Source: Verrucomicrobiota bacterium (GTDB taxonomy: Bacteria; Verrucomicrobiota; Verrucomicrobiia; Chthoniobacterales; UBA10450). Taken from it: a stretch of 62,350 nucleotides of DNA. The notes under the pieces are model-generated. The model was not told where the DNA came from. It saw only the letters and a list, made by a program, of their open reading frames with translations, and did not search any database. Shown here piece after piece: positions 1 to 62,350 of the stretch. Numbering within the stretch: position 1 is the stretch's first letter; each line of letters starts with the position of its first letter. A program made the position numbers and the translations under genes. The DNA is taken from positions 1 through 62,350 of the forward strand of contig QHPY01000174.1 in the NCBI GenBank assembly GCA_003219215.1. Reading direction: 5' to 3'.

Positions 1-436
1 CGTCGCCATTGGCGTGATTCTCAAAATAGATGCCAGGATCGAGTTCAACTCCAGCGCCGGCGTGATCATGGACGATGTATTCGTAGGCGAGGAGCGCATG
101 AATCGTTTGCAGGTGATCGGGCAATCCATTGTCCGTCCCGCCGAAATCGAATCGCTCGTATTCAACGCCGACACGCAAATACCAGTTTCCGGTAATGAGA
201 AACCGATGCGCAAAGCTAAAATCGTTGTAGAGCGAATCGCCGTCGCCGAACTTCCCCCGATAGTTCTGAAAATCGCTGTTTCCAGTATAGACGGTTTCGT
301 AATTGAAGATCTCGGTGGAGTTCTTGTTCTCCTCGCTTGGAGATGGTCCGGGCTGCAGCTCCAGTCCGGTCCCGGCAAGGACCGGTGAAATGAGACTGAG
401 GAAACCGACGGTTAAGGCGAGACGAAGGTTATTCAT
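1..436 (-). CDS. Putative outer-membrane beta-barrel protein, N-terminal part (runs off left edge)
   Basis: From the ATG at 436-434 the minus strand stays open for about 145 codons to the window edge. The protein starts MNNLRLALTVGFLSLIS, a typical signal peptide with a likely cleavage after PVLA. An acidic linker follows, then alternating aromatic/hydrophobic stretches such as NWYLRVGVEYERF that look like outer-membrane beta strands. Assignment to a barrel family (DUF6268-like proteins came to mind) is inference from pattern only. A core copy of the iterated motif (459-468) lies just upstream of the start. The C-terminus is outside the window. Confidence 0.6.
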   Translation of the reverse strand, partial: MNNLRLALTVGFLSLISPVLAGTGLELQPGPSPSEENKNSTEIFNYETVYTGNSDFQNYRGKFGDGDSLYNDFSFAHRFLITGNWYLRVGVEYERFDFGGTDNGLPDHLQTIHALLAYEYIVHDHAGAGVELDPGIYFENHANGD

Positions 437-601
437 AATTTTTGGCGCTAACTATAGTTGTCGATCTTGTATTCGCAGGGACGAGCTAGTCTCCGTGTAT
501 CGTATTTTGGCTATCCCAGCAAGGGATTTAAAGACGGATTGTGGGCGCCGGGGTTTTTAGCATTTGACCCCGAATGCTTTCGGGGTTGACTGGCTGCCGA
601 C

Positions 602-1294
602 TTGCTTTATTGTGCATGGCTTTTTGTGACAACCCCCCTTGCGATAGCTAATCCGTTCGCCGGCGTCGATCACGGCGTTGCCCTTTGGTTTCACGATCAT
701 CTGACGCCCACCTTTGTCAGTGTCCTGCGCGGAATCACTGAATTCGGCTCCAGTGAATGGATTGCGATTGTCCTCTCCATCGCGGTCTTGTTTTTTGTTT
801 TCAAACGCTGGTGGCCGTCGCTTCTAATCATGGTTGTGGCGGTGCCAGGTGGAATGCTCCTGAACGAGTGCGTGAAAATGTTGGTGCACCGACATCGTCC
901 ATTTGTGGACGGCTGGTTCGTCGATTGGTCGGGTTACAGTTTTGCCAGCGGTCACACCATTGGGGCGACGCTGCTTTACGGGCAGCTTGCCCTGTTTATC
1001 ATCCCGGCGATCAAGAGCCGGCGCGGTCGCGTGTTAACTATTTCGATGGCAAGTTCCGTCGTTGCCCTTGTCGGTTTCAGTCGGATCGCGCTCGGCGCGC
1101 ATTATCTAACTGATGTGCTCGGTGGAGTCTTCTTCGGAATGATCTGGCTGACGCTTTGCTTATTGGTCGCGCGGCCGTTGCGGCGAACGGCGTTGCCACC
1201 GGTCATTGCCAGCGTGTTGCCCGAGACGGACGCGGTGCTCGTGCCGGTGCCGGTGGAAGCGGACGCTCCGGTGGCGCCGGTTCAAACTCGCTGA
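602..1294 (+). CDS. PAP2-family membrane phosphatase
   Basis: A 230-residue membrane protein with all three phosphatase motifs of the PAP2 / acid phosphatase superfamily: K-x6-RP in KMLVHRHRP, a PSGH-like box in FASGH, and SR-x5-H-x3-D in SRIALGAHYLTD. It has about five membrane segments. Such enzymes remove phosphate from lipid pyrophosphates (undecaprenyl pyrophosphate, lipid phosphates) at the outer face of the inner membrane; the exact substrate cannot be read here. The start is a TTG at 602, because an in-frame TGA lies at 587-589; GTG at 626 is an alternative. The C-terminus is rich in Val, Pro and Ala. The stop is followed four bases later by a palindromic element. Confidence 0.85.
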   Translation: MLYCAWLFVTTPLAIANPFAGVDHGVALWFHDHLTPTFVSVLRGITEFGSSEWIAIVLSIAVLFFVFKRWWPSLLIMVVAVPGGMLLNECVKMLVHRHRPFVDGWFVDWSGYSFASGHTIGATLLYGQLALFIIPAIKSRRGRVLTISMASSVVALVGFSRIALGAHYLTDVLGGVFFGMIWLTLCLLVARPLRRTALPPVIASVLPETDAVLVPVPVEADAPVAPVQTR

Positions 1295-1297
1295 TTT

Positions 1298-1362
1298 ATT
1301 GTAGGGGAGGCGCTCCGCCTGGCGTCTCTTTGATTTGGCAACCGAGGCAGTTGCCCTACAAT
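1298..1362. repeat. 65-bp palindromic element with ATTGTAGGG ends
   Basis: Perfect 9-bp terminal inverted repeats, ATTGTAGGG (1298-1306) and CCCTACAAT (1354-1362), enclose two smaller hairpins: AGGCG-ctc-CGCCT and GGCAAC-cgaggca-GTTGCC. The predicted fold is a three-armed cruciform. It fills the gap between the PAP2 gene and the flippase-like gene and ends 6 bases before the proposed GTG start. The architecture is like small palindromic mobile elements (REP/MITE type); mobility is inferred. Confidence 0.75.
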
Positions 1363-1368
1363 TCGGAA

Positions 1369-2379
1369 GTGAAAGTCCCGAGCAGGCTTCGTCTAACCTT
1401 TTATTTTCTCGCTCTTGCCGGAGCGGCGCTTTTCACACTGCTGCTGATTCGCGAAGGGGCTCCGCAAGTTGGCCAAGCGGTTGCGGCTGCGGGTTGGGCC
1501 ATTCTTGCGGTAATTGCTTACCATTTTCTGGTGCCGGTGCTTCTGGATGCACTGGCGTGGTGGATTTTGTTTCCGAAAGTTGAGCGGCCACAATTACGAA
1601 GAGTTTATTGGATGCGGTGGATCGGCGAATCAGTCAGCACGCTCGTGCCGTCGGCTGCTGTTGGTGGCGATCTTGTTCGCGCACGCTTGGCTGCGATTAG
1701 CGGCAGCTCGGTGGCGACGGCTGCCGGGACGGTCCTTGTCGATCTTACCTTGGGCGTCTTTACTCAAGCCGCGTTTACCCTGCTTGGAGTCGTGCTCTTG
1801 GTAAACGCGACCGGTCAGAAGAATTTCGTCGGTCCAACACTGATTGGAATTATTGTCGGCGTTGCGGCTGTTTGCGGTTTTTATTTTGTTCAGCGCCTCG
1901 GGATGTTTCGGTTCCTCGCGCGGATGATTGCACGGCTCGCGAACTCCCCGGAATGGCATTCGCTGGTTCAGAGCGGCGAAACATTGGATGAAACAATCCG
2001 ATCGCTTTACGCGCGACGCCACGCGGTCATTGCCTGTTGTGGCTGGACAATTCTATCGCTCGTTCTCAATTCCGGGGAGATTTTGATCGCGCTGTGGGCG
2101 CTGAATCTTCACGCCACGGTGGTGAATGCAATAATTCTCCAAAGCATGGCTTTGACCATTCGCTCCGTGGCGTTCCCGATCCCCGGCGGATTGGGCGTGC
2201 AGGAAAGTGGTTATGTTCTGGTCGGCAATCTTCTGGGCATTCCAGGTGAAACGGCTTTTGCCCTTTCTTTGATTGCGAGAGTGCGAGAGCTCGGCTTTGG
2301 CATTCCGGGACTGATTGGCTGGCAACTGATTGAAGGCCGGCGTTTGCTTCGCGCGCGGGCTGAGCCTGCGTCTTCGTAG
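1369..2379 (+). CDS. Flippase-like membrane protein (LPG_synthase_TM / HpnL-like)
   Basis: A 336-residue, very hydrophobic protein with about eight membrane helices. The motif SAAVGGDLVRARLAA and the late segment FPIPGGLGVQESGYV are typical of the lysylphosphatidylglycerol-synthase transmembrane family (PF03706), which includes HpnL and related putative lipid flippases. Its role is probably moving a lipid-linked envelope component across the inner membrane (inference). An open frame extends upstream into the PAP2 gene and the palindrome, but similarity-like sequence begins at VKVPSRLRL, so I place the start at GTG 1369, preceded by CGGAA. The last 169 bases overlap the antisense tail of the convergent kinase-like gene. 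Confidence 0.75.
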   Translation: MKVPSRLRLTFYFLALAGAALFTLLLIREGAPQVGQAVAAAGWAILAVIAYHFLVPVLLDALAWWILFPKVERPQLRRVYWMRWIGESVSTLVPSAAVGGDLVRARLAAISGSSVATAAGTVLVDLTLGVFTQAAFTLLGVVLLVNATGQKNFVGPTLIGIIVGVAAVCGFYFVQRLGMFRFLARMIARLANSPEWHSLVQSGETLDETIRSLYARRHAVIACCGWTILSLVLNSGEILIALWALNLHATVVNAIILQSMALTIRSVAFPIPGGLGVQESGYVLVGNLLGIPGETAFALSLIARVRELGFGIPGLIGWQLIEGRRLLRARAEPASS

Positions 2380-3200
2380 AATTTTAGTTTAGCGATTGCC
2401 CGACTTAGACTGGCTAGTCGCTGCTTCACCTTTCCCGGATTGGTGAAATTCGTGCGCACGCCCCACCAGATCCAAGCCAATCCGCCAGGCAGATCGAGTT
2501 GCTTTCTGAGCTGGGCGATGACTTTTACATCGCTGTACGCTTCCAGAAACGTCATCGAAAATGGCAGCCATTGCCGGCTCGGCACAATTCCGACCATGTC
2601 GAGCAGAAAAACGAGCAAGTCGTCCGCTTGTCGCGCGGCTGTCGCCAATGATTTTTCGTGCACAATTTCAAAATCGATTAGTCGCGCGCGATCAGTTTTT
2701 GGATCGTAGAGTACGTTTTGGGTAGTGCCATCGCCGTGGGACCAGCAGCCACGGAATTCGTCACTCCAAAATCTGTGGGCGCGACGAAACTCAGTCGCCG
2801 CGGCGACCAACATTCGCCGTGTCACTGTGCCGCGATTTATGTGTTCCCATAAGCTCTCGCCCGGCAGTTTTTCAGCAACAACGCACCTCGCTCCGGAGGC
2901 ATAGGCGTGAAAACGATCGCCATTGAGCATCTCGAAGCATCCAACTTCCCACTGCTGCCAATCTTCCACTTTGCTCCAGAAGCGAATCGGAATATCAGCC
3001 ATGCGAAAATAGAGATTGGTTAGGTCGGCCAATTGTTCGCTGTGAATATTGCGGCGCTTTACCACCAAGGTCCGCCCGCGCCGTGCTTTTTCCGAAATCG
3101 AGTTGATCCCGATTGCTTCGACCAGCCTGGTCGCGACGTTGGCCAACCCGCTCGGCACCAGATTTTCAACCAAAGAAGTGCCGTTTCCAAAAATACCCAT
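2211..3200 (-). CDS. Kinase-fold protein (aminoglycoside/LPS kinase-like)
   Basis: About 329 residues. The core carries kinase-fold signatures of the APH/lipopolysaccharide-kinase superfamily: SHGDGTTQNVLYD (catalytic-loop D and N) followed by ARLIDFEIVHE (metal-binding D). The substrate is unknown; neighbours suggest an envelope lipid or sugar. ATG 3200 is preceded by GGAGAAAG at good spacing and is preferred over an upstream ATG at 3242. Recognisable fold ends near KLKFYE; the last 55 or so codons are basic, low in structure, and run antisense into the flippase-like gene. They may be a spurious extension after loss of an earlier stop. Confidence 0.65.
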   Translation of the reverse strand: MGIFGNGTSLVENLVPSGLANVATRLVEAIGINSISEKARRGRTLVVKRRNIHSEQLADLTNLYFRMADIPIRFWSKVEDWQQWEVGCFEMLNGDRFHAYASGARCVVAEKLPGESLWEHINRGTVTRRMLVAAATEFRRAHRFWSDEFRGCWSHGDGTTQNVLYDPKTDRARLIDFEIVHEKSLATAARQADDLLVFLLDMVGIVPSRQWLPFSMTFLEAYSDVKVIAQLRKQLDLPGGLAWIWWGVRTNFTNPGKVKQRLASLSRAIAKLKFYEDAGSARARSKRRPSISCQPISPGMPKPSSRTLAIKERAKAVSPGMPRRLPTRT

Positions 3201-3262
3201 TTTCACTTTCTCCTTCGACGACTTTGATCTCGATCGCTTCAAAATCTTTTACCGTCGAGAGC

Positions 3263-4012
3263 TCAGACTGTAATCGTTTCACCGACGTTCATTACCCGTA
3301 GCTCTGTTTTTGCGCCGCGCTTTTTCAATTCCTCGCCGAATGCGTCCGGCGTCCCGGTCAGCGCCGGAAATGTGCCGTAATGCATCGGAATTGCGATACC
3401 CGGCCCTACCAGATTCACGGCCTCAGCCGCGCGGGCAGGTCCCATTGTGAAATGATCGCCGATGCAGACCAGCATGATGTCGATCTTGTGAAAGCGCGAA
3501 ACAAGCGCCATGTCCGAAAACAAATCAGTGTCGCCGGTGTGATAAAAAGCCGGGCCGTTGCGAAGCGCGACGATAAGTCCGCTTGGATTGCCGCCGTAAA
3601 TTGGCGGTGAATTGTCATCCTTTGTTACGCCCGCGCCGTGCCACGCCGGCACGAATGTCACCGAAATTTCGCCGGCCAGAAGATTGAGCGTCCCCCCGAA
3701 GTGGCCGGTGGTCTCGGTGTCCGCCAACTCGCTCGGGTAACCGAGGGCTGCTACGATCGCCGCCGAAAGATCAAATGTCGCAACCAACTTTGCACCCGTC
3801 TTTTTGCCGATTTCCACCGCGTTGCCGACATGATCGGAATGTCCGTGCGTTACCAGGATAAAATCGACATCTTTCAACGCCGCCAACTCTTCTTTGCCTT
3901 TTTCGAAGACCGGATTAGTCAGCCATGGATCGATTAACAGCACGTTGCCGCCTGGAGTAACCATTTTGAATCCGGACTGGCCATACCAGGTAAGTTGCGT
4001 CTTTGGCATCAT
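3263..4012 (-). CDS. Metal-dependent hydrolase, UPF0173 / MBL fold
   Basis: A 249-residue metallo-beta-lactamase-fold protein. It has the metal-ligand motif THGHSDH (HxHxDH), further ligands in HTGDTDLF, and a late MHYGTF histidine. It matches the UPF0173 (YtkL-like) group of small cytosolic hydrolases of unknown substrate. Start is ATG 4012 (or 4009), giving MMPKTQLTWYGQSGFK, with GGTGG upstream; the longer open frame from 4132 would overlap the divergent glycosylase gene. An exact copy of the iterated 12-mer encodes K-I-D-I here (3476-3487), and a one-mismatch copy at 3860-3871 encodes D-V-D-F. Confidence 0.85.
   Translation of the reverse strand: MMPKTQLTWYGQSGFKMVTPGGNVLLIDPWLTNPVFEKGKEELAALKDVDFILVTHGHSDHVGNAVEIGKKTGAKLVATFDLSAAIVAALGYPSELADTETTGHFGGTLNLLAGEISVTFVPAWHGAGVTKDDNSPPIYGGNPSGLIVALRNGPAFYHTGDTDLFSDMALVSRFHKIDIMLVCIGDHFTMGPARAAEAVNLVGPGIAIPMHYGTFPALTGTPDAFGEELKKRGAKTELRVMNVGETITV
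3476..3487 (+). repeat. Iterated 12-mer, exact
   Basis: GATGTCGATCTT on plus, in the UPF0173 gene (minus), read K-I-D-I. Confidence 0.9.
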
Positions 4013-4076
4013 TGCCACCAAAACGAAAAGACGCGGTTGAGCAAAACATTTTCCTGAGCGAAGGCAAAGGTCGCCC

Positions 4077-4694
4077 ATGGCCACACCAGAAGAATATTTG
4101 GCGGCGACCGATCCGCGGATGGCTGCGCTCATCGCGCGCTCGCTTCGTTACAACGTGAAGCCGGAGCGATTGATTCGGCCGTTCGACGCGCTGGCGGAAT
4201 CGATCGCCTATCAACAGTTAAGCGGAAAAGCTGCCGCAACCATTTGGAAGCGCGTCCGTGCACTCTATCTGCGACGAAAATATCTCGATCCGAAACGAAT
4301 CCTGGAAACGCCGGATGAAACGCTGCGTGGCGCGGGACTTTCCCGAAACAAAATTGCCGCGATCAAAGATTTGGCCGCAAAAACGATCGACGGGACCGTG
4401 CCGAGCGCACGCGCACTGGCGAAAATGAGCGACGAAGAAATCATCGGCCGATTGATCACAGTCCGCGGCATTGGACGTTGGACAGTCGAGATGCTGCTCC
4501 TTTTCGATCTGGGCCGGCCCGATGTTTGGCCGGTGGACGATTACGGCGTGCGCAAAGGATTCGCCAAAACGTTTGGTAAGAGAAAGCTTCCCAAACCGAA
4601 ACAACTGATGAAGTTCGGCGAAAAATGGCGGCCGCATCGCTCGGTCGCGGCCTGGTATTTCTGGCGCGCGCTTGATAACGACGGCCGCGCCTAA
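4077..4694 (+). CDS. DNA-3-methyladenine glycosylase, HhH-GPD (AlkA-like)
   Basis: A 205-residue base-excision repair enzyme that removes alkylated purines from DNA. The helix-hairpin-helix and catalytic region is clear: TVRGIGRWTVEMLLLF followed by DVWPVDDYGVRKG, containing the catalytic aspartate of the HhH-GPD family. The N-terminal AlkA-type domain is absent, which is usual for the short bacterial form. ATG 4077 leaves 64 bases to the divergent UPF0173 start at 4012, so both promoters must lie in that gap. Confidence 0.88.
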   Translation: MATPEEYLAATDPRMAALIARSLRYNVKPERLIRPFDALAESIAYQQLSGKAAATIWKRVRALYLRRKYLDPKRILETPDETLRGAGLSRNKIAAIKDLAAKTIDGTVPSARALAKMSDEEIIGRLITVRGIGRWTVEMLLLFDLGRPDVWPVDDYGVRKGFAKTFGKRKLPKPKQLMKFGEKWRPHRSVAAWYFWRALDNDGRA

Positions 4695-4734
4695 CAAAGT
4701 TGACTTTGTCGGCAGCGCTCACTAAAACGCCGTT

Positions 4735-4880
4735 ATGGCGATGATTCACGTTAATCGGGGCGCAACAAGTCTGGGGCGAGCTGGCAGCCACTTTCACAAT
4801 TTTCCGAATTCGGCGAGGATGTCGCTGCCGCCGCGCCCGCGCCGGCGGCTCCACCTACTCAAACTCCTACTCCTCCAGCG
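4735..4880 (+). pseudogene. Remnant of a GYF_2-like N-terminal domain, internally deleted and out of frame
   Basis: From ATG 4735/4741 one frame reads MAMIHVNRGATSLG, like the first strand of GYF_2-type domains. The frame of the downstream YIP1 gene reads ASWQPLSQFSEFGED from about 4776, like the last part of the same domain, then an Ala/Pro-rich linker that runs into the YIP1 ORF. The middle (about 30 residues) appears deleted and the two halves are in different frames. The YIP1 frame has a stop near 4752 and no start codon before 4881. Family identity is recalled from pattern, not searched. Confidence 0.5.
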
Positions 4881-5555
4881 ATGGTCGCTCCGCCTGCGGG
4901 ATCGACAACCGCGGCGCCGCGAAGCGGATTGCCCTGGGATGAGCGACACAGCAAAGGTTTGTTTCATGGCTTCATTGAAACCCTGCAGATGGTCCTGAGT
5001 AAACCCGGGGCCGCTTTTACCGTGATGAGGCGTGAAGGCGGTTTGGGCGAGCCGCTTCTTTTCGGACTTATCGGCGGCAGCTTCGGGTTCATCGTCTATT
5101 TAATTTACAATCTTGCCTTCCAGTCTCTCGGTATGTTTGCGAACCGGAACAATCCGTTGACCCATCTCATCGGCGCCGGCATTGGAGGAATCGTCCTGAT
5201 CGTTTGCGCGCCGTTATTTGTTTTAATCGGGATTTTTATTGGCTCGGTTATTTTGCATCTCTGTCTCCTGCTCCTTGGCGGAGCCAAGCAATCATTCGAA
5301 ACTACATTTCGGGTGGTCTGTTTTGCCGGAGGTTCGGTGAATCCGCTCCTGGTCATTCCTTTCTGTGGCGGATTAATCGTCGGTGTATGGAAAATCGTCC
5401 TCTATTGCATCGGCCTCGCCCGCGCTCACGAAACCGATACTGGTCGCGCGGTGTTGGCGGTATTTTTGCCGCTGATTCTGTGCTGCGGCGGTGTGATTCT
5501 GTGCGCGATGTTGTTCGGCGGCATTGGGGCAATGATGCACAATTGGAATCCTTGA
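4881..5555 (+). CDS. YIP1-family membrane protein
   Basis: 224 residues: a short Pro/Ala/Gly-rich N-terminus, an amphipathic region (LFHGFIETLQMVLSKPGAAF) typical of the start of bacterial YIP1 domains, then about five membrane helices. Function of bacterial YIP1 proteins is not established. ATG 4881 is the first possible start in this frame, but coding-like sequence continues upstream (see the GYF_2 remnant), so the protein is probably a truncated version of an ancestral GYF_2-YIP1 protein. Ten bases separate it from the DUF2752 gene, suggesting co-transcription. Confidence 0.7.
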   Translation: MVAPPAGSTTAAPRSGLPWDERHSKGLFHGFIETLQMVLSKPGAAFTVMRREGGLGEPLLFGLIGGSFGFIVYLIYNLAFQSLGMFANRNNPLTHLIGAGIGGIVLIVCAPLFVLIGIFIGSVILHLCLLLLGGAKQSFETTFRVVCFAGGSVNPLLVIPFCGGLIVGVWKIVLYCIGLARAHETDTGRAVLAVFLPLILCCGGVILCAMLFGGIGAMMHNWNP

Positions 5556-5565
5556 TTCGTTAACA

Positions 5566-5991
5566 GTGCGCTTCTACTATCGGCCTCTTGCACGGGACGA
5601 ACTTAATCACGAACTGATTTGGCTCGCCGTCTCGCTTGGCTCGCTGGCGCTTGCCGTTGCCTGGTTTGCGCTTCGATTGCCATGGCCGCATTGCCTTTTC
5701 CTGGCGGTCACCGGTCACCCGTGTGTCACTTGCGGCGCGACCCGTGCAGCCATCGCCTTTTTCCATCTGGATTTCTGGAGCGCGTGGAAATGGAACCCGC
5801 TCGTTTTTGCCGCTCTCTGCGGATTGTCGATCTTCGACGCCTACGCTTTCGCCGTTTTGGTTATTCGCGCGCCGCGATTGCGCGTCGTGCAATTCACTCG
5901 ATCGGAAAAGAGCTTTCTCCGCCTGATCGCCGTTATCTTGTTGTTATCGAACTGGATTTACCTGCTGTCGCGCCCGCGCGGTTTGTTTTGA
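5566..5991 (+). CDS. DUF2752 membrane protein
   Basis: 141 residues with three to four membrane segments and the family hallmark HPCVTCGATRAAIAF (CxxCGxTR). The function of DUF2752 is unknown; the two cysteines may bind metal or form a disulfide. GTG 5566 is the start; the motif TCGTTAACAG covers 5557-5566 and ends on the first base of the start codon. The 3' end overlaps the convergent pseudouridine synthase gene by 34 bases. A core copy of the iterated motif is at 5825-5834, read as L-S-I-F. Confidence 0.8.
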   Translation: MRFYYRPLARDELNHELIWLAVSLGSLALAVAWFALRLPWPHCLFLAVTGHPCVTCGATRAAIAFFHLDFWSAWKWNPLVFAALCGLSIFDAYAFAVLVIRAPRLRVVQFTRSEKSFLRLIAVILLLSNWIYLLSRPRGLF

Positions 5992-6677
5992 GTTCGTTTC
6001 AAACGCTCGAGCTCAGATTTTGATAAAACGCGCCATTGCCCGCGCGGCAAGTCGCCCAGCCGCAGATTTCCAATCCGAGTGCGCACGAGCCGTTTCACTT
6101 CGTAACCGACCGCATAAAACATCCGCCGGATCTGCTGGTTAATTCCCTGGCGAAGGACAACGCTAACTCGGGTCGGCCCGATTGAATGGATCCGCGCCAT
6201 TTGAGCGCGCTGACCATCCAGGAAAATTCCGCGCAAGAGTTTTTGTGCCTGCGCGCTTTCCCATTGTCGATCCAACGTGACCTCGTACTCCTTCTCGATC
6301 TTGAAGCGCGGATGAGTCAGGTGCTGCGCGAGGTTGCCGTCATTCGTTAACAGCAGCAATCCTTCACTCTGGGCATCAAGCCGGCCGATATTGAACAGTC
6401 GCGGAAACTTTGGCGGCAGCAGATGGAAAATGGTGTCGCGCGCGCTAGGGTCGCGCCGCGTTGAAACAAAACCAGCCGGTTTATGCAACGCGATCGTCAT
6501 TGCACGCTCGAGATGAACGAGCTTGCCATCGACTTTCACGTGATCGCGCTCGCTTGGTTGCGCGCCGAAATTGGTGCAAACGCTGCCATTGATCGTGACC
6601 CGTCCGGCCGCAATCAACGCATCACATTTTCGCCGCGAACCGACGCCAGCTGCGGCCAGGAACCGATTTAAACGCAC
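5958..6677 (-). CDS. rRNA pseudouridine synthase, RsuA/RluB/E/F family
   Basis: 239 residues. An N-terminal S4 RNA-binding domain (MRLNRFLAAAGVGSRRKCD, residues 1-60) is followed by the catalytic domain with NIGRLDAQSEGLLLLTNDG, where the aspartate of GRLD is the catalytic residue. It isomerises a uridine in rRNA; the exact target (16S versus 23S) cannot be decided by eye. The basic C-terminus overlaps the convergent DUF2752 gene. An iterated-motif near-copy (6700-6711) lies directly upstream of its start. Confidence 0.9.
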   Translation of the reverse strand: MRLNRFLAAAGVGSRRKCDALIAAGRVTINGSVCTNFGAQPSERDHVKVDGKLVHLERAMTIALHKPAGFVSTRRDPSARDTIFHLLPPKFPRLFNIGRLDAQSEGLLLLTNDGNLAQHLTHPRFKIEKEYEVTLDRQWESAQAQKLLRGIFLDGQRAQMARIHSIGPTRVSVVLRQGINQQIRRMFYAVGYEVKRLVRTRIGNLRLGDLPRGQWRVLSKSELERLKRTQNKPRGRDSR

Positions 6678-6723
6678 GGTTCAGGTTCGACGAAAGATGG
6701 ATGTCGATCTAGCGAAAGCGAAA

Positions 6724-6879
6724 TCAGGCGTCCGGCTTCGTTTTGGGAAGGCCCACAACTCTGCGGCCTTCTTTCCATTGGCCGCGTTTTTTGAGCAACT
6801 CGATCCGTTCGAAACGCTTCAGGACATTGCGTTTCGCGACGATGGTGCTGGCACCTCTGAGGCTTCGATGTTGTGACAT
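6724..6879 (-). CDS. Small basic ribosome-associated protein, Chlamydia/Verrucomicrobia type
   Basis: A 51-residue ORF. It starts MSQHRSLRGASTIVAKRN and continues VLKRFERIELLKKRGQW, ending VVGLPKTKPDA. Length, basic charge and the RNVLKRFERIE / KKRGQW pattern match the small basic protein found only in chlamydiae and verrucomicrobia (TIGR04137-like, thought to be ribosomal). It is the best lineage marker in the window. It lies alone between the pseudouridine synthase and the GT39 gene, all on the minus strand. The sequence match is from memory of the family. Confidence 0.85.
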   Translation of the reverse strand: MSQHRSLRGASTIVAKRNVLKRFERIELLKKRGQWKEGRRVVGLPKTKPDA

Positions 6880-6960
6880 AGGTCGGAAATGAGCGCCAAA
6901 ACTAGCGCGAACGAGGGAAATTTCAAATGCGCAGCTGCAGGTGGTTCAGAAGCGACTTGG

Positions 6961-8751
6961 CTACAGCTGATTACTCAGAACGACGTATCGACCAGCTGCC
7001 ATCATCTGGTGATAAATATGGAAACGAGTCGTTAACAGCCGCTGCCAATACGGGACACGCTCTTGTTTGATAATCAGAAAAGTCCCCTGGGGATCTCCCC
7101 AGTGCCGCAGAATGGCGTCCTCGCTAACCGAAACGTTCATACTGCCGGCAATGTGCATCTCGTCGTCGACGGGCTCGTTCACCAGATAAAAGCGGCGATG
7201 CAAATAAAAAACGAGACTGCTCGCGTCATCCAGTTCGCCTTCGTAGACCACCGCATCTTCGTCAGTGAGTCGGCTCTCCAAAAAGCGGGCCGCATCGGCG
7301 AGTGAAAATTGTGGCGCCATCCGCGCCACGCTGTCCGCGAGCGAAAGGGTAATTGGCACCATCGCCGCGGCCAAAAGGCTCATGCAAATTCGCGGCCGGT
7401 TTTTAGTCGCCGCATAAACGGCGACGATTGACCCAACGATTAGAGAAACAGCGACGACGGCGATCATCGGACGCAAGATTCCCCACGCCGACGGTGGCAG
7501 CGTTTGTAATGCATCCCATGTGGTCCAACTTCCGTCTCCGTTATTGCCCCGATTTTCGCTCGCTTGGATCAAGTGAGGTTGGAACAGCGCCAGCAGGCCA
7601 GCAGCGACGCCCGTTAGACCGATCAGGCTAGCGCCGAGAAGATGCCATCGTTGCGATAATCTTTCCCACGCGGTCGCGGCAAAAATTGCGAACGCGCTCC
7701 ACATACTCATGGAATAATAATCCTGACGTTGGCCGATTATAAGGAGCGGTAGAAAAACCACGGCCATCCAACACAACGGCAAAGCTTCGGCGAAATCCAA
7801 TTCGTGAGGACGGATCACTCTTCGCCAGGTAAAGATCGCGCCCGGAATAACCGCGATCGACCACGGGAACAACCAAATAAGATGCATCCAAAGGAATGGG
7901 AGGCGTGGGACTCCGTTATCGCTTCCCGGAACGTTGGAAAAAGAGCGCAGGTGCCCCAACCATTCAATCCGCAACAGTTGCTGCAAAAATCCAGGAAAAT
8001 GCAACTCGGTCGCGACGTACCAAGGCACAAACAGCACCACGAAGATCAACATATAGCTCCAATGGAACAATCTGCGGAAACGCAGGCGCGCCTCGCGATA
8101 CAATGCGCCCAGCACAAGGAAGACCACCAACGGATAGATTAAGCCGACCAAACTTTTCGTGAGGCAAGCCAGCACGCAACAAATCCAAACGCCGAGGAAC
8201 CAGAAGTTACGCGCGCGGCGCCGTTGATAGCCGCACACCCCGCAAAAAATCGCGCCGGCAATAAACGCGCTGCATACAGGTTCGGGCATAATGACGCGCC
8301 CCAGTAGCGAGGTGCCGCAGCTGCAAAGATAAATCAGGCCGGCAAAAAATCCGCGCCAGTAACCTCCTAATTTTTCGCCGATTAGAAATGTCAGCGCGAC
8401 GCTTGCGATCGTGGCCAATGCGATGGGCAAGCGCGCGGCGGCGGAATTGATCCCGAAAACCTTGAAAGAGCCGATGATGAGCCAGTAAAGAAGCGGCGGT
8501 TTCGGCAGCCGCGGCAAGCCATCGTTCGTCGGCCAGAGCCATTGATGCGTTTGAATCATTTCGCGGGCAGCGCCGGCGTACTGCCCTTCGGTGTGACCAT
8601 AGAGATCGCCCCAGCCGATCGTCGTCAGATGAAGCAGCGCCGCGAGCGCGATCAGCGAAGCAAAAAGCGCGTGACGCAACGGAGGCGGAGCCAACGCCGG
8701 TGGATCAAGCAACGCATCCTCAATACTAAACGTGCGGGTGCCGGCAGTCAT
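6961..8751 (-). CDS. GT39-type membrane glycosyltransferase (ArnT/PMT-like)
   Basis: 596 residues with about eleven membrane helices. The first periplasmic loop carries the acidic [14 protein letters not shown] region and the PKPPLLYWL motif typical of GT39/ArnT proteins, which transfer a sugar from a polyprenyl-phosphate donor on the periplasmic side, often to lipid A. Start ATG 8751 (MTAGTRTFS) has AGGG upstream and lies 12 bases after the thioesterase stop; an in-frame ATG at 8799 would overlap that gene. Being downstream of the acyltransferase-heptosyltransferase fusion, a role in lipopolysaccharide decoration is likely (inference). Confidence 0.82.
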
Positions 8752-8762
8752 CGCCCTAATCG

Positions 8763-9188
8763 TTAGGCCGAACTCGTGCGAGCGCGATATTTTTCCCAAT
8801 CGGCCGGTAGCGGCAGCAATTTCGCAGCCGGCATTTCAATTAGGGCCAACGTTTGCCGACATTCGGTGATCAATGCGTCATCCGCTGGCCGCGTAATTCG
8901 GAAAGCGCACCAGAATCGCGCGCGTTGCAGTTGATCAAGCCAACCATCGATCACGAGTCGGTCGCCCAGCTTAGCCGCCCGGCGATAATCGATCTCCGTC
9001 CGGACAACCACCGGATATCTTTGGGTTTTCCTCATCTCGGCGAGAGGAAGTCCCAGCTCTTCCGCAAGCTGCGTCCGCGCGATTTCGATAAAACGGAGAT
9101 ACGCAATGTTCGAGACCACACCGCCGCAATCGGTGTCGAAGAACATCACCTGCACTTCGGTTCGGATGCGTGGCGCGTCGGAATTCAT
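8763..9188 (-). CDS. Acyl-CoA thioesterase, YbgC / 4-hydroxybenzoyl-CoA thioesterase type
   Basis: 141 residues, hot-dog fold. The motif [18 protein letters not shown] fits the family pattern with the catalytic aspartate. It hydrolyses an acyl-CoA or acyl-ACP thioester; the substrate is unknown. ATG 9188 overlaps the stop of the upstream fusion gene as ATGA, so translational coupling is likely; the longer frame to 9245 is rejected for that reason. Position between lipid A acyltransferase and GT39 genes suggests a link to envelope lipid synthesis. Confidence 0.85.
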
Positions 9189-11098
9189 CGCAAGATAGAC
9201 ATCACGGCATCCACGACTTCTGGCACAGTCACTGTTTTCATGCACCGAAAATCAATCGGACATTCGCGCAAGAAACACGGACTGCATTCAACGTGATGCC
9301 GAATAATCACGTGGCCATTTCCGAGCGGGCCGGTCAGCGCCGGTTCGGTCGAGCCGAAGATGGCAGCGACTGGCACACCCAGCAACGTCGCCAGATGCAT
9401 CGTTCCGGTGTCGTTCGTTAAAAGGGCGCGGCACCCGCGCAATTCTTCGATCAATTCGTCCAACGTCGTTTGGCCGATTCGATTCGAGCAATTGTCGCCC
9501 AGCGCCGCAGCTATTGTTTCGCCGATCGCTCTGTCTTTCTTCGTTCCGAACAAAATCCATTTGGTTTTGGCTTGCGCCGAAATCGCGGCGGCTGCTTCCG
9601 CAAAACGCTCGGGCAACCATCGCTTGGCTGGTCCGTATTCCGCTCCGGGACAAAGGCCGAGCGTTGCGCGTCGATCTTGTGGAGGGACATGCTTCTGCAT
9701 GTCCAAGACGCGCGGAAGCGCGTCCCTCCGAGCAAGATCGACATCTGCCCCGCAATCGTCCGCGATTCGCAGGAAACGAGTCGCGTGATGTTCCGGTGGA
9801 CCTGGCTGACGCGGTTCGCGGACGATTTGATTTAGCAGCCAGCTCCGGGCGTGTCCGCGATAGCCGACTTTTCTCGGAATTCGCCACGCTTCCAGCGCTA
9901 CCCGCAGCGAATTCGGAAACAAGACTGCCGCGTCAAATCTTGCTTGTCGCGCGATCAAGCGAGCGGCGCTGAAAAGGGATTTGTTAGGTAAGGACAAAAT
10001 TTCGTCCACTTCCAAAATCAGTTTCCACATCGGCGCGATTTTTTCTGGCGCAAGAATCGTAACGTGCGCGTCCGGCCGACCTTTTTTTATTGCGCGCACC
10101 GCCGGCACGCTCATGACCGCGTCGCCTAGCCAATTGCTGCTCCGAATGAGAATCCGGAACGGCTTCAATTGTTGCGACGGCAAATCTTTCGGGAGGAAGA
10201 TGCCGCGCTTGTAGCACGCGAGAAGGAAATTCGGGCGCGGCGTTTTCCAACGATTGTGCAGCCAAAAGCCGTCTTCCGGTGCGCGTCGGGTTTGGGTTTC
10301 GATCAGATCGTTCGCTTTGGCGGTGAGCGCTTCGACCGAATCGCCCGAAGTATCGATTCGATCGGTAAACGACATTCGCCAGCGGCCCGGCGCGTCGGTG
10401 TAAATGGCGGTGCCAAGCACCGCGGCGCCGGTGCGTTTTGCCAGTAGCGCCGGCAAGGATGTGGTTGATGCGAGTTTTCCAAAAAATGGGACCCACAGAC
10501 CCTGATCGCCCGCGTGTTGATCGCTCAGAATTCCGATGGCGCCGCCGCCACGCAACAGTTCAATCGCTTTCTGAAAACCTTCGTTGCGGTCGAAAAGTTC
10601 GACGCCAGCGCGGCCGCGCAACGTGCGAACGTGTTTGTCGATGTAACGATTTTTCAGCGGCTGATAAATTGTGCTGTTTCGCACGTAGCCGATCGCAGCC
10701 GGAAACATTTGTGCTTGCAGCTCCCAGTTTCCGATGTGGCTCAAAATAAAAACAATCGGCCGCCCACTGCGTAACTCGCGATCGGCGGCATCCGCATTTT
10801 CGATTCGAACATGCGCGCGCACTTTGTCGAGCGGCATCGCCGCCAGCTTCAATCCAGAAAGAAGATTTGCGCCCAGTCGCTGAAAATGATGGCGCACGAG
10901 ACGGCGCATTTCGCGGGGCGATTTTTCCGCGCCGAAGGCGATCTCGACGTTATGAAATCCGAGACGCCGATATTTCCCAAGAACGAGCCAGGCGCAGAAG
11001 CCCAACGCGTTTCCAAGTGCAAATGCAGCCCGCAATGGCAAAAGACCAACCAGGGCAAAACCTGCGCGGTAAATAAGATAAACGAAATACTCGAGCAT
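9185..11098 (-). CDS. Fused lipid A acyltransferase (LpxL-like) and heptosyltransferase (GT9, WaaF-like)
   Basis: 637 residues. Residues 1-300 are a lysophospholipid-type acyltransferase with an N-terminal membrane anchor and the HIGNWE motif (H121, E126) of the LpxL/LpxM family. Residues 313-637 are a GT9 glycosyltransferase: RSSNWLGDAVMSVPAV at the start and LCPGAEYGPAKRWLPERF, then TNDTGTMHLATLLGVP and FGSTEP, as in heptosyltransferase II. One polypeptide would therefore acylate lipid A and add a core sugar. A 73-bp palindromic element is inserted in frame and encodes residues 453-477. ATG 11098 (MLEYFVYLIY) is chosen over an upstream ATG at 11314 that would overlap the divergent cupin gene. 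Confidence 0.85.
   Translation of the reverse strand: MLEYFVYLIYRAGFALVGLLPLRAAFALGNALGFCAWLVLGKYRRLGFHNVEIAFGAEKSPREMRRLVRHHFQRLGANLLSGLKLAAMPLDKVRAHVRIENADAADRELRSGRPIVFILSHIGNWELQAQMFPAAIGYVRNSTIYQPLKNRYIDKHVRTLRGRAGVELFDRNEGFQKAIELLRGGGAIGILSDQHAGDQGLWVPFFGKLASTTSLPALLAKRTGAAVLGTAIYTDAPGRWRMSFTDRIDTSGDSVEALTAKANDLIETQTRRAPEDGFWLHNRWKTPRPNFLLACYKRGIFLPKDLPSQQLKPFRILIRSSNWLGDAVMSVPAVRAIKKGRPDAHVTILAPEKIAPMWKLILEVDEILSLPNKSLFSAARLIARQARFDAAVLFPNSLRVALEAWRIPRKVGYRGHARSWLLNQIVREPRQPGPPEHHATRFLRIADDCGADVDLARRDALPRVLDMQKHVPPQDRRATLGLCPGAEYGPAKRWLPERFAEAAAAISAQAKTKWILFGTKKDRAIGETIAAALGDNCSNRIGQTTLDELIEELRGCRALLTNDTGTMHLATLLGVPVAAIFGSTEPALTGPLGNGHVIIRHHVECSPCFLRECPIDFRCMKTVTVPEVVDAVMSILR
9670..9745. 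mobile_element. Palindromic element inserted in frame in the acyltransferase-heptosyltransferase gene
   Basis: Outer inverted repeats GTCGATCTTG (9670-9679) and CAAGATCGAC (9733-9742) are copies of the iterated motif core. Inside are GGAGGGA (9681-9687) and TCCCTCC (9723-9729), then two perfect hairpins: GGACATGC-ttct-GCATGTCC (9685-9704) and GACGCGC-ggaa-GCGCGTC (9707-9724). The whole is a nested cruciform. On the coding strand it stays open and adds about 25 residues just before the conserved LCPGAEYG block, a linker in other heptosyltransferases. It resembles in-gene palindromes known from Rickettsia; origin by insertion is inferred. Confidence 0.8.
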
Positions 11099-11140
11099 CG
11101 ATCTCGGCCAGCGCGCTCTCCGAAGGCGTCCAGCGTAAAT

Positions 11141-11170
11141 TTGCCTGGGCGTCGCTGCAATGAATATAAT
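11141..11170 (+). promoter_or_regulatory. Sigma-70-like promoter for the cupin gene
   Basis: TTGCCT (11141-11146), 18-base spacer, TATAAT (11165-11170). The -10 box is a perfect consensus and the -35 matches 4 of 6. It is about 55 bases upstream of ATG 11225 and lies in the divergent gap between the fusion gene and the cupin gene. Confidence 0.45.
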
Positions 11171-11224
11171 GTCGCGATTGGCCCGGAGCTTCGTTAGGTA
11201 TGTAGGCGGCTCTGCCAAACGACA

Positions 11225-11962
11225 ATGAACAAGAAAGATTTGTGGGTCGGCCTGAATGAGCGCGCAAGAAAAGGGCTCACACCGCGCAACTACAAAAGCG
11301 GCACCCTCGGCCAACGAATCGCTGAATCAGGTGTCGATGCGGGCGAGCTGACCGCCAGTCGCAGCAAAACAGAGTTGAAAAAAGTTTGGATTCCAGGTGT
11401 TGAAATTTTTTCCAGGGAGACTCATCCGCAACGCCATCGCGGCAGTTTTTGCGAGCTGGCGCGCCAGTCGGAGGGAATCCTCGGCAAGATCAAGCTTTGG
11501 CCACGGCAATGGTCAGCCGCGCGGATGTTCGCCAACAGCGCCAAAGGATTTCATATCCATCCGCCGAGCATTCCGGCGGATACGACGGCGGAAAAATGGT
11601 TGCGACGTCTGTTTGTCGCTCAACCGCAAAACTATTCGTTGCGACTGTACGACCGCGAGCAATGGGACATCATGTTTTTTCTACAGGGCCGCGCGGAAGT
11701 TTTCCTGCGTGATGTGCGCGCAGGTCTTCCCGCGCGCAGCATGCGTTTTTTTGCGGACGGCGACAATCATCGGAGCAGGAACAACGTCGGCGTGGTGATT
11801 CCTCCAGGAGTGGCGCATGCGATTCGGGCCGAAGGTTCGGAAGACGTGGTCATGGTTTATGGCACGAGCACGACGTTCCAGCCAGAATTCGAGGGCCGCA
11901 TCGCCAGCGAAATTGAAACCGCCGAGTTGCCGGAATCCTGGCGGAAATTTCTTTCTTCGTAG
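11225..11962 (+). CDS. Cupin-fold protein, RmlC-like
   Basis: 245 residues. From residue 54 the sequence (VWIPGVEIFSRETHPQRHRG, then IHPPSIPADTTAEKWLRRLFV, YDREQWDIMFFLQGRAEV, VVIPPGVAHAIRAEGSEDVV) has the strand and His/Gly pattern of the cupin fold of dTDP-4-dehydrorhamnose 3,5-epimerase relatives. The catalytic activity is not certain. The first 50 residues are not family-like, so a later start (for example TTG near 11373) is possible; ATG 11225 is kept because a good promoter lies upstream. Confidence 0.6.
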   Translation: MNKKDLWVGLNERARKGLTPRNYKSGTLGQRIAESGVDAGELTASRSKTELKKVWIPGVEIFSRETHPQRHRGSFCELARQSEGILGKIKLWPRQWSAARMFANSAKGFHIHPPSIPADTTAEKWLRRLFVAQPQNYSLRLYDREQWDIMFFLQGRAEVFLRDVRAGLPARSMRFFADGDNHRSRNNVGVVIPPGVAHAIRAEGSEDVVMVYGTSTTFQPEFEGRIASEIETAELPESWRKFLSS

Positions 11963-12026
11963 CGGGCTCTGTGAGTGTCGGACGAATTAATGCGACCGTC
12001 GCGGACCGCCGCTATAGTTTCGCTCA

Positions 12027-12722
12027 ATGAAGCGGCGCTTTAATCCGGCCGAGCTTGAGTTGATGGATCGGCCTCAACCGGTCTCAGCCGAGCTGGAGCG
12101 CGATCTCGAAAACATTCGCCAACTCAATCGCTGGTTCGGCAGTTACGCCCTGATCTCGATCTTTCTAAGCCGTTGGATCAAACCGGGTGCCCGCTTGCGA
12201 ATTGTCGATCTTGCAACCGGCTCGGGCGATATTCCTCGGCTGATCGCGGAATACGGACGCAAGGTTGGCGGCGAATTACGAATTGACGCGCTGGATCGAC
12301 AATCCGCGACTCTTGAGATCGCGAAGAAGCTAAGCGTGCATTATCCGGAAATTACTTTTATCGAAACTGATGTGTTCAGTTGGCAACCCAGCACGACTTA
12401 TGATGTCGTTTTCTGCACTTTGGCGCTTCATCACTTTAGCGACGGCGACGCGGTGCGCCTCCTCCGACGTTGCCGACAGTTATCGCCCAAGTTCGTGCTC
12501 GTGTCCGATCTGCGCCGCGGCTGGTTGGCCACAATAGGCGTGCATCTTTTGACCACGACCATGTTTCGTGAGCCAATGACCAAACACGACGCTCGCCTTT
12601 CGATCGCGCGGGCATTTTCATTTTCTGAAATGAATCAATTAGCGCAGCGAGCTGGCTGGACAAATTTTGGTCACAAAACTTTTCCCTTCGCCCGACAGGC
12701 GATCTGGCTGGAAGCAGCGTGA
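12027..12722 (+). CDS. Class I SAM-dependent methyltransferase
   Basis: 231 residues. Motif I is VDLATGSGDIP, the acidic strand-2 end is IDALDRQ, and motif IV is FCTLALHHF, as in UbiE-like small-molecule methyltransferases. The substrate is unknown; a lipid or polyketide role is common for this type but cannot be shown here. A core motif copy (12203-12212) encodes I-V-D-L within motif I. The stop codon is followed by a dispersed repeat at 12734. Confidence 0.75.
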   Translation: MKRRFNPAELELMDRPQPVSAELERDLENIRQLNRWFGSYALISIFLSRWIKPGARLRIVDLATGSGDIPRLIAEYGRKVGGELRIDALDRQSATLEIAKKLSVHYPEITFIETDVFSWQPSTTYDVVFCTLALHHFSDGDAVRLLRRCRQLSPKFVLVSDLRRGWLATIGVHLLTTTMFREPMTKHDARLSIARAFSFSEMNQLAQRAGWTNFGHKTFPFARQAIWLEAA

Positions 12723-12733
12723 CGCTGCAGCCA

Positions 12734-12767
12734 TTTGTCATTCCGAGCCAAGTCGAGGAATCTCTCG
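12734..12767. repeat. Dispersed repeat end, GTCATTCCGAGC type
   Basis: The stretch beginning GTCATTCCGAGCCAAG and ending GAGGAATCTC is one arm of a widely seen dispersed palindrome. It lies 11 bases after the methyltransferase stop and before panC. The fuller two-ended copy is at 28292-28400. Confidence 0.6.
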
Positions 12768-12790
12768 ATATTCGATTCGGTTAACACACG

Positions 12791-13618
12791 ATGAAGGTTG
12801 TGACGACAATCGCCGAAGCGCAGAATCACGCGAAGAAAGGACGGCGTGTCCTGGTTCCGACTATGGGGGCGTTGCATAAGGCGCACCGTGAATTGATTCG
12901 GGGTGCGCGCGCGAAGGGGGGCAAAGATGGCGAAGTGGTTGTCAGTATTTTCGTCAATCCACTTCAGTTCGAACCAGGAAGCGATTACGAACGATATCCG
13001 CGACCCGAGAAAGAAGACGAAGAATTCTGCCGAAAGTCGGATGTCGATCTTCTGTTCAGGCCAAATGCAGCTGAGATGTACGCCGATGGTCGTTCCGTAT
13101 TCGTCGATGAAAATTCACTGTCGAATGTGCTCGAGGGCAAATCGCGACCGGGGCATTTCCGAGGCGTTTGCACGGTCGTCGCGAAGCTCTTCAACATTTT
13201 GAAACCGGACGCGGCGGTGTTTGGTGAGAAAGATTTCCAGCAACTTGCAATCATTCGCCGAATGGTGCGCGATTTGAATTACAAGATCGACATCGTGGCA
13301 GTGCCGACGGTGCGCGAAGCAGATGGACTGGCATACAGCTCACGGAACGCGTATTTGAATGCCGAGGAACGCAAGCAAGCTGCGGTGTTGCGCAAAGCCT
13401 TGCTGGCCGCGAAAGATTCGGAAAAAAAAACCGTGAACGAGATTGTCGGCTTTACGCAGAAGATAATTGGCGCAGCGCCGCTTGCGCGGATTGATTATGT
13501 CGAGCTTGTTGATGCGGAAACTTTGCAGCCGATCGAATTCGTTCAGCCAAACTCGCTCCTTGCGCTCGCGGTTTACTTCGGCAAAACGCGTTTGATCGAC
13601 AATATTCTGTTGGAATGA
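12791..13618 (+). CDS. panC: Pantoate-beta-alanine ligase (pantothenate synthetase)
   Basis: 275 residues. It joins pantoate and beta-alanine with ATP in coenzyme A synthesis. Signatures: PTMGALHKAHRELI (nucleotidyl-transfer HxxH-like motif), VSIFVNPLQF, AVFGEKDFQQLAIIRRM and SSRNAYLN. ATG 12791 fits the family N-terminus (MKVVTTIAEAQ). The stop overlaps the nadB start as ATGA. panB lies far away at 60198 in a different operon. Two exact copies of the iterated 12-mer lie inside (13040-13051 as D-V-D-L, 13283-13294 as K-I-D-I). Confidence 0.95.
   Translation: MKVVTTIAEAQNHAKKGRRVLVPTMGALHKAHRELIRGARAKGGKDGEVVVSIFVNPLQFEPGSDYERYPRPEKEDEEFCRKSDVDLLFRPNAAEMYADGRSVFVDENSLSNVLEGKSRPGHFRGVCTVVAKLFNILKPDAAVFGEKDFQQLAIIRRMVRDLNYKIDIVAVPTVREADGLAYSSRNAYLNAEERKQAAVLRKALLAAKDSEKKTVNEIVGFTQKIIGAAPLARIDYVELVDAETLQPIEFVQPNSLLALAVYFGKTRLIDNILLE
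13040..13051 (+). repeat. Iterated 12-mer, exact
   Basis: GATGTCGATCTT in panC, read D-V-D-L. Confidence 0.9.
13283..13294 (-). repeat. Iterated 12-mer, exact
   Basis: AAGATCGACATC on plus, in panC, read K-I-D-I. Inverted relative to the copy 230 bases upstream. Confidence 0.9.
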
Positions 13619-15213
13619 AGGAATACGATTTCGTCGTGATCGGGAGCGGGATCGCCGGACTGAGCTTTGCGCTGAAAGCGGCAAAGCACGGGTCGGTGGC
13701 GGTCATCACCAAGCGCAAAGGACCGGACACGAACACGGCGTGGGCGCAGGGCGGGATCGCTTGTGTGACGAGCGATGAAGATTCGTTCGAGCTTCACGTG
13801 CGCGACACGCTCGAAGCGGGTGCGGGATTATGCGACGAAAACGTGGTCCGCACGATTGTAACCGAAGCTCCGGCGCGAATTCAGGATTTAGTCGAGCTCG
13901 GCGTGCAGTTTGATGAACGTGAAGTTTCCGGTCATCGCGAATTCGACCTTGGGCGCGAAGGCGGGCATTCCAAGCGGCGAGTCCTGCATGTGCAAGATGT
14001 GACGGGGAAAGAAATCGAGAACACATTGCTGCGCGAACTCGGCCGCCAATCGCATGTCGATCTTTTGGAAAACCACATGGCGATCGATTTAATCACGGCC
14101 GCCAAGATCGGTTACGCGGCGGAGGACCGTTGCCTCGGCATTTACATCCTCGATGAAAATAGCGGCCAGGTGGAGACAGTCCGTTCGGACCGGATCGTGC
14201 TCGCGACCGGTGGCTGCGGAAAAGTTTATCTCTACACAACGAATCCAGATATCGCGACCGGAGACGGCGTGGCGATGGCCTGGCGCGCCGGAGTGACGAT
14301 TGCGAATATGGAGTTTGTTCAATTTCATCCGACCTGTTTGTTTAATCCCAAGGCGAAATCGTTTTTGATTTCGGAAGCGGTGAGAGGCGAAGGCGGCATC
14401 TTGCGGAACAATCGCGGTGAAGATTTCATGAAACGCTACGATCTGCGTGGTTCGCTGGCGCCGCGGGACATTGTTGCCCGTGCGATTGACGCTGAGATCA
14501 AACGCTCCGGCGCGCAATGTGTGTTTCTCGATATCACTGACAAGCCGGTGGAATTTGTGCGCGAGCGGTTCCCAAATATTTACGAGACCTGTTTGCATTT
14601 TGGGATCGACATGACAAAGCAGCCGATTCCAGTGGTGCCGGCAGCGCATTATCAATGCGGCGGGATTAAGACCGACGTCGACGGCGCGACCAGTCTGCGC
14701 GGTTTGTATGCAATTGGCGAAGTTGGTTGCACCCGATTGCATGGCGCGAATCGTTTGGCGAGCAATTCGCTGCTCGAAGGTTTAGTCGTGGCGCACCGCG
14801 CCTGCGAAGCGATGATGCGGGAACGCCGGCCATCGCGTGCGACGCCGCCAATCTCACTGCCGGAGTGGCAATCGGGCGACGTGCAAGACGTCGATGAACT
14901 CGTCGTGATCTATCATAATTGGGACGAAATCCGGCGGCTGATGTGGGATTACGTCGGCATTGTGCGGACGGACAAGCGGCTGCAGCGCGCAAGCGCGCGT
15001 TTGCGCAATCTTCAGCGTGAGATCCGGGAATTTTATTGGAACTTCAAAGTGTCAGTGGACCTTTTGGAATTGCGCAATCTGGCCACAGTGGCGGCATTGA
15101 TCGTTGATTCGGCCCTGAGTCGCAAAGAGAGCCGCGGTTTGCACTACACACTGAACTATCCGCAGACGGAAGATCGACAATTCAGACGCGACACGCTGCT
15201 GAACCGTGGCTAA
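13615..15213 (+). CDS. nadB: L-aspartate oxidase
   Basis: 532 residues. It oxidises L-aspartate to iminoaspartate, the first step of NAD synthesis, using FAD. The N-terminal GSGIAGLSFAL is the dinucleotide-binding motif; NTAWAQGGIA, EFVQFHPT and LHGANRLASNSLLEGLV are family hallmarks of the succinate dehydrogenase/NadB group. ATG overlaps the panC stop, so the two are co-translated. nadA and nadC are not in the window. Core motif copies at 14055-14064 (V-D-L) and 15170-15179 (E-D-R-Q frame). Confidence 0.95.
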   Translation: MKEYDFVVIGSGIAGLSFALKAAKHGSVAVITKRKGPDTNTAWAQGGIACVTSDEDSFELHVRDTLEAGAGLCDENVVRTIVTEAPARIQDLVELGVQFDEREVSGHREFDLGREGGHSKRRVLHVQDVTGKEIENTLLRELGRQSHVDLLENHMAIDLITAAKIGYAAEDRCLGIYILDENSGQVETVRSDRIVLATGGCGKVYLYTTNPDIATGDGVAMAWRAGVTIANMEFVQFHPTCLFNPKAKSFLISEAVRGEGGILRNNRGEDFMKRYDLRGSLAPRDIVARAIDAEIKRSGAQCVFLDITDKPVEFVRERFPNIYETCLHFGIDMTKQPIPVVPAAHYQCGGIKTDVDGATSLRGLYAIGEVGCTRLHGANRLASNSLLEGLVVAHRACEAMMRERRPSRATPPISLPEWQSGDVQDVDELVVIYHNWDEIRRLMWDYVGIVRTDKRLQRASARLRNLQREIREFYWNFKVSVDLLELRNLATVAALIVDSALSRKESRGLHYTLNYPQTEDRQFRRDTLLNRG

Positions 15214-15328
15214 GGATGGAATGGATAGTGCTTTACGAATTGTAACCGCCACCGGCGTTGGTTTTTCCATAATGAAAAAGCCTTGCGTCAGGCGGGAAGA
15301 TCGCATACAAACAGGCCACCTTTTGGCG

Positions 15329-16165
15329 ATGAGACGAACCCTTGCCCTTTTAGTTCTAACCGGCGCCATTGGTGCGCTGCGGGCTGAGGAGCAATCGAGT
15401 TCGCCCTACGCGACCGCGGCCGACTTTGCCAAATACGCGATGAAGCTGCGCGAGCAGGCGCTGCTTAAAGTCGAACCGCAGGTGTTTGTTCCGACGAGTT
15501 CTCGCCCGGCGGTCCAGCGTTACGCATGGAAAACGAACATCGTGACGACGGTATTCTGGGTTGGCGAACAGGCTGGAGGGAACAATCCGGTGCCGAATTT
15601 TCGTAGCTCGTGGGATTTAAATTGGCAGGCGAATTACGGTGGATTCGATAACCCGGAGAAATCGGACCGGCGAAATTACATCCCGATCTCCTTCGTTCCC
15701 CGGCAGAACCCGTTTTATTGCGCGTTGCCGTACAACGACGTAACGCACGGCCAATTTAAACCGGAAGCGCCGCTGGTGATTCCGTGGTTCAAACAGACCT
15801 ACATGGGACAGGGGCAATCAGTTTGCTGGCATCGTTGGATCGCTATCCGCAAAGGCAATCGCACCTGCTACGCGCAATGGGAAGATTGCGGTCCGTTTCG
15901 CACTGATCACTTTCAGTACGTCTTTGGCAACGAGCGACCGAAGCCGAACCTCAATCACGGCGCTGGCCTGGATGTTTCGCCCGCCGTGCGCGATTACCTT
16001 GGGCTGCAACCGACCGACGTGACTGATTGGCAATTTGTTAACACGCAGGATGTACCGCCCGGACCGTGGCGCAGTTACGGTGAGAACAACAATTTTGTCC
16101 TCGCCCGGCGCCAAATGGAACAAAAACTGGTGCAACAAGGCAGTTCCGGAAACGCGAAGAAATAA
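15329..16165 (+). CDS. Secreted protein of unknown function
   Basis: 278 residues from ATG 15329: MRRTLALLVLTGAIGALRAEE is read as a signal peptide. The mature part is rich in Trp, Tyr and Asn, with CYAQWEDCGPFRTDH and AGLDVSPAVRDYLGL followed by VPPGPW near the C-terminus. The latter pattern faintly recalls double-psi beta-barrel (RlpA/3D-like) domains, but I do not assign it. The 15206 start of the open frame overlaps nadB and lacks a signal peptide. Convergent with the dynamin-like gene, 23 bases apart. Confidence 0.65.
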   Translation: MRRTLALLVLTGAIGALRAEEQSSSPYATAADFAKYAMKLREQALLKVEPQVFVPTSSRPAVQRYAWKTNIVTTVFWVGEQAGGNNPVPNFRSSWDLNWQANYGGFDNPEKSDRRNYIPISFVPRQNPFYCALPYNDVTHGQFKPEAPLVIPWFKQTYMGQGQSVCWHRWIAIRKGNRTCYAQWEDCGPFRTDHFQYVFGNERPKPNLNHGAGLDVSPAVRDYLGLQPTDVTDWQFVNTQDVPPGPWRSYGENNNFVLARRQMEQKLVQQGSSGNAKK

Positions 16166-16188
16166 CGACCGCTTCCGCCCGCCTGATC

Positions 16189-17904
16189 TCAGCCGAGCCG
16201 CGATTTCAACTCCGCAAACTTTGGTTCCAAATCGTCTGCGCGTCGCGACCACGGCTGGTAGCGTCGCAGTCGTGTCTGGCAAATTCCGCTCAGGCTGCGG
16301 AACTTTTTAGCCATTTCGGCGCAGAACGAATCAATCGCTTTGGCGAATTGTTTCTCGAGCGTTTGAGTAAACTCGGTGCGTTTTGGAGACAATTGCCGTT
16401 CGTAGTCGCGCAGGACTTTTCGACGATGATTGAAGGCCAAGAAAATCGCAGTGATACCGCCAATTCCTGCGATGACGAGCGCCGACGCGGCCACCGCGCT
16501 TTGCATTTTGGTGAAAACAGCAACCGTTCCCGCAATTATGATTATGGCGACAATAATCCGCAATGAAATTGAAGTCTGCGAGTAAGATCGAGCCAGTCGT
16601 TCCTGAAGCGCTTTGCCCGCAAGAATGTCGATAAACGCGGTTTGAATCGATTCGGAAAACTCGCGTCGTTGGCCAGCGAAATCCGGCACGCTTTGCCGGG
16701 CTTCCTTTTGCAGATCGGCGGACAATTGATTTTCGAGAAGATCTTGCATTTGTGGCCAGAGACCGCGCAAATCCGCTTCCAGCGTTCCGATCGCCTTTTC
16801 CATTTGCGGTTGCATCAACTCTCGCAGTTGCGCCTCGAGTTTTGAGTGCAACTCCTGCTGCCCGGCAGTCCGGCGCCAGATCAAGCTAAAGCTGCGCCAC
16901 CAACTTTGGCTCTGCTGAAGAAGTTGCGCACGTTCCTTGGTCGTCTCGTCATAGGCGCGCTCAACTTCGCGCACGAGAGTTGTCGTTTGCCGAAGCATTT
17001 GCTCACGGCGAGTCGCGAGTATTCCATCGAGGCGATCCAGGACGGCCGTGTCCGCTGAAATTTTGTCCAGGAATCCGCGAATTTCCTGATTCAAATCGTC
17101 CAGAGCGACCCGCGCAGTCTGAAACGTTGAGCGCAGTTTCAACATTCGCGGGCTTGATTGAGTGACGATGAAATCGATTTGTTCTTCCAACGGCGCGAAC
17201 GCGCTCTCTTCCCAGAGTTTCTCCTTGTCCAGGCCACTTGTCCGCGCGAGCAAAGCTTTGCGCGCTGACACAGCAAAGATCGGCGGGACGAAGCCGAGTC
17301 GGCGCATCGCCGTGTCCTGAAGGTGGCGGTGGATGACATCGATTTCCGTTGGCTCGCGCAAGTCGATTTGCTGGAGCACGAAGATGAGATTCTTGAGCCA
17401 GGTTTTTTGCAGGAAGTCTAAAAATTCCCAGTTGGATTGTGTCCATGGATTAGCCACGGAGAAAACAAAAAGAACAATGTCGGCGCGGGGCATAAAATCT
17501 TCCGCTACCATTTGGTGCTCTTTCACCATCGTGTTCGTGCCGGGTGTATCGACGACATTGAAATCGCGCAGGAACGGAATTGGGAGATAACGCTCGGTTA
17601 GTTTCGATGAGACCTCGGTCGATTTCTCTTCCGATGCGTAACGAAAAATGTAAACGCGGTCGGTCGCCGGCAATACGTCGACTTTGGCAAACTCATCGCC
17701 GAAAAGAGCATTCAGCAGCGAAGACTTTCCGGATTTCACCTCGCCGGCCACGACAAAGAGCAATGGTTCACTAATATCGCGCAGAAGCGCTTGTAGCGTG
17801 TCAAGCTGTTCAGCCGGCCGCTGCATCTCCGAGCCGAGCTTGATTAATCCGGCGAGTCCGCTTTCGAGCTCGCCCTTGAGCTGCAAATATCGGTCGGCGA
17901 TCAT
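16189..17904 (-). CDS. Dynamin-like GTPase
   Basis: 571 residues. The P-loop GEVKSGKSSLLNAL (G1), DTPGT (G3) and a downstream FVLQQIDL in place of the usual NKxD (G4) define a large dynamin/EngA-like GTPase domain in the first third. A long helical region follows and a pair of membrane helices (about residues 465-515), as in bacterial dynamin-like proteins that act on membranes. Start ATG 17904 (MIADRYLQLKGELESG) lies 10 bases after the deacetylase stop; the longer frame to 18009 would run through that gene's tail. Function in membrane remodelling is inferred. Confidence 0.8.
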   Translation of the reverse strand: MIADRYLQLKGELESGLAGLIKLGSEMQRPAEQLDTLQALLRDISEPLLFVVAGEVKSGKSSLLNALFGDEFAKVDVLPATDRVYIFRYASEEKSTEVSSKLTERYLPIPFLRDFNVVDTPGTNTMVKEHQMVAEDFMPRADIVLFVFSVANPWTQSNWEFLDFLQKTWLKNLIFVLQQIDLREPTEIDVIHRHLQDTAMRRLGFVPPIFAVSARKALLARTSGLDKEKLWEESAFAPLEEQIDFIVTQSSPRMLKLRSTFQTARVALDDLNQEIRGFLDKISADTAVLDRLDGILATRREQMLRQTTTLVREVERAYDETTKERAQLLQQSQSWWRSFSLIWRRTAGQQELHSKLEAQLRELMQPQMEKAIGTLEADLRGLWPQMQDLLENQLSADLQKEARQSVPDFAGQRREFSESIQTAFIDILAGKALQERLARSYSQTSISLRIIVAIIIIAGTVAVFTKMQSAVAASALVIAGIGGITAIFLAFNHRRKVLRDYERQLSPKRTEFTQTLEKQFAKAIDSFCAEMAKKFRSLSGICQTRLRRYQPWSRRADDLEPKFAELKSRLG

Positions 17905-17914
17905 GCCGGCAAAA

Positions 17915-18721
17915 TCAGTTGTGTGGTGTGGGGGAGGGAGCCGTCGATTTTCTCGTCGTCGATTTCGGCGTTGGTGAAGGTTTCGGCGGAATTGGTGTCT
18001 CCATCGCAATCAGTTCTGAGACGGTCACGAACTTGAAGCCTTTCGCTTCAAGTTGGTTCAGCACGCATGGCATCGCCTCGATCGTGCCCGGATGAATGTC
18101 GTGCGCCAAAACGATTGACCCAGCGCGCGTATTTTTGACGATGCGATTGCAAACGACATTTGGTCCGGGCCGTCTCCAATCCAATGGATCGACGTCCCAC
18201 AGCACGATTTTGTAACCGAACTCGTGGTTGATCCATTTTTTTTGACGCGTGCTAATTGAACCGTACGGCGGCCGCATCAAAGTCGGACGATTGCCGATTG
18301 CGCTCCGAATTGCGTCCTCCGTTTTGCGCAGTTGGCCGCGAACTCCGTCATCAGACATCTTAGCAAGATTGGGGTGCGACCAACTGTGGTTCGCGATTTC
18401 ATGTCCTTCGCGTACCTCTCGCGCCACGATTTCAGGGTGCTCGGCCACGTTTTCACCGATCAGGAAAAATGTGGCTTTGATGTGATGGGCCGCGAGCAAA
18501 TCAAGTAGCTTCGGCGTCAATTTCGCGCTCGGGCCGTCATCAAACGTCATCGCGATGTACGGGCCGTCAACGTGGACCCAATCGAAAGTGATTCCGGCCT
18601 CGGCCGTCGGCGCAGGCTTTGGTTTTTCGCCGGTCTGCGGCACGACTGCATCATTGGCATAAACGGCGGCAACTCCGACCAAACTAAGGAGGTAAAAAAT
18701 AAGAAAACGAAAGATGAGCAT
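17915..18721 (-). CDS. Polysaccharide deacetylase (NodB domain)
   Basis: 268 residues with an N-terminal membrane/signal segment. Catalytic motifs are all visible: MTFDDGPS (catalytic and metal-binding Asp), NHSWSHPNL (metal His), RPPYGS, and LAHDIHPGT near the end. It removes N- or O-acetyl groups from an extracellular polysaccharide or peptidoglycan. The C-terminus is a Pro/Thr/Ser tail. It is upstream of the dynamin-like gene on the same strand and probably shares its transcript. Confidence 0.9.
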   Translation of the reverse strand: MLIFRFLIFYLLSLVGVAAVYANDAVVPQTGEKPKPAPTAEAGITFDWVHVDGPYIAMTFDDGPSAKLTPKLLDLLAAHHIKATFFLIGENVAEHPEIVAREVREGHEIANHSWSHPNLAKMSDDGVRGQLRKTEDAIRSAIGNRPTLMRPPYGSISTRQKKWINHEFGYKIVLWDVDPLDWRRPGPNVVCNRIVKNTRAGSIVLAHDIHPGTIEAMPCVLNQLEAKGFKFVTVSELIAMETPIPPKPSPTPKSTTRKSTAPSPTPHN

Positions 18722-18955
18722 GAATTTTGCGGCTGCGCGAAACTTTTGCTGTATCTAGCAGAGGCCGAATGTAACGCAAGGCGCTGCTCGATTGCTGGAC
18801 GATGTCGATCTCATCTAGGGAAAAAACTGATTATCATTCTTTCGGGTAATAACAGTATTCCTTGGCAGCCATCCTGCTCCGACATTCTTCAGGAACCGGG
18901 CATGCTCGCGCGTGACCTGGTCGCGTGGGTTTTGGGGACTTTCGTAATTCCAGAA

Positions 18956-20848
18956 ATGAGAATATTGCTCGTTGAAGATCATCCGGAAGGTCGCCGGACT
19001 TTGCAGCGGTTGATCGAAGGCCGTGGCCACGAAGTTGTTGCGGTCGGTAGTGCCGAAGAAGCCGAAGTTGAGCTGAAAAAGCAACCGTTCCCATTTTTGA
19101 TTTTGGATTGGATGTTACCCGGTAAAAGCGGAGTCGAGTTGTGCCAGGAATTGCGGGCGGCGCCGAATGGCGATGAGTTTTTCATTCTTCTGGTCACGGC
19201 CCGCAACGACACGCAGGACTTGGAGCAGGCGCTTGAAGCCGGCGCAAATGATTACCTGATCAAGCCACTCGACCCGGCGCGATTAAATGTGCGGCTCTCG
19301 GTCGCGGAGCGGCGCATCCGTGCGCTAATCGAGCGCAATCAGGCGCGGGCAGAATTGCAGGAGACGGTTAGAAAGATGACCGACATTCTGGAAAACACGA
19401 GTGACGGATTCTTCGCCGTGGACCAGGATTGGAAATTCACGCTCGTTAATCGCCAGGCGGAAAAACTACTCGACCGGCGCCGCCAGGACCTGATCGGCAA
19501 GGATTTCTGGATGGAGTTTCCAGAGTTCACCCGCAACGCCTTTGAAGACAATTATCGGCGCGCCATGTCCGAACAAGTGGCGGTCGAATTCGAAGCGAGT
19601 CACAGGAGCGGCCAAGTCTGGTTTGAATTACTTGCCTATCCGAGCGGCGGCGGCGTTTCGGTTTTCTTGAGAGATGTGACCGATCGCAAGCGCGTTGAAC
19701 AAGAGCGGTTGACCACGAGCAAATTGGACTCGCTCGGGACACTCGCGGGAGGAATCGCCCACGATCTAAATAACATCCTGACTGTTATTTCCGGTAACAT
19801 CGGTCTGGCCCAAATCGAAGCCCCGGGCGATTCTGCGAATCTGCTCTCGTTCCTGTGTCGCGCAGGCGAGGCCGCGCAACACGCCGCGCAGCTTTCGAAT
19901 CAATTGCTGACGTTCTCCAAAGGCGGTGCGCCCCTGAAACGGGTCGCATCTATATTCGATCTGGTTATACAGGCGACCGAATTTTCGCTTCATGGGTCTA
20001 ATCTGCGCGCGGAGCTGGACGTCCCACCAGATCTTTGGAGATCAGCTGTCGATCCGGGGCAGATCGAGCAAGTGATTAATGCGCTGATCATCAATGCGCG
20101 TGAGGCAATGCCGCACGGCGGCACGGTCCGAGTTTCGGCAAACAATATCGAGATTGATGCAAATTCCGGTCTTCCGATTCGGGGCGGTTGCTATGTCAAA
20201 GTGCAAGTCGCAGACGCCGGCGGCGGCATCGACGCGAGATCAGTGACGAAGATTTTCGATCCTTACTTTACAACGAAGCCATCGGCGAGCGGACTTGGGC
20301 TATCAATCAGTTATTCTGTTGTGAAGAAACATGGGGGCTTCCTGCAGCTCGAAAACACTTCACCGGATGGATCGACTTTCGCCTTTTATTTGCCCGCCAC
20401 CGATGCCGAACCGCAGATGTCTCAGCCGGCGCTCGCCAATGAGATTTTCAATTTCAATCACCAGCGGGTACTGGTGATGGACGATGAAGCGGCTATTCGC
20501 GAGCTGACTTCGGAACTGCTTGGAACTCTTGGCTACCAAGTGACGGCAGTGCCGGACGGCGAGGGAGCGCTAAAAACGTATGAAGACGCGATGCGGACCG
20601 GCGAACAGTTTCAAGCTGTCATTTTGGACGCCACGATTCGCGGCGGAATGGGCGGTGTAGCGACGATCGAGCGCCTTCGCGATCTTGATCCGAATGTGAC
20701 GGCGATCATTTGCAGCGGTTATTCGGACGAAGCGGCCCTGGCGGAATTTCTCACTTACGGTTTTCGCGCCGCGCTACCTAAACCGTTTACTCGTCACGAG
20801 TTGGCGCACGTGCTCGAGCGCGCATTCGAAGCGGCCCGAGCGGGGTAA
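18956..20848 (+). CDS. Hybrid sensor histidine kinase, REC-PAS-HisKA-HATPase-REC
   Basis: 630 residues. Order: receiver (MRILLVEDHPEGR, phospho-Asp in LILDWMLPGKSG, residues 1-120), coiled linker, PAS (about 145-260), HisKA with LAGGIAHDLNNILTV (phospho-His), HATPase with INALIINAREAM, GGGIDARSVTKIF and SGLGLSIS, then a second receiver (RVLVMDDEAAIREL, Asp in AVILDATIRGG). It has no membrane helix, so it is cytosolic. ATG 18956 starts the receiver directly; the open frame reaches 18572 but no similarity is visible upstream. No cognate output regulator is adjacent. Confidence 0.88.
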   Translation: MRILLVEDHPEGRRTLQRLIEGRGHEVVAVGSAEEAEVELKKQPFPFLILDWMLPGKSGVELCQELRAAPNGDEFFILLVTARNDTQDLEQALEAGANDYLIKPLDPARLNVRLSVAERRIRALIERNQARAELQETVRKMTDILENTSDGFFAVDQDWKFTLVNRQAEKLLDRRRQDLIGKDFWMEFPEFTRNAFEDNYRRAMSEQVAVEFEASHRSGQVWFELLAYPSGGGVSVFLRDVTDRKRVEQERLTTSKLDSLGTLAGGIAHDLNNILTVISGNIGLAQIEAPGDSANLLSFLCRAGEAAQHAAQLSNQLLTFSKGGAPLKRVASIFDLVIQATEFSLHGSNLRAELDVPPDLWRSAVDPGQIEQVINALIINAREAMPHGGTVRVSANNIEIDANSGLPIRGGCYVKVQVADAGGGIDARSVTKIFDPYFTTKPSASGLGLSISYSVVKKHGGFLQLENTSPDGSTFAFYLPATDAEPQMSQPALANEIFNFNHQRVLVMDDEAAIRELTSELLGTLGYQVTAVPDGEGALKTYEDAMRTGEQFQAVILDATIRGGMGGVATIERLRDLDPNVTAIICSGYSDEAALAEFLTYGFRAALPKPFTRHELAHVLERAFEAARAG

Positions 20849-20883
20849 ATGAACGCCGCCGAGACAATCGGCGCTGAAACGGC

Positions 20884-21330
20884 TCAGCCTTTGCGCACCT
20901 TGTCCAATTCAGCAAGGAAAGCGGCGATTCCGCCGGTGTACAAACCGTCGTAGCGCCAGACCGTTTTGCCTTCACCATTCAGCACCACAAGAGTCGGGAA
21001 ACCTACGACCTCGTATCGCGCTGCCAATTCTTGGTTCTGTTTTCTTGTCTCAACGCTTTGTGCTTTGCGGCGGGGAAAATCAATCTCCACCAGAACGAGA
21101 TTCTTGTTGGCGTACTCCTTGAATTGCGGTTGCGAGAGGATTGCTTTGTCGAGCTGAAAACAAAAACCACACCAATCTGAACCGGTAAAATCCAACAGCA
21201 AAAGTTTATGGTTCGCTTTCGCTTCCTCTTGGGCCTTTTGGTAATCGGTTGCCCAGCTGGACTCGGCCCGCACCGAGACGTTGCAGAGTAATCCAAACGC
21301 GACCAAAAACGCAGGGATTCGATTTCTCAC
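20884..21330 (-). CDS. Secreted thioredoxin-like protein
   Basis: 148 residues: signal peptide (MRNRIPAFLVAFGLLCNVSV), then a thioredoxin fold with the active site SDWCGFCF and the cis-Pro loop VVGFPTLVVLNGEG. It belongs to the Thioredoxin_7-like group and probably acts as a periplasmic thiol reductase or isomerase. Flanking genes give no partner. Confidence 0.85.
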   Translation of the reverse strand: MRNRIPAFLVAFGLLCNVSVRAESSWATDYQKAQEEAKANHKLLLLDFTGSDWCGFCFQLDKAILSQPQFKEYANKNLVLVEIDFPRRKAQSVETRKQNQELAARYEVVGFPTLVVLNGEGKTVWRYDGLYTGGIAAFLAELDKVRKG

Positions 21331-21466
21331 GGGGAAAAGTCGGTCAATGGAGGCCGCGGCGCAAGTATGCCCAGCTGCAACGCAAACATTCCCGAGGCGG
21401 GCTTGCCCGCTCAGTCTTTTTCCACCCCACGTCGTTACGCAGGCTAGATAAGCTGCAATTCGCGGC

Positions 21467-21745
21467 CTAACGGATATGCCCGGAGACGAGCTTCGTCATC
21501 TCGAACATGCTGACCTGGCTCTTGCCGTTAAAAACCGGTCGGAGCGTATCGTCGGCGTTGATTTGAGTCCTCTTTATCTTGTCCTGTAGACCGTTTTTCT
21601 TGATGTAGTCCCAGAGCTTCTTGGTGAGCTCGGAACGCGGTAACGGCTTTGAACCGACAACAGCGGCGAGCTTATCGTCAGGTTGGACTGGTCTCATGAA
21701 GGCGGGATTGGGCTTGCGTTTTGAAGGAGTTTTAGTTTTCGGCAT
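21467..21745 (-). CDS. SWIB/MDM2-domain protein
   Basis: 92 residues: a basic N-terminal tail (MPKTKTPSKRKPNPAFMRPV) and one SWIB/MDM2 domain (LPRSELTKKLWDYIKKNGLQ, then LRPVFNGKSQVSMFEMTKL). In bacteria stand-alone SWIB proteins are best known from chlamydiae and relatives; they are thought to bind DNA or topoisomerase, but the role is not proven. Confidence 0.88.
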   Translation of the reverse strand: MPKTKTPSKRKPNPAFMRPVQPDDKLAAVVGSKPLPRSELTKKLWDYIKKNGLQDKIKRTQINADDTLRPVFNGKSQVSMFEMTKLVSGHIR

Positions 21746-21812
21746 ACAGGCTGATTAATGCTTCGTTTGCGGCAGAGCAACACTAATTTTCGGGCTAGAA
21801 AAAATTTTCTTG

Positions 21813-22964
21813 CTAATTTGACCGGCGCACGACAAGCGCGGCGACATCGTCTCGTGGGGATTCGGCGGCATCCGGCGCTGCTGCTTTCAACATCAATTCC
21901 AGCAAAGCCTCGGCGCTTGCAGCAAAAGGATTGATCATTCCCGCAAGCTGCGTTGGCGTCGTTCGCGGCCGGCTATTCTTCGCTGCACCAAACAATCCGT
22001 CCGTGTAGAGCGTAAACGCGTCGCCCGGATTCAATTCAAGAATAGTTTCGGCGAATTGTGATTGTTCTACTAATCCCAACGGCGGAGCGGATGATGCAAT
22101 CGCTTCCGTGCCGCGACCGAATCGTGTGACGAGCAGGGGCGGATGACCCGCACCAACCACGCTCGCCTGTCCGTTTTTTGCGTCCAGCGCCACGCACATT
22201 GCGCTCATGAAAGAGCGGCCACCAAAGATTCCGCGCAGATCATTGTTCACTGCTTCCATGATCGCGGCCGGCCCTTCCTGTTCCGCGTTGCCATGATGAA
22301 ATAAAAGCTTTGCCAGGGTGGTCAGTAAAGCGGCCGATGCGCCATGACCAGTTGCATCCGCAATCCAGAACAACCAACGATCGTTTCTAATAGGCAGCCA
22401 ACCGTAAATATCGCCGCCGACTTCGATTACCGGACGATAACAGGCCGCGATTTCCCATCCGGGAAGCGTCGGAGGCTTTTGTGGAATCAATGCCTGCTGT
22501 GTCAACCGCGCCGCTGCTAGGTCACGCTCGAGATTTCGACGCCACGCTTCCAACTCCTGGTTTTGCAGCTGCAATTGCATACGCAGCGAATGCAGGCGCA
22601 GTTGTGTCTCAATCCGCGCGCGCAACACTTCGGCGTTGATCGGTTTGATCACGAAGTCGTCCGCTCCGGCATTGAGACATATCACCTCGCTTTCGCCGTG
22701 TCCGGTCAACATGATCACCGGGATTTGTGCGATTGCCGGGTTCGGATCGGCACGCAACCGTCTCAATGCCTCAGCGCCATCGATCCCTGGCATTTTGAAA
22801 TCGAGCAAGATTAGGGCGGGTGGATCTTCGTGCACTCGATTCAACGCGTCGGTCGCGCTATCCGTTTCGCGACAGAAATAACCAGCGGCCGACAGCATTC
22901 GCGCGAGCAGCTTTCGACTGGCCGCGTCGTCGTCGACAATCAGGATTTGTGGACCGGCCTCCAT
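21813..22964 (-). CDS. Response regulator with PP2C (SpoIIE/RsbU-type) phosphatase output
   Basis: 383 residues. N-terminal receiver (ILIVDDDAASRK, phospho-Asp in LILLDFKMPGIDG, Lys in FVIKPI), a coiled coil (about 130-165), and a PP2C domain of the RsbU type with EVGGDIYGW, IADATGHGASAALLT and LYTDGLFGA metal-site motifs. It should dephosphorylate a STAS anti-anti-sigma factor; the STAS protein at 31948 is a possible substrate (inference). Confidence 0.9.
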   Translation of the reverse strand: MEAGPQILIVDDDAASRKLLARMLSAAGYFCRETDSATDALNRVHEDPPALILLDFKMPGIDGAEALRRLRADPNPAIAQIPVIMLTGHGESEVICLNAGADDFVIKPINAEVLRARIETQLRLHSLRMQLQLQNQELEAWRRNLERDLAAARLTQQALIPQKPPTLPGWEIAACYRPVIEVGGDIYGWLPIRNDRWLFWIADATGHGASAALLTTLAKLLFHHGNAEQEGPAAIMEAVNNDLRGIFGGRSFMSAMCVALDAKNGQASVVGAGHPPLLVTRFGRGTEAIASSAPPLGLVEQSQFAETILELNPGDAFTLYTDGLFGAAKNSRPRTTPTQLAGMINPFAASAEALLELMLKAAAPDAAESPRDDVAALVVRRSN

Positions 22965-23031
22965 TACTGCAACAGGTTCGGAAATCGCCGCCCGATTGGC
23001 TTTTGCAAAATGAATTGCGCTTCTGAGGGCA

Positions 23032-23060
23032 TTGGCATTGAAATAGAACCTGTGTAGACT
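23032..23060 (+). promoter_or_regulatory. Possible sigma-70-like promoter for the 23076 lipoprotein
   Basis: TTGGCA (23032-23037), 17-base spacer, TAGACT (23055-23060): 5 of 6 and 4 of 6 matches. It lies 15 bases before ATG 23076, which would give a very short leader. Confidence 0.3.
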
Positions 23061-23075
23061 TCGTCCAAGAAAATT

Positions 23076-23468
23076 ATGAAATTGTGGCTCTCACTGGCGC
23101 TGCTTACCGCGTTCTTTCTTTCGGCTTGCAGCGAGGAACAACCGATGCCTGTAGGGGCGCGGCGTACACCCGCGCGGTACCCCGCCGAAACCGGTGCAGA
23201 AAATCAGCCGACACAGCAGCCGTTTAATCCAAACGCCCCGCCGGAAAACGCCGAAACAAGCGCGCAAGCGCCGGCAGCGTCGTCGCCGCCGGCCGCGCCG
23301 ACAAAACCAGCCAAGGGTGATTATCCCTACGGCACGCCTGTTCCGGGCAAGCCTGGTTTTGTGAAAAGCCCATATGCTGCCGATCAAGGACTCGTCGATG
23401 TGCGCGGTTTCCCGCCGGGCACGGAAGTTAAGGACCCTTTCACGAATAAAATCTTTCTTGTTCCGTAA
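23076..23468 (+). CDS. Lipoprotein of unknown function
   Basis: 130 residues. Signal peptide with lipobox LSAC (Cys at residue 18), then a Pro/Ala-rich disordered region and a short conserved-looking C-terminal domain, [20 protein letters not shown] followed by [13 protein letters not shown]. Related C-termini occur in small verrucomicrobial lipoproteins (recollection). The segment read [16 protein letters not shown] is GC-rich with partial inverted symmetry (about 23150-23205) and may be an old palindrome insertion, but this is weak. Followed by aroA after 65 bases. Confidence 0.7.
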
Positions 23469-23533
23469 CGGCAGTTGCGACCGATGCTGAATGCCAGATA
23501 CTGGATGCGGCATCGCTTTTCTTTGATTTCTTT

Positions 23534-24883
23534 ATGGAGCTGCGCGTAAAACGAGCGCCTCGGATCGAGGCGGAAATCACTGTCCCGGGCGACAAAAGTA
23601 TTTCGCATCGCGCCGCCATTATCGCCGCGCTCTCCAACGGCGTCTGCACCTTGCGCGGATTTCTGCCGAGCGACGACTGCATGCATACGGTCAATGCGTT
23701 GCGGGCGCTCGGAATCCAGATTGAACAACCAGAACCCGATGTATTGACGGTGCATGGTAAGAAGCGCGTCCTGACACCACCAAAACATGAGCTCGATTGC
23801 GGTGGCTCGGGCACAACCATGCGCTTGCTTGCGGGTTTGCTCGCTGGCCAAACTTTTGAAACGCGATTAATCGGAAATCCATCGCTCACCCGTCGCCCGA
23901 TGGACCGCATCATCGAACCGTTGCGAAAAATGGGCGCGGACATTGTCGCCGAAGGTCCGGAGCAGACTCCGCCGCTGCGCATCCGCGGCGGATCTTTGCG
24001 TGGAATTCACTATCGTTCGCCAATTGCCAGCGCTCAGGTCAAGAGCGCCATTCTTCTGGCCGCCCTTTTCGCAAAAGGCAAAACGACCGTGGACGAACCG
24101 CTGGCCAGCCGCAATCACACCGAGCTGATGTTCAATTATTTTCTGATCCGCACGGCTAAAGGCGAAGACACCATCAGCGTTTTTGGCGATCAGGTGCCGG
24201 AGTCGCGCGATTTCACCATTCCGGGCGACATTTCTTCGGCGGCCTTTTGGTTGGTCGCGGCGGCTGCGCAATCGGGCGGCCATCTCCTCGTGCGCAACAT
24301 CGGATTGAACGACACCCGAACGGCGTTGCTCGGCGTGTTGGTCCGAATGGGCGCGCAAGTGCGCGAAGCGGTCGAAGATGTCGGTCAATTGGAACCGCGC
24401 GGCGTCGTCGAAGTGACCGGTGTTCCGCTCAAGGGCACGGTGATTCATGGCAAAGAAATTCCACAATTGATCGACGAATTGCCGGTGTTAGCGGTTGCGG
24501 GTGCGTTGGCCAACGGCACGACAATTATCCGCCACGCCCACGAGCTGCGCGTCAAAGAAACCGATCGCATCGCCGCGATCGGGCACAATTTGCGTGGCAT
24601 GGGGGTGCAGGTCATTGAGCTGAATGACGGTCTCGAGATCCACGGGCCGGCGCCGTTGCGCGGCGCTCGATTGTCTAGTTTTGGCGATCATCGAATTGCG
24701 ATGGCCTTTGCGGTGGCTGGACTTTTTGCCGACGGCGAAACAATTATTCAAGACGCCGAGTGTGTTCGTGAATCGTATCCCGGATTCGAAAAAGCCCTGG
24801 AGGAGTTCATGAGTCCTAGACGAGCCCGCACCAGCACGCCGGTCATCGGTTCGCTTGCCCCAGCCGCGCCGGTGCAAGAATAA
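23534..24883 (+). CDS. aroA: 3-phosphoshikimate 1-carboxyvinyltransferase (EPSP synthase)
   Basis: 449 residues. It transfers enolpyruvate from PEP to shikimate-3-phosphate in aromatic amino acid synthesis. Motifs: VPGDKSISHRAAI, LDCGGSGTTMRLLAG (PEP loop), SSAAFWLVA, DELPVLAVAGALA, RVKETDRIAA and FGDHRIAMAFA. Full length for the family, except for a short Pro/Ala tail. cmk follows 61 bases downstream, a common bacterial arrangement. Confidence 0.95.
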   Translation: MELRVKRAPRIEAEITVPGDKSISHRAAIIAALSNGVCTLRGFLPSDDCMHTVNALRALGIQIEQPEPDVLTVHGKKRVLTPPKHELDCGGSGTTMRLLAGLLAGQTFETRLIGNPSLTRRPMDRIIEPLRKMGADIVAEGPEQTPPLRIRGGSLRGIHYRSPIASAQVKSAILLAALFAKGKTTVDEPLASRNHTELMFNYFLIRTAKGEDTISVFGDQVPESRDFTIPGDISSAAFWLVAAAAQSGGHLLVRNIGLNDTRTALLGVLVRMGAQVREAVEDVGQLEPRGVVEVTGVPLKGTVIHGKEIPQLIDELPVLAVAGALANGTTIIRHAHELRVKETDRIAAIGHNLRGMGVQVIELNDGLEIHGPAPLRGARLSSFGDHRIAMAFAVAGLFADGETIIQDAECVRESYPGFEKALEEFMSPRRARTSTPVIGSLAPAAPVQE

Positions 24884-24944
24884 ACACGCGCTTGCTTCCG
24901 CGCGAGTCCCACGAAAAACTGCGCTCATCTCGCGCGAGTCAGAA

Positions 24945-25613
24945 ATGCAAGGACAAGATCGACATCGTGTAATCGCTATCGACGGGCCGGCTGCTTCGGG
25001 AAAGAGCAGCGTGGCGCGTCAGCTGGCGCGCCGTCTCGACTTCGTGTACGTTAATTCCGGCGCCATGTATCGCGCTATTACGTGGTCGGTGCTTAACGCT
25101 CGCATCGATCCGGCAGACAAACATCGGATCGCGGAACTGGTGGGTGATTTGTCGTTAGGCGGAGTGTTGAAGGACCGAGAACTCCACCTTTTGGTCGACA
25201 ACGTCGATTTAACGGAACATTTGCACGAAGATCGCGTGAACAGCGAAGTTTCCCGCGTGAGCATGGTGCCGGAAGTTCGCAACGTTCTCTTGCAGAGAAT
25301 GCGCGATTACGCGAACAAGCACGACCTGGTAGTTGAGGGGCGCGACATCGGTTCGGTGGTGTTTTCGGATACGCCCTATAAGTTTTATATCGATGCTTCG
25401 CCGGAAGTGCGCGCCCAGCGGCGCGCGGCGCAAGGCCACCGCGACGAAATCGCTCGACGCGATCGAGCTGATTCATCGCGCGCGACTTCCCCGCTTATCG
25501 TCGCGAAAGACGCGGAAATGATTGATACTTCCAATCTCACAATCGACGGCGTGGTTGATGAAATTGTCGCGCGCTTAAGACGCAAACGGTTCGCTTCCGA
25601 TCTGAGATCGTGA
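24945..25613 (+). CDS. cmk: Cytidylate kinase
   Basis: 222 residues. It phosphorylates CMP/dCMP. The P-loop is IDGPAASGKSSVARQL; GAMYRAITW and VVEGRDIGSVVF are the family CMP-binding segments, and SPLIVAKDAEMIDTSNL sits in the lid region. Start ATG 24945 gives MQGQDRHRVIAIDGP; an open frame to 24855 overlaps aroA. An exact 12-mer (24955-24966) covers codons 4-7 and is read in the unusual frame Q-D-R-H. The stop overlaps the plsC GTG as GTGA. Confidence 0.93.
   Translation: MQGQDRHRVIAIDGPAASGKSSVARQLARRLDFVYVNSGAMYRAITWSVLNARIDPADKHRIAELVGDLSLGGVLKDRELHLLVDNVDLTEHLHEDRVNSEVSRVSMVPEVRNVLLQRMRDYANKHDLVVEGRDIGSVVFSDTPYKFYIDASPEVRAQRRAAQGHRDEIARRDRADSSRATSPLIVAKDAEMIDTSNLTIDGVVDEIVARLRRKRFASDLRS
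24955..24966 (-). repeat. Iterated 12-mer, exact, odd frame
   Basis: AAGATCGACATC in the first codons of cmk, read Q-D-R-H, not a family-conserved stretch. Confidence 0.9.
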
Positions 25614-26269
25614 ATTTTTACTACTGGCTTGGTTACCATCTCAGTCGGTTACTCGCCCGATTGTTTTTTGGCTTTCGAATCATTCACCGCGAGCGCGTCA
25701 TTCAGACCGGACCGGTGATCCTGGCGATGAATCACCAAAGCTTTTTCGATCCGCCACTGGCCGGCAACGCCTGTGACCGGCCGATTTTCTTTCTGGCGAA
25801 AAAATCATTAATGAATGTGCCGGTGTTAGGATGGCTCTTGCCCAAGCTCAACGTCATTCCGGTGAATTTGGAAGGGGGCGATCGCAGCGCGCTCAAAGCA
25901 TTGATTCGAATTCTGAGCGCGGGAGATTGTGCGCTCGTTTTTCCGGAAGGATCGCGTACGCCGGATGGGAATTTGCATCCAGCCTTGCCCGGCCTGGGCT
26001 TGCTTATTGCGAAAACGCGCTCCCCGGTCGTTCCGATGCGAATTTTCGGAGCCTTCGATGCCTGGCCGATTCACGGGAAGATTCATTTGGGGCGCAAAAT
26101 CACCATCGTCATCGGCGAGCCGATTTATTTCTCGGGCGCAGATTTTGAGACAGGCGGAAAAGATCGCTACGCGCGGCTGAGCCAGCGGGTCATGGACGCA
26201 ATTGCGGCGCTGCACTTGCCTGAAGAGCATTTGCGTAGGCAAGATCGGCATCGAATGGTTTCAGAATGA
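25610..26269 (+). CDS. plsC: 1-acyl-sn-glycerol-3-phosphate acyltransferase
   Basis: 219 residues. It makes phosphatidic acid from lysophosphatidic acid at the inner membrane. Motifs: MNHQSFFDPP (NHx4D catalytic dyad) and FPEGSRTPDG (phosphate binding), with PVVPMRI later. GTG 25610 overlaps the cmk stop. The C-terminal tail RRQDRHRMVSE contains a one-mismatch 12-mer (26241-26252) read in the same odd Q-D-R-H-R frame as in cmk, suggesting the tail was added by the motif. Confidence 0.92.
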   Translation: MNFYYWLGYHLSRLLARLFFGFRIIHRERVIQTGPVILAMNHQSFFDPPLAGNACDRPIFFLAKKSLMNVPVLGWLLPKLNVIPVNLEGGDRSALKALIRILSAGDCALVFPEGSRTPDGNLHPALPGLGLLIAKTRSPVVPMRIFGAFDAWPIHGKIHLGRKITIVIGEPIYFSGADFETGGKDRYARLSQRVMDAIAALHLPEEHLRRQDRHRMVSE

Positions 26270-26445
26270 ACTCGGAACCTCGTGTCTCGAAGAATGTCGG
26301 CCGCCTCATGGTCGGGATTGTGATTGGCTTCGCACTGGTTGCGCTTTACGCAAACATTCAAAAATTGCGACGCGCCAAGATAGAAAGCGTGACGTTTACG
26401 CCTGCCTCTCAGACCGCGACGCCATCGCCAGCGCCTGCCCGTTGA
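26266..26445 (+). CDS. Small single-pass membrane protein (59 aa)
   Basis: A short ORF starting at an ATGA overlap with the plsC stop. It begins MNSEPRVSKNVGRLMVGIVI, has one membrane helix (GIVIGFALVALYANI), a basic stretch KLRRAKIES and a Thr/Pro/Ala tail. No family recognised. The stop-start overlap and helix make it a real gene; it is probably translationally coupled to plsC. Confidence 0.7.
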   Translation: MNSEPRVSKNVGRLMVGIVIGFALVALYANIQKLRRAKIESVTFTPASQTATPSPAPAR

Positions 26446-26477
26446 ATAATGAGAAAGAAAAGAGGTCTAATCATCCC

Positions 26478-28289
26478 ATGAAAAAGCTTTTTGTATTCCC
26501 AGCCGTCGTCGTCCTCGCCGGTCTTATTTCCTGCCAGAAGCAGCAAACTGAAGCAGAAAAGAACGCGGAAGTTGAGCGACAGGTCCAGGAGCGTCTGGCG
26601 GCGGAACAACAGGCCGAGCAGCAGCAACAGCTGACCCAGCGGCAGGCCGATCTCGAGGCGCGTGAAAAAGCGTTAGCGGATAAGGAAAAGGCGGCCGGAT
26701 CCGCCCCGGTTCGTCGTGGACGGTCTGAATCCGAATCGGTTACACAGCCACGCGCCGTTTCTGGAGCGAGACCGACTTCGGGTTATTCAACTTTCTATAC
26801 CAAATTGGAGCCCTACGGCGGATGGATAGAGACAAGTGATTACGGCTACGTCTGGCAACCGCGCGAAACGGAAAGTTCACGGAGCTGGCGTCCGTACACC
26901 AACGGTCGCTGGGTTTACACCGACGCGGGCTGGACCTGGATTTCCGAAGAGCCATTCGGTTGGGCAACCTATCACTACGGACGCTGGACGCGTTTGCGCG
27001 GCATTGGTTGGGTTTGGGTTCCGGGCAATCAATGGGCCCCAGCCTGGGTATCCTGGCGCAAGAGCAACGATTATGTCGGCTGGGCGCCGCTGCCGCCAGA
27101 GGCCCGATTCGATCAACACACCGGCATCCACAATTGGTCCGATAGTTACTACGACATCGGTCCGGACCAATATTGCTTCGTTCCGACCCGAGAATTCGGC
27201 GCGCAACGGATCGAGTCCGCGCTCGTTCCGCCGGAGCGCAACGTGACCATCGTTAACCAAACCACCAATGTCACCAACATTACTTACAACAACACGACAG
27301 TCGTGAACGAAGGTCCGAACTATGAAGAGTTGCGCACGCAAAGCCGCGAACCGTTGCAGCGCTTCCGTTTAGAGCGAAACGTGAATGTCGATGTCGCGGT
27401 CGAGCCACCGCGACCGGTCGTTCAAGGCGAAACCGTCATCGTGGCTGCGCCGGTGATTGCCGCCCCCGTAGCAAGCGAACGGCCACCGACAGTGAAGCAA
27501 ACAATTGCCCAAGCCGCGGTTGATCTCGGTTGGGCGGCAATCGCCGATCACGAAGCTGCCAAAAAAGCGCGCGAGAAAATTAAATCGGAAGCGACTCCAC
27601 CGTCGAACGCGCCGCCGAAAAAATTTGTGAAAGCTGCGATGACGAGCACAAGTCCTCAAACGGTTGAAAGCCCGGCGACATCGACATCGGTATCATCGAC
27701 GCCGGTCCCGTCTGCGACCATGTTGGCGACGCAAGCGCCGTCTGCTTCCGCAACCTCGACGCCGGAGCCGAAGACCACTCCACGAAGAGCAACGTCGTTC
27801 GAACAATCGCCGACACCGGCCACAACCTCAACGCCGGTATCGTCGGCAGCACCTTTGTCGACTGCGTCGCAACGCCGAGGACGATTACTTGTTCCAAGCG
27901 CGACACCGGTTCGGCAGATGACACCTAGTGCAACACCGAAACCGGCTGCATCGAGTTCGCCGACTCCGACGGACACTATTTCTTCAACTCAAATTCCAGC
28001 GCCGTTGGCGTCGCCGACTTCAACCGGCGCCGCAATGCAGGAAGGATCGCCGCAAGGAAAATTCAAATCTCAGGCGCAAAAGTTTCAGCCGCGCAAAATC
28101 GAACCAATCGATTCGGTATCGGCCTCGCCGACTGTAACATCGACCTCGTCACCGAATGCTGCTTCAACTCCTTTATCTTCTCCGGGCGGAAAACTGACCA
28201 AACAGGAAAAGCGTGAAGAAAAGAAAGAGTTAAAGCGGGAGCGTAGACAAGGCTTCGAAAGCGTTCCGCCCTCGGCCACCCCTCAGTAG
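26478..28289 (+). CDS. DUF6600-type lipoprotein with coiled coil and Ser/Thr/Pro tail
   Basis: 603 residues from ATG 26478. Lipobox in LAGLISC (Cys 19). Residues 20-75 form a charged Glu/Gln coiled coil. The next 180 or so residues have the repeated aromatic pattern of DUF6600: YGYVWQPRE, SWRPYTNGRWVYTDAGWTW, EPFGWATYHYGRW, GWVWVPGNQWAPAWVSWR. The rest is a long Thr/Ser/Pro/Ala tail ending in a Lys/Arg/Glu cluster. Function is unknown; a periplasmic cell-envelope role is likely. The open frame extends upstream to 26202 but that part overlaps plsC. Confidence 0.82.
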   Translation: MKKLFVFPAVVVLAGLISCQKQQTEAEKNAEVERQVQERLAAEQQAEQQQQLTQRQADLEAREKALADKEKAAGSAPVRRGRSESESVTQPRAVSGARPTSGYSTFYTKLEPYGGWIETSDYGYVWQPRETESSRSWRPYTNGRWVYTDAGWTWISEEPFGWATYHYGRWTRLRGIGWVWVPGNQWAPAWVSWRKSNDYVGWAPLPPEARFDQHTGIHNWSDSYYDIGPDQYCFVPTREFGAQRIESALVPPERNVTIVNQTTNVTNITYNNTTVVNEGPNYEELRTQSREPLQRFRLERNVNVDVAVEPPRPVVQGETVIVAAPVIAAPVASERPPTVKQTIAQAAVDLGWAAIADHEAAKKAREKIKSEATPPSNAPPKKFVKAAMTSTSPQTVESPATSTSVSSTPVPSATMLATQAPSASATSTPEPKTTPRRATSFEQSPTPATTSTPVSSAAPLSTASQRRGRLLVPSATPVRQMTPSATPKPAASSSPTPTDTISSTQIPAPLASPTSTGAAMQEGSPQGKFKSQAQKFQPRKIEPIDSVSASPTVTSTSSPNAASTPLSSPGGKLTKQEKREEKKELKRERRQGFESVPPSATPQ

Positions 28290-28291
28290 TC

Positions 28292-28400
28292 TGTCATCCT
28301 GAACGAAGTGAAGATCTTTCACAGGGTTGATTAATCACACCGGTTATATTGCGTGTTAGCGCGTCGAGTGGGCGATTCCTCGCTCTGCTCGGAATTACCA
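28292..28400. repeat. Two-ended dispersed palindromic element between convergent genes
   Basis: Left arm TGTCATCCTGAACGAAGTGA (from 28292) and right arm GATTCCTCGCTCTGCTCGGA (from 28374) are imperfect inverted copies of the GTCATTCCGAGC-type repeat also seen at 12734. The element fills the whole gap between the DUF6600 stop (28289) and the ligase stop (28407). Confidence 0.6.
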
Positions 28401-28406
28401 TCAAGC

Positions 28407-31178
28407 TTAAGCGTTCTCATTTTCTAGATCGGCGTCCGCTCGCGCTTGTTGCGCGGCGAGTTCGCGCGCATAGGTCAATGTATCAATGGCATCCACATTT
28501 TTGTCCCGCCGAATCGCTTTGATTCGCGGAAAGCGCAGCGCGAGTCCGCTCGCGTGGCGTGTGCTCGGCTGAATCGCGTTGAACGCGACCTCGAGGACGA
28601 TCTCCGGCTTTACTTCACGATATCGGCCGTGATCGACGATCGTGTTTTGTTTGAAATACTCGGTTAGTTGCGCAATCTCGACATCGGTCAGGCCGCTGTA
28701 AGCTTTGCCGATTGGTAAAAGCTCACCGCTAGTTTCATCTCGCACCGCGAACGTATAATCGCTCAACACCTTATTGCGCTTGCCGTGACCGAACTCGGCG
28801 CCGACGACAACGACGTCGAGCGTGGCCAGTTCTTTCTTTAATTTGAACCAAAACATCCCGCGTGCGCCTGGGGTGTAGAAACTTTTCGGATCCTTGATCA
28901 TCAATCCTTCGTTCAAGCGGCGCCGCGCTTGCCGAAAACGTTCGTCGATCTCTGCGGCTGAGTGCGCCGGGAAAACTTCCGCGATTTGAAATTGCGCCGG
29001 CAATTTCAAATCACGCAGCAGTTCGCGCCGATTCTGCAGCGCGGTCTTCAGCAACGAGCGGCCGTTGAGCCAGAGCAAATCGAAGGCAATGAACGCGACC
29101 GGCACATCGGCGGATGCAGTGGCGAACAAATCTCCGCCGTCTGTTTTCCTTCCAAGACGTTTTTGCAAATCGAAGAAGGTCAGCTTGCGTCCCTGTCCGA
29201 AGGCAACAATCTCGCCATCGAGGATAAGATCGACATCGAACGTGCGCGCCTGTTCGGCTAGCTCAGGAAATTGGTCGGTGATCAACCGGAGATCGCGCGA
29301 ATAAATCTCGGCGCGTTTTGCATTGCGATGGAGCTGCGCCCGAATGCCGTCGAACTTATCTTCGACAAAAACCGTAGCCGCGGCCTCCTTAGCGGCGTTA
29401 AATCGGTCCCAAATCGCTTCCGCAGTCGGCTCGGGCGTGGCGAGCATGCATTTGATCGGCCGAAAGATCGACAACTCCGCGCGGTCTAATTGTCTTTGTG
29501 ACGCAAGCGACGCCGTGGCCCCGATGTCGCCGAGCAACATGTTCGCTTCTTTGACTTGTTCGAGCGGAACCTCGAACGTGCGGGCAATCGCTTCTTCCAC
29601 CAATCCTTCCCGCAAACCAATTCGAAGGTCGCCGGTCAGAATTTTCACGACGTATTGATCTTCGCGCGCGGACAAATTCGCGAAGCGCACCTGCAGCAGC
29701 TCCGCTTTCGCAATCGGTCCCCGCGCGCGATGGAGTTTTTCGAAAAACTCGCGGGATTCCAAAATGGAGAATGGCTGCGGCTTCGTTCGTCCTTCCAGAA
29801 CCTCGAACGCAGTTTTGCCCAGATCGCCGTGACTGGCCGCGATGCGATGAAATTCTGGATCGCTGATTTTTGTCGCCGCGAGCAACGCGCGATAAATCAC
29901 TACCCAACCAATTTGTAACGTCCGCAGATCGCTCTGGGCAAATGCGCGAGCTGTCAGATAAGTCGTCACGATAGGCAACTGCTCGTTGTTCAGGGTGTGT
30001 AGATACTCCGCGAGCAAGCGCACTTTCTCGAGTTTCGCCGGTGTTACTGCAATTGATTCGCCGACATTCGCGAAGTCCAGAAATTCGGATTGGGTAGCGT
30101 ACGCGTCTCGCGTGCCTGGTTTCGGCGTCTCGCCGAAACAATCTTTTCGAAAAGTTTGCGAAGGCGAGGCGCCTTCGCCAGCGCCCGGGACGCGTGCGCT
30201 ACCCAGACTCGGGAATTCCATCTGGTTTTCTTCGCTTAACGCCCAGGCTTCCACTCCGCGCTCGCGCAGATCGCAAGCGAACTGTCCGGCGAAACCGTGG
30301 AGCGTGAAGACGCGTTTGGGTTGTACAAGATCGACATAACGGACGAGATCGTTGTAATCGGCGTGATCGGAAAGCGGAAACGCGGCGTCGACCTGATAGC
30401 GGTAAATGGCATTCGGATCGACTGCCCAGCCGCTGATCATCGCGACGCGTTTGCGCGGGATTTTCCCGATCACTGCTGAGTGGCTCGCGCTTGGCGGACA
30501 GATGAGAACTTTTCCGGCGACCTCATTTTTGTTGTAGCGGACGTATTTGCAGAACGATTGCCCGAATTGCTCGTAGATCCGCGTCATTTGATAAACCGAA
30601 CCATGCAGCATCGGCGTAAGTCCCGCGCCATCGAGTGAACACAAGATTTCCTGCGCTTTGCCTAACGAATAGCCCAGGAGTACCGGCACTGCGCCGTCTT
30701 CGATTGTTTCGCGACAGAATGCGACAATCTGCTCGATCACTTGTTCGGTCCTCGGAAATTGATAACGCGGCAAACCGAATGTCGTTTCCATGATTAACGT
30801 GTCGGCCTCGCGCCATTCCGCTGCTTCAGCTGACTTTCCGTGACGCAATTTGAAATCCCCGGTGTAAAGAAGCGTTTCGTTTCCGCTCGAGAGAAACAAT
30901 TGCGCCGAACCAAAGATGTGACCGGCGGGCAGGAGCGTTACATCGGCATCGTGAACGCGTCGCTGCTCGCCGAAAGGCAGGACGTGTTCGATGCGAGTGC
31001 CGGGCATTCGCGCTTGCAGCAAACGCGCGGTACGCTCCGAAAGAATGATCACTTCGTGCGGCGCGATGTGATCGCCATGCGCGTGCGAGATGAAAGCGAA
31101 GCGCTTGGCTTCCCGGGGATCGAGCCACAAGTCCTGCGCCGGGAGGTAAATTCCGCACTCGTAACGAACTTCGATCAT
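28407..31178 (-). CDS. Single-chain MBL/beta-CASP exonuclease and ATP-dependent DNA ligase
   Basis: 923 residues. Residues 1-320: metallo-beta-lactamase/beta-CASP nuclease of the 'ligase-associated exonuclease' type, with SHAHGDH (H32, H34, D36, H37), AGHIFGSAQ, YTGDF and a late SDHADY. Residues 375-900: ATP-dependent DNA ligase with N-terminal domain, catalytic VEDKFDGIRAQ (Lys 608), DGEIVAF, GLMIKDP and FWFKLKKE. In many bacteria these are two adjacent genes with a helicase; here they are one ORF. A 113-bp palindromic element encodes about residues 325-363, exactly at the junction. Role: DNA repair end-processing and sealing (inference). Confidence 0.88.
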   Translation of the reverse strand: MIEVRYECGIYLPAQDLWLDPREAKRFAFISHAHGDHIAPHEVIILSERTARLLQARMPGTRIEHVLPFGEQRRVHDADVTLLPAGHIFGSAQLFLSSGNETLLYTGDFKLRHGKSAEAAEWREADTLIMETTFGLPRYQFPRTEQVIEQIVAFCRETIEDGAVPVLLGYSLGKAQEILCSLDGAGLTPMLHGSVYQMTRIYEQFGQSFCKYVRYNKNEVAGKVLICPPSASHSAVIGKIPRKRVAMISGWAVDPNAIYRYQVDAAFPLSDHADYNDLVRYVDLVQPKRVFTLHGFAGQFACDLRERGVEAWALSEENQMEFPSLGSARVPGAGEGASPSQTFRKDCFGETPKPGTRDAYATQSEFLDFANVGESIAVTPAKLEKVRLLAEYLHTLNNEQLPIVTTYLTARAFAQSDLRTLQIGWVVIYRALLAATKISDPEFHRIAASHGDLGKTAFEVLEGRTKPQPFSILESREFFEKLHRARGPIAKAELLQVRFANLSAREDQYVVKILTGDLRIGLREGLVEEAIARTFEVPLEQVKEANMLLGDIGATASLASQRQLDRAELSIFRPIKCMLATPEPTAEAIWDRFNAAKEAAATVFVEDKFDGIRAQLHRNAKRAEIYSRDLRLITDQFPELAEQARTFDVDLILDGEIVAFGQGRKLTFFDLQKRLGRKTDGGDLFATASADVPVAFIAFDLLWLNGRSLLKTALQNRRELLRDLKLPAQFQIAEVFPAHSAAEIDERFRQARRRLNEGLMIKDPKSFYTPGARGMFWFKLKKELATLDVVVVGAEFGHGKRNKVLSDYTFAVRDETSGELLPIGKAYSGLTDVEIAQLTEYFKQNTIVDHGRYREVKPEIVLEVAFNAIQPSTRHASGLALRFPRIKAIRRDKNVDAIDTLTYARELAAQQARADADLENENA
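29226..29237 (-). repeat. Iterated 12-mer, exact
   Basis: AAGATCGACATC on plus, in the ligase domain (minus gene), read D-V-D-L. Confidence 0.9.
30091..30205. mobile_element. 113-115 bp palindromic element at the exonuclease-ligase junction
   Basis: Terminal inverted repeats GGGTAGCGTACGCGTCTCG (from 30092) and CGGGACGCGTGCGCTACCC (to 30204) match at 17 of 19 positions. Inside are GTTTCGGC-gtct-GCCGAAAC, CTTTTCGAAAAG and GCGAAGGC-gag-GCGCCTTCGC hairpins. The coding strand stays open through it and yields a Gly/Ser/Pro-rich linker (for example GSARVPGAGEGASPS). Insertion within the linker is inferred from the structure. Confidence 0.8.
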
Positions 31179-31270
31179 TGAAAACGGTAACTCTTCGATG
31201 AGCGTGTTCCAAGTCGTGCGCCCGGCGACCCGAATTGACAGATGAAACTAGAACCGGTTTCATAGAAGGC

Positions 31271-31870
31271 GTGAAGTTCCGAATTGCATTGTTGCTTTTG
31301 ATTCCGCTGGCGAACGGTCTCTCGCGAACACAGGAACAACCGCGCTTGCTTGATCGTGTCGTTCCGCTTCCGATGGCGCTGAGCGACGATTTTCAATTTC
31401 GAAAAACGAAACTCTATCTTTTGACCGAGACCGCGCCCGGCCAGGAGAAGACCTCCAACGACCAGACTGTTAAGGGCGCAGCGAAGGGAGGAAAACTTTC
31501 GAGCACCGCGCCGTCGAGCAAATCGACTACGGTCCAGGACGCGTCAATTCGCTTCGAAAGACAGTACCGGCTTTTTGGCGCGGTGACGAGGCTCGACCAA
31601 CGCGAAAGGTTTGGGAATTACTTCGATTTTTTCTGGCGCTCCCGCCGTGCGGCGGATTTGACAATTCGGCTAGAGTATCGGCAGGAGAAATTACATGCGC
31701 ATATCCAGGCCCAGGAAATTTCCTATTCGGACGCGCGCGGCAGCTACAAAACGGAGTTCAAAGTGGTGGGGGACGATTACTTTGACGATGGCCGGGTGAC
31801 GGCGTGGCGTTGTTTGTTGATCGAAAAGGGGAGGATTGTGGCCGAAACGCACTCCTACATGTGGGAGTAG
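31271..31870 (+). CDS. Exported protein of unknown function
   Basis: 199 residues from GTG 31271 (AAGG four bases upstream): signal peptide VKFRIALLLLIPLANGLS. The mature part has no recognised domain; it is soluble and basic, with FERQYRLFGAVTRLDQRERF and a C-terminal TAWRCLLIEKGRIVAETHSY. The longer frame from 31235 lacks the signal context. Alone between the ligase (divergent) and the STAS gene. Confidence 0.6.
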   Translation: MKFRIALLLLIPLANGLSRTQEQPRLLDRVVPLPMALSDDFQFRKTKLYLLTETAPGQEKTSNDQTVKGAAKGGKLSSTAPSSKSTTVQDASIRFERQYRLFGAVTRLDQRERFGNYFDFFWRSRRAADLTIRLEYRQEKLHAHIQAQEISYSDARGSYKTEFKVVGDDYFDDGRVTAWRCLLIEKGRIVAETHSYMWE

Positions 31871-31914
31871 CGGCGCAAAGCCTTGTTGAGAGGTGTCGGT
31901 AATTTGACAGTGTC

Positions 31915-31926
31915 GATGTCGATCTT
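31915..31926 (+). repeat. Iterated 12-mer, exact, intergenic
   Basis: GATGTCGATCTT upstream of the STAS gene. It is followed by GTATTC, as is the core copy at 459-468, so 15-16 bases are shared. Confidence 0.9.
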
Positions 31927-31947
31927 GTATTCTTTAGGTACTCAGTT

Positions 31948-32460
31948 GTGCAGTCATCGATTCTAGTGGGCGTGAACGGTCCGGCCGTTTGGGTGCGAGT
32001 GGAAGGCAAGGGCAACTTCCTGAACAGCGGGAGCCTGAAAGAATTCGCGCAAGAAATGGTCAATCGCGGCTATCGCGAGTTTGTTTTTGATCTGGAACAT
32101 TGCGCGATGATGGATTCTACCTTCATGGGAACAATGGCGGCGGTGGCGCTGCGGTTGAAGGAACTCGGGCAAGGCCATCTCCATGTCGTGCATTGTGGCG
32201 ATCGCAGCCGCGAACTTCTTTCCGGGCTTGGATTGGACCAAATTTTCGAGATTCGTCCTAATGGTGCGGTCGCTCCAGAATGTGAACAGATGAAGGAGAG
32301 CGCACGCGACGGCACCGAACCTGAAAAGAAGGAGCACACTGAAACAATGCTGGAAGCGCATGAGGCACTGTGTGAGGCGGCCCCACAGAATCTTTCCCGG
32401 TTTAAGGACGTTCTCGATTACTTAAAACAGGACCTCCATCAAACGACGGCGGGGAAGTAA
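31948..32460 (+). CDS. STAS-domain anti-sigma factor antagonist
   Basis: 170 residues. STAS fold (residues 1-105) with the phospho-site segment HCAMMDSTFMGTM, as in SpoIIAA/RsbV; the acidic 60-residue C-terminal extension is unusual. In partner switching it binds an anti-sigma kinase when dephosphorylated. The next gene encodes a PP2C phosphatase, so the pair is a natural switch. GTG 31948 is the start. An exact 12-mer lies 22 bases upstream. Confidence 0.88.
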   Translation: MQSSILVGVNGPAVWVRVEGKGNFLNSGSLKEFAQEMVNRGYREFVFDLEHCAMMDSTFMGTMAAVALRLKELGQGHLHVVHCGDRSRELLSGLGLDQIFEIRPNGAVAPECEQMKESARDGTEPEKKEHTETMLEAHEALCEAAPQNLSRFKDVLDYLKQDLHQTTAGK

Positions 32461-32475
32461 GCTGGCCACGATCTC

Positions 32476-33912
32476 ATGCGGCCAACCATTCTTTTCTGGC
32501 TGCTGATCGCATGCCTGGCCGCGTGGGTCTATACGCTGATGCGACAGCGGCGAAGCATTCGGCGACTCGAGCGTTCGCAGGAAGAAATTCAAGTAGAAGA
32601 GACGCTCGTCTTCGATTTCCTTCACGGACTGGGCGAGGCTTTTAGCGAGACAATTAGACCAGCGGATCTGCATCGCTTGATTGTTGAAGGAGCGACGCGC
32701 GTCCTCGATGCCCAGGGCGGCGCACTTTATCTGACCGACCGAAGCGGAAAAAAACTTGCGCCATCCTTCGTCTCCAAAGGTTGTCCGCCGCTGGTGGACG
32801 TTCCACCGCATATTTTGCAACAAGCCGCGGCCTCACCGCTCGCGTTGGAAAGTTTTCTTAGACTTCACAATATCGGAAGCGGTGAAGGATTGCTCGGACG
32901 CGTGTGGCAGGCGGCCATGCCGCTTTATACGAATGAATTTTCGGAAGCGCCAGAGTTGGCGAAACTGCGGGATAGTTCGTTAGGCGCGACTTCGGTGATG
33001 GTGGCGCCGCTTCTCTACGCGAAGCAAAACATGGGTGTGCTCGCACTGGCGAACAGCCGAATGGGCGCGCCGTTCTCGCAAAACGATTTCGTCGTTTTCA
33101 AATCGATCACTGAGCAATCGGCGTTCGCGCTCTACAACGCCATCATTTATTCCGAGGCGAACGAAAAGAAGCGGCTCGACCACGACCTGGAAATCGCGCG
33201 CGACATTCAGCGCATTCTGCTTCCAGCTGAAGCGCCCAACGTGAACGGATTTGAGATCAGCGGAATCAACGTGCCCGCGCGCCAGGTCAGCGGCGATTAT
33301 TTTGATTATATCAAGGTCGACGACGAACGGCTCGGCGTCGCTATCGCGGATGTTTCCGGCAAAGGCGTGCCGGCTTCTCTCATCATGGCGATTTGTCGCA
33401 GCGTTCTGCGCAGTCAGGCGATAGGAAATCCCTCGCCGGCCGATGTCCTCCAAAAAGTAAATCGACAACTTTATCCCGACATCAAGGAGGACATGTTCAT
33501 CAGCATGGCCTACCTGGTTCTCGATCATGCGCGGGACGGCGTTACTCTAGCGCGCGCCGGACACGACGCACCGCTCCTTTATAAACAAAAATCGCAGACT
33601 ATTGCACCGTTGAAGACGCCGGGCATGGTCGTCGGCATTGACAGCGGAGATGTGTTCGACAGGTTAACAACGGACGTCGTTGTGGGGCTTGAGCGCGACG
33701 ATTGTATCCTCCTTTACACGGATGGAATTACTGAGGCCCTCGATAACGAAGGGAACGAATTTGGATTGGAGCGAACGATTGCTTCGGTTCAATCCAGCGC
33801 AAAAGAGGGCGCGCAGGCGATGGTTACGCGGTTGATCGATGATTTGCGAAACTTCGTCGGGTCGACCCCGCAAAACGACGACATCACCATGATTGCGATT
33901 CGAAAAACATGA
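32476..33912 (+). CDS. GAF-PP2C (RsbU-type) phosphatase
   Basis: 478 residues. One N-terminal membrane helix (ILFWLLIACLAAWVYTLM), a coiled coil, a GAF domain (about 55-210), then PP2C/SpoIIE: ARDIQRILLP, RQVSGDYFDYI, IADVSGKGVPASLIM, LLYTDGITEA and NDDITMIAI metal-site motifs. It should dephosphorylate the STAS protein encoded just upstream in response to a signal sensed by GAF. The stop overlaps the grpE ATG. Confidence 0.9.
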   Translation: MRPTILFWLLIACLAAWVYTLMRQRRSIRRLERSQEEIQVEETLVFDFLHGLGEAFSETIRPADLHRLIVEGATRVLDAQGGALYLTDRSGKKLAPSFVSKGCPPLVDVPPHILQQAAASPLALESFLRLHNIGSGEGLLGRVWQAAMPLYTNEFSEAPELAKLRDSSLGATSVMVAPLLYAKQNMGVLALANSRMGAPFSQNDFVVFKSITEQSAFALYNAIIYSEANEKKRLDHDLEIARDIQRILLPAEAPNVNGFEISGINVPARQVSGDYFDYIKVDDERLGVAIADVSGKGVPASLIMAICRSVLRSQAIGNPSPADVLQKVNRQLYPDIKEDMFISMAYLVLDHARDGVTLARAGHDAPLLYKQKSQTIAPLKTPGMVVGIDSGDVFDRLTTDVVVGLERDDCILLYTDGITEALDNEGNEFGLERTIASVQSSAKEGAQAMVTRLIDDLRNFVGSTPQNDDITMIAIRKT

Positions 33913-34484
33913 AAAAAATTCCCGTGACCGAATCCGACGAGCTGAAAAAGCGCCAGGACACGGAACAAAGATCGACGTCTTCCGCGTCGGACGGCGCCCC
34001 GGCCGCGGACCAAGCCGACAGCGATGATCCGGTCGCCGGTTTGCAAGCGGACCTGGATCGGTTTCGGGATTTGGCCATGCGCAGTCGGGCCGACTTTGAA
34101 AATTATAAGAAACGGTCCGCTCGCGAAAAGGAAGAGGCGATTAAATATGCAAACACCAGCCTCTTGGAAAAACTGGTTTCAATCGTAGATCACTTCGAGC
34201 TGGGGTTGGAAGCGGCACGTGGCGAAGACGAAAAGTCGCCGATTTATTCCGGGATGAGCCTCGTGCTTAAGCAGTTCCAAGATTTTCTGGCTGAAAACGG
34301 ATTGCAGCCGATCGATGCCGTTGGCCGGAAGTTCGATCCCAATCTGCACGAAGCGATCGCGCACGAGCCGAGCGACGAGGTTCCCGAGGGAATTGTGATT
34401 CGTCAAACCCGCCGCGGCTACCGGCTTAAGGATCGGTTGCTGCGGCCGTCCGCTGTTGTCGTCTCGAGCGGACCAAGGAAATGA
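33909..34484 (+). CDS. grpE: GrpE, nucleotide-exchange factor of DnaK
   Basis: 191 residues: disordered acidic N-terminus, a long coiled coil with RSRADFENYKKRSAREKEEA, and the C-terminal beta domain with VGRKFDPNLHEAIAHEPSDE and GYRLKDRLLRPSAVVV. ATG 33909 overlaps the phosphatase stop. The stop codon TGA is also the first three bases of a palindromic repeat (34482). dnaK is not in the window. A one-mismatch 12-mer (33968-33979) is read R-S-T-S in the disordered N-terminus. Confidence 0.94.
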   Translation: MKKIPVTESDELKKRQDTEQRSTSSASDGAPAADQADSDDPVAGLQADLDRFRDLAMRSRADFENYKKRSAREKEEAIKYANTSLLEKLVSIVDHFELGLEAARGEDEKSPIYSGMSLVLKQFQDFLAENGLQPIDAVGRKFDPNLHEAIAHEPSDEVPEGIVIRQTRRGYRLKDRLLRPSAVVVSSGPRK

Positions 34485-34549
34485 CGAGTCATGGGTGACG
34501 AGTAAATTTCGGCGCGCCGGCTGCTGACTCTTGTCACTTGTCACTCGGC
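34482..34549. repeat. Palindromic repeat between grpE and dnaJ
   Basis: TGACGAGTCATGGGTGACGA at the left and ACTCTTGTCACTTGTCACTC at the right are imperfect inverted arms of a GTGACAAGT-type dispersed repeat. The left end supplies the grpE stop codon. It spans nearly the whole gap before dnaJ. Confidence 0.55.
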
Positions 34550-34560
34550 ACTTTCTTAAA

Positions 34561-35700
34561 ATGGCAACGAAGAAGCGCGATTACTACGAAGTTCTGGGCG
34601 TCGGCCGTAGTACGTCCGAAGAGGAGATCAAACGCGCTTATCGCAAGCTCGCGGTAAAGTTTCATCCTGATAAAAATCCGGATGACCCCCACGCCGAAGA
34701 AAAATTCAAAGAGCTCGGTGAGGCCTACGACGTCCTGATGGATGCGGACAAGCGCGCCGCCTACGACCGTTTCGGTCACGCCGCGTTTGAGCAGGGCGGA
34801 CGTTTTCGCGGCGGGTTTCACGATCCGTTCGACATTTTCCGTGAAGTTTTCGGCGGCGGCGCTGGAATTGGCGGAGGAATTTTCGAAACGTTTTTCGGTG
34901 GCATTGCCGGACACGCCGAAGATCGACAACGTGGCGCGGATTTGCGCTACGACATGCAAATCACCCTGGAAGAAGCGGCTTTCGGCGCAGAAAAGGAAAT
35001 TGAAGTTCGAAAACAAGATATCTGCGACAAATGCGGAGGCACCGGAGCCGAGCCGGGATCACGCAGCATCACCTGTCCCGTTTGCGGCGGTCGTGGTCAG
35101 GTAATCAGCTCTCGCGGATTTTTCCAGGTTTCGCAAACTTGTCCGCGCTGTGGCGGCGTTGGTCACATTGTCGAAAAACCGTGTCGCGGATGCGGCGGCG
35201 AAGGGCGCCTGGAAAAACCGAGCCGGATAAAGTTGAAGGTTCCAGCCGGAATCGCCGATGGGTCGCGACTTCGTTCGTCGCGCAACGGCGAAGCCGGTAT
35301 TCGCGGCGGTCCGCACGGCGATCTCTATGTTGTCGTCCACGTCCAGGAGCACAAAATTTTTCAGCGCGAGGAAGACAACTTGTATTGTGAGGTGCCGATT
35401 CCGTTTTCGGTCGCGACGCTCGGCGGCGAAGTACCCGTGCCGACGTTGGAAGGCAAAGCGAATTTGAAAGTTCCAGCCGGCACGCAAAGCGGTCAGATGT
35501 TTAAGCTTCGCGGCAAGGGCATAATTCACGTCAACGGTCGCGAGCGCGGCGATTTGCTTGTGCGAGTAATGGTGGAGGTGCCGACGCGTCTCAACGCCGA
35601 GCAGCGCGCGAAACTGCAGGAGTTCGCCGAATTGTGCGGGGAAGAGAACACGCCCCTTGGAAAAAGCTTCTTCGAACGCGCTAAAGAATTTTTTCGCTAA
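34561..35700 (+). CDS. dnaJ: DnaJ chaperone (Hsp40)
   Basis: 379 residues. J domain with the HPD motif ([11 protein letters not shown]), a Gly/Phe-rich region, four zinc-binding CxxCxGxG-type repeats ([32 protein letters not shown]), and C-terminal substrate domains. ATG 34561 ([15 protein letters not shown]) is the family start; an in-frame start at 34531 lies in the repeat-flanked leader. It delivers substrates to DnaK. Core motif copy at 34919-34928, read E-D-R-Q. Confidence 0.95.
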
Positions 35701-35716
35701 CTCCCGTCATTCCGCT

Positions 35717-36490
35717 GTGCACCGTTTTTACATCGCGCCCGACCAGTGGAATTCGGATCGGCTTGTTCTGCACGGAGCCGAGGCGCATCACGCTCGTGAT
35801 GTTTTGCGGATGAAGCGCGGAGATCGCGCCGTTCTCTTTAACGGCTGCGGACGCGAGATCACAGCGGAGATTGTCGATCTTGGATGCCGCCGGGCGGACG
35901 AATCGGGGCGAACCGACGACGAACTGCATCTTCGGAAATTGCACGAAACGGAAACGCCGCCATTGCGCTGTCACATCACGCTTGGGCAGGCGATTCCGAA
36001 AGGAAAAAATATGGACCTGATCGTGCAAAAGGCGGTCGAGATCGGCGCGGCGGAAATCGCGCCTCTGATTTCCGAACGGACGATTGTCGATCTTGACGCA
36101 AGAGAAGCAGAACAAAAGAAAGCGAAGTGGCAGCAAATCGCGATCGAGGCGGCCAAGCAATGCGGACAAAATTGGCTGCCGACGGTGCACGCGCCGCGGA
36201 AATTGAAGGACTTCTTTTCACACGCCGGCAGTTTCGATCTTCGTTTAATCGGCTCGCTCCAACCTGACGCGATTCACCTGAAAAAAATTCTCGGCGATTA
36301 TGTCGACCAATATCGAGATCGGCCGAAACATGTTTTGATGTTAGTGGGGCCGGAAGGCGATTTCACGCCGGCCGAGGTTGCGCTTGCGAAAACGCATGGC
36401 TGCCTCCCGATCACGCTCGGTCCAATTATTTTGCGCGTGGAAACAGCAGCGATCTACTGCCTGAGCATCTTGTCGTACGAACTGATGTAA
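35717..36490 (+). CDS. rsmE: 16S rRNA m3U1498 methyltransferase
   Basis: 257 residues, SPOUT fold. The N-terminal PUA-like part begins VHRFYIAPDQ; LVGPEGDFTPAEVALA and LGPIILRVETAAIYCL form the knotted SAM site. GTG 35717 is chosen; the open frame extends back into dnaJ. Two core copies of the iterated motif encode I-V-D-L (35872-35881, 36085-36094). It follows dnaJ by 16 bases, a common bacterial order. Confidence 0.93.
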   Translation: MHRFYIAPDQWNSDRLVLHGAEAHHARDVLRMKRGDRAVLFNGCGREITAEIVDLGCRRADESGRTDDELHLRKLHETETPPLRCHITLGQAIPKGKNMDLIVQKAVEIGAAEIAPLISERTIVDLDAREAEQKKAKWQQIAIEAAKQCGQNWLPTVHAPRKLKDFFSHAGSFDLRLIGSLQPDAIHLKKILGDYVDQYRDRPKHVLMLVGPEGDFTPAEVALAKTHGCLPITLGPIILRVETAAIYCLSILSYELM

Positions 36491-36493
36491 CGG

Positions 36494-36718
36494 TTATTTT
36501 TTAACGCCGCGGGTACCTTCCAGTTCCAGAGTCACTTTCGAATTGAGCCGGTAACTGGTGATCCTTCCGTTCTCGACCGCAGCGGTCATCTCCTTGACGT
36601 AGAGGGAACGAATGTTGCGGAGAGTCCTGCTTGCTTCTCTGATTGAGCTCTGTGCGGCATCCTCCCAACTTTTTGGCGATTCCGAGAGCAATTCGATGAC
36701 TTTAATGACTTTTGCCAT
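36494..36718 (-). CDS. Dodecin-family flavin-binding protein
   Basis: 74 residues. MAKVIKVIELLSESPKSWED and the IREASRTLRNIRSLYVKEM helix, then three strands ending TLELEG, match dodecins, which assemble as dodecamers and buffer free flavins. A strong ribosome site GGAGGAA precedes ATG 36718. It converges on rsmE with a 3-base gap. Confidence 0.88.
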   Translation of the reverse strand: MAKVIKVIELLSESPKSWEDAAQSSIREASRTLRNIRSLYVKEMTAAVENGRITSYRLNSKVTLELEGTRGVKK

Positions 36719-36789
36719 GATGTGATTCCTCCGTAGTTCTGTTTGAAGATCGCATCCCGCGGAGCGAGCGGTTCTATCGGTCGCGGTCG

Positions 36790-37248
36790 CTAGTAGATGT
36801 AGGGCTGAGATAATTCGAACGCATTTTGAACCAGCTCGAAATGCGGATCGCCGTCATCGGGCAACAAAACTTCCACGACGTCGAAACGAAAAACGATATC
36901 GGGATTGTCCAACAAACGCAGCCAGGCAAGACCTCCTTTGGAAACGCGCAGCTGCTTTTGTCGGTCTACTGCCTCGATCGGCCGACCAAAATCTTCGTCA
37001 CTGCGCGTTTTCACTTCGACGAAGACGAGCGTGTCGCCGTCGCGGCAGACGATGTCGATCTCGCCTCCGCCGCTGGCGCGAAAATTGCGGTAAAGAATCT
37101 TGTAGCCGTGACTCCGCAGGAATCGGCGAGCCAATTTCTCCCCGCGCGCGCCGCGACGGAGATGTTCAGGCAATTTCTGCGAGCGCGAGAAGCGGCTGCG
37201 CCACCGGCTCGAAAGAGCGGCGATGGATCGGACAGGGTCCAAATTCAT
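36790..37248 (-). CDS. UPF0102 (YraN-type) endonuclease-like protein
   Basis: 152 residues. PD-(D/E)xK nuclease-like core: LARRFLRSHGYKILYRNFRA, GEIDIVCRDGDTLVFVEVKT. Function is unproven; often next to rnhB, as here. ATG 37248 overlaps the rnhB 3' end by 82 bases; a TTG at 37173, just before the conserved part (LPEHLRRGARGEKLARR), would give 128 residues, nearer the usual length. A one-mismatch 12-mer is at 37051-37062 (E-I-D-I). Confidence 0.82.
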   Translation of the reverse strand: MNLDPVRSIAALSSRWRSRFSRSQKLPEHLRRGARGEKLARRFLRSHGYKILYRNFRASGGGEIDIVCRDGDTLVFVEVKTRSDEDFGRPIEAVDRQKQLRVSKGGLAWLRLLDNPDIVFRFDVVEVLLPDDGDPHFELVQNAFELSQPYIY

Positions 37249-37801
37249 GAAGTCGGGTGAGGTGCAATTCGGTGCTGTAGCCCTTGTGTTGGCCGAAGCA
37301 ATACTCGGGAAATTGCGCGCAAAAGTCACGCATCATCCGATCGCGCGTGACCTTGGCGATCACGCTCGCGGCCGCAATACTGAAACTATAGCAATCGCCA
37401 TCGATGATGGCGGTCTGGGGAAAAGGAAAAGGAAAAACTGGAAGACCGTCGATTAGCACGTGCTCGGGCGGGACCGCTAGCGCGCCGAGAGCGATGCGCA
37501 TCGCTTGATGAGTCGCTCGCAAAATATTGATGCGATCGATCTCGATGTGATCGACGATCCCAACGGCCCAAGTGATCTCGGTGTTCGAAACCAGCTCGTC
37601 GTAAATTGTCTCGCGCACTTCCGGAGCGAGCTGTTTGGAATCGTTCAGTTTCCGGTGGCGAAATTTTTCCGGTAAAACCACGGCCGCCGCCACAACCGGT
37701 CCGGCGAGCGCGCCGCGGCCGGCCTCGTCAATACCGGCAATTCGAATGACGCCGATGGCGCGCAGTTTTTTTTCGTAACGAAATCCGCAACGCCGATACA
37801 T
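37166..37801 (-). CDS. rnhB: Ribonuclease HII
   Basis: 211 residues. It cleaves RNA in RNA-DNA hybrids. Catalytic acidic residues are in GIDEAGRGALAGP and HVLIDGLPVF, with LNDSKQLAPEVRE and SIAAASVIAKVTRDRMM as further hallmarks. The N-terminal 15 residues (MYRRCGFRYEKKLRA) are extra to the family and a later start is possible. Between rplS and yraN, the usual operon. Confidence 0.93.
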   Translation of the reverse strand: MYRRCGFRYEKKLRAIGVIRIAGIDEAGRGALAGPVVAAAVVLPEKFRHRKLNDSKQLAPEVRETIYDELVSNTEITWAVGIVDHIEIDRINILRATHQAMRIALGALAVPPEHVLIDGLPVFPFPFPQTAIIDGDCYSFSIAAASVIAKVTRDRMMRDFCAQFPEYCFGQHKGYSTELHLTRLHEFGPCPIHRRSFEPVAQPLLALAEIA

Positions 37802-37802
37802 C

Positions 37803-37850
37803 GGCAGAAGTTATCCGCAGATTGCGCAGATTTTAACAGGTTTTTTTTGG
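37803..37850. repeat. Repeat arm, CAGATTNCGCAGATTTT type
   Basis: TTATCCGCAGATTGCGCAGA followed by TTTTAACAGG is an inverted relative of the stretch at 38403-38440. The pair flanks rplS. The T-run after it (37843-37850) could act as part of a terminator on the plus strand, but no gene ends there. Confidence 0.45.
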
Positions 37851-37905
37851 GAGCAGAAATTCGCCGTCTGAGAACCTGCGAAATCTTTGGATGAAAAGTC
37901 CGCGT

Positions 37906-38247
37906 TTACTCGCGAACGGTCGTCGCTTCCTGGCCTTTGCGCCGACGGAGATAATTCAGTTTGGCCCGTCGCGCGCTGCCTTCCGTTTCGATCTCAATCT
38001 TTGCGATGCGCGGCGAATTGAGCGGGAAAACGCGCTCGACGCCTTCGCCGTAGGAAATGCGTCGCACGGTGAAGGTTTCATTTAAGCCACGTCCTTTGCG
38101 CCCGATCACGATGCCGGCGAAAATTTGGATCCGCTCCTTGTCTCCCTCAACCACTCGAGTGTGCACGCGAATGCTGTCGCCAACTTTGAAACTGTTGGCG
38201 TCGCTCTTCTGCTGCTCTTTTTCGATGAGATCGAGAATACGGTTCAT
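37906..38247 (-). CDS. rplS: Ribosomal protein L19
   Basis: 113 residues from ATG 38247 ([13 protein letters not shown]). Family blocks: [57 protein letters not shown]. The full frame from 38286 adds 13 residues not seen in L19. trmD and rpsP, often upstream, are not here; a tRNA-Arg lies beyond the repeat region instead. Confidence 0.95.
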
Positions 38248-38328
38248 AATTACGCAGCCGCCCGGCTGGTGGGCGGACACTTTCAATCGGCCGGGCTAGA
38301 AATGCAAATGGGAAAGAGGTCGATTTTG

Positions 38329-38396
38329 CGCTCGTGCTGTTCCTCGTGATCATATCGCCAATTCGGGTATGAGCACGATTACGAGCATGAGCAGGA
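38329..38396. repeat. Imperfect inverted repeat rich in GAGCACGA/TCGTGCTC
   Basis: GCTCGTGCTGTTCCTCGTGA at the left and GAGCACGATTACGAGCATGA at the right are imperfect inverted arms around a short AT-richer centre. Dispersed repeats of this composition occur in many soil-bacterial genomes (recollection). It lies upstream of rplS. Confidence 0.45.
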
Positions 38397-38402
38397 GGAT
38401 TT

Positions 38403-38440
38403 GGCAGAAATTATCTGTGAAAATCTGCGGAATCTGTGGC
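38403..38440. repeat. Repeat arm, AAATCTGCGGAATCTGTGG type
   Basis: AGAAATTATCTGTGAAAATC followed by TGCGGAATCTGTGG is the inverted counterpart of the 37803-37850 arm. It ends 18 bases before the tRNA gene. Confidence 0.45.
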
Positions 38441-38458
38441 TAATTTCGGGCTTCTTTC

Positions 38459-38532
<74 letters not shown>

Positions 38533-38653
38533 GAGCTTCGCCGAGCCGCAGAATGATGAGCGGCTTTGGCTGGCGCACGACGGCGACGCTGAACCCTTGA
38601 GCATGGACATGCCGAAATGACTCAAATATTCAGCGAGTCTACAGCGGGCTAAG

Positions 38654-39190
38654 TTAGACGTTGCTAAAACCTGACGAATGCGGCAGTCGTTGATTAAGTG
38701 CCTGAATCTCGGCAATTGTCTGCCGCAACTCCGCGGTCCGCTCGCGCACAGCTTCTTCTAACGCAGAGCGCTGATTCTCAAGCAGCACGTGAAGGCGGCG
38801 AACTTCGAGAAGGTTTCGAATGCGCAAGAGCGCTTCCGTTTGGCTAACTGGCTTCACTAAAAAGTCCGTCGCTCCAGCCTCCAGCGCGCGAGATTTGGCC
38901 TCCTCGCTTACGTCAGCGGTCAATACTACGATTGGCAGGAAACTTTCAGACGCATCTGAACGGAGCGCTTCCAGTAAAGCAAATCCGTCCATCTCCGGCA
39001 TGATCAGGTCGAGCAAAATCAGGTCGGGATCAAAGGCAGCGCAGGTTTCGAGCACTTCGCGCGAATCAGTAACTCCCATCACGCGGCTGTAACCGTGTCT
39101 TTGCAGAAGTTGTTCCAATAGTGTGACAGTTATCCGATCGTCATCGACGACGAGGATCTTCATTCGGTGAAGCAACGGCTCTGAAATCAT
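38654..39190 (-). CDS. Single-receiver response regulator with C-terminal coiled coil
   Basis: 178 residues. Receiver domain MKILVVDDDRITVTLLEQ, phospho-Asp in LILLDLIMPEMDG, Lys in FLVKPVSQ; after residue 130 only a coiled coil (LENQRSALEEAVRERTAELR) and no output domain. It may control a separate kinase or phosphatase. ATG 39190 has AGAGG seven bases upstream; ATG 39163 is the alternative. Confidence 0.85.
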   Translation of the reverse strand: MISEPLLHRMKILVVDDDRITVTLLEQLLQRHGYSRVMGVTDSREVLETCAAFDPDLILLDLIMPEMDGFALLEALRSDASESFLPIVVLTADVSEEAKSRALEAGATDFLVKPVSQTEALLRIRNLLEVRRLHVLLENQRSALEEAVRERTAELRQTIAEIQALNQRLPHSSGFSNV

Positions 39191-39257
39191 AGCGCGCCTC
39201 TTAATGCCAGCACGTCTTATTCCGGCGATATGCCGAAGTGGCCCAAATTTTAATTCC

Positions 39258-39584
39258 TTATGCGAGAGCTTCGATCCGGTTAAGCAAGTCTTTCTTGCTC
39301 GTCATTCCGGTGACTTGATCGCGCAGCTGGCCGTTTTTGAAAAATAGCAGCGAAGGAATGGCGCGGATGTTGTACTTGAACGAAAGGCTTTGGTTATGGT
39401 CCACGTTTACTTTCGCGACCTTTACCGCGTCAGCTTTCTCGCGGGCGATTTCATCGAGCAGCGGCGCGATCAACTTGCACGGCCCGCACCATTCGGCCCA
39501 GAAGTCCACTAACACCGGTTTGTCGGTGTTGATTTCGCGGTCAAAGTTTGATTCGTCCAGATTGATTGTCCCTGAGTTTTCCAT
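39258..39584 (-). CDS. trxA: Thioredoxin
   Basis: 108 residues with the classic WAEWCGPCKLIAPLLDE active site, cis-Pro loop IRAIPSLLFFKNG, and no signal peptide, so cytosolic. It reduces protein disulfides. It starts four bases after the stop of the proline-rich membrane protein, so the two are probably one transcript. Confidence 0.95.
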   Translation of the reverse strand: MENSGTINLDESNFDREINTDKPVLVDFWAEWCGPCKLIAPLLDEIAREKADAVKVAKVNVDHNQSLSFKYNIRAIPSLLFFKNGQLRDQVTGMTSKKDLLNRIEALA

Positions 39585-39588
39585 GGCT

Positions 39589-40062
39589 TTAGGAAAGATA
39601 ATTCCAAATCTGGAGAATCAAAATCGCGGTTGAAACCGCGAGCAACGGCCAGCAGAGCGGCATCGGTATTTGATCGATTCCCAATTGCGGCCTCGGTGTC
39701 AGGGTGACTGTGGTCGAAGGCGTCTCGATCATCGGCAAGTCGATCAATGGCTGTGTCTTTTTCATCTGCACAGCTGGCTTGGCTGGCGGGTCTGGCAGAA
39801 CCGAGATGCGCGCCGTCTCTTTTTTCGGAGCAGGTGTTGTCCTCGGTGCGGGCATGGCAGCAGCGGCTCCTCGTGTCGGCGAAGGCGAATCCGCAGGCGC
39901 GGGCGAATCCGCAGGCGCGGGCGGAGGGTTGGTCGGCGGCCGGGTGGGCAAATGAATTCGCACGGTGTCCCCTGATTCGGCCGGTGCGGGCGGCGGCGAG
40001 CTTGGCTGCGGCGAAACGGTGATGCGCACCGTCTCCTTTTTCGGTTCGTTTGAATCGGCCAT
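39589..40062 (-). CDS. Proline-rich single-pass membrane protein
   Basis: 157 residues. Mostly Pro/Ala/Thr/Ser, with a short unit present three times in related form: KKETVRITV, GDTVRIHLP and KKETARISV. A tandem repeat APADSPAPADSP lies between. One C-terminal membrane helix (CWPLLAVSTAILILQIWNYL) makes it a tail-anchored protein. No family recognised. Confidence 0.6.
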   Translation of the reverse strand: MADSNEPKKETVRITVSPQPSSPPPAPAESGDTVRIHLPTRPPTNPPPAPADSPAPADSPSPTRGAAAAMPAPRTTPAPKKETARISVLPDPPAKPAVQMKKTQPLIDLPMIETPSTTVTLTPRPQLGIDQIPMPLCWPLLAVSTAILILQIWNYLS

Positions 40063-40163
40063 GCGGGGTCAGAGGTTGAAATAAGAGCTTGCCCGATACC
40101 GTAGATTTTGTCACTCCCGAAGTTCACCCGCGTCGAACAAAATCTGCGCTTTTTGAGGTCGGT

Positions 40164-41534
40164 TTACGCGAGCAGATCGTAACCCCGCGCTCCGGTGATT
40201 TGCCTGGTCACGAATTCTCCAACTGGCGCCGGTTTCGTCAAAATAACGCGGGTATCCACGTCCGGCGCGTCCGCTTCGGTTCTGGCAAACAGCGGCTGAT
40301 CGATCAGCAATTTCATTTCGCCCCCGATCTTTTCCCGCGCCATCTCGTGTGCGATCTTTTGTTGGATCGACATCGCCGCGCGGTAACGCGCATTTTTGAT
40401 TTTCGCGGGAACCTGCCCAGGCATCTTCGCGGCGCGCGAGCCATCTTCGCGCGAATATTTGAAAATCCCCAGGCGTTCAAATCGGACCCGACCGATAAAT
40501 TCGAGCAATGACTCGAACTCTTCGTCAGTCTCGCCGGGAAAACCAACGATGAACGTTGTTCGCAGGGCTAAACCGGGAATTCCGGCGCGCAATCGGTCGA
40601 TCAAATTCTCAATGTGCTCTCGCGAAGTTTCGCGGCACATCCGCTGCAACATCGATTCATGGATGTGCTGAAGTGGGACGTCGATGTAACGAGCGACTTT
40701 GCTGCACTCGGCGATCGTTTCGATCAACTCGTCGCTCCAATGCGCGGGGTGCGTATAAAGCAATCGCAGCCAGAATTCACCGTCGATTTCCTGGATCTCG
40801 TGCAAGAGAGCAACCAGCGTTGGGCCGCGCGCGGAATCGACCGGTTGGCGCGGTCCCGCTTTTTCGCTCCACAAATCCATTCCGTAGTAAGTCGTGTCCT
40901 GACTGATCAAATTGATCTCACGCACGCCTTCCGCGACGAGGCCGCGAATTTCCGTGAGCACAGACTCCATTGTCCGGCTGCGATGTTTGCCTCGCATTTG
41001 GGGAATGACGCAAAAACTGCAGGGATGATTGCAACCCTCGGCGATTTTTACGTAGGCGGAATGCGCCGGTGTCAGGCGAAATCGCGGCGTATCGTAATCG
41101 GGAATGTAAGTTGGTCGCGTGTCCGCGAACGCAAGATCGACATCTTCATTCGCGATAACTCGCTCGACAATCGCGCCAAGCTCTTTCACTTCATCGAGGC
41201 CGACGAATGCATCGACTTCAGGCATTTCTTCGCGCAACTCGCGCGCGAAGCGTTGCGACATGCAGCCGCTCACAATCAACTTCTGGCCGGGACGTCTATT
41301 TAAGCCGCGCGCCTGATGCGCAGTCAGGATCGCGTCGATTGATTCTTCCTTTGCCGAGTCGATGAACGCGCAGGTGTTGACTACGAGCACGTCGGCGTCG
41401 TCAGCCGACGAGCTGATTTCCATGCCGTGCGCCAAAACGCTTCCGAGCATGATCTCTGCGTCCACCAAATTTTTGGCGCAACCGAGACTGATCATGCCGA
41501 CTTTTGGTTTAGCCGGAAAACCCCTCACCTTCAT
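40164..41534 (-). CDS. rimO: Ribosomal protein S12 methylthiotransferase
   Basis: 456 residues. It adds a methylthio group to an aspartate of ribosomal protein S12. N-terminal UPF0004 domain with VGMISLGCAKNLVDAE, radical SAM cluster motif in EGCNHPCSFCVIP (CxxxCxxC), FIVGFPGETDEEF, and a C-terminal TRAM domain. ATG 41534 lies inside a dispersed repeat whose GGGGAGAGG would serve as the ribosome site; the frame stays open to 41819 but that part is low-complexity and antisense to nothing known. Exact 12-mer at 41133-41144. Confidence 0.93.
   Translation of the reverse strand: MKVRGFPAKPKVGMISLGCAKNLVDAEIMLGSVLAHGMEISSSADDADVLVVNTCAFIDSAKEESIDAILTAHQARGLNRRPGQKLIVSGCMSQRFARELREEMPEVDAFVGLDEVKELGAIVERVIANEDVDLAFADTRPTYIPDYDTPRFRLTPAHSAYVKIAEGCNHPCSFCVIPQMRGKHRSRTMESVLTEIRGLVAEGVREINLISQDTTYYGMDLWSEKAGPRQPVDSARGPTLVALLHEIQEIDGEFWLRLLYTHPAHWSDELIETIAECSKVARYIDVPLQHIHESMLQRMCRETSREHIENLIDRLRAGIPGLALRTTFIVGFPGETDEEFESLLEFIGRVRFERLGIFKYSREDGSRAAKMPGQVPAKIKNARYRAAMSIQQKIAHEMAREKIGGEMKLLIDQPLFARTEADAPDVDTRVILTKPAPVGEFVTRQITGARGYDLLA
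41133..41144 (-). repeat. Iterated 12-mer, exact
   Basis: AAGATCGACATC on plus, in rimO (minus), read D-V-D-L. Confidence 0.9.
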
Positions 41535-41568
41535 CCTCTCCCCTGGTGAAGGGGACACGGCAGGGTGA
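41523..41568. repeat. Dispersed repeat, CTCACC...GGTGAAGGGG type, covering the rimO start
   Basis: CCTCACCTTCATCCTCTCCC at the left and GGTGAAGGGGACACGGCAGG then GTGAG at the right form an imperfect hairpin. On the minus strand it contributes GGGGAGAGG and the ATG of rimO, so a repeat appears to have supplied the translation start. Confidence 0.6.
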
Positions 41569-41652
41569 GTAATCGTTCTTTTTTGTTTGACTGCGCTATT
41601 CATTTTGCGGGCGCCGGCGTTGCCGTGCGCGTGCTTGCGATCCTTGGACTCA

Positions 41653-42693
41653 CTACTCGACAGTGACGTCGCCGTCGTCACCGGAGACGGGCTTGCCGTT
41701 TTTCTTGATTTGAATTGCGTCGCGATCCAAAACGCGGACTGCGATTTTTTGTCCGCGGAATTCAACGGTTCCGTCCGAAGGTGAAATCCACCGTTCGAAT
41801 GCAGGTTGAAGCGATTCATTATCCACTACGACTTTGATGTAAGTCTTTTTCAGCGGCTTAATCGCGATGTGGTTTGGTCCTTCGGCTTCCGCAGATTTCT
41901 GTGCCGTCTGAGTTGTCTGAGCCGTTTCGCTTGCGCCTGCCTTTGCAAGATCTTCAGGCTGCACGGGCTCCGCTCGCCGAACCTGGGGTTCTTTCGGCGC
42001 AACACTCGCCTTTGCTGCCGCGTTCGCATTCGCGAATGCAGGCACAAACGCTTCCGGTAGCGCAATCGACGGCGCTACGGTTGCAACTGGCGGCGCAGCT
42101 TTCTTCGGTTGTGCTTCGGCCACCGCGGCCGGCGGCGGGGAAGGCGGGCGCGATGGAGCCGGAGCGACAGGTGCGACCGACGCTTGCGTAGGTGCAGCCT
42201 GCGGCGCTGGCGATTGCGCGGTGGCCGGTTGCGGAACACCGACCATTTGGTGCGGAGCAATTCGCTGAATGTTCATGATCAATCGCATGAGAATGAACCC
42301 GACAACGATCACGCCGACTGCGATGAAGATTGGAAATGGCGAACGGCGATCTCCACTCGTTCGTTGGCGGCGAACAACCCGCGCGCGCGTCGTGTGAACG
42401 CGCCGTCGTTTCGGGGCCGGCTGGTCCTGCAGGTACGAATAACCATCCACTGTTACTTCCCGCGACGTTTCGAACACATCGAGATACGGCGTAACATCGA
42501 CATCGAGAAATTTTCCGTAGATCAACAGGAAGCCTTTGGCGTAAGCCAGGCTGGGAAATTGGGAAAAATCGTCAGCTTCGATCTCAGCCAGACGTGACGG
42601 ACGGATTTTTGTCAGGCGCGCGGCTTCATCGAGCGTGAGGCCACGGGCCAGTCGCGCATCTTGAAATTTCTTGCCCAGACCTTCAATTGTCAT
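41653..42693 (-). CDS. RodZ-like protein (HTH, membrane helix, DUF4115)
   Basis: 346 residues. N-terminal helix-turn-helix ([35 protein letters not shown]), basic linker, one membrane helix ([20 protein letters not shown]), a long Pro/Ala linker, and a C-terminal DUF4115 beta domain with [19 protein letters not shown]. RodZ links MreB to the envelope in rod-shaped cells; mreB is not in the window. It lies between ftsK and rimO on one transcript. Confidence 0.85.
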
Positions 42694-42707
42694 GACGGAT
42701 TCGACGG

Positions 42708-45125
42708 CTAAACGGCGGCATCGAGATCGACCAGGATCTCGCGGGGTTTGGCGCCTTCGCCGGGCCCCAAAATACCGCGCTGCTCCAGAATATCAACGAT
42801 GCGCGCGGCGCGGGTGTAGCCTAAGCGCAGCCGCCGCTGCAGCAGCGAAGTGGAAGCCCGTTTTTCCTGGCGAATGATCTCCAAACATTTCTCAACTAGC
42901 TCTTCGTCTTCGTCCGTCACTTCTTCGGTCGAACTGGCTGCAGCTTCGAGTTTCTCATGCATCGCCGGATCGAATGCCGGTCGGCCTTGCGCCGAAACAA
43001 ACTCAACCAGACGCCGAATCTCTTCATCAGTCACCAAAACACCCTGGGCGCGGATCAATCGTGACGCGCTCGGCGGGAGATAAAGCATGTCGCCCTGGCC
43101 TAACAAACGATCGGCGCCGTTTTCATCCAAAATCACGCGACTGTCGATCTTGCTCGCTACTTGAAACGCGATCCGGCTCGGAATGTTCGCTTTGATCACA
43201 CCGGTGATCACGTCCGCGCGCGGCGTTTGCGTCGCGACAATCAGGTGGATTCCGGCTGCGCGCGCCATTTGGGTGATCCGCGCAATGGCGCTCTCCACAT
43301 CCGCGGGCGCGGTTTGCATCAAATCCGCCAGCTCATCGATGACAACCACGACGTAGGGAATCTTCTCCGGAATCGGAATCTCATGTTCGCGCGGCACTTT
43401 AATTTCGCCGGAGATTTCCGAGTCCGCAGCATTTGTCGTAAGATCGACATCCGACTTTTTCTTCGGCCGCGCGTTGAAGCTAATGATGTTGCGCACGCCG
43501 ACACGTGCAAAAATCTTGTAGCGCCGCTCCATCTCATCGATCAGCCAGCGCAGCGCGAGCAGCACTTTTTTCGGATCGGTCACCACCGGGAAAGCGAGAT
43601 GCGGCAGCGCGTTGTAATGCTGGAGCTCGACCACTTTGGGGTCGATCATGATGAAGCGCAGCTCTTCCGGGGTGAAGCGGAAAAGCATGCTGGCGATGAG
43701 CGCATTGATGCAGACGCTTTTGCCAGCACCAGTCGTGCCCGCGACGAGCAAATGCGGCATTTGCGCGAGGTCGGTGATGATGGCTTTACCGTAAACGTCT
43801 TTGCCGAGCGCGAGCGGAATGCGCGCGCGTGTTTTCGCTTCTTCCCAATCCGTCGATTCCAGCAATTCGCGTAATGTCACAGTGACTTTGCGCGTGTTGG
43901 CCAGCTCGATGCCGACTGTGTCTTTTCCGGGGATCGGCGCGAGAATATTGATCCGCTCCGCGCGCGTGGCCCGCGCCAGATCGCGCTCGAGACTCACGAT
44001 CTTGTCCACCCGCACACCTTTGGCCGGATAAACTTCGTAGCGCGTAATGGTTGGTCCTTTCGTGATGTCGCCGGGCGCAACTGCGATCCCGAACTGGGCC
44101 AGTGTGTCAATCAGCGTTTGCTGAACACGTTGCAATTCACTCGGGTCAGCGCCGCCACGGCCTTCCGGATCGTGCTCGGCGAGCAGGTCCAACCCTGGCA
44201 ACGCATAAGTCTTCGGGTCCCACGCACGACCTGTTAGGCCCGACGCGGCAGACGTCGATCTTGATGAAGAGCCGCGCAATTCGGCGAGTGACGGTTTCTT
44301 CCGCCCCGCGATCGACTCCTCTGGAAGCGCGGTCGCGTCGACGACTTTTGGCGCCGGACGGTCGGCCAGCTCTTCTGGTGAAATGAAAGCCGACGACGGT
44401 TCCGGCACAGGTGCGCCTTTCTTTTTAAGTTGCTTCTCGATCGAGCGCCGTTGTTTTGCCAATTCGCGCCGGCTGATTTCAAGCCGACCTTTGATGTCGG
44501 CTTTGCGCAGTTGTCGATGCAAACGCCAATCGCGCCATCTCGCGAACGCGGCGCGCGTGCCGGACACAGTTCGCTGGACGAGATGGATCGGCCGGAATCC
44601 GGTCATCAGGATCAGACTGGCAACATAAATTCCGCTGAGGAGAATGATCGACCCGATCTTGCCCATCGACGTGAGGAGCAACGTTTTGCCGAAAACGTAG
44701 CCTACCCATCCGCCGGGGCCCTGAATGTTAAATGCCAACCGCCAGCCTCGGAGGTGGCTCGTTTGCAATTGCAACAAACATGCGCCCGATGCGATGAAGA
44801 GAATGATCCATGGCAGCCGCACGATGAGTCGCAAGTTCGCGTGGAATAATTTTCCTGCACCGAAGAAGAGAAGAACTCCCGCGAGGAAATACGAGGCCGC
44901 GCCAAGCGTCAGATAACAAAAACCGGCGAAGATTGCGCCGAACGGGCCGACAAAATTTTGCGCCGGCCGATTCGGTGGCGAAAGATAACTCCACGGCACC
45001 CACGAAGGGAGGTCCTTCGGATTATAGGAAATGAGCGCAAGGAAGAGCAACGTTCCGACGCCGAGTAAAATAATGGCGACGACTTCGTTCCAGGCGTTGT
45101 TCTTTGTGCTGCGGGACACCGGCAA
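42708..45125 (-). CDS. ftsK: FtsK/SpoIIIE DNA translocase
   Basis: 805 residues. Four N-terminal membrane helices, a charged linker, then the alpha/beta motor with Walker A VAGTTGAGKSVCIN, Walker B VVVVIDELADLM and the ATQTPRADVITG segment, and a C-terminal gamma winged helix (LLQRRLRLGYTRAARIVDIL). It pumps chromosomes through the division septum. The start is TTG 45125 or GTG 45119; no in-frame ATG is near. A disordered insert (RPKKKSDVDLTTNAADSE) in the motor contains an exact 12-mer (43440-43451). Confidence 0.94.
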   Translation of the reverse strand: MPVSRSTKNNAWNEVVAIILLGVGTLLFLALISYNPKDLPSWVPWSYLSPPNRPAQNFVGPFGAIFAGFCYLTLGAASYFLAGVLLFFGAGKLFHANLRLIVRLPWIILFIASGACLLQLQTSHLRGWRLAFNIQGPGGWVGYVFGKTLLLTSMGKIGSIILLSGIYVASLILMTGFRPIHLVQRTVSGTRAAFARWRDWRLHRQLRKADIKGRLEISRRELAKQRRSIEKQLKKKGAPVPEPSSAFISPEELADRPAPKVVDATALPEESIAGRKKPSLAELRGSSSRSTSAASGLTGRAWDPKTYALPGLDLLAEHDPEGRGGADPSELQRVQQTLIDTLAQFGIAVAPGDITKGPTITRYEVYPAKGVRVDKIVSLERDLARATRAERINILAPIPGKDTVGIELANTRKVTVTLRELLESTDWEEAKTRARIPLALGKDVYGKAIITDLAQMPHLLVAGTTGAGKSVCINALIASMLFRFTPEELRFIMIDPKVVELQHYNALPHLAFPVVTDPKKVLLALRWLIDEMERRYKIFARVGVRNIISFNARPKKKSDVDLTTNAADSEISGEIKVPREHEIPIPEKIPYVVVVIDELADLMQTAPADVESAIARITQMARAAGIHLIVATQTPRADVITGVIKANIPSRIAFQVASKIDSRVILDENGADRLLGQGDMLYLPPSASRLIRAQGVLVTDEEIRRLVEFVSAQGRPAFDPAMHEKLEAAASSTEEVTDEDEELVEKCLEIIRQEKRASTSLLQRRLRLGYTRAARIVDILEQRGILGPGEGAKPREILVDLDAAV
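43440..43451 (-). repeat. Iterated 12-mer, exact
   Basis: AAGATCGACATC on plus, in a disordered insert of ftsK (minus), read D-V-D-L. Confidence 0.9.
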
Positions 45126-45307
45126 TCGCTCATACTAATGCTGCAAGCGCGGCGTTTATCAACAGATCGATCTGATTCTTCGTTTTAATCTTGCTTGCGA
45201 GATTCAGGCTAAGACTGAGAGGAAGAGGAACCACGCCGGTCGCTGTGAGAAGCTACAACCTTTCATCTTGCCTAAGACGCGCATGGCCGATTAGTTTGCG
45301 GCGCGTT

Positions 45308-45541
45308 ATGCACTTTGGTGTCCGCCAAATCGCCGCTGCCGTTTCCGCTGCTGCGTTGATTTTCTGCTGCTCGTGCGAAAAACATCACCTCGGAGAAGAT
45401 CCGGAAGTGCAAAAGGAACATGTCGATGTGACAAGCGGGTCCGCAGAAGATTCCAGCGCCAGCAAAGAAGCATTGGCATCTCCCTCAGCAACCGTCTCGC
45501 CCACGCCGGCAGAATTTTTCCCTGAAACCACGCCGCATTAA
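45308..45541 (+). CDS. Small lipoprotein
   Basis: 77 residues from ATG 45308: signal peptide with lipobox FCCSC, then HHLGEDPEVQKEHVD and a Ser/Ala/Pro tail. No family recognised. The 182-base gap upstream (from the ftsK start at 45125) holds nothing else I can assign. Fifteen bases before the transporter gene, so probably in its operon. Confidence 0.6.
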   Translation: MHFGVRQIAAAVSAAALIFCCSCEKHHLGEDPEVQKEHVDVTSGSAEDSSASKEALASPSATVSPTPAEFFPETTPH

Positions 45542-45555
45542 GCGGGAGATTCGTT

Positions 45556-47052
45556 ATGGCCAAATCCCAGTACCTCACGTCGCCCCCGAAGATCAGTACC
45601 ATGCCGCCGGGCGTTCCTTACATCGTCGGCAACGAGGCGGCCGAGCGCTTCAGCTATTACGGGATGAACTCGATCCTGACCATCTTCATGACCAAGTACC
45701 TCTTGGACAAAATGGGGCACTTGAGCGTGATGCAGCCGGCGAATGCCGAAGCGTGGTATCACACTTTCGTTTCGGTACTGTATGTGCTTCCACTTGTCGG
45801 CGCTGTTCTAGCCGATGCGGTATTCGGAAAATTTCGGGTGGTCTTGTGGCTGTCGATCGTCTACTGCGGTGGACATGCCGTCTTGGCTTTGATCGGTTCG
45901 CCCGTCGCGCACACGATCGAACCACGCTATTTGCTAGCGATTGGTCTCATATTGATCGCGATGGGTGCGGGCGGAATCAAACCGTGTGTCTCAACAAACG
46001 TCGGCGACCAGTTCGGCGAATCGAACAAGCATTTGCTGACGCGGGTCTTTAACTGGTTTTATTTCTCGATCAACGCCGGCTCGGCCCTTTCGACGCTCCT
46101 GATTCCCTGGTTGCTCGAGCCCTATAAGGCTGATCCGGATGGTTTCATTGGCAAGCTGTCGCCATCGATCGTCGGCTTTCTCGAGAGCCCGCGTTTGCAT
46201 AGTCCAGACATCGCTTTCGGAACACCCGGCGTCTTCATGGCCGTCGCCACCATTATCTTTTGGATGGGTCGAAAGAAATTTGTCCACATCCCTCCGGTTG
46301 GCTTGCTAACGTATCTGCGCGAAATTTTCAACAAGGAGACAGGCAAAATTCTGCTCAATATTCTAATTCCGGTCCCGTTCATCGCGATTTTTTGGGCGCT
46401 GTGGCAGCAAAACTTTTCCTCGTGGATCGTGCAGGCCGAATCGATGGATCGACATCTTTTCGGTGTGGAGTGGTTGTCGTCGCAAATTCAGACGGTCAAC
46501 CCGATTTTTATTCTGATCATGCTGCCACTCTTTTCTTACTGGCTTTATCCGGCAGTTGAGAAGGTAGTTCGTTTGACCCCGCTGCGGAAAATCGGCGCCG
46601 GCTTGTTTGTTACGGCGGGATCATTTTTTCTCGTCGCCATGATTCAAACGCAAATCGATGCCGGCGCACGCCCGTGGATCATGTGGCAAATTTGGGCGTT
46701 CGTGATCCTGACCGCGGGCGAAACACTGGTCTCGCCGACCCACCTCGAGTTCTCCTACACGCAAGGGCCGGTCAAACTCAAATCGCTCGTCATGTGCACG
46801 TATTTGTTCGCTGTCTCGCTCGGCAATCAATTCACTGCTGCGGTCAATTTCTTCATCCAAAATCCTGATGGCTCGGTGAAGTTGCAAGGAACTAGTTACT
46901 TCATGTTCTTCGTTTGGGTAATGCTCGGAACGGCGGTTCTATTCGCGATCATCACTCCGTTTTACAAAGGCCGAACTTATTTGCAGGATCAAACTGAAGT
47001 CGCCGGAGAGGCCGAACCTGCCCTTGGGTTTGCAGTTCAGCCGGAGGCTTAG
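45556..47052 (+). CDS. Proton-dependent oligopeptide transporter (POT/PTR2 family)
   Basis: 498 residues with 12 or more membrane helices. The POT signature EAAERFSYYG (ExxERFxYYG proton site) and GGIKPCVSTNVGDQF, FNWFYFSINAGS are clear. It imports di- and tripeptides with protons. GGGAG lies upstream of ATG 45556. The next gene is a secreted DUF885 peptidase, so the pair suggests peptide use as nutrient (inference). Confidence 0.92.
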   Translation: MAKSQYLTSPPKISTMPPGVPYIVGNEAAERFSYYGMNSILTIFMTKYLLDKMGHLSVMQPANAEAWYHTFVSVLYVLPLVGAVLADAVFGKFRVVLWLSIVYCGGHAVLALIGSPVAHTIEPRYLLAIGLILIAMGAGGIKPCVSTNVGDQFGESNKHLLTRVFNWFYFSINAGSALSTLLIPWLLEPYKADPDGFIGKLSPSIVGFLESPRLHSPDIAFGTPGVFMAVATIIFWMGRKKFVHIPPVGLLTYLREIFNKETGKILLNILIPVPFIAIFWALWQQNFSSWIVQAESMDRHLFGVEWLSSQIQTVNPIFILIMLPLFSYWLYPAVEKVVRLTPLRKIGAGLFVTAGSFFLVAMIQTQIDAGARPWIMWQIWAFVILTAGETLVSPTHLEFSYTQGPVKLKSLVMCTYLFAVSLGNQFTAAVNFFIQNPDGSVKLQGTSYFMFFVWVMLGTAVLFAIITPFYKGRTYLQDQTEVAGEAEPALGFAVQPEA

Positions 47053-47061
47053 ACTCAGAAC

Positions 47062-48792
47062 ATGAAGAAAATTATTTTCCTTGTAGGACTCTGTCTTTCG
47101 CTGTCGTTCAAGGCAGGGGCGAACCCGAAGGATGACGAATTCGAAAAGATCGCGAAGGATTACATCGAAAATTTCCTCGCCTCTCATCCGGAAAATGCGA
47201 CCGAGCTGGGCGATCACCGATTCGACAGCGTTCTAAGCGATTACTCGGCCCAGACTCGCGGCCGCATGTTGGCAAACGCGAAGCAAGTTCGCGAGGCGCT
47301 CAAGAAGTTCGACGATTACAAACAGTTGACCGGCGCCAATCAGGTGGATGTGCGCATTCTGCGCGACAATATCGACAGCGAAATTTTCCGATTGGAAGAA
47401 TTGCGGGAAGCGGAATGGAACCCGCTCGTTTACAATCAAAGTCTCGCCAACAGTCTTTATGTGCTGGTCGCGCGCGATTTCGATTCTGCCGAAAAGCGCA
47501 TTCCGAATCTACGCCAGCGGATGGATGGCATTCCAATCGTGATCAAGCAAGCGGAAGCGAATCTCCAGCATCCTCCCCGAGTTCACACGGAAACGGCGAT
47601 CGAACAGATCCAGGGCGCAATCAATCTGGTGCGCAACGGTCTCGACCCGCTGCTCAACCAGGCGCCGCAACTGAAAAAAGATCTCGCCCCAATCCAGGAA
47701 AAGACCGCCAAAGCGCTCGAAGATTACAAAAAATGGTTGCAAGGCGATCTGCTTAAACGCGCGGACGGCGATTTCCGTCTCGGCGCCGAGAAATTTCGGA
47801 AGAAGCTGCACTTCGCTCTCGCGTCCGATTTGTCGATGGAGGAGATCAAGCAACGCGCGAACGCTGATTTGGAGCAGACCCAAGCTGCGATTTATGAGAC
47901 GGCTCTTCCACTTCATAAAAAATATTTTCCGAAAGCGGATGAAAAAACGTTGGCCGATAAAAAACAGGTCACGGCTGCCGTCCTGAAAAAGCTCGCCGAG
48001 CAGCACCCGGAAGACAACACGATCGTCAGCTACGCTCAGAAAATTGTCGGTGAGGCGACCGATTTCGTAAAATCACGCAACCTCGTGGCAGTGCCGAACA
48101 CACCGCTCGATGTCATCGTGATGCCGGAGTTCAAGCGCGGCCAGTCGATTGCCTATTGCGATTCATCCGGGCCGCTCGAGAAAAACGGCAAGACGTTTTT
48201 CGCCGTTGCGCCCACGCCTAATGATTGGCAAAAGCCACGCAAAGATTCGTTCTTCCGCGAATACAACAACTTCATGGTGTGCGATCTCACCGTCCACGAG
48301 GCGATGCCGGGACATTATTTACAGTTGTCCCACTCAAATGAGTTTCACGCGCCGACGCTCGTGCGCGCAATTTTCCAGAGCGGCACATTTATCGAGGGCT
48401 GGGCAGTTTATTGCGAGCAAATGATGGCTGAGCAGGGTTACGGCGGACCGGAAGTAAAAATGCAGCAGTTGAAAATGCGCTTGCGCGCAATCGCCAATGC
48501 CATTCTCGATCAAAGCATTCATACCGGGAACATGAGCGAACAGCAGGCGATGAATTTGATGATGAAAGAAACCTTTCAGGAGGAAGGCGAAGCGGTTGCA
48601 AAATGGAAACGCGCGCGACTGAGCTCGGCGCAACTCTCTACCTACTTCGTCGGCATCAGCGAACATCTTGATCTTCGCGCGGCCGCGCAGAAAAAATGGG
48701 CCAAAGATTTCGTTCTCGGAAAATACAACGACCAGGTAATTTCCTACGGCAGTCCGCCCGTGAAATACGTGCGCGAGCTGATGGGACTGTAG
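47062..48792 (+). CDS. Secreted DUF885 metallopeptidase-like protein
   Basis: 576 residues: signal peptide (MKKIIFLVGLCLSLSFKAGA), then a largely helical DUF885 domain with VHEAMPGHYLQL (HExxxH-type metal site) and FIEGWAVYCEQMM (downstream Glu). Substrate unknown; relatives are thought to be carboxypeptidase-like. Its TAG stop codon lies inside the left arm of a palindromic element (48788). Confidence 0.88.
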   Translation: MKKIIFLVGLCLSLSFKAGANPKDDEFEKIAKDYIENFLASHPENATELGDHRFDSVLSDYSAQTRGRMLANAKQVREALKKFDDYKQLTGANQVDVRILRDNIDSEIFRLEELREAEWNPLVYNQSLANSLYVLVARDFDSAEKRIPNLRQRMDGIPIVIKQAEANLQHPPRVHTETAIEQIQGAINLVRNGLDPLLNQAPQLKKDLAPIQEKTAKALEDYKKWLQGDLLKRADGDFRLGAEKFRKKLHFALASDLSMEEIKQRANADLEQTQAAIYETALPLHKKYFPKADEKTLADKKQVTAAVLKKLAEQHPEDNTIVSYAQKIVGEATDFVKSRNLVAVPNTPLDVIVMPEFKRGQSIAYCDSSGPLEKNGKTFFAVAPTPNDWQKPRKDSFFREYNNFMVCDLTVHEAMPGHYLQLSHSNEFHAPTLVRAIFQSGTFIEGWAVYCEQMMAEQGYGGPEVKMQQLKMRLRAIANAILDQSIHTGNMSEQQAMNLMMKETFQEEGEAVAKWKRARLSSAQLSTYFVGISEHLDLRAAAQKKWAKDFVLGKYNDQVISYGSPPVKYVRELMGL

Positions 48793-48843
48793 CCAGGCCC
48801 TAGTGGGTCGTCGAAATCAACGTGCCGCAGGCACGTGGCTACA
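48788..48843. repeat. 56-bp palindromic element overlapping a stop codon
   Basis: TGTAGCCA (48788-48795) and TGGCTACA (48836-48843) are perfect inverted ends; inside is ACGTGCC-gca-GGCACGT. The TAG of the DUF885 gene is part of the left end. The exact 12-mer follows three bases after the right end and is itself followed directly by the ATG of the next gene. Confidence 0.75.
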
Positions 48844-48845
48844 TT

Positions 48846-48857
48846 AAGATCGACATC
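48846..48857 (-). repeat. Iterated 12-mer, exact, abutting a start codon
   Basis: AAGATCGACATC directly before ATG 48858 of the C26 hydrolase and three bases after a palindromic element. Confidence 0.9.
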
Positions 48858-49490
48858 ATGCCCAAACTGGCCACCTGGTTGCGCGAGAAAGACGAAAAAT
48901 GGTTTCAGCTATTTTTCGCAAAACATCGCGAGATCGAGATCTGCGACGCACGCAAAGGTGAGGTCGCGATTGCGAATGTCGATGGTTTGCTTCTGACGGG
49001 CGGTTCAGATATCGCGCCGGAATTTTTGCGGCAACCAATCCCTGATCCTTCAGTCCTCGAGAAGGATATCGATGCTGTGCGCGATCGCTGGGAATTTGCG
49101 ACTGTTGGTCCGGCACTTTCGCGCGGTTTGCCGATTCTCGCTATCTGCAAAGGTCTTCAACTGCTCAACGTCGCGCTCGGCGGCACTCTGAAGCTCGACA
49201 TTCCCGGTCACAAACTTCCCGAACAAAAGGACAACGACATCCAGCCGCTGCGTTCCGACGCAAAGGCAACGCACCAGTTTGAAAATGTGAATAGCTCGCA
49301 TCATCAAGCGCTCGATTTGTTAGGCGAGGGGCTTGTTGTCGAAGCTTGGTGCCCATCCGATGACATTATCGAACAAGTCCGCCTGCGGAATCAGCCGTTC
49401 GTGCTTGGGGTTCAATATCATCCTGAGCGCGGCAAGATTTACGATTCGCTCTTCGAAGATTTTTTCTCGCGTCTGAAGAACAATCGTTAA
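48858..49490 (+). CDS. Class I glutamine amidotransferase-like hydrolase (peptidase C26, PuuD-like)
   Basis: 210 residues. Catalytic Cys in ILAICKGLQLLNVALGG and His in GVQYHPERGK; LLLTGGSDIAPEF is the substrate-binding loop of gamma-glutamyl hydrolases. It probably cleaves a gamma-glutamyl amide. ATG 48858 follows AAGATCGACATC directly, with no clear ribosome site; an in-frame start at 48822 lies inside the palindrome. Confidence 0.87.
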   Translation: MPKLATWLREKDEKWFQLFFAKHREIEICDARKGEVAIANVDGLLLTGGSDIAPEFLRQPIPDPSVLEKDIDAVRDRWEFATVGPALSRGLPILAICKGLQLLNVALGGTLKLDIPGHKLPEQKDNDIQPLRSDAKATHQFENVNSSHHQALDLLGEGLVVEAWCPSDDIIEQVRLRNQPFVLGVQYHPERGKIYDSLFEDFFSRLKNNR

Positions 49491-49523
49491 ATCATTGAAC
49501 CGCTAAATCGTTAACTGTTTCCC

Positions 49524-50405
49524 GTGTCGGCGCCCCAAAACACCATCGCAATCGTTTACGATTACGATCAAACACTCAGTCCGAGTTACATGCAGGACGA
49601 AGTCGTGTTTCCGGCGTTTGGAATTGACGGCGCGAAATTTTGGGCGCGCTGCAGAGAACTCGTCCGCGATCACGGCTACGACAACGAGCTGGCTTACATG
49701 AAAGTCTTGCTCGACACGCTCGGGATGGATCGGCCGAAGAATTCGGAATTAAAAAAACTCGGCGCGAAATTGAATTTTTACAAAGGCTTGCCCGAAATGT
49801 TCGAGCAATTCCGCAACGGTCTCTTGAGCGCGGAGCATCATGCGCACGGAGTTACGGTCGAACATTACATCATCTCTTCCGGCTTGAAGGTGTTGCTCGA
49901 CGGCAGCCGGCTCCAACCGTACGTGCGCGCGATTTTCGGATGTGAATTTGACGAAGACGATGACGGCCGAATCATGTTTCCACGTCGCGTCATCAGTCAC
50001 ACCCAGAAGACACAGTTTCTTTTTCGCATTAACAAGGGCCTTCTCGACATGTCGCAGGATGTGAACGATCACATGGAGTCTGACATTCGACCGATCCCAT
50101 TTTCAAACATGATCTACGTCGGCGATGGGCCGACTGATGTTCCGTGTTTCACTGTCATGAAGAAGAACGGCGGACAAGCGATCGCGGTTTACAATCCCGA
50201 CGATCCGCAGCGCGCCGGATTTCGAAAATGTTACCAGCTCTCAACCCACGCCGACCGGGTCAAACACATCGCGCCGTCCGACTACCGTCCAAACACGCAC
50301 CTGCGGCTGTTGCTCGAGCAAATGGTCGAGGAAATTGCCGGCCGCATTGTCGAGCGACGCAAGTCGGCTGTCGAAACTGGCACCGTCCGCGCGCCGAAAC
50401 ATTGA
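49524..50405 (+). CDS. HAD-superfamily phosphatase
   Basis: 293 residues. Motif I IVYDYDQTLSPSY (nucleophile Asp), motif II IISSGLK, motif III/IV VGDGPTDVPCF. A large cap between motifs I and II. Substrate unknown. GTG 49524 starts the protein. Confidence 0.85.
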   Translation: MSAPQNTIAIVYDYDQTLSPSYMQDEVVFPAFGIDGAKFWARCRELVRDHGYDNELAYMKVLLDTLGMDRPKNSELKKLGAKLNFYKGLPEMFEQFRNGLLSAEHHAHGVTVEHYIISSGLKVLLDGSRLQPYVRAIFGCEFDEDDDGRIMFPRRVISHTQKTQFLFRINKGLLDMSQDVNDHMESDIRPIPFSNMIYVGDGPTDVPCFTVMKKNGGQAIAVYNPDDPQRAGFRKCYQLSTHADRVKHIAPSDYRPNTHLRLLLEQMVEEIAGRIVERRKSAVETGTVRAPKH

Positions 50406-50455
50406 TTGATCGCCCGCTAAACACGCAAAAAGCGAGGAGCAGAAATACTTTGTCG

Positions 50456-51745
50456 TTATTTGGCGTATTTGGCGGCTCGCCCCGATGAATCGTTGACCTG
50501 CGAGACCTTGCGCAAATCCATCGCCCTCTTCAGCGCGTTTGAAAAGCTGTTCTGTCCCGCCGCCATCGATTGTCGATCTTGATAAGCGGCCGTCGGCTTT
50601 GTCAGATCGCTGATCTCAAATTCCGGCGGGACGTCGCCCATCACTTTTCGGAAGAATCTTGTCTGGGTGTCCGAAAACGGAAAGCAACGCCAGAGCGCGT
50701 ACGAGTTCAGCCCGTTGTTGAGCGCCGTCCGCGATACCGTCGAAGAAACCGAATAGACCGCTTCGATTTCGGCGAAGTGTCGCAGAAAATACAAATCCGC
50801 AACCTCGCGATCATCTTCCACCTTAAAGCCCTCGAGATTGAGTTTACTTGCCTCGCCTTTTTCAAAGGGATGCGGCCGATAGATCAGATCGCGCCCCGGA
50901 TAGTTTTGTCGGATATAATCGAGACAGCGGTTCAAGTGTTCGACGTAGACCGCCGGTTCAAGATTCTTCACCAGTAGAAAAGGCGTCCCAAAAAAAATTA
51001 TCCGGCGTTGTCGACTCTGTCCGCTCGCCGGGGCGAGTCGCCCATTGAATTGCGCGGAGAAATCATGCAGCTCGGCGATGCTGGGAAAACGCGATGGAAT
51101 GATTTCGTCCTCTGCTCGGGCTGGCAATTCGCCGCCGCTATTGCTCATAAAAATAATGACATCGAAAATTTCACCCGGATCCTTTTGCAAACGCCGCAGA
51201 CGCACGCCATCACCGCCCGGATTAATCCGCGGCTTGTAATGAATGGTTCGTTCGACGCCGGCGAGCGGTTCCACCACGCGATTTTGCAACCACCCCGAAG
51301 TCGTGAATCGAAAACGCGCGCGGTCGCCGTATCGCGTTAATTCGCCAAAAGCTTTTTGCGATGCGCACAGAATTTTGTAAACATCGGGATGCGCAGAGAG
51401 TGCGGCGTTTCCCAAACCGAGCAGACCAGCCAGGCAAAGCAAAACATCGTTGTCCGGATCGATCGGCAATGCTCCGACGCCGCGCTGCCGATTTATATTT
51501 TCTCGATAAAGACGCGGTAGATCCTTCAATCCGCGACAGGTTCTGACTTTTGGGAACGCGTGCACTTCCGCGAATTCGCTGACAAATTCCTGCCAGTTCG
51601 CGTTCTTCCACCATTTCGATTCCTCGCGCAGCAAATGAATTCCGCCCGGAAATCGCTCGCGCAGCGCGTCCGCCGCCACCAGGGCGTTCGGCAACCGGTC
51701 CGGCCGCGAAATCACAATCCAAAGCTTTTGAAATGCGTCACGCAT
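50456..51745 (-). CDS. Unassigned protein, possibly a glycosyltransferase
   Basis: 429 residues, no signal peptide. LIYRPHPFEKGEAS and, 40 residues later, IEAVYSVSSTVSRTALNNGL recall the donor-binding end of polysialyl- and capsule-type transferases (GT-B), but I cannot confirm a family. RRIIFFGTPFLLVKNL is a likely core strand. Core motif copy at 50571-50580, read Q-D-R-Q-S in the tail. Divergent from the 51850 gene. Confidence 0.5.
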   Translation of the reverse strand: MRDAFQKLWIVISRPDRLPNALVAADALRERFPGGIHLLREESKWWKNANWQEFVSEFAEVHAFPKVRTCRGLKDLPRLYRENINRQRGVGALPIDPDNDVLLCLAGLLGLGNAALSAHPDVYKILCASQKAFGELTRYGDRARFRFTTSGWLQNRVVEPLAGVERTIHYKPRINPGGDGVRLRRLQKDPGEIFDVIIFMSNSGGELPARAEDEIIPSRFPSIAELHDFSAQFNGRLAPASGQSRQRRIIFFGTPFLLVKNLEPAVYVEHLNRCLDYIRQNYPGRDLIYRPHPFEKGEASKLNLEGFKVEDDREVADLYFLRHFAEIEAVYSVSSTVSRTALNNGLNSYALWRCFPFSDTQTRFFRKVMGDVPPEFEISDLTKPTAAYQDRQSMAAGQNSFSNALKRAMDLRKVSQVNDSSGRAAKYAK

Positions 51746-51849
51746 CGTTTGGACAATAACACGTGCGGCCGGGAGTTGTCATTACGGCCCCTATTGCGCA
51801 TTTGGAATTGCCAAATATGGAAAACACTTCATTGTCCCGCTGATCTTTA

Positions 51850-54800
51850 ATGCCTTCCAGAACGCGGGTTGTTTCGCTATTTCTTTTCGGGTCCGGCTTT
51901 TGTGCCCTCATTTATCAAACGACTTGGCTGCGTGAGTTCCGTTTGATCTTCGGAGCGTCAACTGCGGCTTCAGCTGCGGTTTTTGGTGTGTTCATGGCCG
52001 GGCTCGGATTCGGCGGCATCTTTTTGGGCCGGCGCTCAGAAGCGAAGCCAAGGCCGCTGGCGTTTTATGCGAAGCTTGAATTGTTCATCGCCTTGAGCGC
52101 GGCGCTCTCGCCGTTACTGATCTTGGTGGCCCGCCACTTTTACATCGCGATCGGTGGAACACTGGCCACGGGATTAGCCATTGGAACTATTGTCCGCTTG
52201 ACGCTGGTAGCGCTAATTTTGGGGCCGCCGACTTTTCTGATGGGCGGAACATTGCCCGCTGCCGCGAGAGCAGTCGTTACACCTGACGATGTTTCGCGGC
52301 GCACGGTCGGGACACTTTACGGCATTAACACTCTTGGTGCAGTTAGCGGTGCACTTTTCGGCACATTTTACCTGTTCGAGAATTTCGGAAATCATCTCAC
52401 GCTTTGGTGGGCGACGGCGGTGAATTTCATCGTGGCGCTGGCAGCATTCCGATTTGCGAAATCGATGCCGGAATCAGTCGTGCACGAGGAGTTATTCGAT
52501 AAAGAAGACTCGGGCCCTGCGGTCAGTCAGTTGTTCGTCCTAGTCGCCGCCGGTCTTGTTGGGTTCGCATTCTTTCTGATGGAGATTGTTTGGTATCGGA
52601 TGCTCGGCCCACTCCTCGGCGGGTCGACATTCTCTTTCGGGTTGATCCTTGCCGTCGCGCTGCTCGGGATTGGACTGGGAGGCGTCACCTACGCGCTGCT
52701 CGATTTGAAACGGACTGCTTCGCTGCATTTGTTTGCGTTGACCTGCGCGACCGAGGCTTTACTCATCGCGTTGCCCTACGCACTCGGTGATCGAATCGCA
52801 ATCACAGCGATGCTTCTTCGTCCACTCGGGACACTCGGATTTTATGGACACGTCGCTGCCTGGTCGGCGATTTGTTTCATCGTCGTTTTTCCACCCGCGT
52901 TTGTCTCCGGTATACAATTTCCCTTGCTTGTCGCGCTGCTTGGCAAAGGGCGCCGCGCGGTTGGCGTGCAAACCGGTGCGGCCTACGCGTGGAACACTAT
53001 TGGTGCGCTAATTGGCTCGCTGGCTGGAGGATTTGGTCTCGTTCCGCTCCTATCCGCACCGGGCGTCTGGAAGTTCGTGGTGGTGATTCTTTCGTTTCTT
53101 GCAATCGTGGCCGCATTTCTCCGGTCGGGCGAACCGCGACCTTGGACTCGGGCGATCGTTCCGGTTTCCGCCGCGGTCATGGCGCTCATCATGCTGACGG
53201 CTTTCGGGCCCACGGCGTTTTGGCGTCACAGCCAAGTCGGAGTCGGTCGCCTAAAATATTACCACGCTTCCCCGAATGAATTGCGCGACTTAATTCAAAG
53301 CATTCGACGTCACATCATCTGGGATGTCGATGGAATAGAGAGCAGCGTTGGTCTTCAAAATGCCGACAGTGTATCATTTATTGTAAACGGCAAGTCGGAT
53401 GGAAACGCCATCGGGGATGCCGGGACGCAGATCATGTCCGGTATCATCGGCGCGACATTACATCCAAATCCAAAGCAAGCGATGGTCGTCGGATTGGGCA
53501 CCGGAAGCACAGCCGGCTGGCTCGCGGTGGTTCCGACAATGCAACATGTCGATGTTGTTGAGCTGGAACCAGCAATTTTAAAAATCGCTGAAATCTGTTC
53601 GCCAGTAAATCAAAAGGCTCTCAAGAACCCGAAGCTGCGTGTCATCATCGGTGACGGGCGCGAGTTGCTCCTCACCATTCGTAGCAAGTACGATATTATC
53701 GTTTCCGAGCCGTCGAATCCATATCGCGCAGGTGTGGCCAACCTTTTCACCCGGGAGTTTTATGAATCCATTAACAATCGGCTGACCCCAGACGGTATTT
53801 TTCTCCAATGGGTACAAACCTATAGCGTCGACGATCGCACTATTGAAATTTTCTATCGCACTCTTGGCTCGGTTTTTCCCAATATCGAGTCTTGGCAAAC
53901 TCAGGAGGGCGATCTCCTACTTGCCGCGTCACAGGCGCCATTGCGCTATGATCCCGAAACGTTGCGTTCTCGTCTCGGCTCAGAACCGTTCAAGGGCGCA
54001 ATGCTGGCCGCGTGGGACACGGTCGGTGTCGAAGGTTTTCTGGCGCACTACGTCGGCAACAGCGCGATGGCCAGAGTGCTGCAGAATCTCGAATCTTGGC
54101 CTTTGAATACAGACGACCGGACTGTGATTGAGTTTGCCTTCGCGCGAAGCATCGGAGCGCCAAATGGATTTCAGATGGCAACTCTTCGAAAGAGTGCGCA
54201 GGCGGCGCATTGCGACCGGCCTGAGGTTAATAATGCTGCGATCAATTGGGATCGTGTCGAAGAAGTCCGGCACACCTCCTTTACTCAACCAATTGAGAAT
54301 CCGACCGTCGATGAGCAGCATCGTACTGCAGCGCTTCTTGCTTATAGTAACGGTGATTTGGTGGAGGCGTTACACGCTTGGCAGGCCCAATCGCGCGAGC
54401 CGCAAACATTGCGGCAAGTGGAACTCCTGGCGGAATGTTTGGCGGCGCAGGGCGGCGAAGCGGCCCCAAAATACATCGATCAAGTCGCAGATATTGTTCC
54501 TTCAGATGCTCAGGCAATCCGTGCGCGCCTTTGCTGGAAACAAGGCAAGGTTGCGGAAGCCGTCGACCATCTGAAGAAGTTTTTTGAAATCGCCCACGAT
54601 GATCCATGGCCTGATCCAAGTCTAACCAAGCGCTCAATTATTCTCGCCGAAACAATAGCTTCCTCGAATCCCGGAGCGGCGAGTTCATTGTACGACAGTT
54701 TGCGAACGCCGCTCTGCGTTTGGAATAGTGACGCGGATCGCGAACTGCGCTTAATTTCGATTGGCGCGTGTGTGGATGGAAACAAGCCGGGAGAGTACAC

Positions 54801-55020
54801 TGCTCGCGCAATTGAGGCGTTTGAACCCAACGTTATGTGGGAACGCCATTTTCTGGAAGTGCGCAAAGCTGCCTACGAGGTCACCCACAGTCGGCGGGCG
54901 AGCCAGGCGGCGCGCGATTTCGATGATTTCATGCAGCACGAAGCTTTAACCAACGACGCTGCGAGTTTGACCCACGAGATCGAGATTGGCGCTTCGCCAC
55001 AAGCTCAAACTCCGCGCTGA
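51850..55020 (+). CDS. Spermidine-synthase-like multi-pass membrane protein with C-terminal helical repeats
   Basis: 1056 residues. Residues 1-460: about 12 membrane helices of the 'fused spermidine synthase/MFS-like' type (SGFCALIYQTTWLREFRLIF, GTLPAAARAV, TLYGINTLGAVSGALFGTF). Residues 530-740: Rossmann methyltransferase-like domain with MVVGLGTGSTAGW, VVELEPAILKIA, VIIGDGRELL and DIIVSEPSNPY. The rest is TPR-like helices. Whether it makes polyamines is doubtful; many such membrane forms are uncharacterised. The 3' end overlaps queE by 16 bases. Confidence 0.8.
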   Translation: MPSRTRVVSLFLFGSGFCALIYQTTWLREFRLIFGASTAASAAVFGVFMAGLGFGGIFLGRRSEAKPRPLAFYAKLELFIALSAALSPLLILVARHFYIAIGGTLATGLAIGTIVRLTLVALILGPPTFLMGGTLPAAARAVVTPDDVSRRTVGTLYGINTLGAVSGALFGTFYLFENFGNHLTLWWATAVNFIVALAAFRFAKSMPESVVHEELFDKEDSGPAVSQLFVLVAAGLVGFAFFLMEIVWYRMLGPLLGGSTFSFGLILAVALLGIGLGGVTYALLDLKRTASLHLFALTCATEALLIALPYALGDRIAITAMLLRPLGTLGFYGHVAAWSAICFIVVFPPAFVSGIQFPLLVALLGKGRRAVGVQTGAAYAWNTIGALIGSLAGGFGLVPLLSAPGVWKFVVVILSFLAIVAAFLRSGEPRPWTRAIVPVSAAVMALIMLTAFGPTAFWRHSQVGVGRLKYYHASPNELRDLIQSIRRHIIWDVDGIESSVGLQNADSVSFIVNGKSDGNAIGDAGTQIMSGIIGATLHPNPKQAMVVGLGTGSTAGWLAVVPTMQHVDVVELEPAILKIAEICSPVNQKALKNPKLRVIIGDGRELLLTIRSKYDIIVSEPSNPYRAGVANLFTREFYESINNRLTPDGIFLQWVQTYSVDDRTIEIFYRTLGSVFPNIESWQTQEGDLLLAASQAPLRYDPETLRSRLGSEPFKGAMLAAWDTVGVEGFLAHYVGNSAMARVLQNLESWPLNTDDRTVIEFAFARSIGAPNGFQMATLRKSAQAAHCDRPEVNNAAINWDRVEEVRHTSFTQPIENPTVDEQHRTAALLAYSNGDLVEALHAWQAQSREPQTLRQVELLAECLAAQGGEAAPKYIDQVADIVPSDAQAIRARLCWKQGKVAEAVDHLKKFFEIAHDDPWPDPSLTKRSIILAETIASSNPGAASSLYDSLRTPLCVWNSDADRELRLISIGACVDGNKPGEYTARAIEAFEPNVMWERHFLEVRKAAYEVTHSRRASQAARDFDDFMQHEALTNDAASLTHEIEIGASPQAQTPR

Positions 55021-55658
55021 GTCGGCGTCCAGATGAACTTGTGCATCTGAAGTTGAAAACGGACGTCGAGCTTGTCCTCGAGAATCCATTCCACGATCTG
55101 GCGCGGGTCGATCCGGCCGAAGATCGGGGAGAACAACACTGCGCGGCAGCGTTTCGTCAGGTCAAACTTGCGCACTTTGTCACAAGACCATTCGTAATCA
55201 TCGCGCGAGCCCATCACGAATTTCACTTCATCTCCCTTGGTGAGATGATCGATGTTCGACCAAAGATTCTTGTCCACCTCGCCGCTACCGGGAGTCTTAA
55301 AATCCATGATCCGATGGACGCGGGGGTCAACTTTCGAAATGTCGTGTGCGCCGCTCGTCTCGAGCAAAACAGTGTGGCCGGCGTCGCACAAGATCGACAT
55401 CAGCGGGAGCACGTTCTTTTGGAGAAGCGGTTCGCCGCCGGTGATCTCGACCAGTGGACATTGAAAACTCGCGACTCGATCGACGATTTGTTCAAGCGGA
55501 GTTTTCTTGCCTTCGTAAAACGCGTATTCGGTATCGCAATAATTGCAGCGCAAATCGCAGAAGGTGAGCCGGACAAAGACACAGCGCTCGCCCGCCCAGG
55601 TGCTCTCGCCTTGGATCGATTGGTAAATCTCGTTGATCGTCAGCGTCTTTTCGTCCAT
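55005..55658 (-). CDS. queE: 7-carboxy-7-deazaguanine synthase
   Basis: 217 residues, radical SAM. FCDLRCNYCDTEYAF holds the CxxxCxxC cluster motif and LVEITGGEPLLQ the SAM-binding GGE motif; SIQGESTWAG is the family start. It makes the 7-deazaguanine core of queuosine. Other queuosine genes are not in the window. An exact 12-mer (55390-55401) is read M-S-I-L. Confidence 0.93.
   Translation of the reverse strand: MDEKTLTINEIYQSIQGESTWAGERCVFVRLTFCDLRCNYCDTEYAFYEGKKTPLEQIVDRVASFQCPLVEITGGEPLLQKNVLPLMSILCDAGHTVLLETSGAHDISKVDPRVHRIMDFKTPGSGEVDKNLWSNIDHLTKGDEVKFVMGSRDDYEWSCDKVRKFDLTKRCRAVLFSPIFGRIDPRQIVEWILEDKLDVRFQLQMHKFIWTPTQRGV
55390..55401 (-). repeat. Iterated 12-mer, exact, odd frame
   Basis: AAGATCGACATC on plus, in queE (minus), read M-S-I-L. 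Confidence 0.9.
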
Positions 55659-55695
55659 TCGACTCTAGCGTAATTCTATCAGATTATCCGTCCTG

Positions 55696-56499
55696 ATGCA
55701 CAACCGGATCGATGACTGTTTTGCCCGTCTGTTCTCCGAGAGGCGCAAAGGCTTTATTCCCTACATTTGTGCCGGCGATCCGACTCTAAAGCGCACTGTC
55801 GATGTTGCGTTTGCATTGGAAAAATCCGGCGCTGATCTGCTTGAGCTCGGTTTGCCCTTTTCCGATCCGCTTGCTGATGGAATTGTGAATCAGCTCGCGG
55901 CGCAACGTGCACTCTCTGCCGGCACTACAGTTCGCGGCGTTTTCGATTGCGTTCGCGAGATTCGACGTCAATCGCAAATCCCAATTGTTCTATACAGCTA
56001 CCTCAATCCGATCTTTCAATTCGGCGGCGATAAATTTCATCGCGAGGCAGAAGATGCAGGGGTTGATGGATTACTCATTCTCGATCTGCCGCCGGAGGAA
56101 GATGGCGGCAAGGCCGCCGCTGGCGGAATTGCAACCGGGAACGTTTTGCACATTCGTTTGGTGGCACCGACGACGCCGGTCGATCGGATTAAAGCGATCA
56201 CGGAAAGCGCGCAGGGATTTCTTTACTACGTTTCGCGCGAAGGCGTTACTGGCGCGCGAGATTCAATCGCAAGGTCGTTGCCGGAAAAGGTCGCGGAGCT
56301 GAGAAAAATTTCAGATCTACCGGTCGCGGTCGGGTTCGGAATTTCAAATCCCGAGCAAGCCCGCGAAGTCGCTCGACACGCCGACGCGGTCGTGGTCGGC
56401 AGCGCGATTGTCGATCTTATCGCCAAACATGGCGACAGGCCGGAGCTGATTGAAAAGGTGAGCGCTTTTGCCCGCGACTTAGCGAAAGCGACTCATTAA
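55696..56499 (+). CDS. trpA: Tryptophan synthase alpha chain
   Basis: 267 residues, TIM barrel. Catalytic Glu and Asp are in LLELGLPFSDPLADG; FIPYICAGDP, VLYSYLNPIFQFG, DLPPEE and YYVSREGVTGAR complete the pattern. It splits indole-3-glycerol phosphate to indole. trpB is not adjacent, so the operon is broken or lies elsewhere. Confidence 0.95.
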   Translation: MHNRIDDCFARLFSERRKGFIPYICAGDPTLKRTVDVAFALEKSGADLLELGLPFSDPLADGIVNQLAAQRALSAGTTVRGVFDCVREIRRQSQIPIVLYSYLNPIFQFGGDKFHREAEDAGVDGLLILDLPPEEDGGKAAAGGIATGNVLHIRLVAPTTPVDRIKAITESAQGFLYYVSREGVTGARDSIARSLPEKVAELRKISDLPVAVGFGISNPEQAREVARHADAVVVGSAIVDLIAKHGDRPELIEKVSAFARDLAKATH

Positions 56500-57242
56500 A
56501 TTCCGCACTTCTTGGTCGCTTCGGCGAAGTTTGATTTCTTGCGCAGAAGCGAGGAGAGATAAACGTCGACGACCGGAATGTCGTGAATGCGGGTGAGATT
56601 GGCCGGCGCTTCGAGTCGCGAGAAAATCGCGTTCGCGATCTTGCTTCGCGGAACTTCCTTTTCACCGTAGCCGTTGGGAATGTTACTCGACCAGAAGCGC
56701 ACGTACTCGCCATCAGGATGATTCACGGTCCCAAGAAAAATAACCGAGTGGCCGCTTTCGAGTCGACCGACACTCTGGTTCCAAAAGATTTTCATGAAAT
56801 CGCCGGGCTGCGCCTGCACGAAATCGGTAAAGTTGCGGCCGAGCCCAAGTTCATGAAATAATCGCGCGGTGCCGGGCCCGTTCGCGTTCCAGCGTCCCCA
56901 AATGCCTTCGCCATCGTGCTGATCGCGAATAACCAGTTGATTCAACGTGGCAAAATCGAGCTTCAGCTGCCCGCTGTCGCGCAAGGCTTCGATCGTTTTG
57001 ATGAAGACGATGTAAGTCGCGCCCGAACAGAAGCTCGGGTAGGGAGCCGTCGGAATGACGAAGAATTTCCCGGATTCAAAATGCGCAGCAGATTGCAATT
57101 TGATCTTGGCAACGTGCGAGACTGAGTACTTGCCGCCGCTCGGCATCTTCCCCATTTGCTCGAGGATTAGGGAATTGATGTCGGTAGCCGGTGCGCCTTG
57201 GGTGATCGCCGTGGCGCACAGGGCGATGATCAGCCTTCGCAT
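56496..57242 (-). CDS. Secreted papain-like/NlpC-like hydrolase (tentative)
   Basis: 248 residues: signal peptide (MRRLIIALCATAITQGAPA), then YPSFCSGATYIVF (Cys near a helix), QPGDFMKIFWN and ESGHSVIFLGTV (His). The Cys ... GDF ... GHSVIFL order is that of NlpC/P60- or CHAP-like cell-wall hydrolases. Catalytic assignment is by pattern only. It overlaps the trpA 3' end by four bases. Confidence 0.55.
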   Translation of the reverse strand: MRRLIIALCATAITQGAPATDINSLILEQMGKMPSGGKYSVSHVAKIKLQSAAHFESGKFFVIPTAPYPSFCSGATYIVFIKTIEALRDSGQLKLDFATLNQLVIRDQHDGEGIWGRWNANGPGTARLFHELGLGRNFTDFVQAQPGDFMKIFWNQSVGRLESGHSVIFLGTVNHPDGEYVRFWSSNIPNGYGEKEVPRSKIANAIFSRLEAPANLTRIHDIPVVDVYLSSLLRKKSNFAEATKKCGI

Positions 57243-57319
57243 GGGCGAGAACTAAACGACAAATTTGGCCTTGGGCAACGTTGTCATTGAGAAAGCCACC
57301 GCTACATTAGATCGACATC

Positions 57320-58123
57320 ATGCTGCGATTCACCAAGATGAACGGCGCAGGGAACGATTTCGTCATGATTGATAATCGCGCCGGCGAAGTGCGCCTCCAG
57401 CCCGAGCAGATCGTTCGAATTTGCGATCGCCATCGCGGCGTCGGCGCGGACGGGATTCTTTTGCTCGAGAAAGGCTCCAACGGCGCCGATTTTCGGATGC
57501 GCTATTACAATCGCGACGGCGGCGAGGTGGAAATGTGTGGGAACGGCGCGCGCTGCTTCGTGCGCTTTGCCAACAAAATCGCCCACGCGCCTGAGAAAAT
57601 TTCACTTCAAACGCCCGCGGGTTTGATTCGGGGAGAATTGGATGGGGAATCGGTCACGTTGCAAATGAGCGAACCGAAAGATTTGCGGCTCGGCATCGAG
57701 GTCATTGCCAACGGCGCAAAAGAGCGCGTGCATTTCATCAACAGCGGCGTGCCTCATGTGGTCGTGCCGGTTTCCCAGGTCGGCGATGTCGATGTTCGCC
57801 CGAGAGGCGAAGCGATTCGACGCCACAAGATGTTTTCGCCGGCGGGCGCGAATGTGAATTTTATCGAGAAACGCGGAGACAAGAAAATTCTGGTGCGAAC
57901 GTACGAGCGCGGGGTCGAAGACGAAACGTTGGCGTGCGGAACCGGTGTTGTTGCCAGTGCGCTGATTTTTGCCGCGACGGAAAAGGTCGACGGACCAATC
58001 AGTGTCATCGTTCACAGTGGCAGCGAGCTAGGCGTCGGGTTCAAGAGAGCAGGGGACCGATTCACGAATGTCACGCTCACGGGCCCGGCGGAGTTTGCGT
58101 TCGAAGGAACGATAGAAATTTGA
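57320..58123 (+). CDS. dapF: Diaminopimelate epimerase
   Basis: 267 residues. It makes meso-DAP for lysine and peptidoglycan. Catalytic Cys pair: MCGNGARCFVRF and LACGTGVVASAL; FTKMNGAGNDFV is the start motif. ATG 57320 directly follows TAGATCGACATC, a one-mismatch 12-mer. Eleven bases before dapA; head of the dap-fol-pan run. Confidence 0.95.
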   Translation: MLRFTKMNGAGNDFVMIDNRAGEVRLQPEQIVRICDRHRGVGADGILLLEKGSNGADFRMRYYNRDGGEVEMCGNGARCFVRFANKIAHAPEKISLQTPAGLIRGELDGESVTLQMSEPKDLRLGIEVIANGAKERVHFINSGVPHVVVPVSQVGDVDVRPRGEAIRRHKMFSPAGANVNFIEKRGDKKILVRTYERGVEDETLACGTGVVASALIFAATEKVDGPISVIVHSGSELGVGFKRAGDRFTNVTLTGPAEFAFEGTIEI

Positions 58124-58133
58124 TCGTTAACAG

Positions 58134-59012
58134 ATGTTTCGCGGCACTTTTACTGCATTAGTCACGCCCTTTCGGAATGGAGATGTCGATCTTGCGGCGT
58201 TCGAAAAATCAATCGAGGCCCAAATCGTGGCTGGAATCAGCGGAGTTGTCGCTGTCGGCACCACCGGCGAATCGCCAACGTTGACGCATGAAGAAAAAGA
58301 GAAGGTCATTCAGTGCACGATGAAAATCACGAATGGCCATTGCAAGGTTCTCGCGGGAACGGGCACGAATTCGACGCGGGACGCGATTGAAGCGACAAAA
58401 TTTGCCGAGAAAGCCGGCGTGGATGGCGCATTGCTAGTCGCGCCCTACTACAATAAGCCGAGCCAGGAAGGATTGTTTCGTCACTTCAAAGCGATCGCGG
58501 AGGCAACATCGCTGCCGATCATGCTCTATAACATTCCCGGGCGATGCTCAGTCGATATCGGACCGGACACGGTCGTTCGACTGGCGGAATCGTGTGGCAA
58601 CATCGTTTCAATCAAGGAGGCGAGCGGCAGCGTCGAGCGCGTGGGCGAACTGCGCCGCCGGCTGCCGAGAGAGTTCTCGATCATGAGCGGCGACGATTCA
58701 TTGACATTGCCGTTAATGGCAGTCGGCGCGGTTGGGATCGTTAGCGTGGCTTCGAATTTATTTCCGGCGGAAGTTTGCGCGCTCGTGCGCGCATGCGAAT
58801 CGGGCGATTACAAATCGGCGGAAAGTTTGCACCGCAAAATGTTCCCGTTGTTCAAAGATTTGTTCATCGAGCCGAATCCAGTGCCGGTCAAAACCGCGCT
58901 CGGCTGGCGAGGGGCAATCTCAGCCGAAGTTCGTCTGCCCCTTTGCGAAATGACGGACGCGAATCAAGCGCGACTGCGCAAGACCCTCGAAGCATTCGAG
59001 AAGGCAAAATGA
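58134..59012 (+). CDS. dapA: 4-hydroxy-tetrahydrodipicolinate synthase
   Basis: 292 residues, TIM barrel. Schiff-base Lys in IVSIKEASGS, Tyr in MLYNIPGRCS, and GTTGESPTLTHEEK. First committed step of DAP/lysine synthesis. The stop overlaps dapB as ATGA. TCGTTAACAG lies directly before the ATG; an exact 12-mer (58182-58193) encodes D-V-D-L. Confidence 0.95.
   Translation: MFRGTFTALVTPFRNGDVDLAAFEKSIEAQIVAGISGVVAVGTTGESPTLTHEEKEKVIQCTMKITNGHCKVLAGTGTNSTRDAIEATKFAEKAGVDGALLVAPYYNKPSQEGLFRHFKAIAEATSLPIMLYNIPGRCSVDIGPDTVVRLAESCGNIVSIKEASGSVERVGELRRRLPREFSIMSGDDSLTLPLMAVGAVGIVSVASNLFPAEVCALVRACESGDYKSAESLHRKMFPLFKDLFIEPNPVPVKTALGWRGAISAEVRLPLCEMTDANQARLRKTLEAFEKAK
58182..58193 (+). repeat. Iterated 12-mer, exact
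   Basis: GATGTCGATCTT in dapA, read D-V-D-L. Confidence 0.9.
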
Positions 59013-59701
59013 AATCTCCGGTGCGCGTGACGCTGATCGGGGCGCGCGGTCGAATGGGCCAAACGATTGTCGATCTTGCCAGGAACGATCCGAGGATCGA
59101 CATCGTCGCGCAGTGCGATCTCGGCGATGCGATTGAACCAGCAATCAAGAATTGCGATGTTGCGATCGACTTCAGCAATTCGACCTCAATCGACGAAATC
59201 TGCGGCGCAGCATTGCGATATCGCAAACCGCTAGTCATCGGCACGACCGGGCATTCTCCGGAACAGCGCAAGGTGATTGAAAGGGCCGCGAAGTCGTTGC
59301 CAATTGTTTTTGCATCGAACTTTAGCGTCGGAGTAAACGCGCTCTTTGCCCTCAGCCGTCGCGCCGCTGAAATCCTCGGCTCCGAATTCGCGCCGCGAAT
59401 CGTCGAGACACATCACAAGATGAAAAAGGATGCGCCCAGCGGGACGGCGAAGACGCTGGGCGAGATTTTGAAAGAGTCATTGAAGACCGAGATTCCAATT
59501 GAATCGATCCGTGAAGGCGACATCGTGGGCGAGCACATGGTCACTTTTGTCGGACCAGGCGAACGTCTCGAGTTAACGCACCGCGCGGGCAGCCGCGAAA
59601 TTTTCGCGCGCGGCGCGTTGCGTGGAGGACAATGGATTGTTGGAAAGCCAGCTGGGCTTTACTCAATGCAGGAGGTGCTCGGAATTGCGCCGACGAAATG
59701 A
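59009..59701 (+). CDS. dapB: 4-hydroxy-tetrahydrodipicolinate reductase
   Basis: 230 residues. NAD(P)H site VTLIGARGRMGQTI, and the substrate motif ETHHKMKKDAPSGTAKTL. ATG 59009 overlaps the dapA stop; the longer open frame from 58775 runs through dapA and is rejected. Two motif copies face each other within 40 bases (59066-59077 and 59093-59104), read I-V-D-L and R-I-D-I. Confidence 0.95.
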   Translation: MKSPVRVTLIGARGRMGQTIVDLARNDPRIDIVAQCDLGDAIEPAIKNCDVAIDFSNSTSIDEICGAALRYRKPLVIGTTGHSPEQRKVIERAAKSLPIVFASNFSVGVNALFALSRRAAEILGSEFAPRIVETHHKMKKDAPSGTAKTLGEILKESLKTEIPIESIREGDIVGEHMVTFVGPGERLELTHRAGSREIFARGALRGGQWIVGKPAGLYSMQEVLGIAPTK

Positions 59702-60198
59702 GGATCGGCATCGCGCTCGGCTCAAATTTGGGCGATCGACTTGCGAATTTGCGGGCAGCGCGAAAGGCGATTGTCGATCTTACCGTTGCCAACGGTTCTA
59801 TTCTTGTATCGCGGGTTTACGAAAGTGAGGCGGTCGGTTGCGAGCCCGGCGCGGGCAAATTTCTCAATGCGGTTTTGGAAATCGAATACGATGGAGATCC
59901 AACGGATCTGTTGCAAGAACTGATTCGAATCGAAGAATCGCTCGGACGGGATCGCAATCATCCTCGCAATGTTTCGCGCAAGATCGACATCGACCTTCTT
60001 TACGCTGACGGCTTGAATGTCGGGAACGAGCGGTTGCAGTTGCCGCATCCGCGGCTGCATTTGCGGAAGTTCGTTCTTCAGCCCGTGGCTGACGTCCAGC
60101 CGAGTTTAATCTTACCTAACCAAACAAAGACTGTCGGCGAACTGCTCGCGCAGATCGAGGATTCGACTAAAGTGGTCTGTTTCGCGGAGAAGTGGTGA
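59698..60198 (+). CDS. folK: Dihydropterin pyrophosphokinase
   Basis: 166 residues. GIALGSNLGDRLANL, FLNAVLEIEYD and RNVSRKIDIDLLYAD (metal/ATP site) mark 6-hydroxymethyl-dihydropterin pyrophosphokinase of folate synthesis. ATG 59698 overlaps the dapB stop (ATGA). Two motif copies inside: core at 59772-59781, exact 12-mer at 59980-59991. Other folate genes are not adjacent. Confidence 0.92.
   Translation: MRIGIALGSNLGDRLANLRAARKAIVDLTVANGSILVSRVYESEAVGCEPGAGKFLNAVLEIEYDGDPTDLLQELIRIEESLGRDRNHPRNVSRKIDIDLLYADGLNVGNERLQLPHPRLHLRKFVLQPVADVQPSLILPNQTKTVGELLAQIEDSTKVVCFAEKW
59980..59991 (-). repeat. Iterated 12-mer, exact
   Basis: AAGATCGACATC in folK, read K-I-D-I. Confidence 0.9.
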
Positions 60199-60986
60199 TG
60201 ATGATGGATCTGGTCGGGAAATATCGGGAAATGAAGAGGCGCGGCGAGAAAGTCACCGCGTTGACGGCTTACGATTACCCGACGGCGCGACTGTTGGATG
60301 AAAGCGGGATCGACGTCATATTGGTCGGCGATTCGTTAGGCATGGTGGTGCTCGGCTACGAAGACACGACGCTCGTCACACTCGAAGAGATGTTGCATCA
60401 CACCCGCGCGGTCGCGCGCGGAGTTAAATCCGCGCTCGTAGTCGGCGATATGCCGATCCACACGTTCGAAACACCCGAGCAAGCTGTCGCGACGGCGAAG
60501 CAATTTATCGATGCCGGCGCACAAGGAGTGAAGCTTGAGGGCGGCGTCAGTCATGCCGCGCATATCGAAGCGATAACTGATGCCGGGATTCCGTACATGG
60601 CCCACATCGGAATGCTGCCACAACACGTGCGCGAGCAGGGCGGTTACAAAGTTAAAGGCAAAACGCAATCGGAAGCCGAAGCGTTGATCGCTGATGCCAA
60701 AGCGGTCGAAAAAGCCGGGGCGTTTTCAGTTGTGCTCGAGATTGTGGTCCCGGAGATCGCGAAACAAATCACAAATGCGATTGGTATTCCAACGATTGGG
60801 ATCGGTTCGGGCGAACAGTGCGACGGTCAGATTTTAGTGACGCACGATCTGATCGGATTGTTTCCGTGGTTCACGCCGAAGTTTGTCTCTCCCGAGGCGC
60901 GTGTCGCCGACGAGATTCGCAAGGCGGCGCGTGCTTTCATTGAACGAACCCGCGCGAGCGATTTGTCTAAGCGCTCGGGAGGTTGA
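60198..60986 (+). CDS. panB: 3-methyl-2-oxobutanoate hydroxymethyltransferase
   Basis: 262 residues. It makes ketopantoate for CoA. VTALTAYDYPTARLL, VGDSLGMVVLGYEDT (metal Asp), VKLEGG and SVVLEIVVPE (catalytic Glu). ATG 60198 shares one base with the folK stop and has GGAG at 60186; two GTG codons lie just before. panC is at 12791, so the pathway is split. Confidence 0.94.
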   Translation: MMMDLVGKYREMKRRGEKVTALTAYDYPTARLLDESGIDVILVGDSLGMVVLGYEDTTLVTLEEMLHHTRAVARGVKSALVVGDMPIHTFETPEQAVATAKQFIDAGAQGVKLEGGVSHAAHIEAITDAGIPYMAHIGMLPQHVREQGGYKVKGKTQSEAEALIADAKAVEKAGAFSVVLEIVVPEIAKQITNAIGIPTIGIGSGEQCDGQILVTHDLIGLFPWFTPKFVSPEARVADEIRKAARAFIERTRASDLSKRSGG

Positions 60987-61020
60987 CAACGATTTGCCGG
61001 TAACGGTGTTTAACTAAGGA

Positions 61021-62115
61021 ATGAAAAGCGTAACGACGAGAATCTCCGATTTCGATGACATTGACGATATCGAACGCGAAGCGCTACTGACCGGTAGCCC
61101 AGAGCGAAGCTGGATCTGGTTCGGCTTGATCGTATCGCTTTGTCTCCACATCACGCTCTGCATTTATTTTTATCGGACACGGTTTCAGTCGGTCGACGCG
61201 GTCTTTACCGATCTACAGCAGCCAATGACGTTTAGGGTCAAAAATGTCGACATGAATCAGATCGACAAAGCGAGCGGCGATCAAACGAACCCGGCGGCGA
61301 AACCGAACCCTGACGATACCAAGGAGCAACAGCCAGACGAAAAGAAATCGTTCGACAAACTTCTGCAGGAAATTCAGGCAACGACCGCGATGCCGGACGA
61401 CATGAGCAACGTTTTGCCGGACAAACCAAAAGTGGATCAGGCAGACGTGACCTCGGTGATGAACGAAATCGAGCGCAGCGCGGCGCAAACTCTTTCTACG
61501 AATCCGAACGCGACGCGTGAGCAATCGGTCTTGAACGACAGTTCGGCCTCAGGCCGACCCCAGCCCGCGCTGAGTGGAACCGAGCTGGCCACGAGCACGA
61601 TCATTAAACGCCCGAATACTTTCACGAGTAAGCTTCCGGGCGACAGCGCCGGCCCGAACAAGAAAGGGGCGCCTGGATTTAGCGATCTCGATCAGTTGCT
61701 CGCGCAAAAAGGTCCGCTCGGGTCGGGGACGAAGATCCGAATGCCGGAGGACCAACTTTTTAGTTTCGACAGCGCTGAATTACAACCGGGCGACATTTTG
61801 CGAAAACTTGTCGATCTGTTGAAACGCAATCCGAAGGCGACATTTACGATTGAAGGCTACACCGATTCAATCGGCACGTATGAATACAATTTCGACCTAA
61901 GCCAGCGCCGCGCCGACAACATGAAGCAATATCTGGTGGAAGCCCTCGGCATTAATCCCTCGCAAATTGATGCCCGTGGCCGGGGATCGACAAAATTTGT
62001 GGTCCCGCCGCGCCCGGTCGCTCCAAGTGCGTCTCAAGCCGAATTCGACGCTGAGATCGAACGCGAACGCTCGAACCGGCGCGTCGAGGTCACGATCAAT
62101 ACCAACGCGCAGTAG
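61021..62115 (+). CDS. TonB-like N-terminus with C-terminal OmpA domain
   Basis: 364 residues. Cytosolic N-terminus, one membrane helix (WFGLIVSLCLHITLCIYFY), a Pro/Asp/Lys-rich periplasmic stretch, and a C-terminal OmpA-like peptidoglycan-binding domain: LFSFDSAEL, FTIEGYTDSIGTYEYN, LSQRRADNMKQYL, DARGRGSTKF. It probably tethers the inner membrane to peptidoglycan. AAGGA touches the ATG; TTGACA at 60983 may belong to a weak promoter. Confidence 0.82.
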   Translation: MKSVTTRISDFDDIDDIEREALLTGSPERSWIWFGLIVSLCLHITLCIYFYRTRFQSVDAVFTDLQQPMTFRVKNVDMNQIDKASGDQTNPAAKPNPDDTKEQQPDEKKSFDKLLQEIQATTAMPDDMSNVLPDKPKVDQADVTSVMNEIERSAAQTLSTNPNATREQSVLNDSSASGRPQPALSGTELATSTIIKRPNTFTSKLPGDSAGPNKKGAPGFSDLDQLLAQKGPLGSGTKIRMPEDQLFSFDSAELQPGDILRKLVDLLKRNPKATFTIEGYTDSIGTYEYNFDLSQRRADNMKQYLVEALGINPSQIDARGRGSTKFVVPPRPVAPSASQAEFDAEIERERSNRRVEVTINTNAQ

Positions 62116-62124
62116 CTTTTTCGG

Positions 62125-62350
62125 CTACCAATTTTTTATCCAACGGTCTTGAGGTGTTGGCGTGGGCGATGTTGACGGCGTGGGCGTCGGATCAGCGGTA
62201 CTCCAGAGATCGAACGTCGGATTGTAACCCATGGGAGTTGCTGGGGTCGGATTTGCCTGTGGATTCGCGGCCGTCGAGTAGCCATAGGGATTTCCGAATG
62301 GATCTCGAATAGACTGCACGTTCTGAGTTTGATCGCTGGGGCTCAGCTGA
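62125..62350 (-). CDS. C-terminal end of a type II secretion pseudopilin-like protein (runs off right edge)
   Basis: The minus-strand frame is open from the right edge to a stop at 62125, about 75 residues. RDPFGNPYGYST followed by YNPTFDLWSTAD matches the order DPWGNPY...YDLxS at the end of GspG-type major pseudopilins. The tail is Pro/Thr/Ser-rich and ends DRWIKNW. N-terminus and prepilin signal are outside the window. Confidence 0.55.
   Translation of the reverse strand, partial: QLSPSDQTQNVQSIRDPFGNPYGYSTAANPQANPTPATPMGYNPTFDLWSTADPTPTPSTSPTPTPQDRWIKNW

Follow-up and report, generated by a model that had tools for sequence, protein, structure and literature searches.

Positions 9670-9742 of the 62,350-nt stretch of Chthoniobacterales DNA analysed here (the window) form a 73-bp palindrome that is translated in frame within a lipopolysaccharide gene, and its outer ends resemble a short motif, AAGATCGACA, which recurs throughout the genome. 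An earlier note had read the whole palindrome as one mobile element with the motif as its ends, and the motif as a possible target site or footprint of such elements. The locus raises the question of whether one repeat system or two meet at this site. The palindrome was found to consist of two parts of different origin, a REPIN core and a pair of outer arms (Table 1).

Table 1. Coordinates of the features discussed (window positions unless a locus is named)
Feature	Position	Strand	Basis or remark
Fused lipid A acyltransferase/heptosyltransferase II gene	9188..11098	-	TIGR02195, 200 bits; PF03279; PF01075
Hypervariable linker between the heptosyltransferase halves	9653..9745	-	Begins near DVDL, ends shortly before LCPGAEYG
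Outer arm GTCGATCTTG	9670..9679	+	Close to the iterated motif, but its complement CAAGATCGAC continues with GCG rather than A; read as host sequence
49-bp REPIN, two inverted GGAG-tagged REP hairpins	9681..9729	.	Family match, 48 of 49 bases the same as in the L136 copy
REP halves of the REPIN	9681-9704; 9706-9729	forward; reverse
Outer arm CAAGATCGACATC	9733..9745	+	Complete iterated motif; minus strand codes for DVDL; read as host sequence
RAYT gene with GGAG-tagged REPs on both sides	L041:860-1673 (G017 contig 91)		NF047646 match
Solitary RAYT gene, own genome	L132:317-793 (contig 20)		No REPs near

The palindrome and its host gene

The structural description given in the earlier note was confirmed. 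The outer repeat GTCGATCTTG (9670-9679) has its exact complement, CAAGATCGAC, at 9733-9742, GGAGGGA/TCCCTCC is nested within, and both perfect hairpins, GGACATGC-TTCT-GCATGTCC and GACGCGC-GGAA-GCGCGTC, are present. The computed folds of the region were far more stable than those of dinucleotide shuffles, both as DNA (-30.4 versus a mean of -14.1 kcal/mol; z -6.9; 0/200 shuffles) and as RNA (-51.2 versus a mean of -26.9 kcal/mol; z -7.1; 0/200 shuffles). The coding (minus) strand is open through the palindrome, and the residues 453-477 assigned to it are correct if translation begins at MLEYF. The open frame is weak evidence, because most copies of the repeat in relatives are open in four to six of the six frames.

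The gene was taken to start at MLEYF; the mechanical open reading frame begins at 11314, and the stop codon occupies 9185-9187. The two enzymes are fused in one frame, and orthologous open frames alike in length (mostly 630-710 residues) occur across the order. On either side of the linker, dN/dS against congeners is about 0.1; this is a between-species measure, and the purifying selection behind it may predate the insertion. Judged by this value and by its full length, the gene looks functional, though not specifically since the insertion.

By sequence, the linker corresponds to the unconserved stretch right before CPGAEFG of E. coli heptosyltransferase II (PDB 1psw). Measured from CGAD to LCPG, it comprises 31 residues here, 26-27 in all five congeners and 20-35 across 28 orthologues. 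The palindrome hairpin occurs in none of these 28, and the linkers of other lineages hold unrelated sequence. Specifically, heptamer repeats were found in G018 (L070), other simple repeats in G013 (L072), G001 and G005, and the iterated motif, elsewhere within the linker, in G010 (L075) and G022 (L073). Because other lineages hold other repeats there, the linker is a tolerant site.

A GGAG-tagged REPIN family in related genera

REPINs and their association with REP-associated transposases (RAYTs) have been defined previously (PMC3116915, PMC6006769). The core at 9681-9729 has this structure, with two closely spaced inverted REPs able to form hairpins; in each REP, a GGAG tag leads into a GGAC...GTCC hairpin. 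In relatives it belongs to a dispersed multi-copy family, whereas its own genome holds a single copy; neither further copies of the REPIN family nor a second copy of the 73-bp unit was detected there. A search of 39 relatives returned many copies, with the match covering just the inner ~50 bases. By pattern search, REPs were present in 35 of 83 genomes of the taxonomic family (127 in G051, 99 in G048, 94 in G015, 51 in G024 and 28 in G042, for example), and the five congeners had none. Additionally, an exact search for the doublet in 84,980 public genomes returned five stretches, all from Verrucomicrobia/Spartobacteria/Chthoniobacterales MAGs. One of them, L136, belongs to another genus and differs from the window copy at one base of 49. 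By sequence identity, the core is a member of a REP family that is frequent in genera of this Chthoniobacterales family other than its own.

The tag is GGAG throughout the family rather than the canonical GT[AG]G foot, which is usual but not universal, as atypical REP feet exist (PMC6006769). The family resembles REPIN/BIME elements moved by RAYT (TnpA-REP) in its inverted REP hairpins, 5' tetranucleotide tags, unit length (~49 bp), multiple copies in relatives and, in G017, flanking of a RAYT gene; it differs in the tag, in the solitary copy in its own genome and in having no REP-flanked RAYT there. A 2013 study described REPs and REP dimers that lie in frame within genes and code for 20-30 residues; it found the most in Opitutus terrae and suggested flexible linkers as neutral landing sites (PMC3733652). 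The present case shares with the GTAG REPs of O. terrae the phylum, in-frame REP dimers within genes and a location in a linker, the kind of site suggested there as tolerant, but it involves another tag and family, and here the linker was replaced with a small net gain. The in-gene location is therefore not new, and because GGAG departs from GT[AG]G, the family represents a modest variant. The likeness in logic to the in-gene palindromes of Rickettsia also holds, since in both a palindrome is translated in frame within a protein. Unlike the Rickettsia elements, which occur many times per genome and add to proteins, this one is a single RAYT-type REP doublet in a linker that was already variable.

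In G017, REPs of the family directly flank, on both sides, a gene matching NF047646 (REP-associated tyrosine transposase) above its curated cut-off. This locus has the classical REP/RAYT arrangement and, on sequence grounds, ties these REPs in a relative to a Y1 transposase. The search for such a transposase proposed in the earlier note also found one RAYT-like gene in the own genome, but no family REPs surround it; because they are absent, the resident RAYT may be non-cognate to the REPIN.

Another REP-like hairpin, GGAGGGACATGCGCCGTCGTGTCC, occurs twice with identical sequence in the own genome (L033 and L034, positions 1501-1524; contigs 8 and 149). Hairpins related to it, GGAGGGAC...CCGTC, occur in G004, G012 and G018.

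Outer arms and the iterated motif

The GGAG boundary of the element family lies interior to the motif arms, which are separated from the REPIN by 1 and 3 bp. At the position of the 9733-9745 arm, DVDL is kept in 5/5 congeners, and the three closest ones (G002-G004) read GTCGATCTAG on the coding strand; at the position of the 9670-9679 arm, the coding strand of the same three reads CAAGATC. Congeners without the REPIN thus carry both proto-arms, an imperfect inverted pair that the gene had with no element present. Among 85 distinct REP copies at the loci compared in relatives, none was accompanied by the motif (≤1 mismatch) in the 30 bp beyond the GGAG end. The comparison with the empty site establishes a host origin for both outer arms, and the proposal that the motif forms the ends of the element fails. 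The perfect arms would have developed from the prior quasi-palindrome in the gene (GATCT.G ... CAAGATC), with gain of the motif favoured by the genome and copying between the arms as two candidate routes.

The motif itself is strongly iterated, as the earlier note had recognized. In the 2.33 Mb of the own genome, 1016 copies were counted, 506 on one strand and 510 on the other, against 0 for the reversed control; G016 contains 4653. These statistics were derived from genome searches and a 417-kb sample of the own sequence, and exact 10-mers of the form AAGATCGACA[T/A]C were counted (window examples at 460, 3479, 12204, 13282 and 43143). The motif is mainly intragenic, chiefly in frames reading KID or VDL; genera g2, g3, g7, g8, g10 and g11 have it at background level or close to it. 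Its abundance is comparable to that of uptake sequences or HIP1 (cf. PMC4390886), and a literature search on the motif in Verrucomicrobia returned nothing.

Across the 83 genomes, REP and motif abundance were anticorrelated (Spearman rho -0.55, with a significance inflated by shared ancestry). Five or more REPs were found in 1 of the 42 genomes whose motif count reached 150, versus 17 of the remaining 41. Deposition of the motif by REPINs is disfavoured because motif-rich genomes are REP-poor. With this anticorrelation and the 0/85 count, the footprint proposal was rejected, and a target-site role is putative at most. Inverted motif pairs (gap <90 bp) were also considered as a recurrent structure and rejected: the 417 kb contained one outward pair, at the palindrome site, and two in the opposite orientation, at or below the density expectation. 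The motif is more remarkable than the palindrome and, as a separate matter, merits its own study.

Probable replacement of the linker and arrival of the REPIN

The palindrome was said to add about 25 residues, but the net gain is only about 5 (31 versus 26-27 in the five congeners), so that of the Rickettsia-type features the frame is kept and the added residues are few. Subtracting the REPIN leaves a linker of ~14 residues, below the minimum of 20 among the 28 orthologues. Because this remainder is shorter than the linker of any orthologue, replacement within the hypervariable linker fits better than simple insertion. The distance between the arms is ~41 nt in congeners and 53 nt here, with a further 3 nt gained downstream. 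Most likely, judging from these lengths, most of the prior linker was replaced rather than 25 residues inserted; an unusually short linker in the direct ancestor would allow a simple insertion.

We therefore propose, with a probability of about 0.85, that a GGAG-tagged REPIN entered the hypervariable linker of heptosyltransferase II and replaced most of it in frame. Approximately 41 nt of linker would have been swapped for ~53 nt, with the REPIN supplying ~17 linker residues. It would be tolerated because the linker lies between the enzyme's two halves, separating them, and is free to vary in length and sequence. A RAYT, either resident or in a donor, may have made the original insertion, the adjoining linker being lost afterwards; alternatively, a short patch of foreign DNA may have carried the REPIN in. 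The REPIN most likely does nothing for the host except supply a linker; we infer a lack of adaptive function.

Short-patch entry of foreign DNA is a type of event in natural transformation, although the literature searched gave no confirmation of it. Under such a scheme, REPIN-bearing foreign single-stranded DNA would have annealed at short homologies and replaced part of the linker, with the motif as a putative uptake sequence. This scheme is unlikely, although the linker was replaced rather than enlarged, the REPIN family is otherwise missing from the genus, a ComEC gene is present, and the motif has the abundance of an uptake sequence on both strands. However, no donor with matching flanks was found, and control searches showed ComEC-family genes to be common and unspecific. 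In its fuller form, AAGATCGACA would serve these soil Verrucomicrobia as a DNA uptake sequence, and the REPIN would be a short foreign patch, brought in by natural transformation, that took the place of the linker between two motif-like sites; this version is considerably more doubtful.

The stable RNA hairpin computed for the transcript might suggest that it was kept because it does something useful, for instance by adjusting how the LPS gene is translated or how stable its mRNA is; we regard this as very improbable, given that no orthologue has the hairpin and that other lineages fill the linker with unrelated sequence. The one-element reading, in which the 73-bp unit including its arms is mobile and the motif its target site or footprint, is slightly less credible still. 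It draws on the close spacing of arms and REPIN and on the 1016 genomic copies of the motif, but the unit has no second copy in the genome, REPs elsewhere lack the adjacent motif, congeners already have both arms, REPs and motif are anticorrelated, and inverted motif pairs are rare. Some residues are alike between the own linker and those of congeners (RDA, VL, HV and QD), as local mutation without any element would leave, yet 48 of 49 bases match a dispersed repeat in another genus, which makes this origin negligible.

Two repeat systems that seemed linked at one site are now separated. What stands of the original proposal is a mobile-type palindrome, in frame in an LPS gene and of the class moved by REP-associated Y1 transposases; the motif as part of the element does not. 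Element footprints are thereby removed as one possible origin of the abundant AAGATCGACA motif. The locus provides what appears to be a clean case of a REPIN domesticated as the linker of an LPS enzyme, and a GGAG-tagged REP/RAYT family is documented in uncultured soil Verrucomicrobia.
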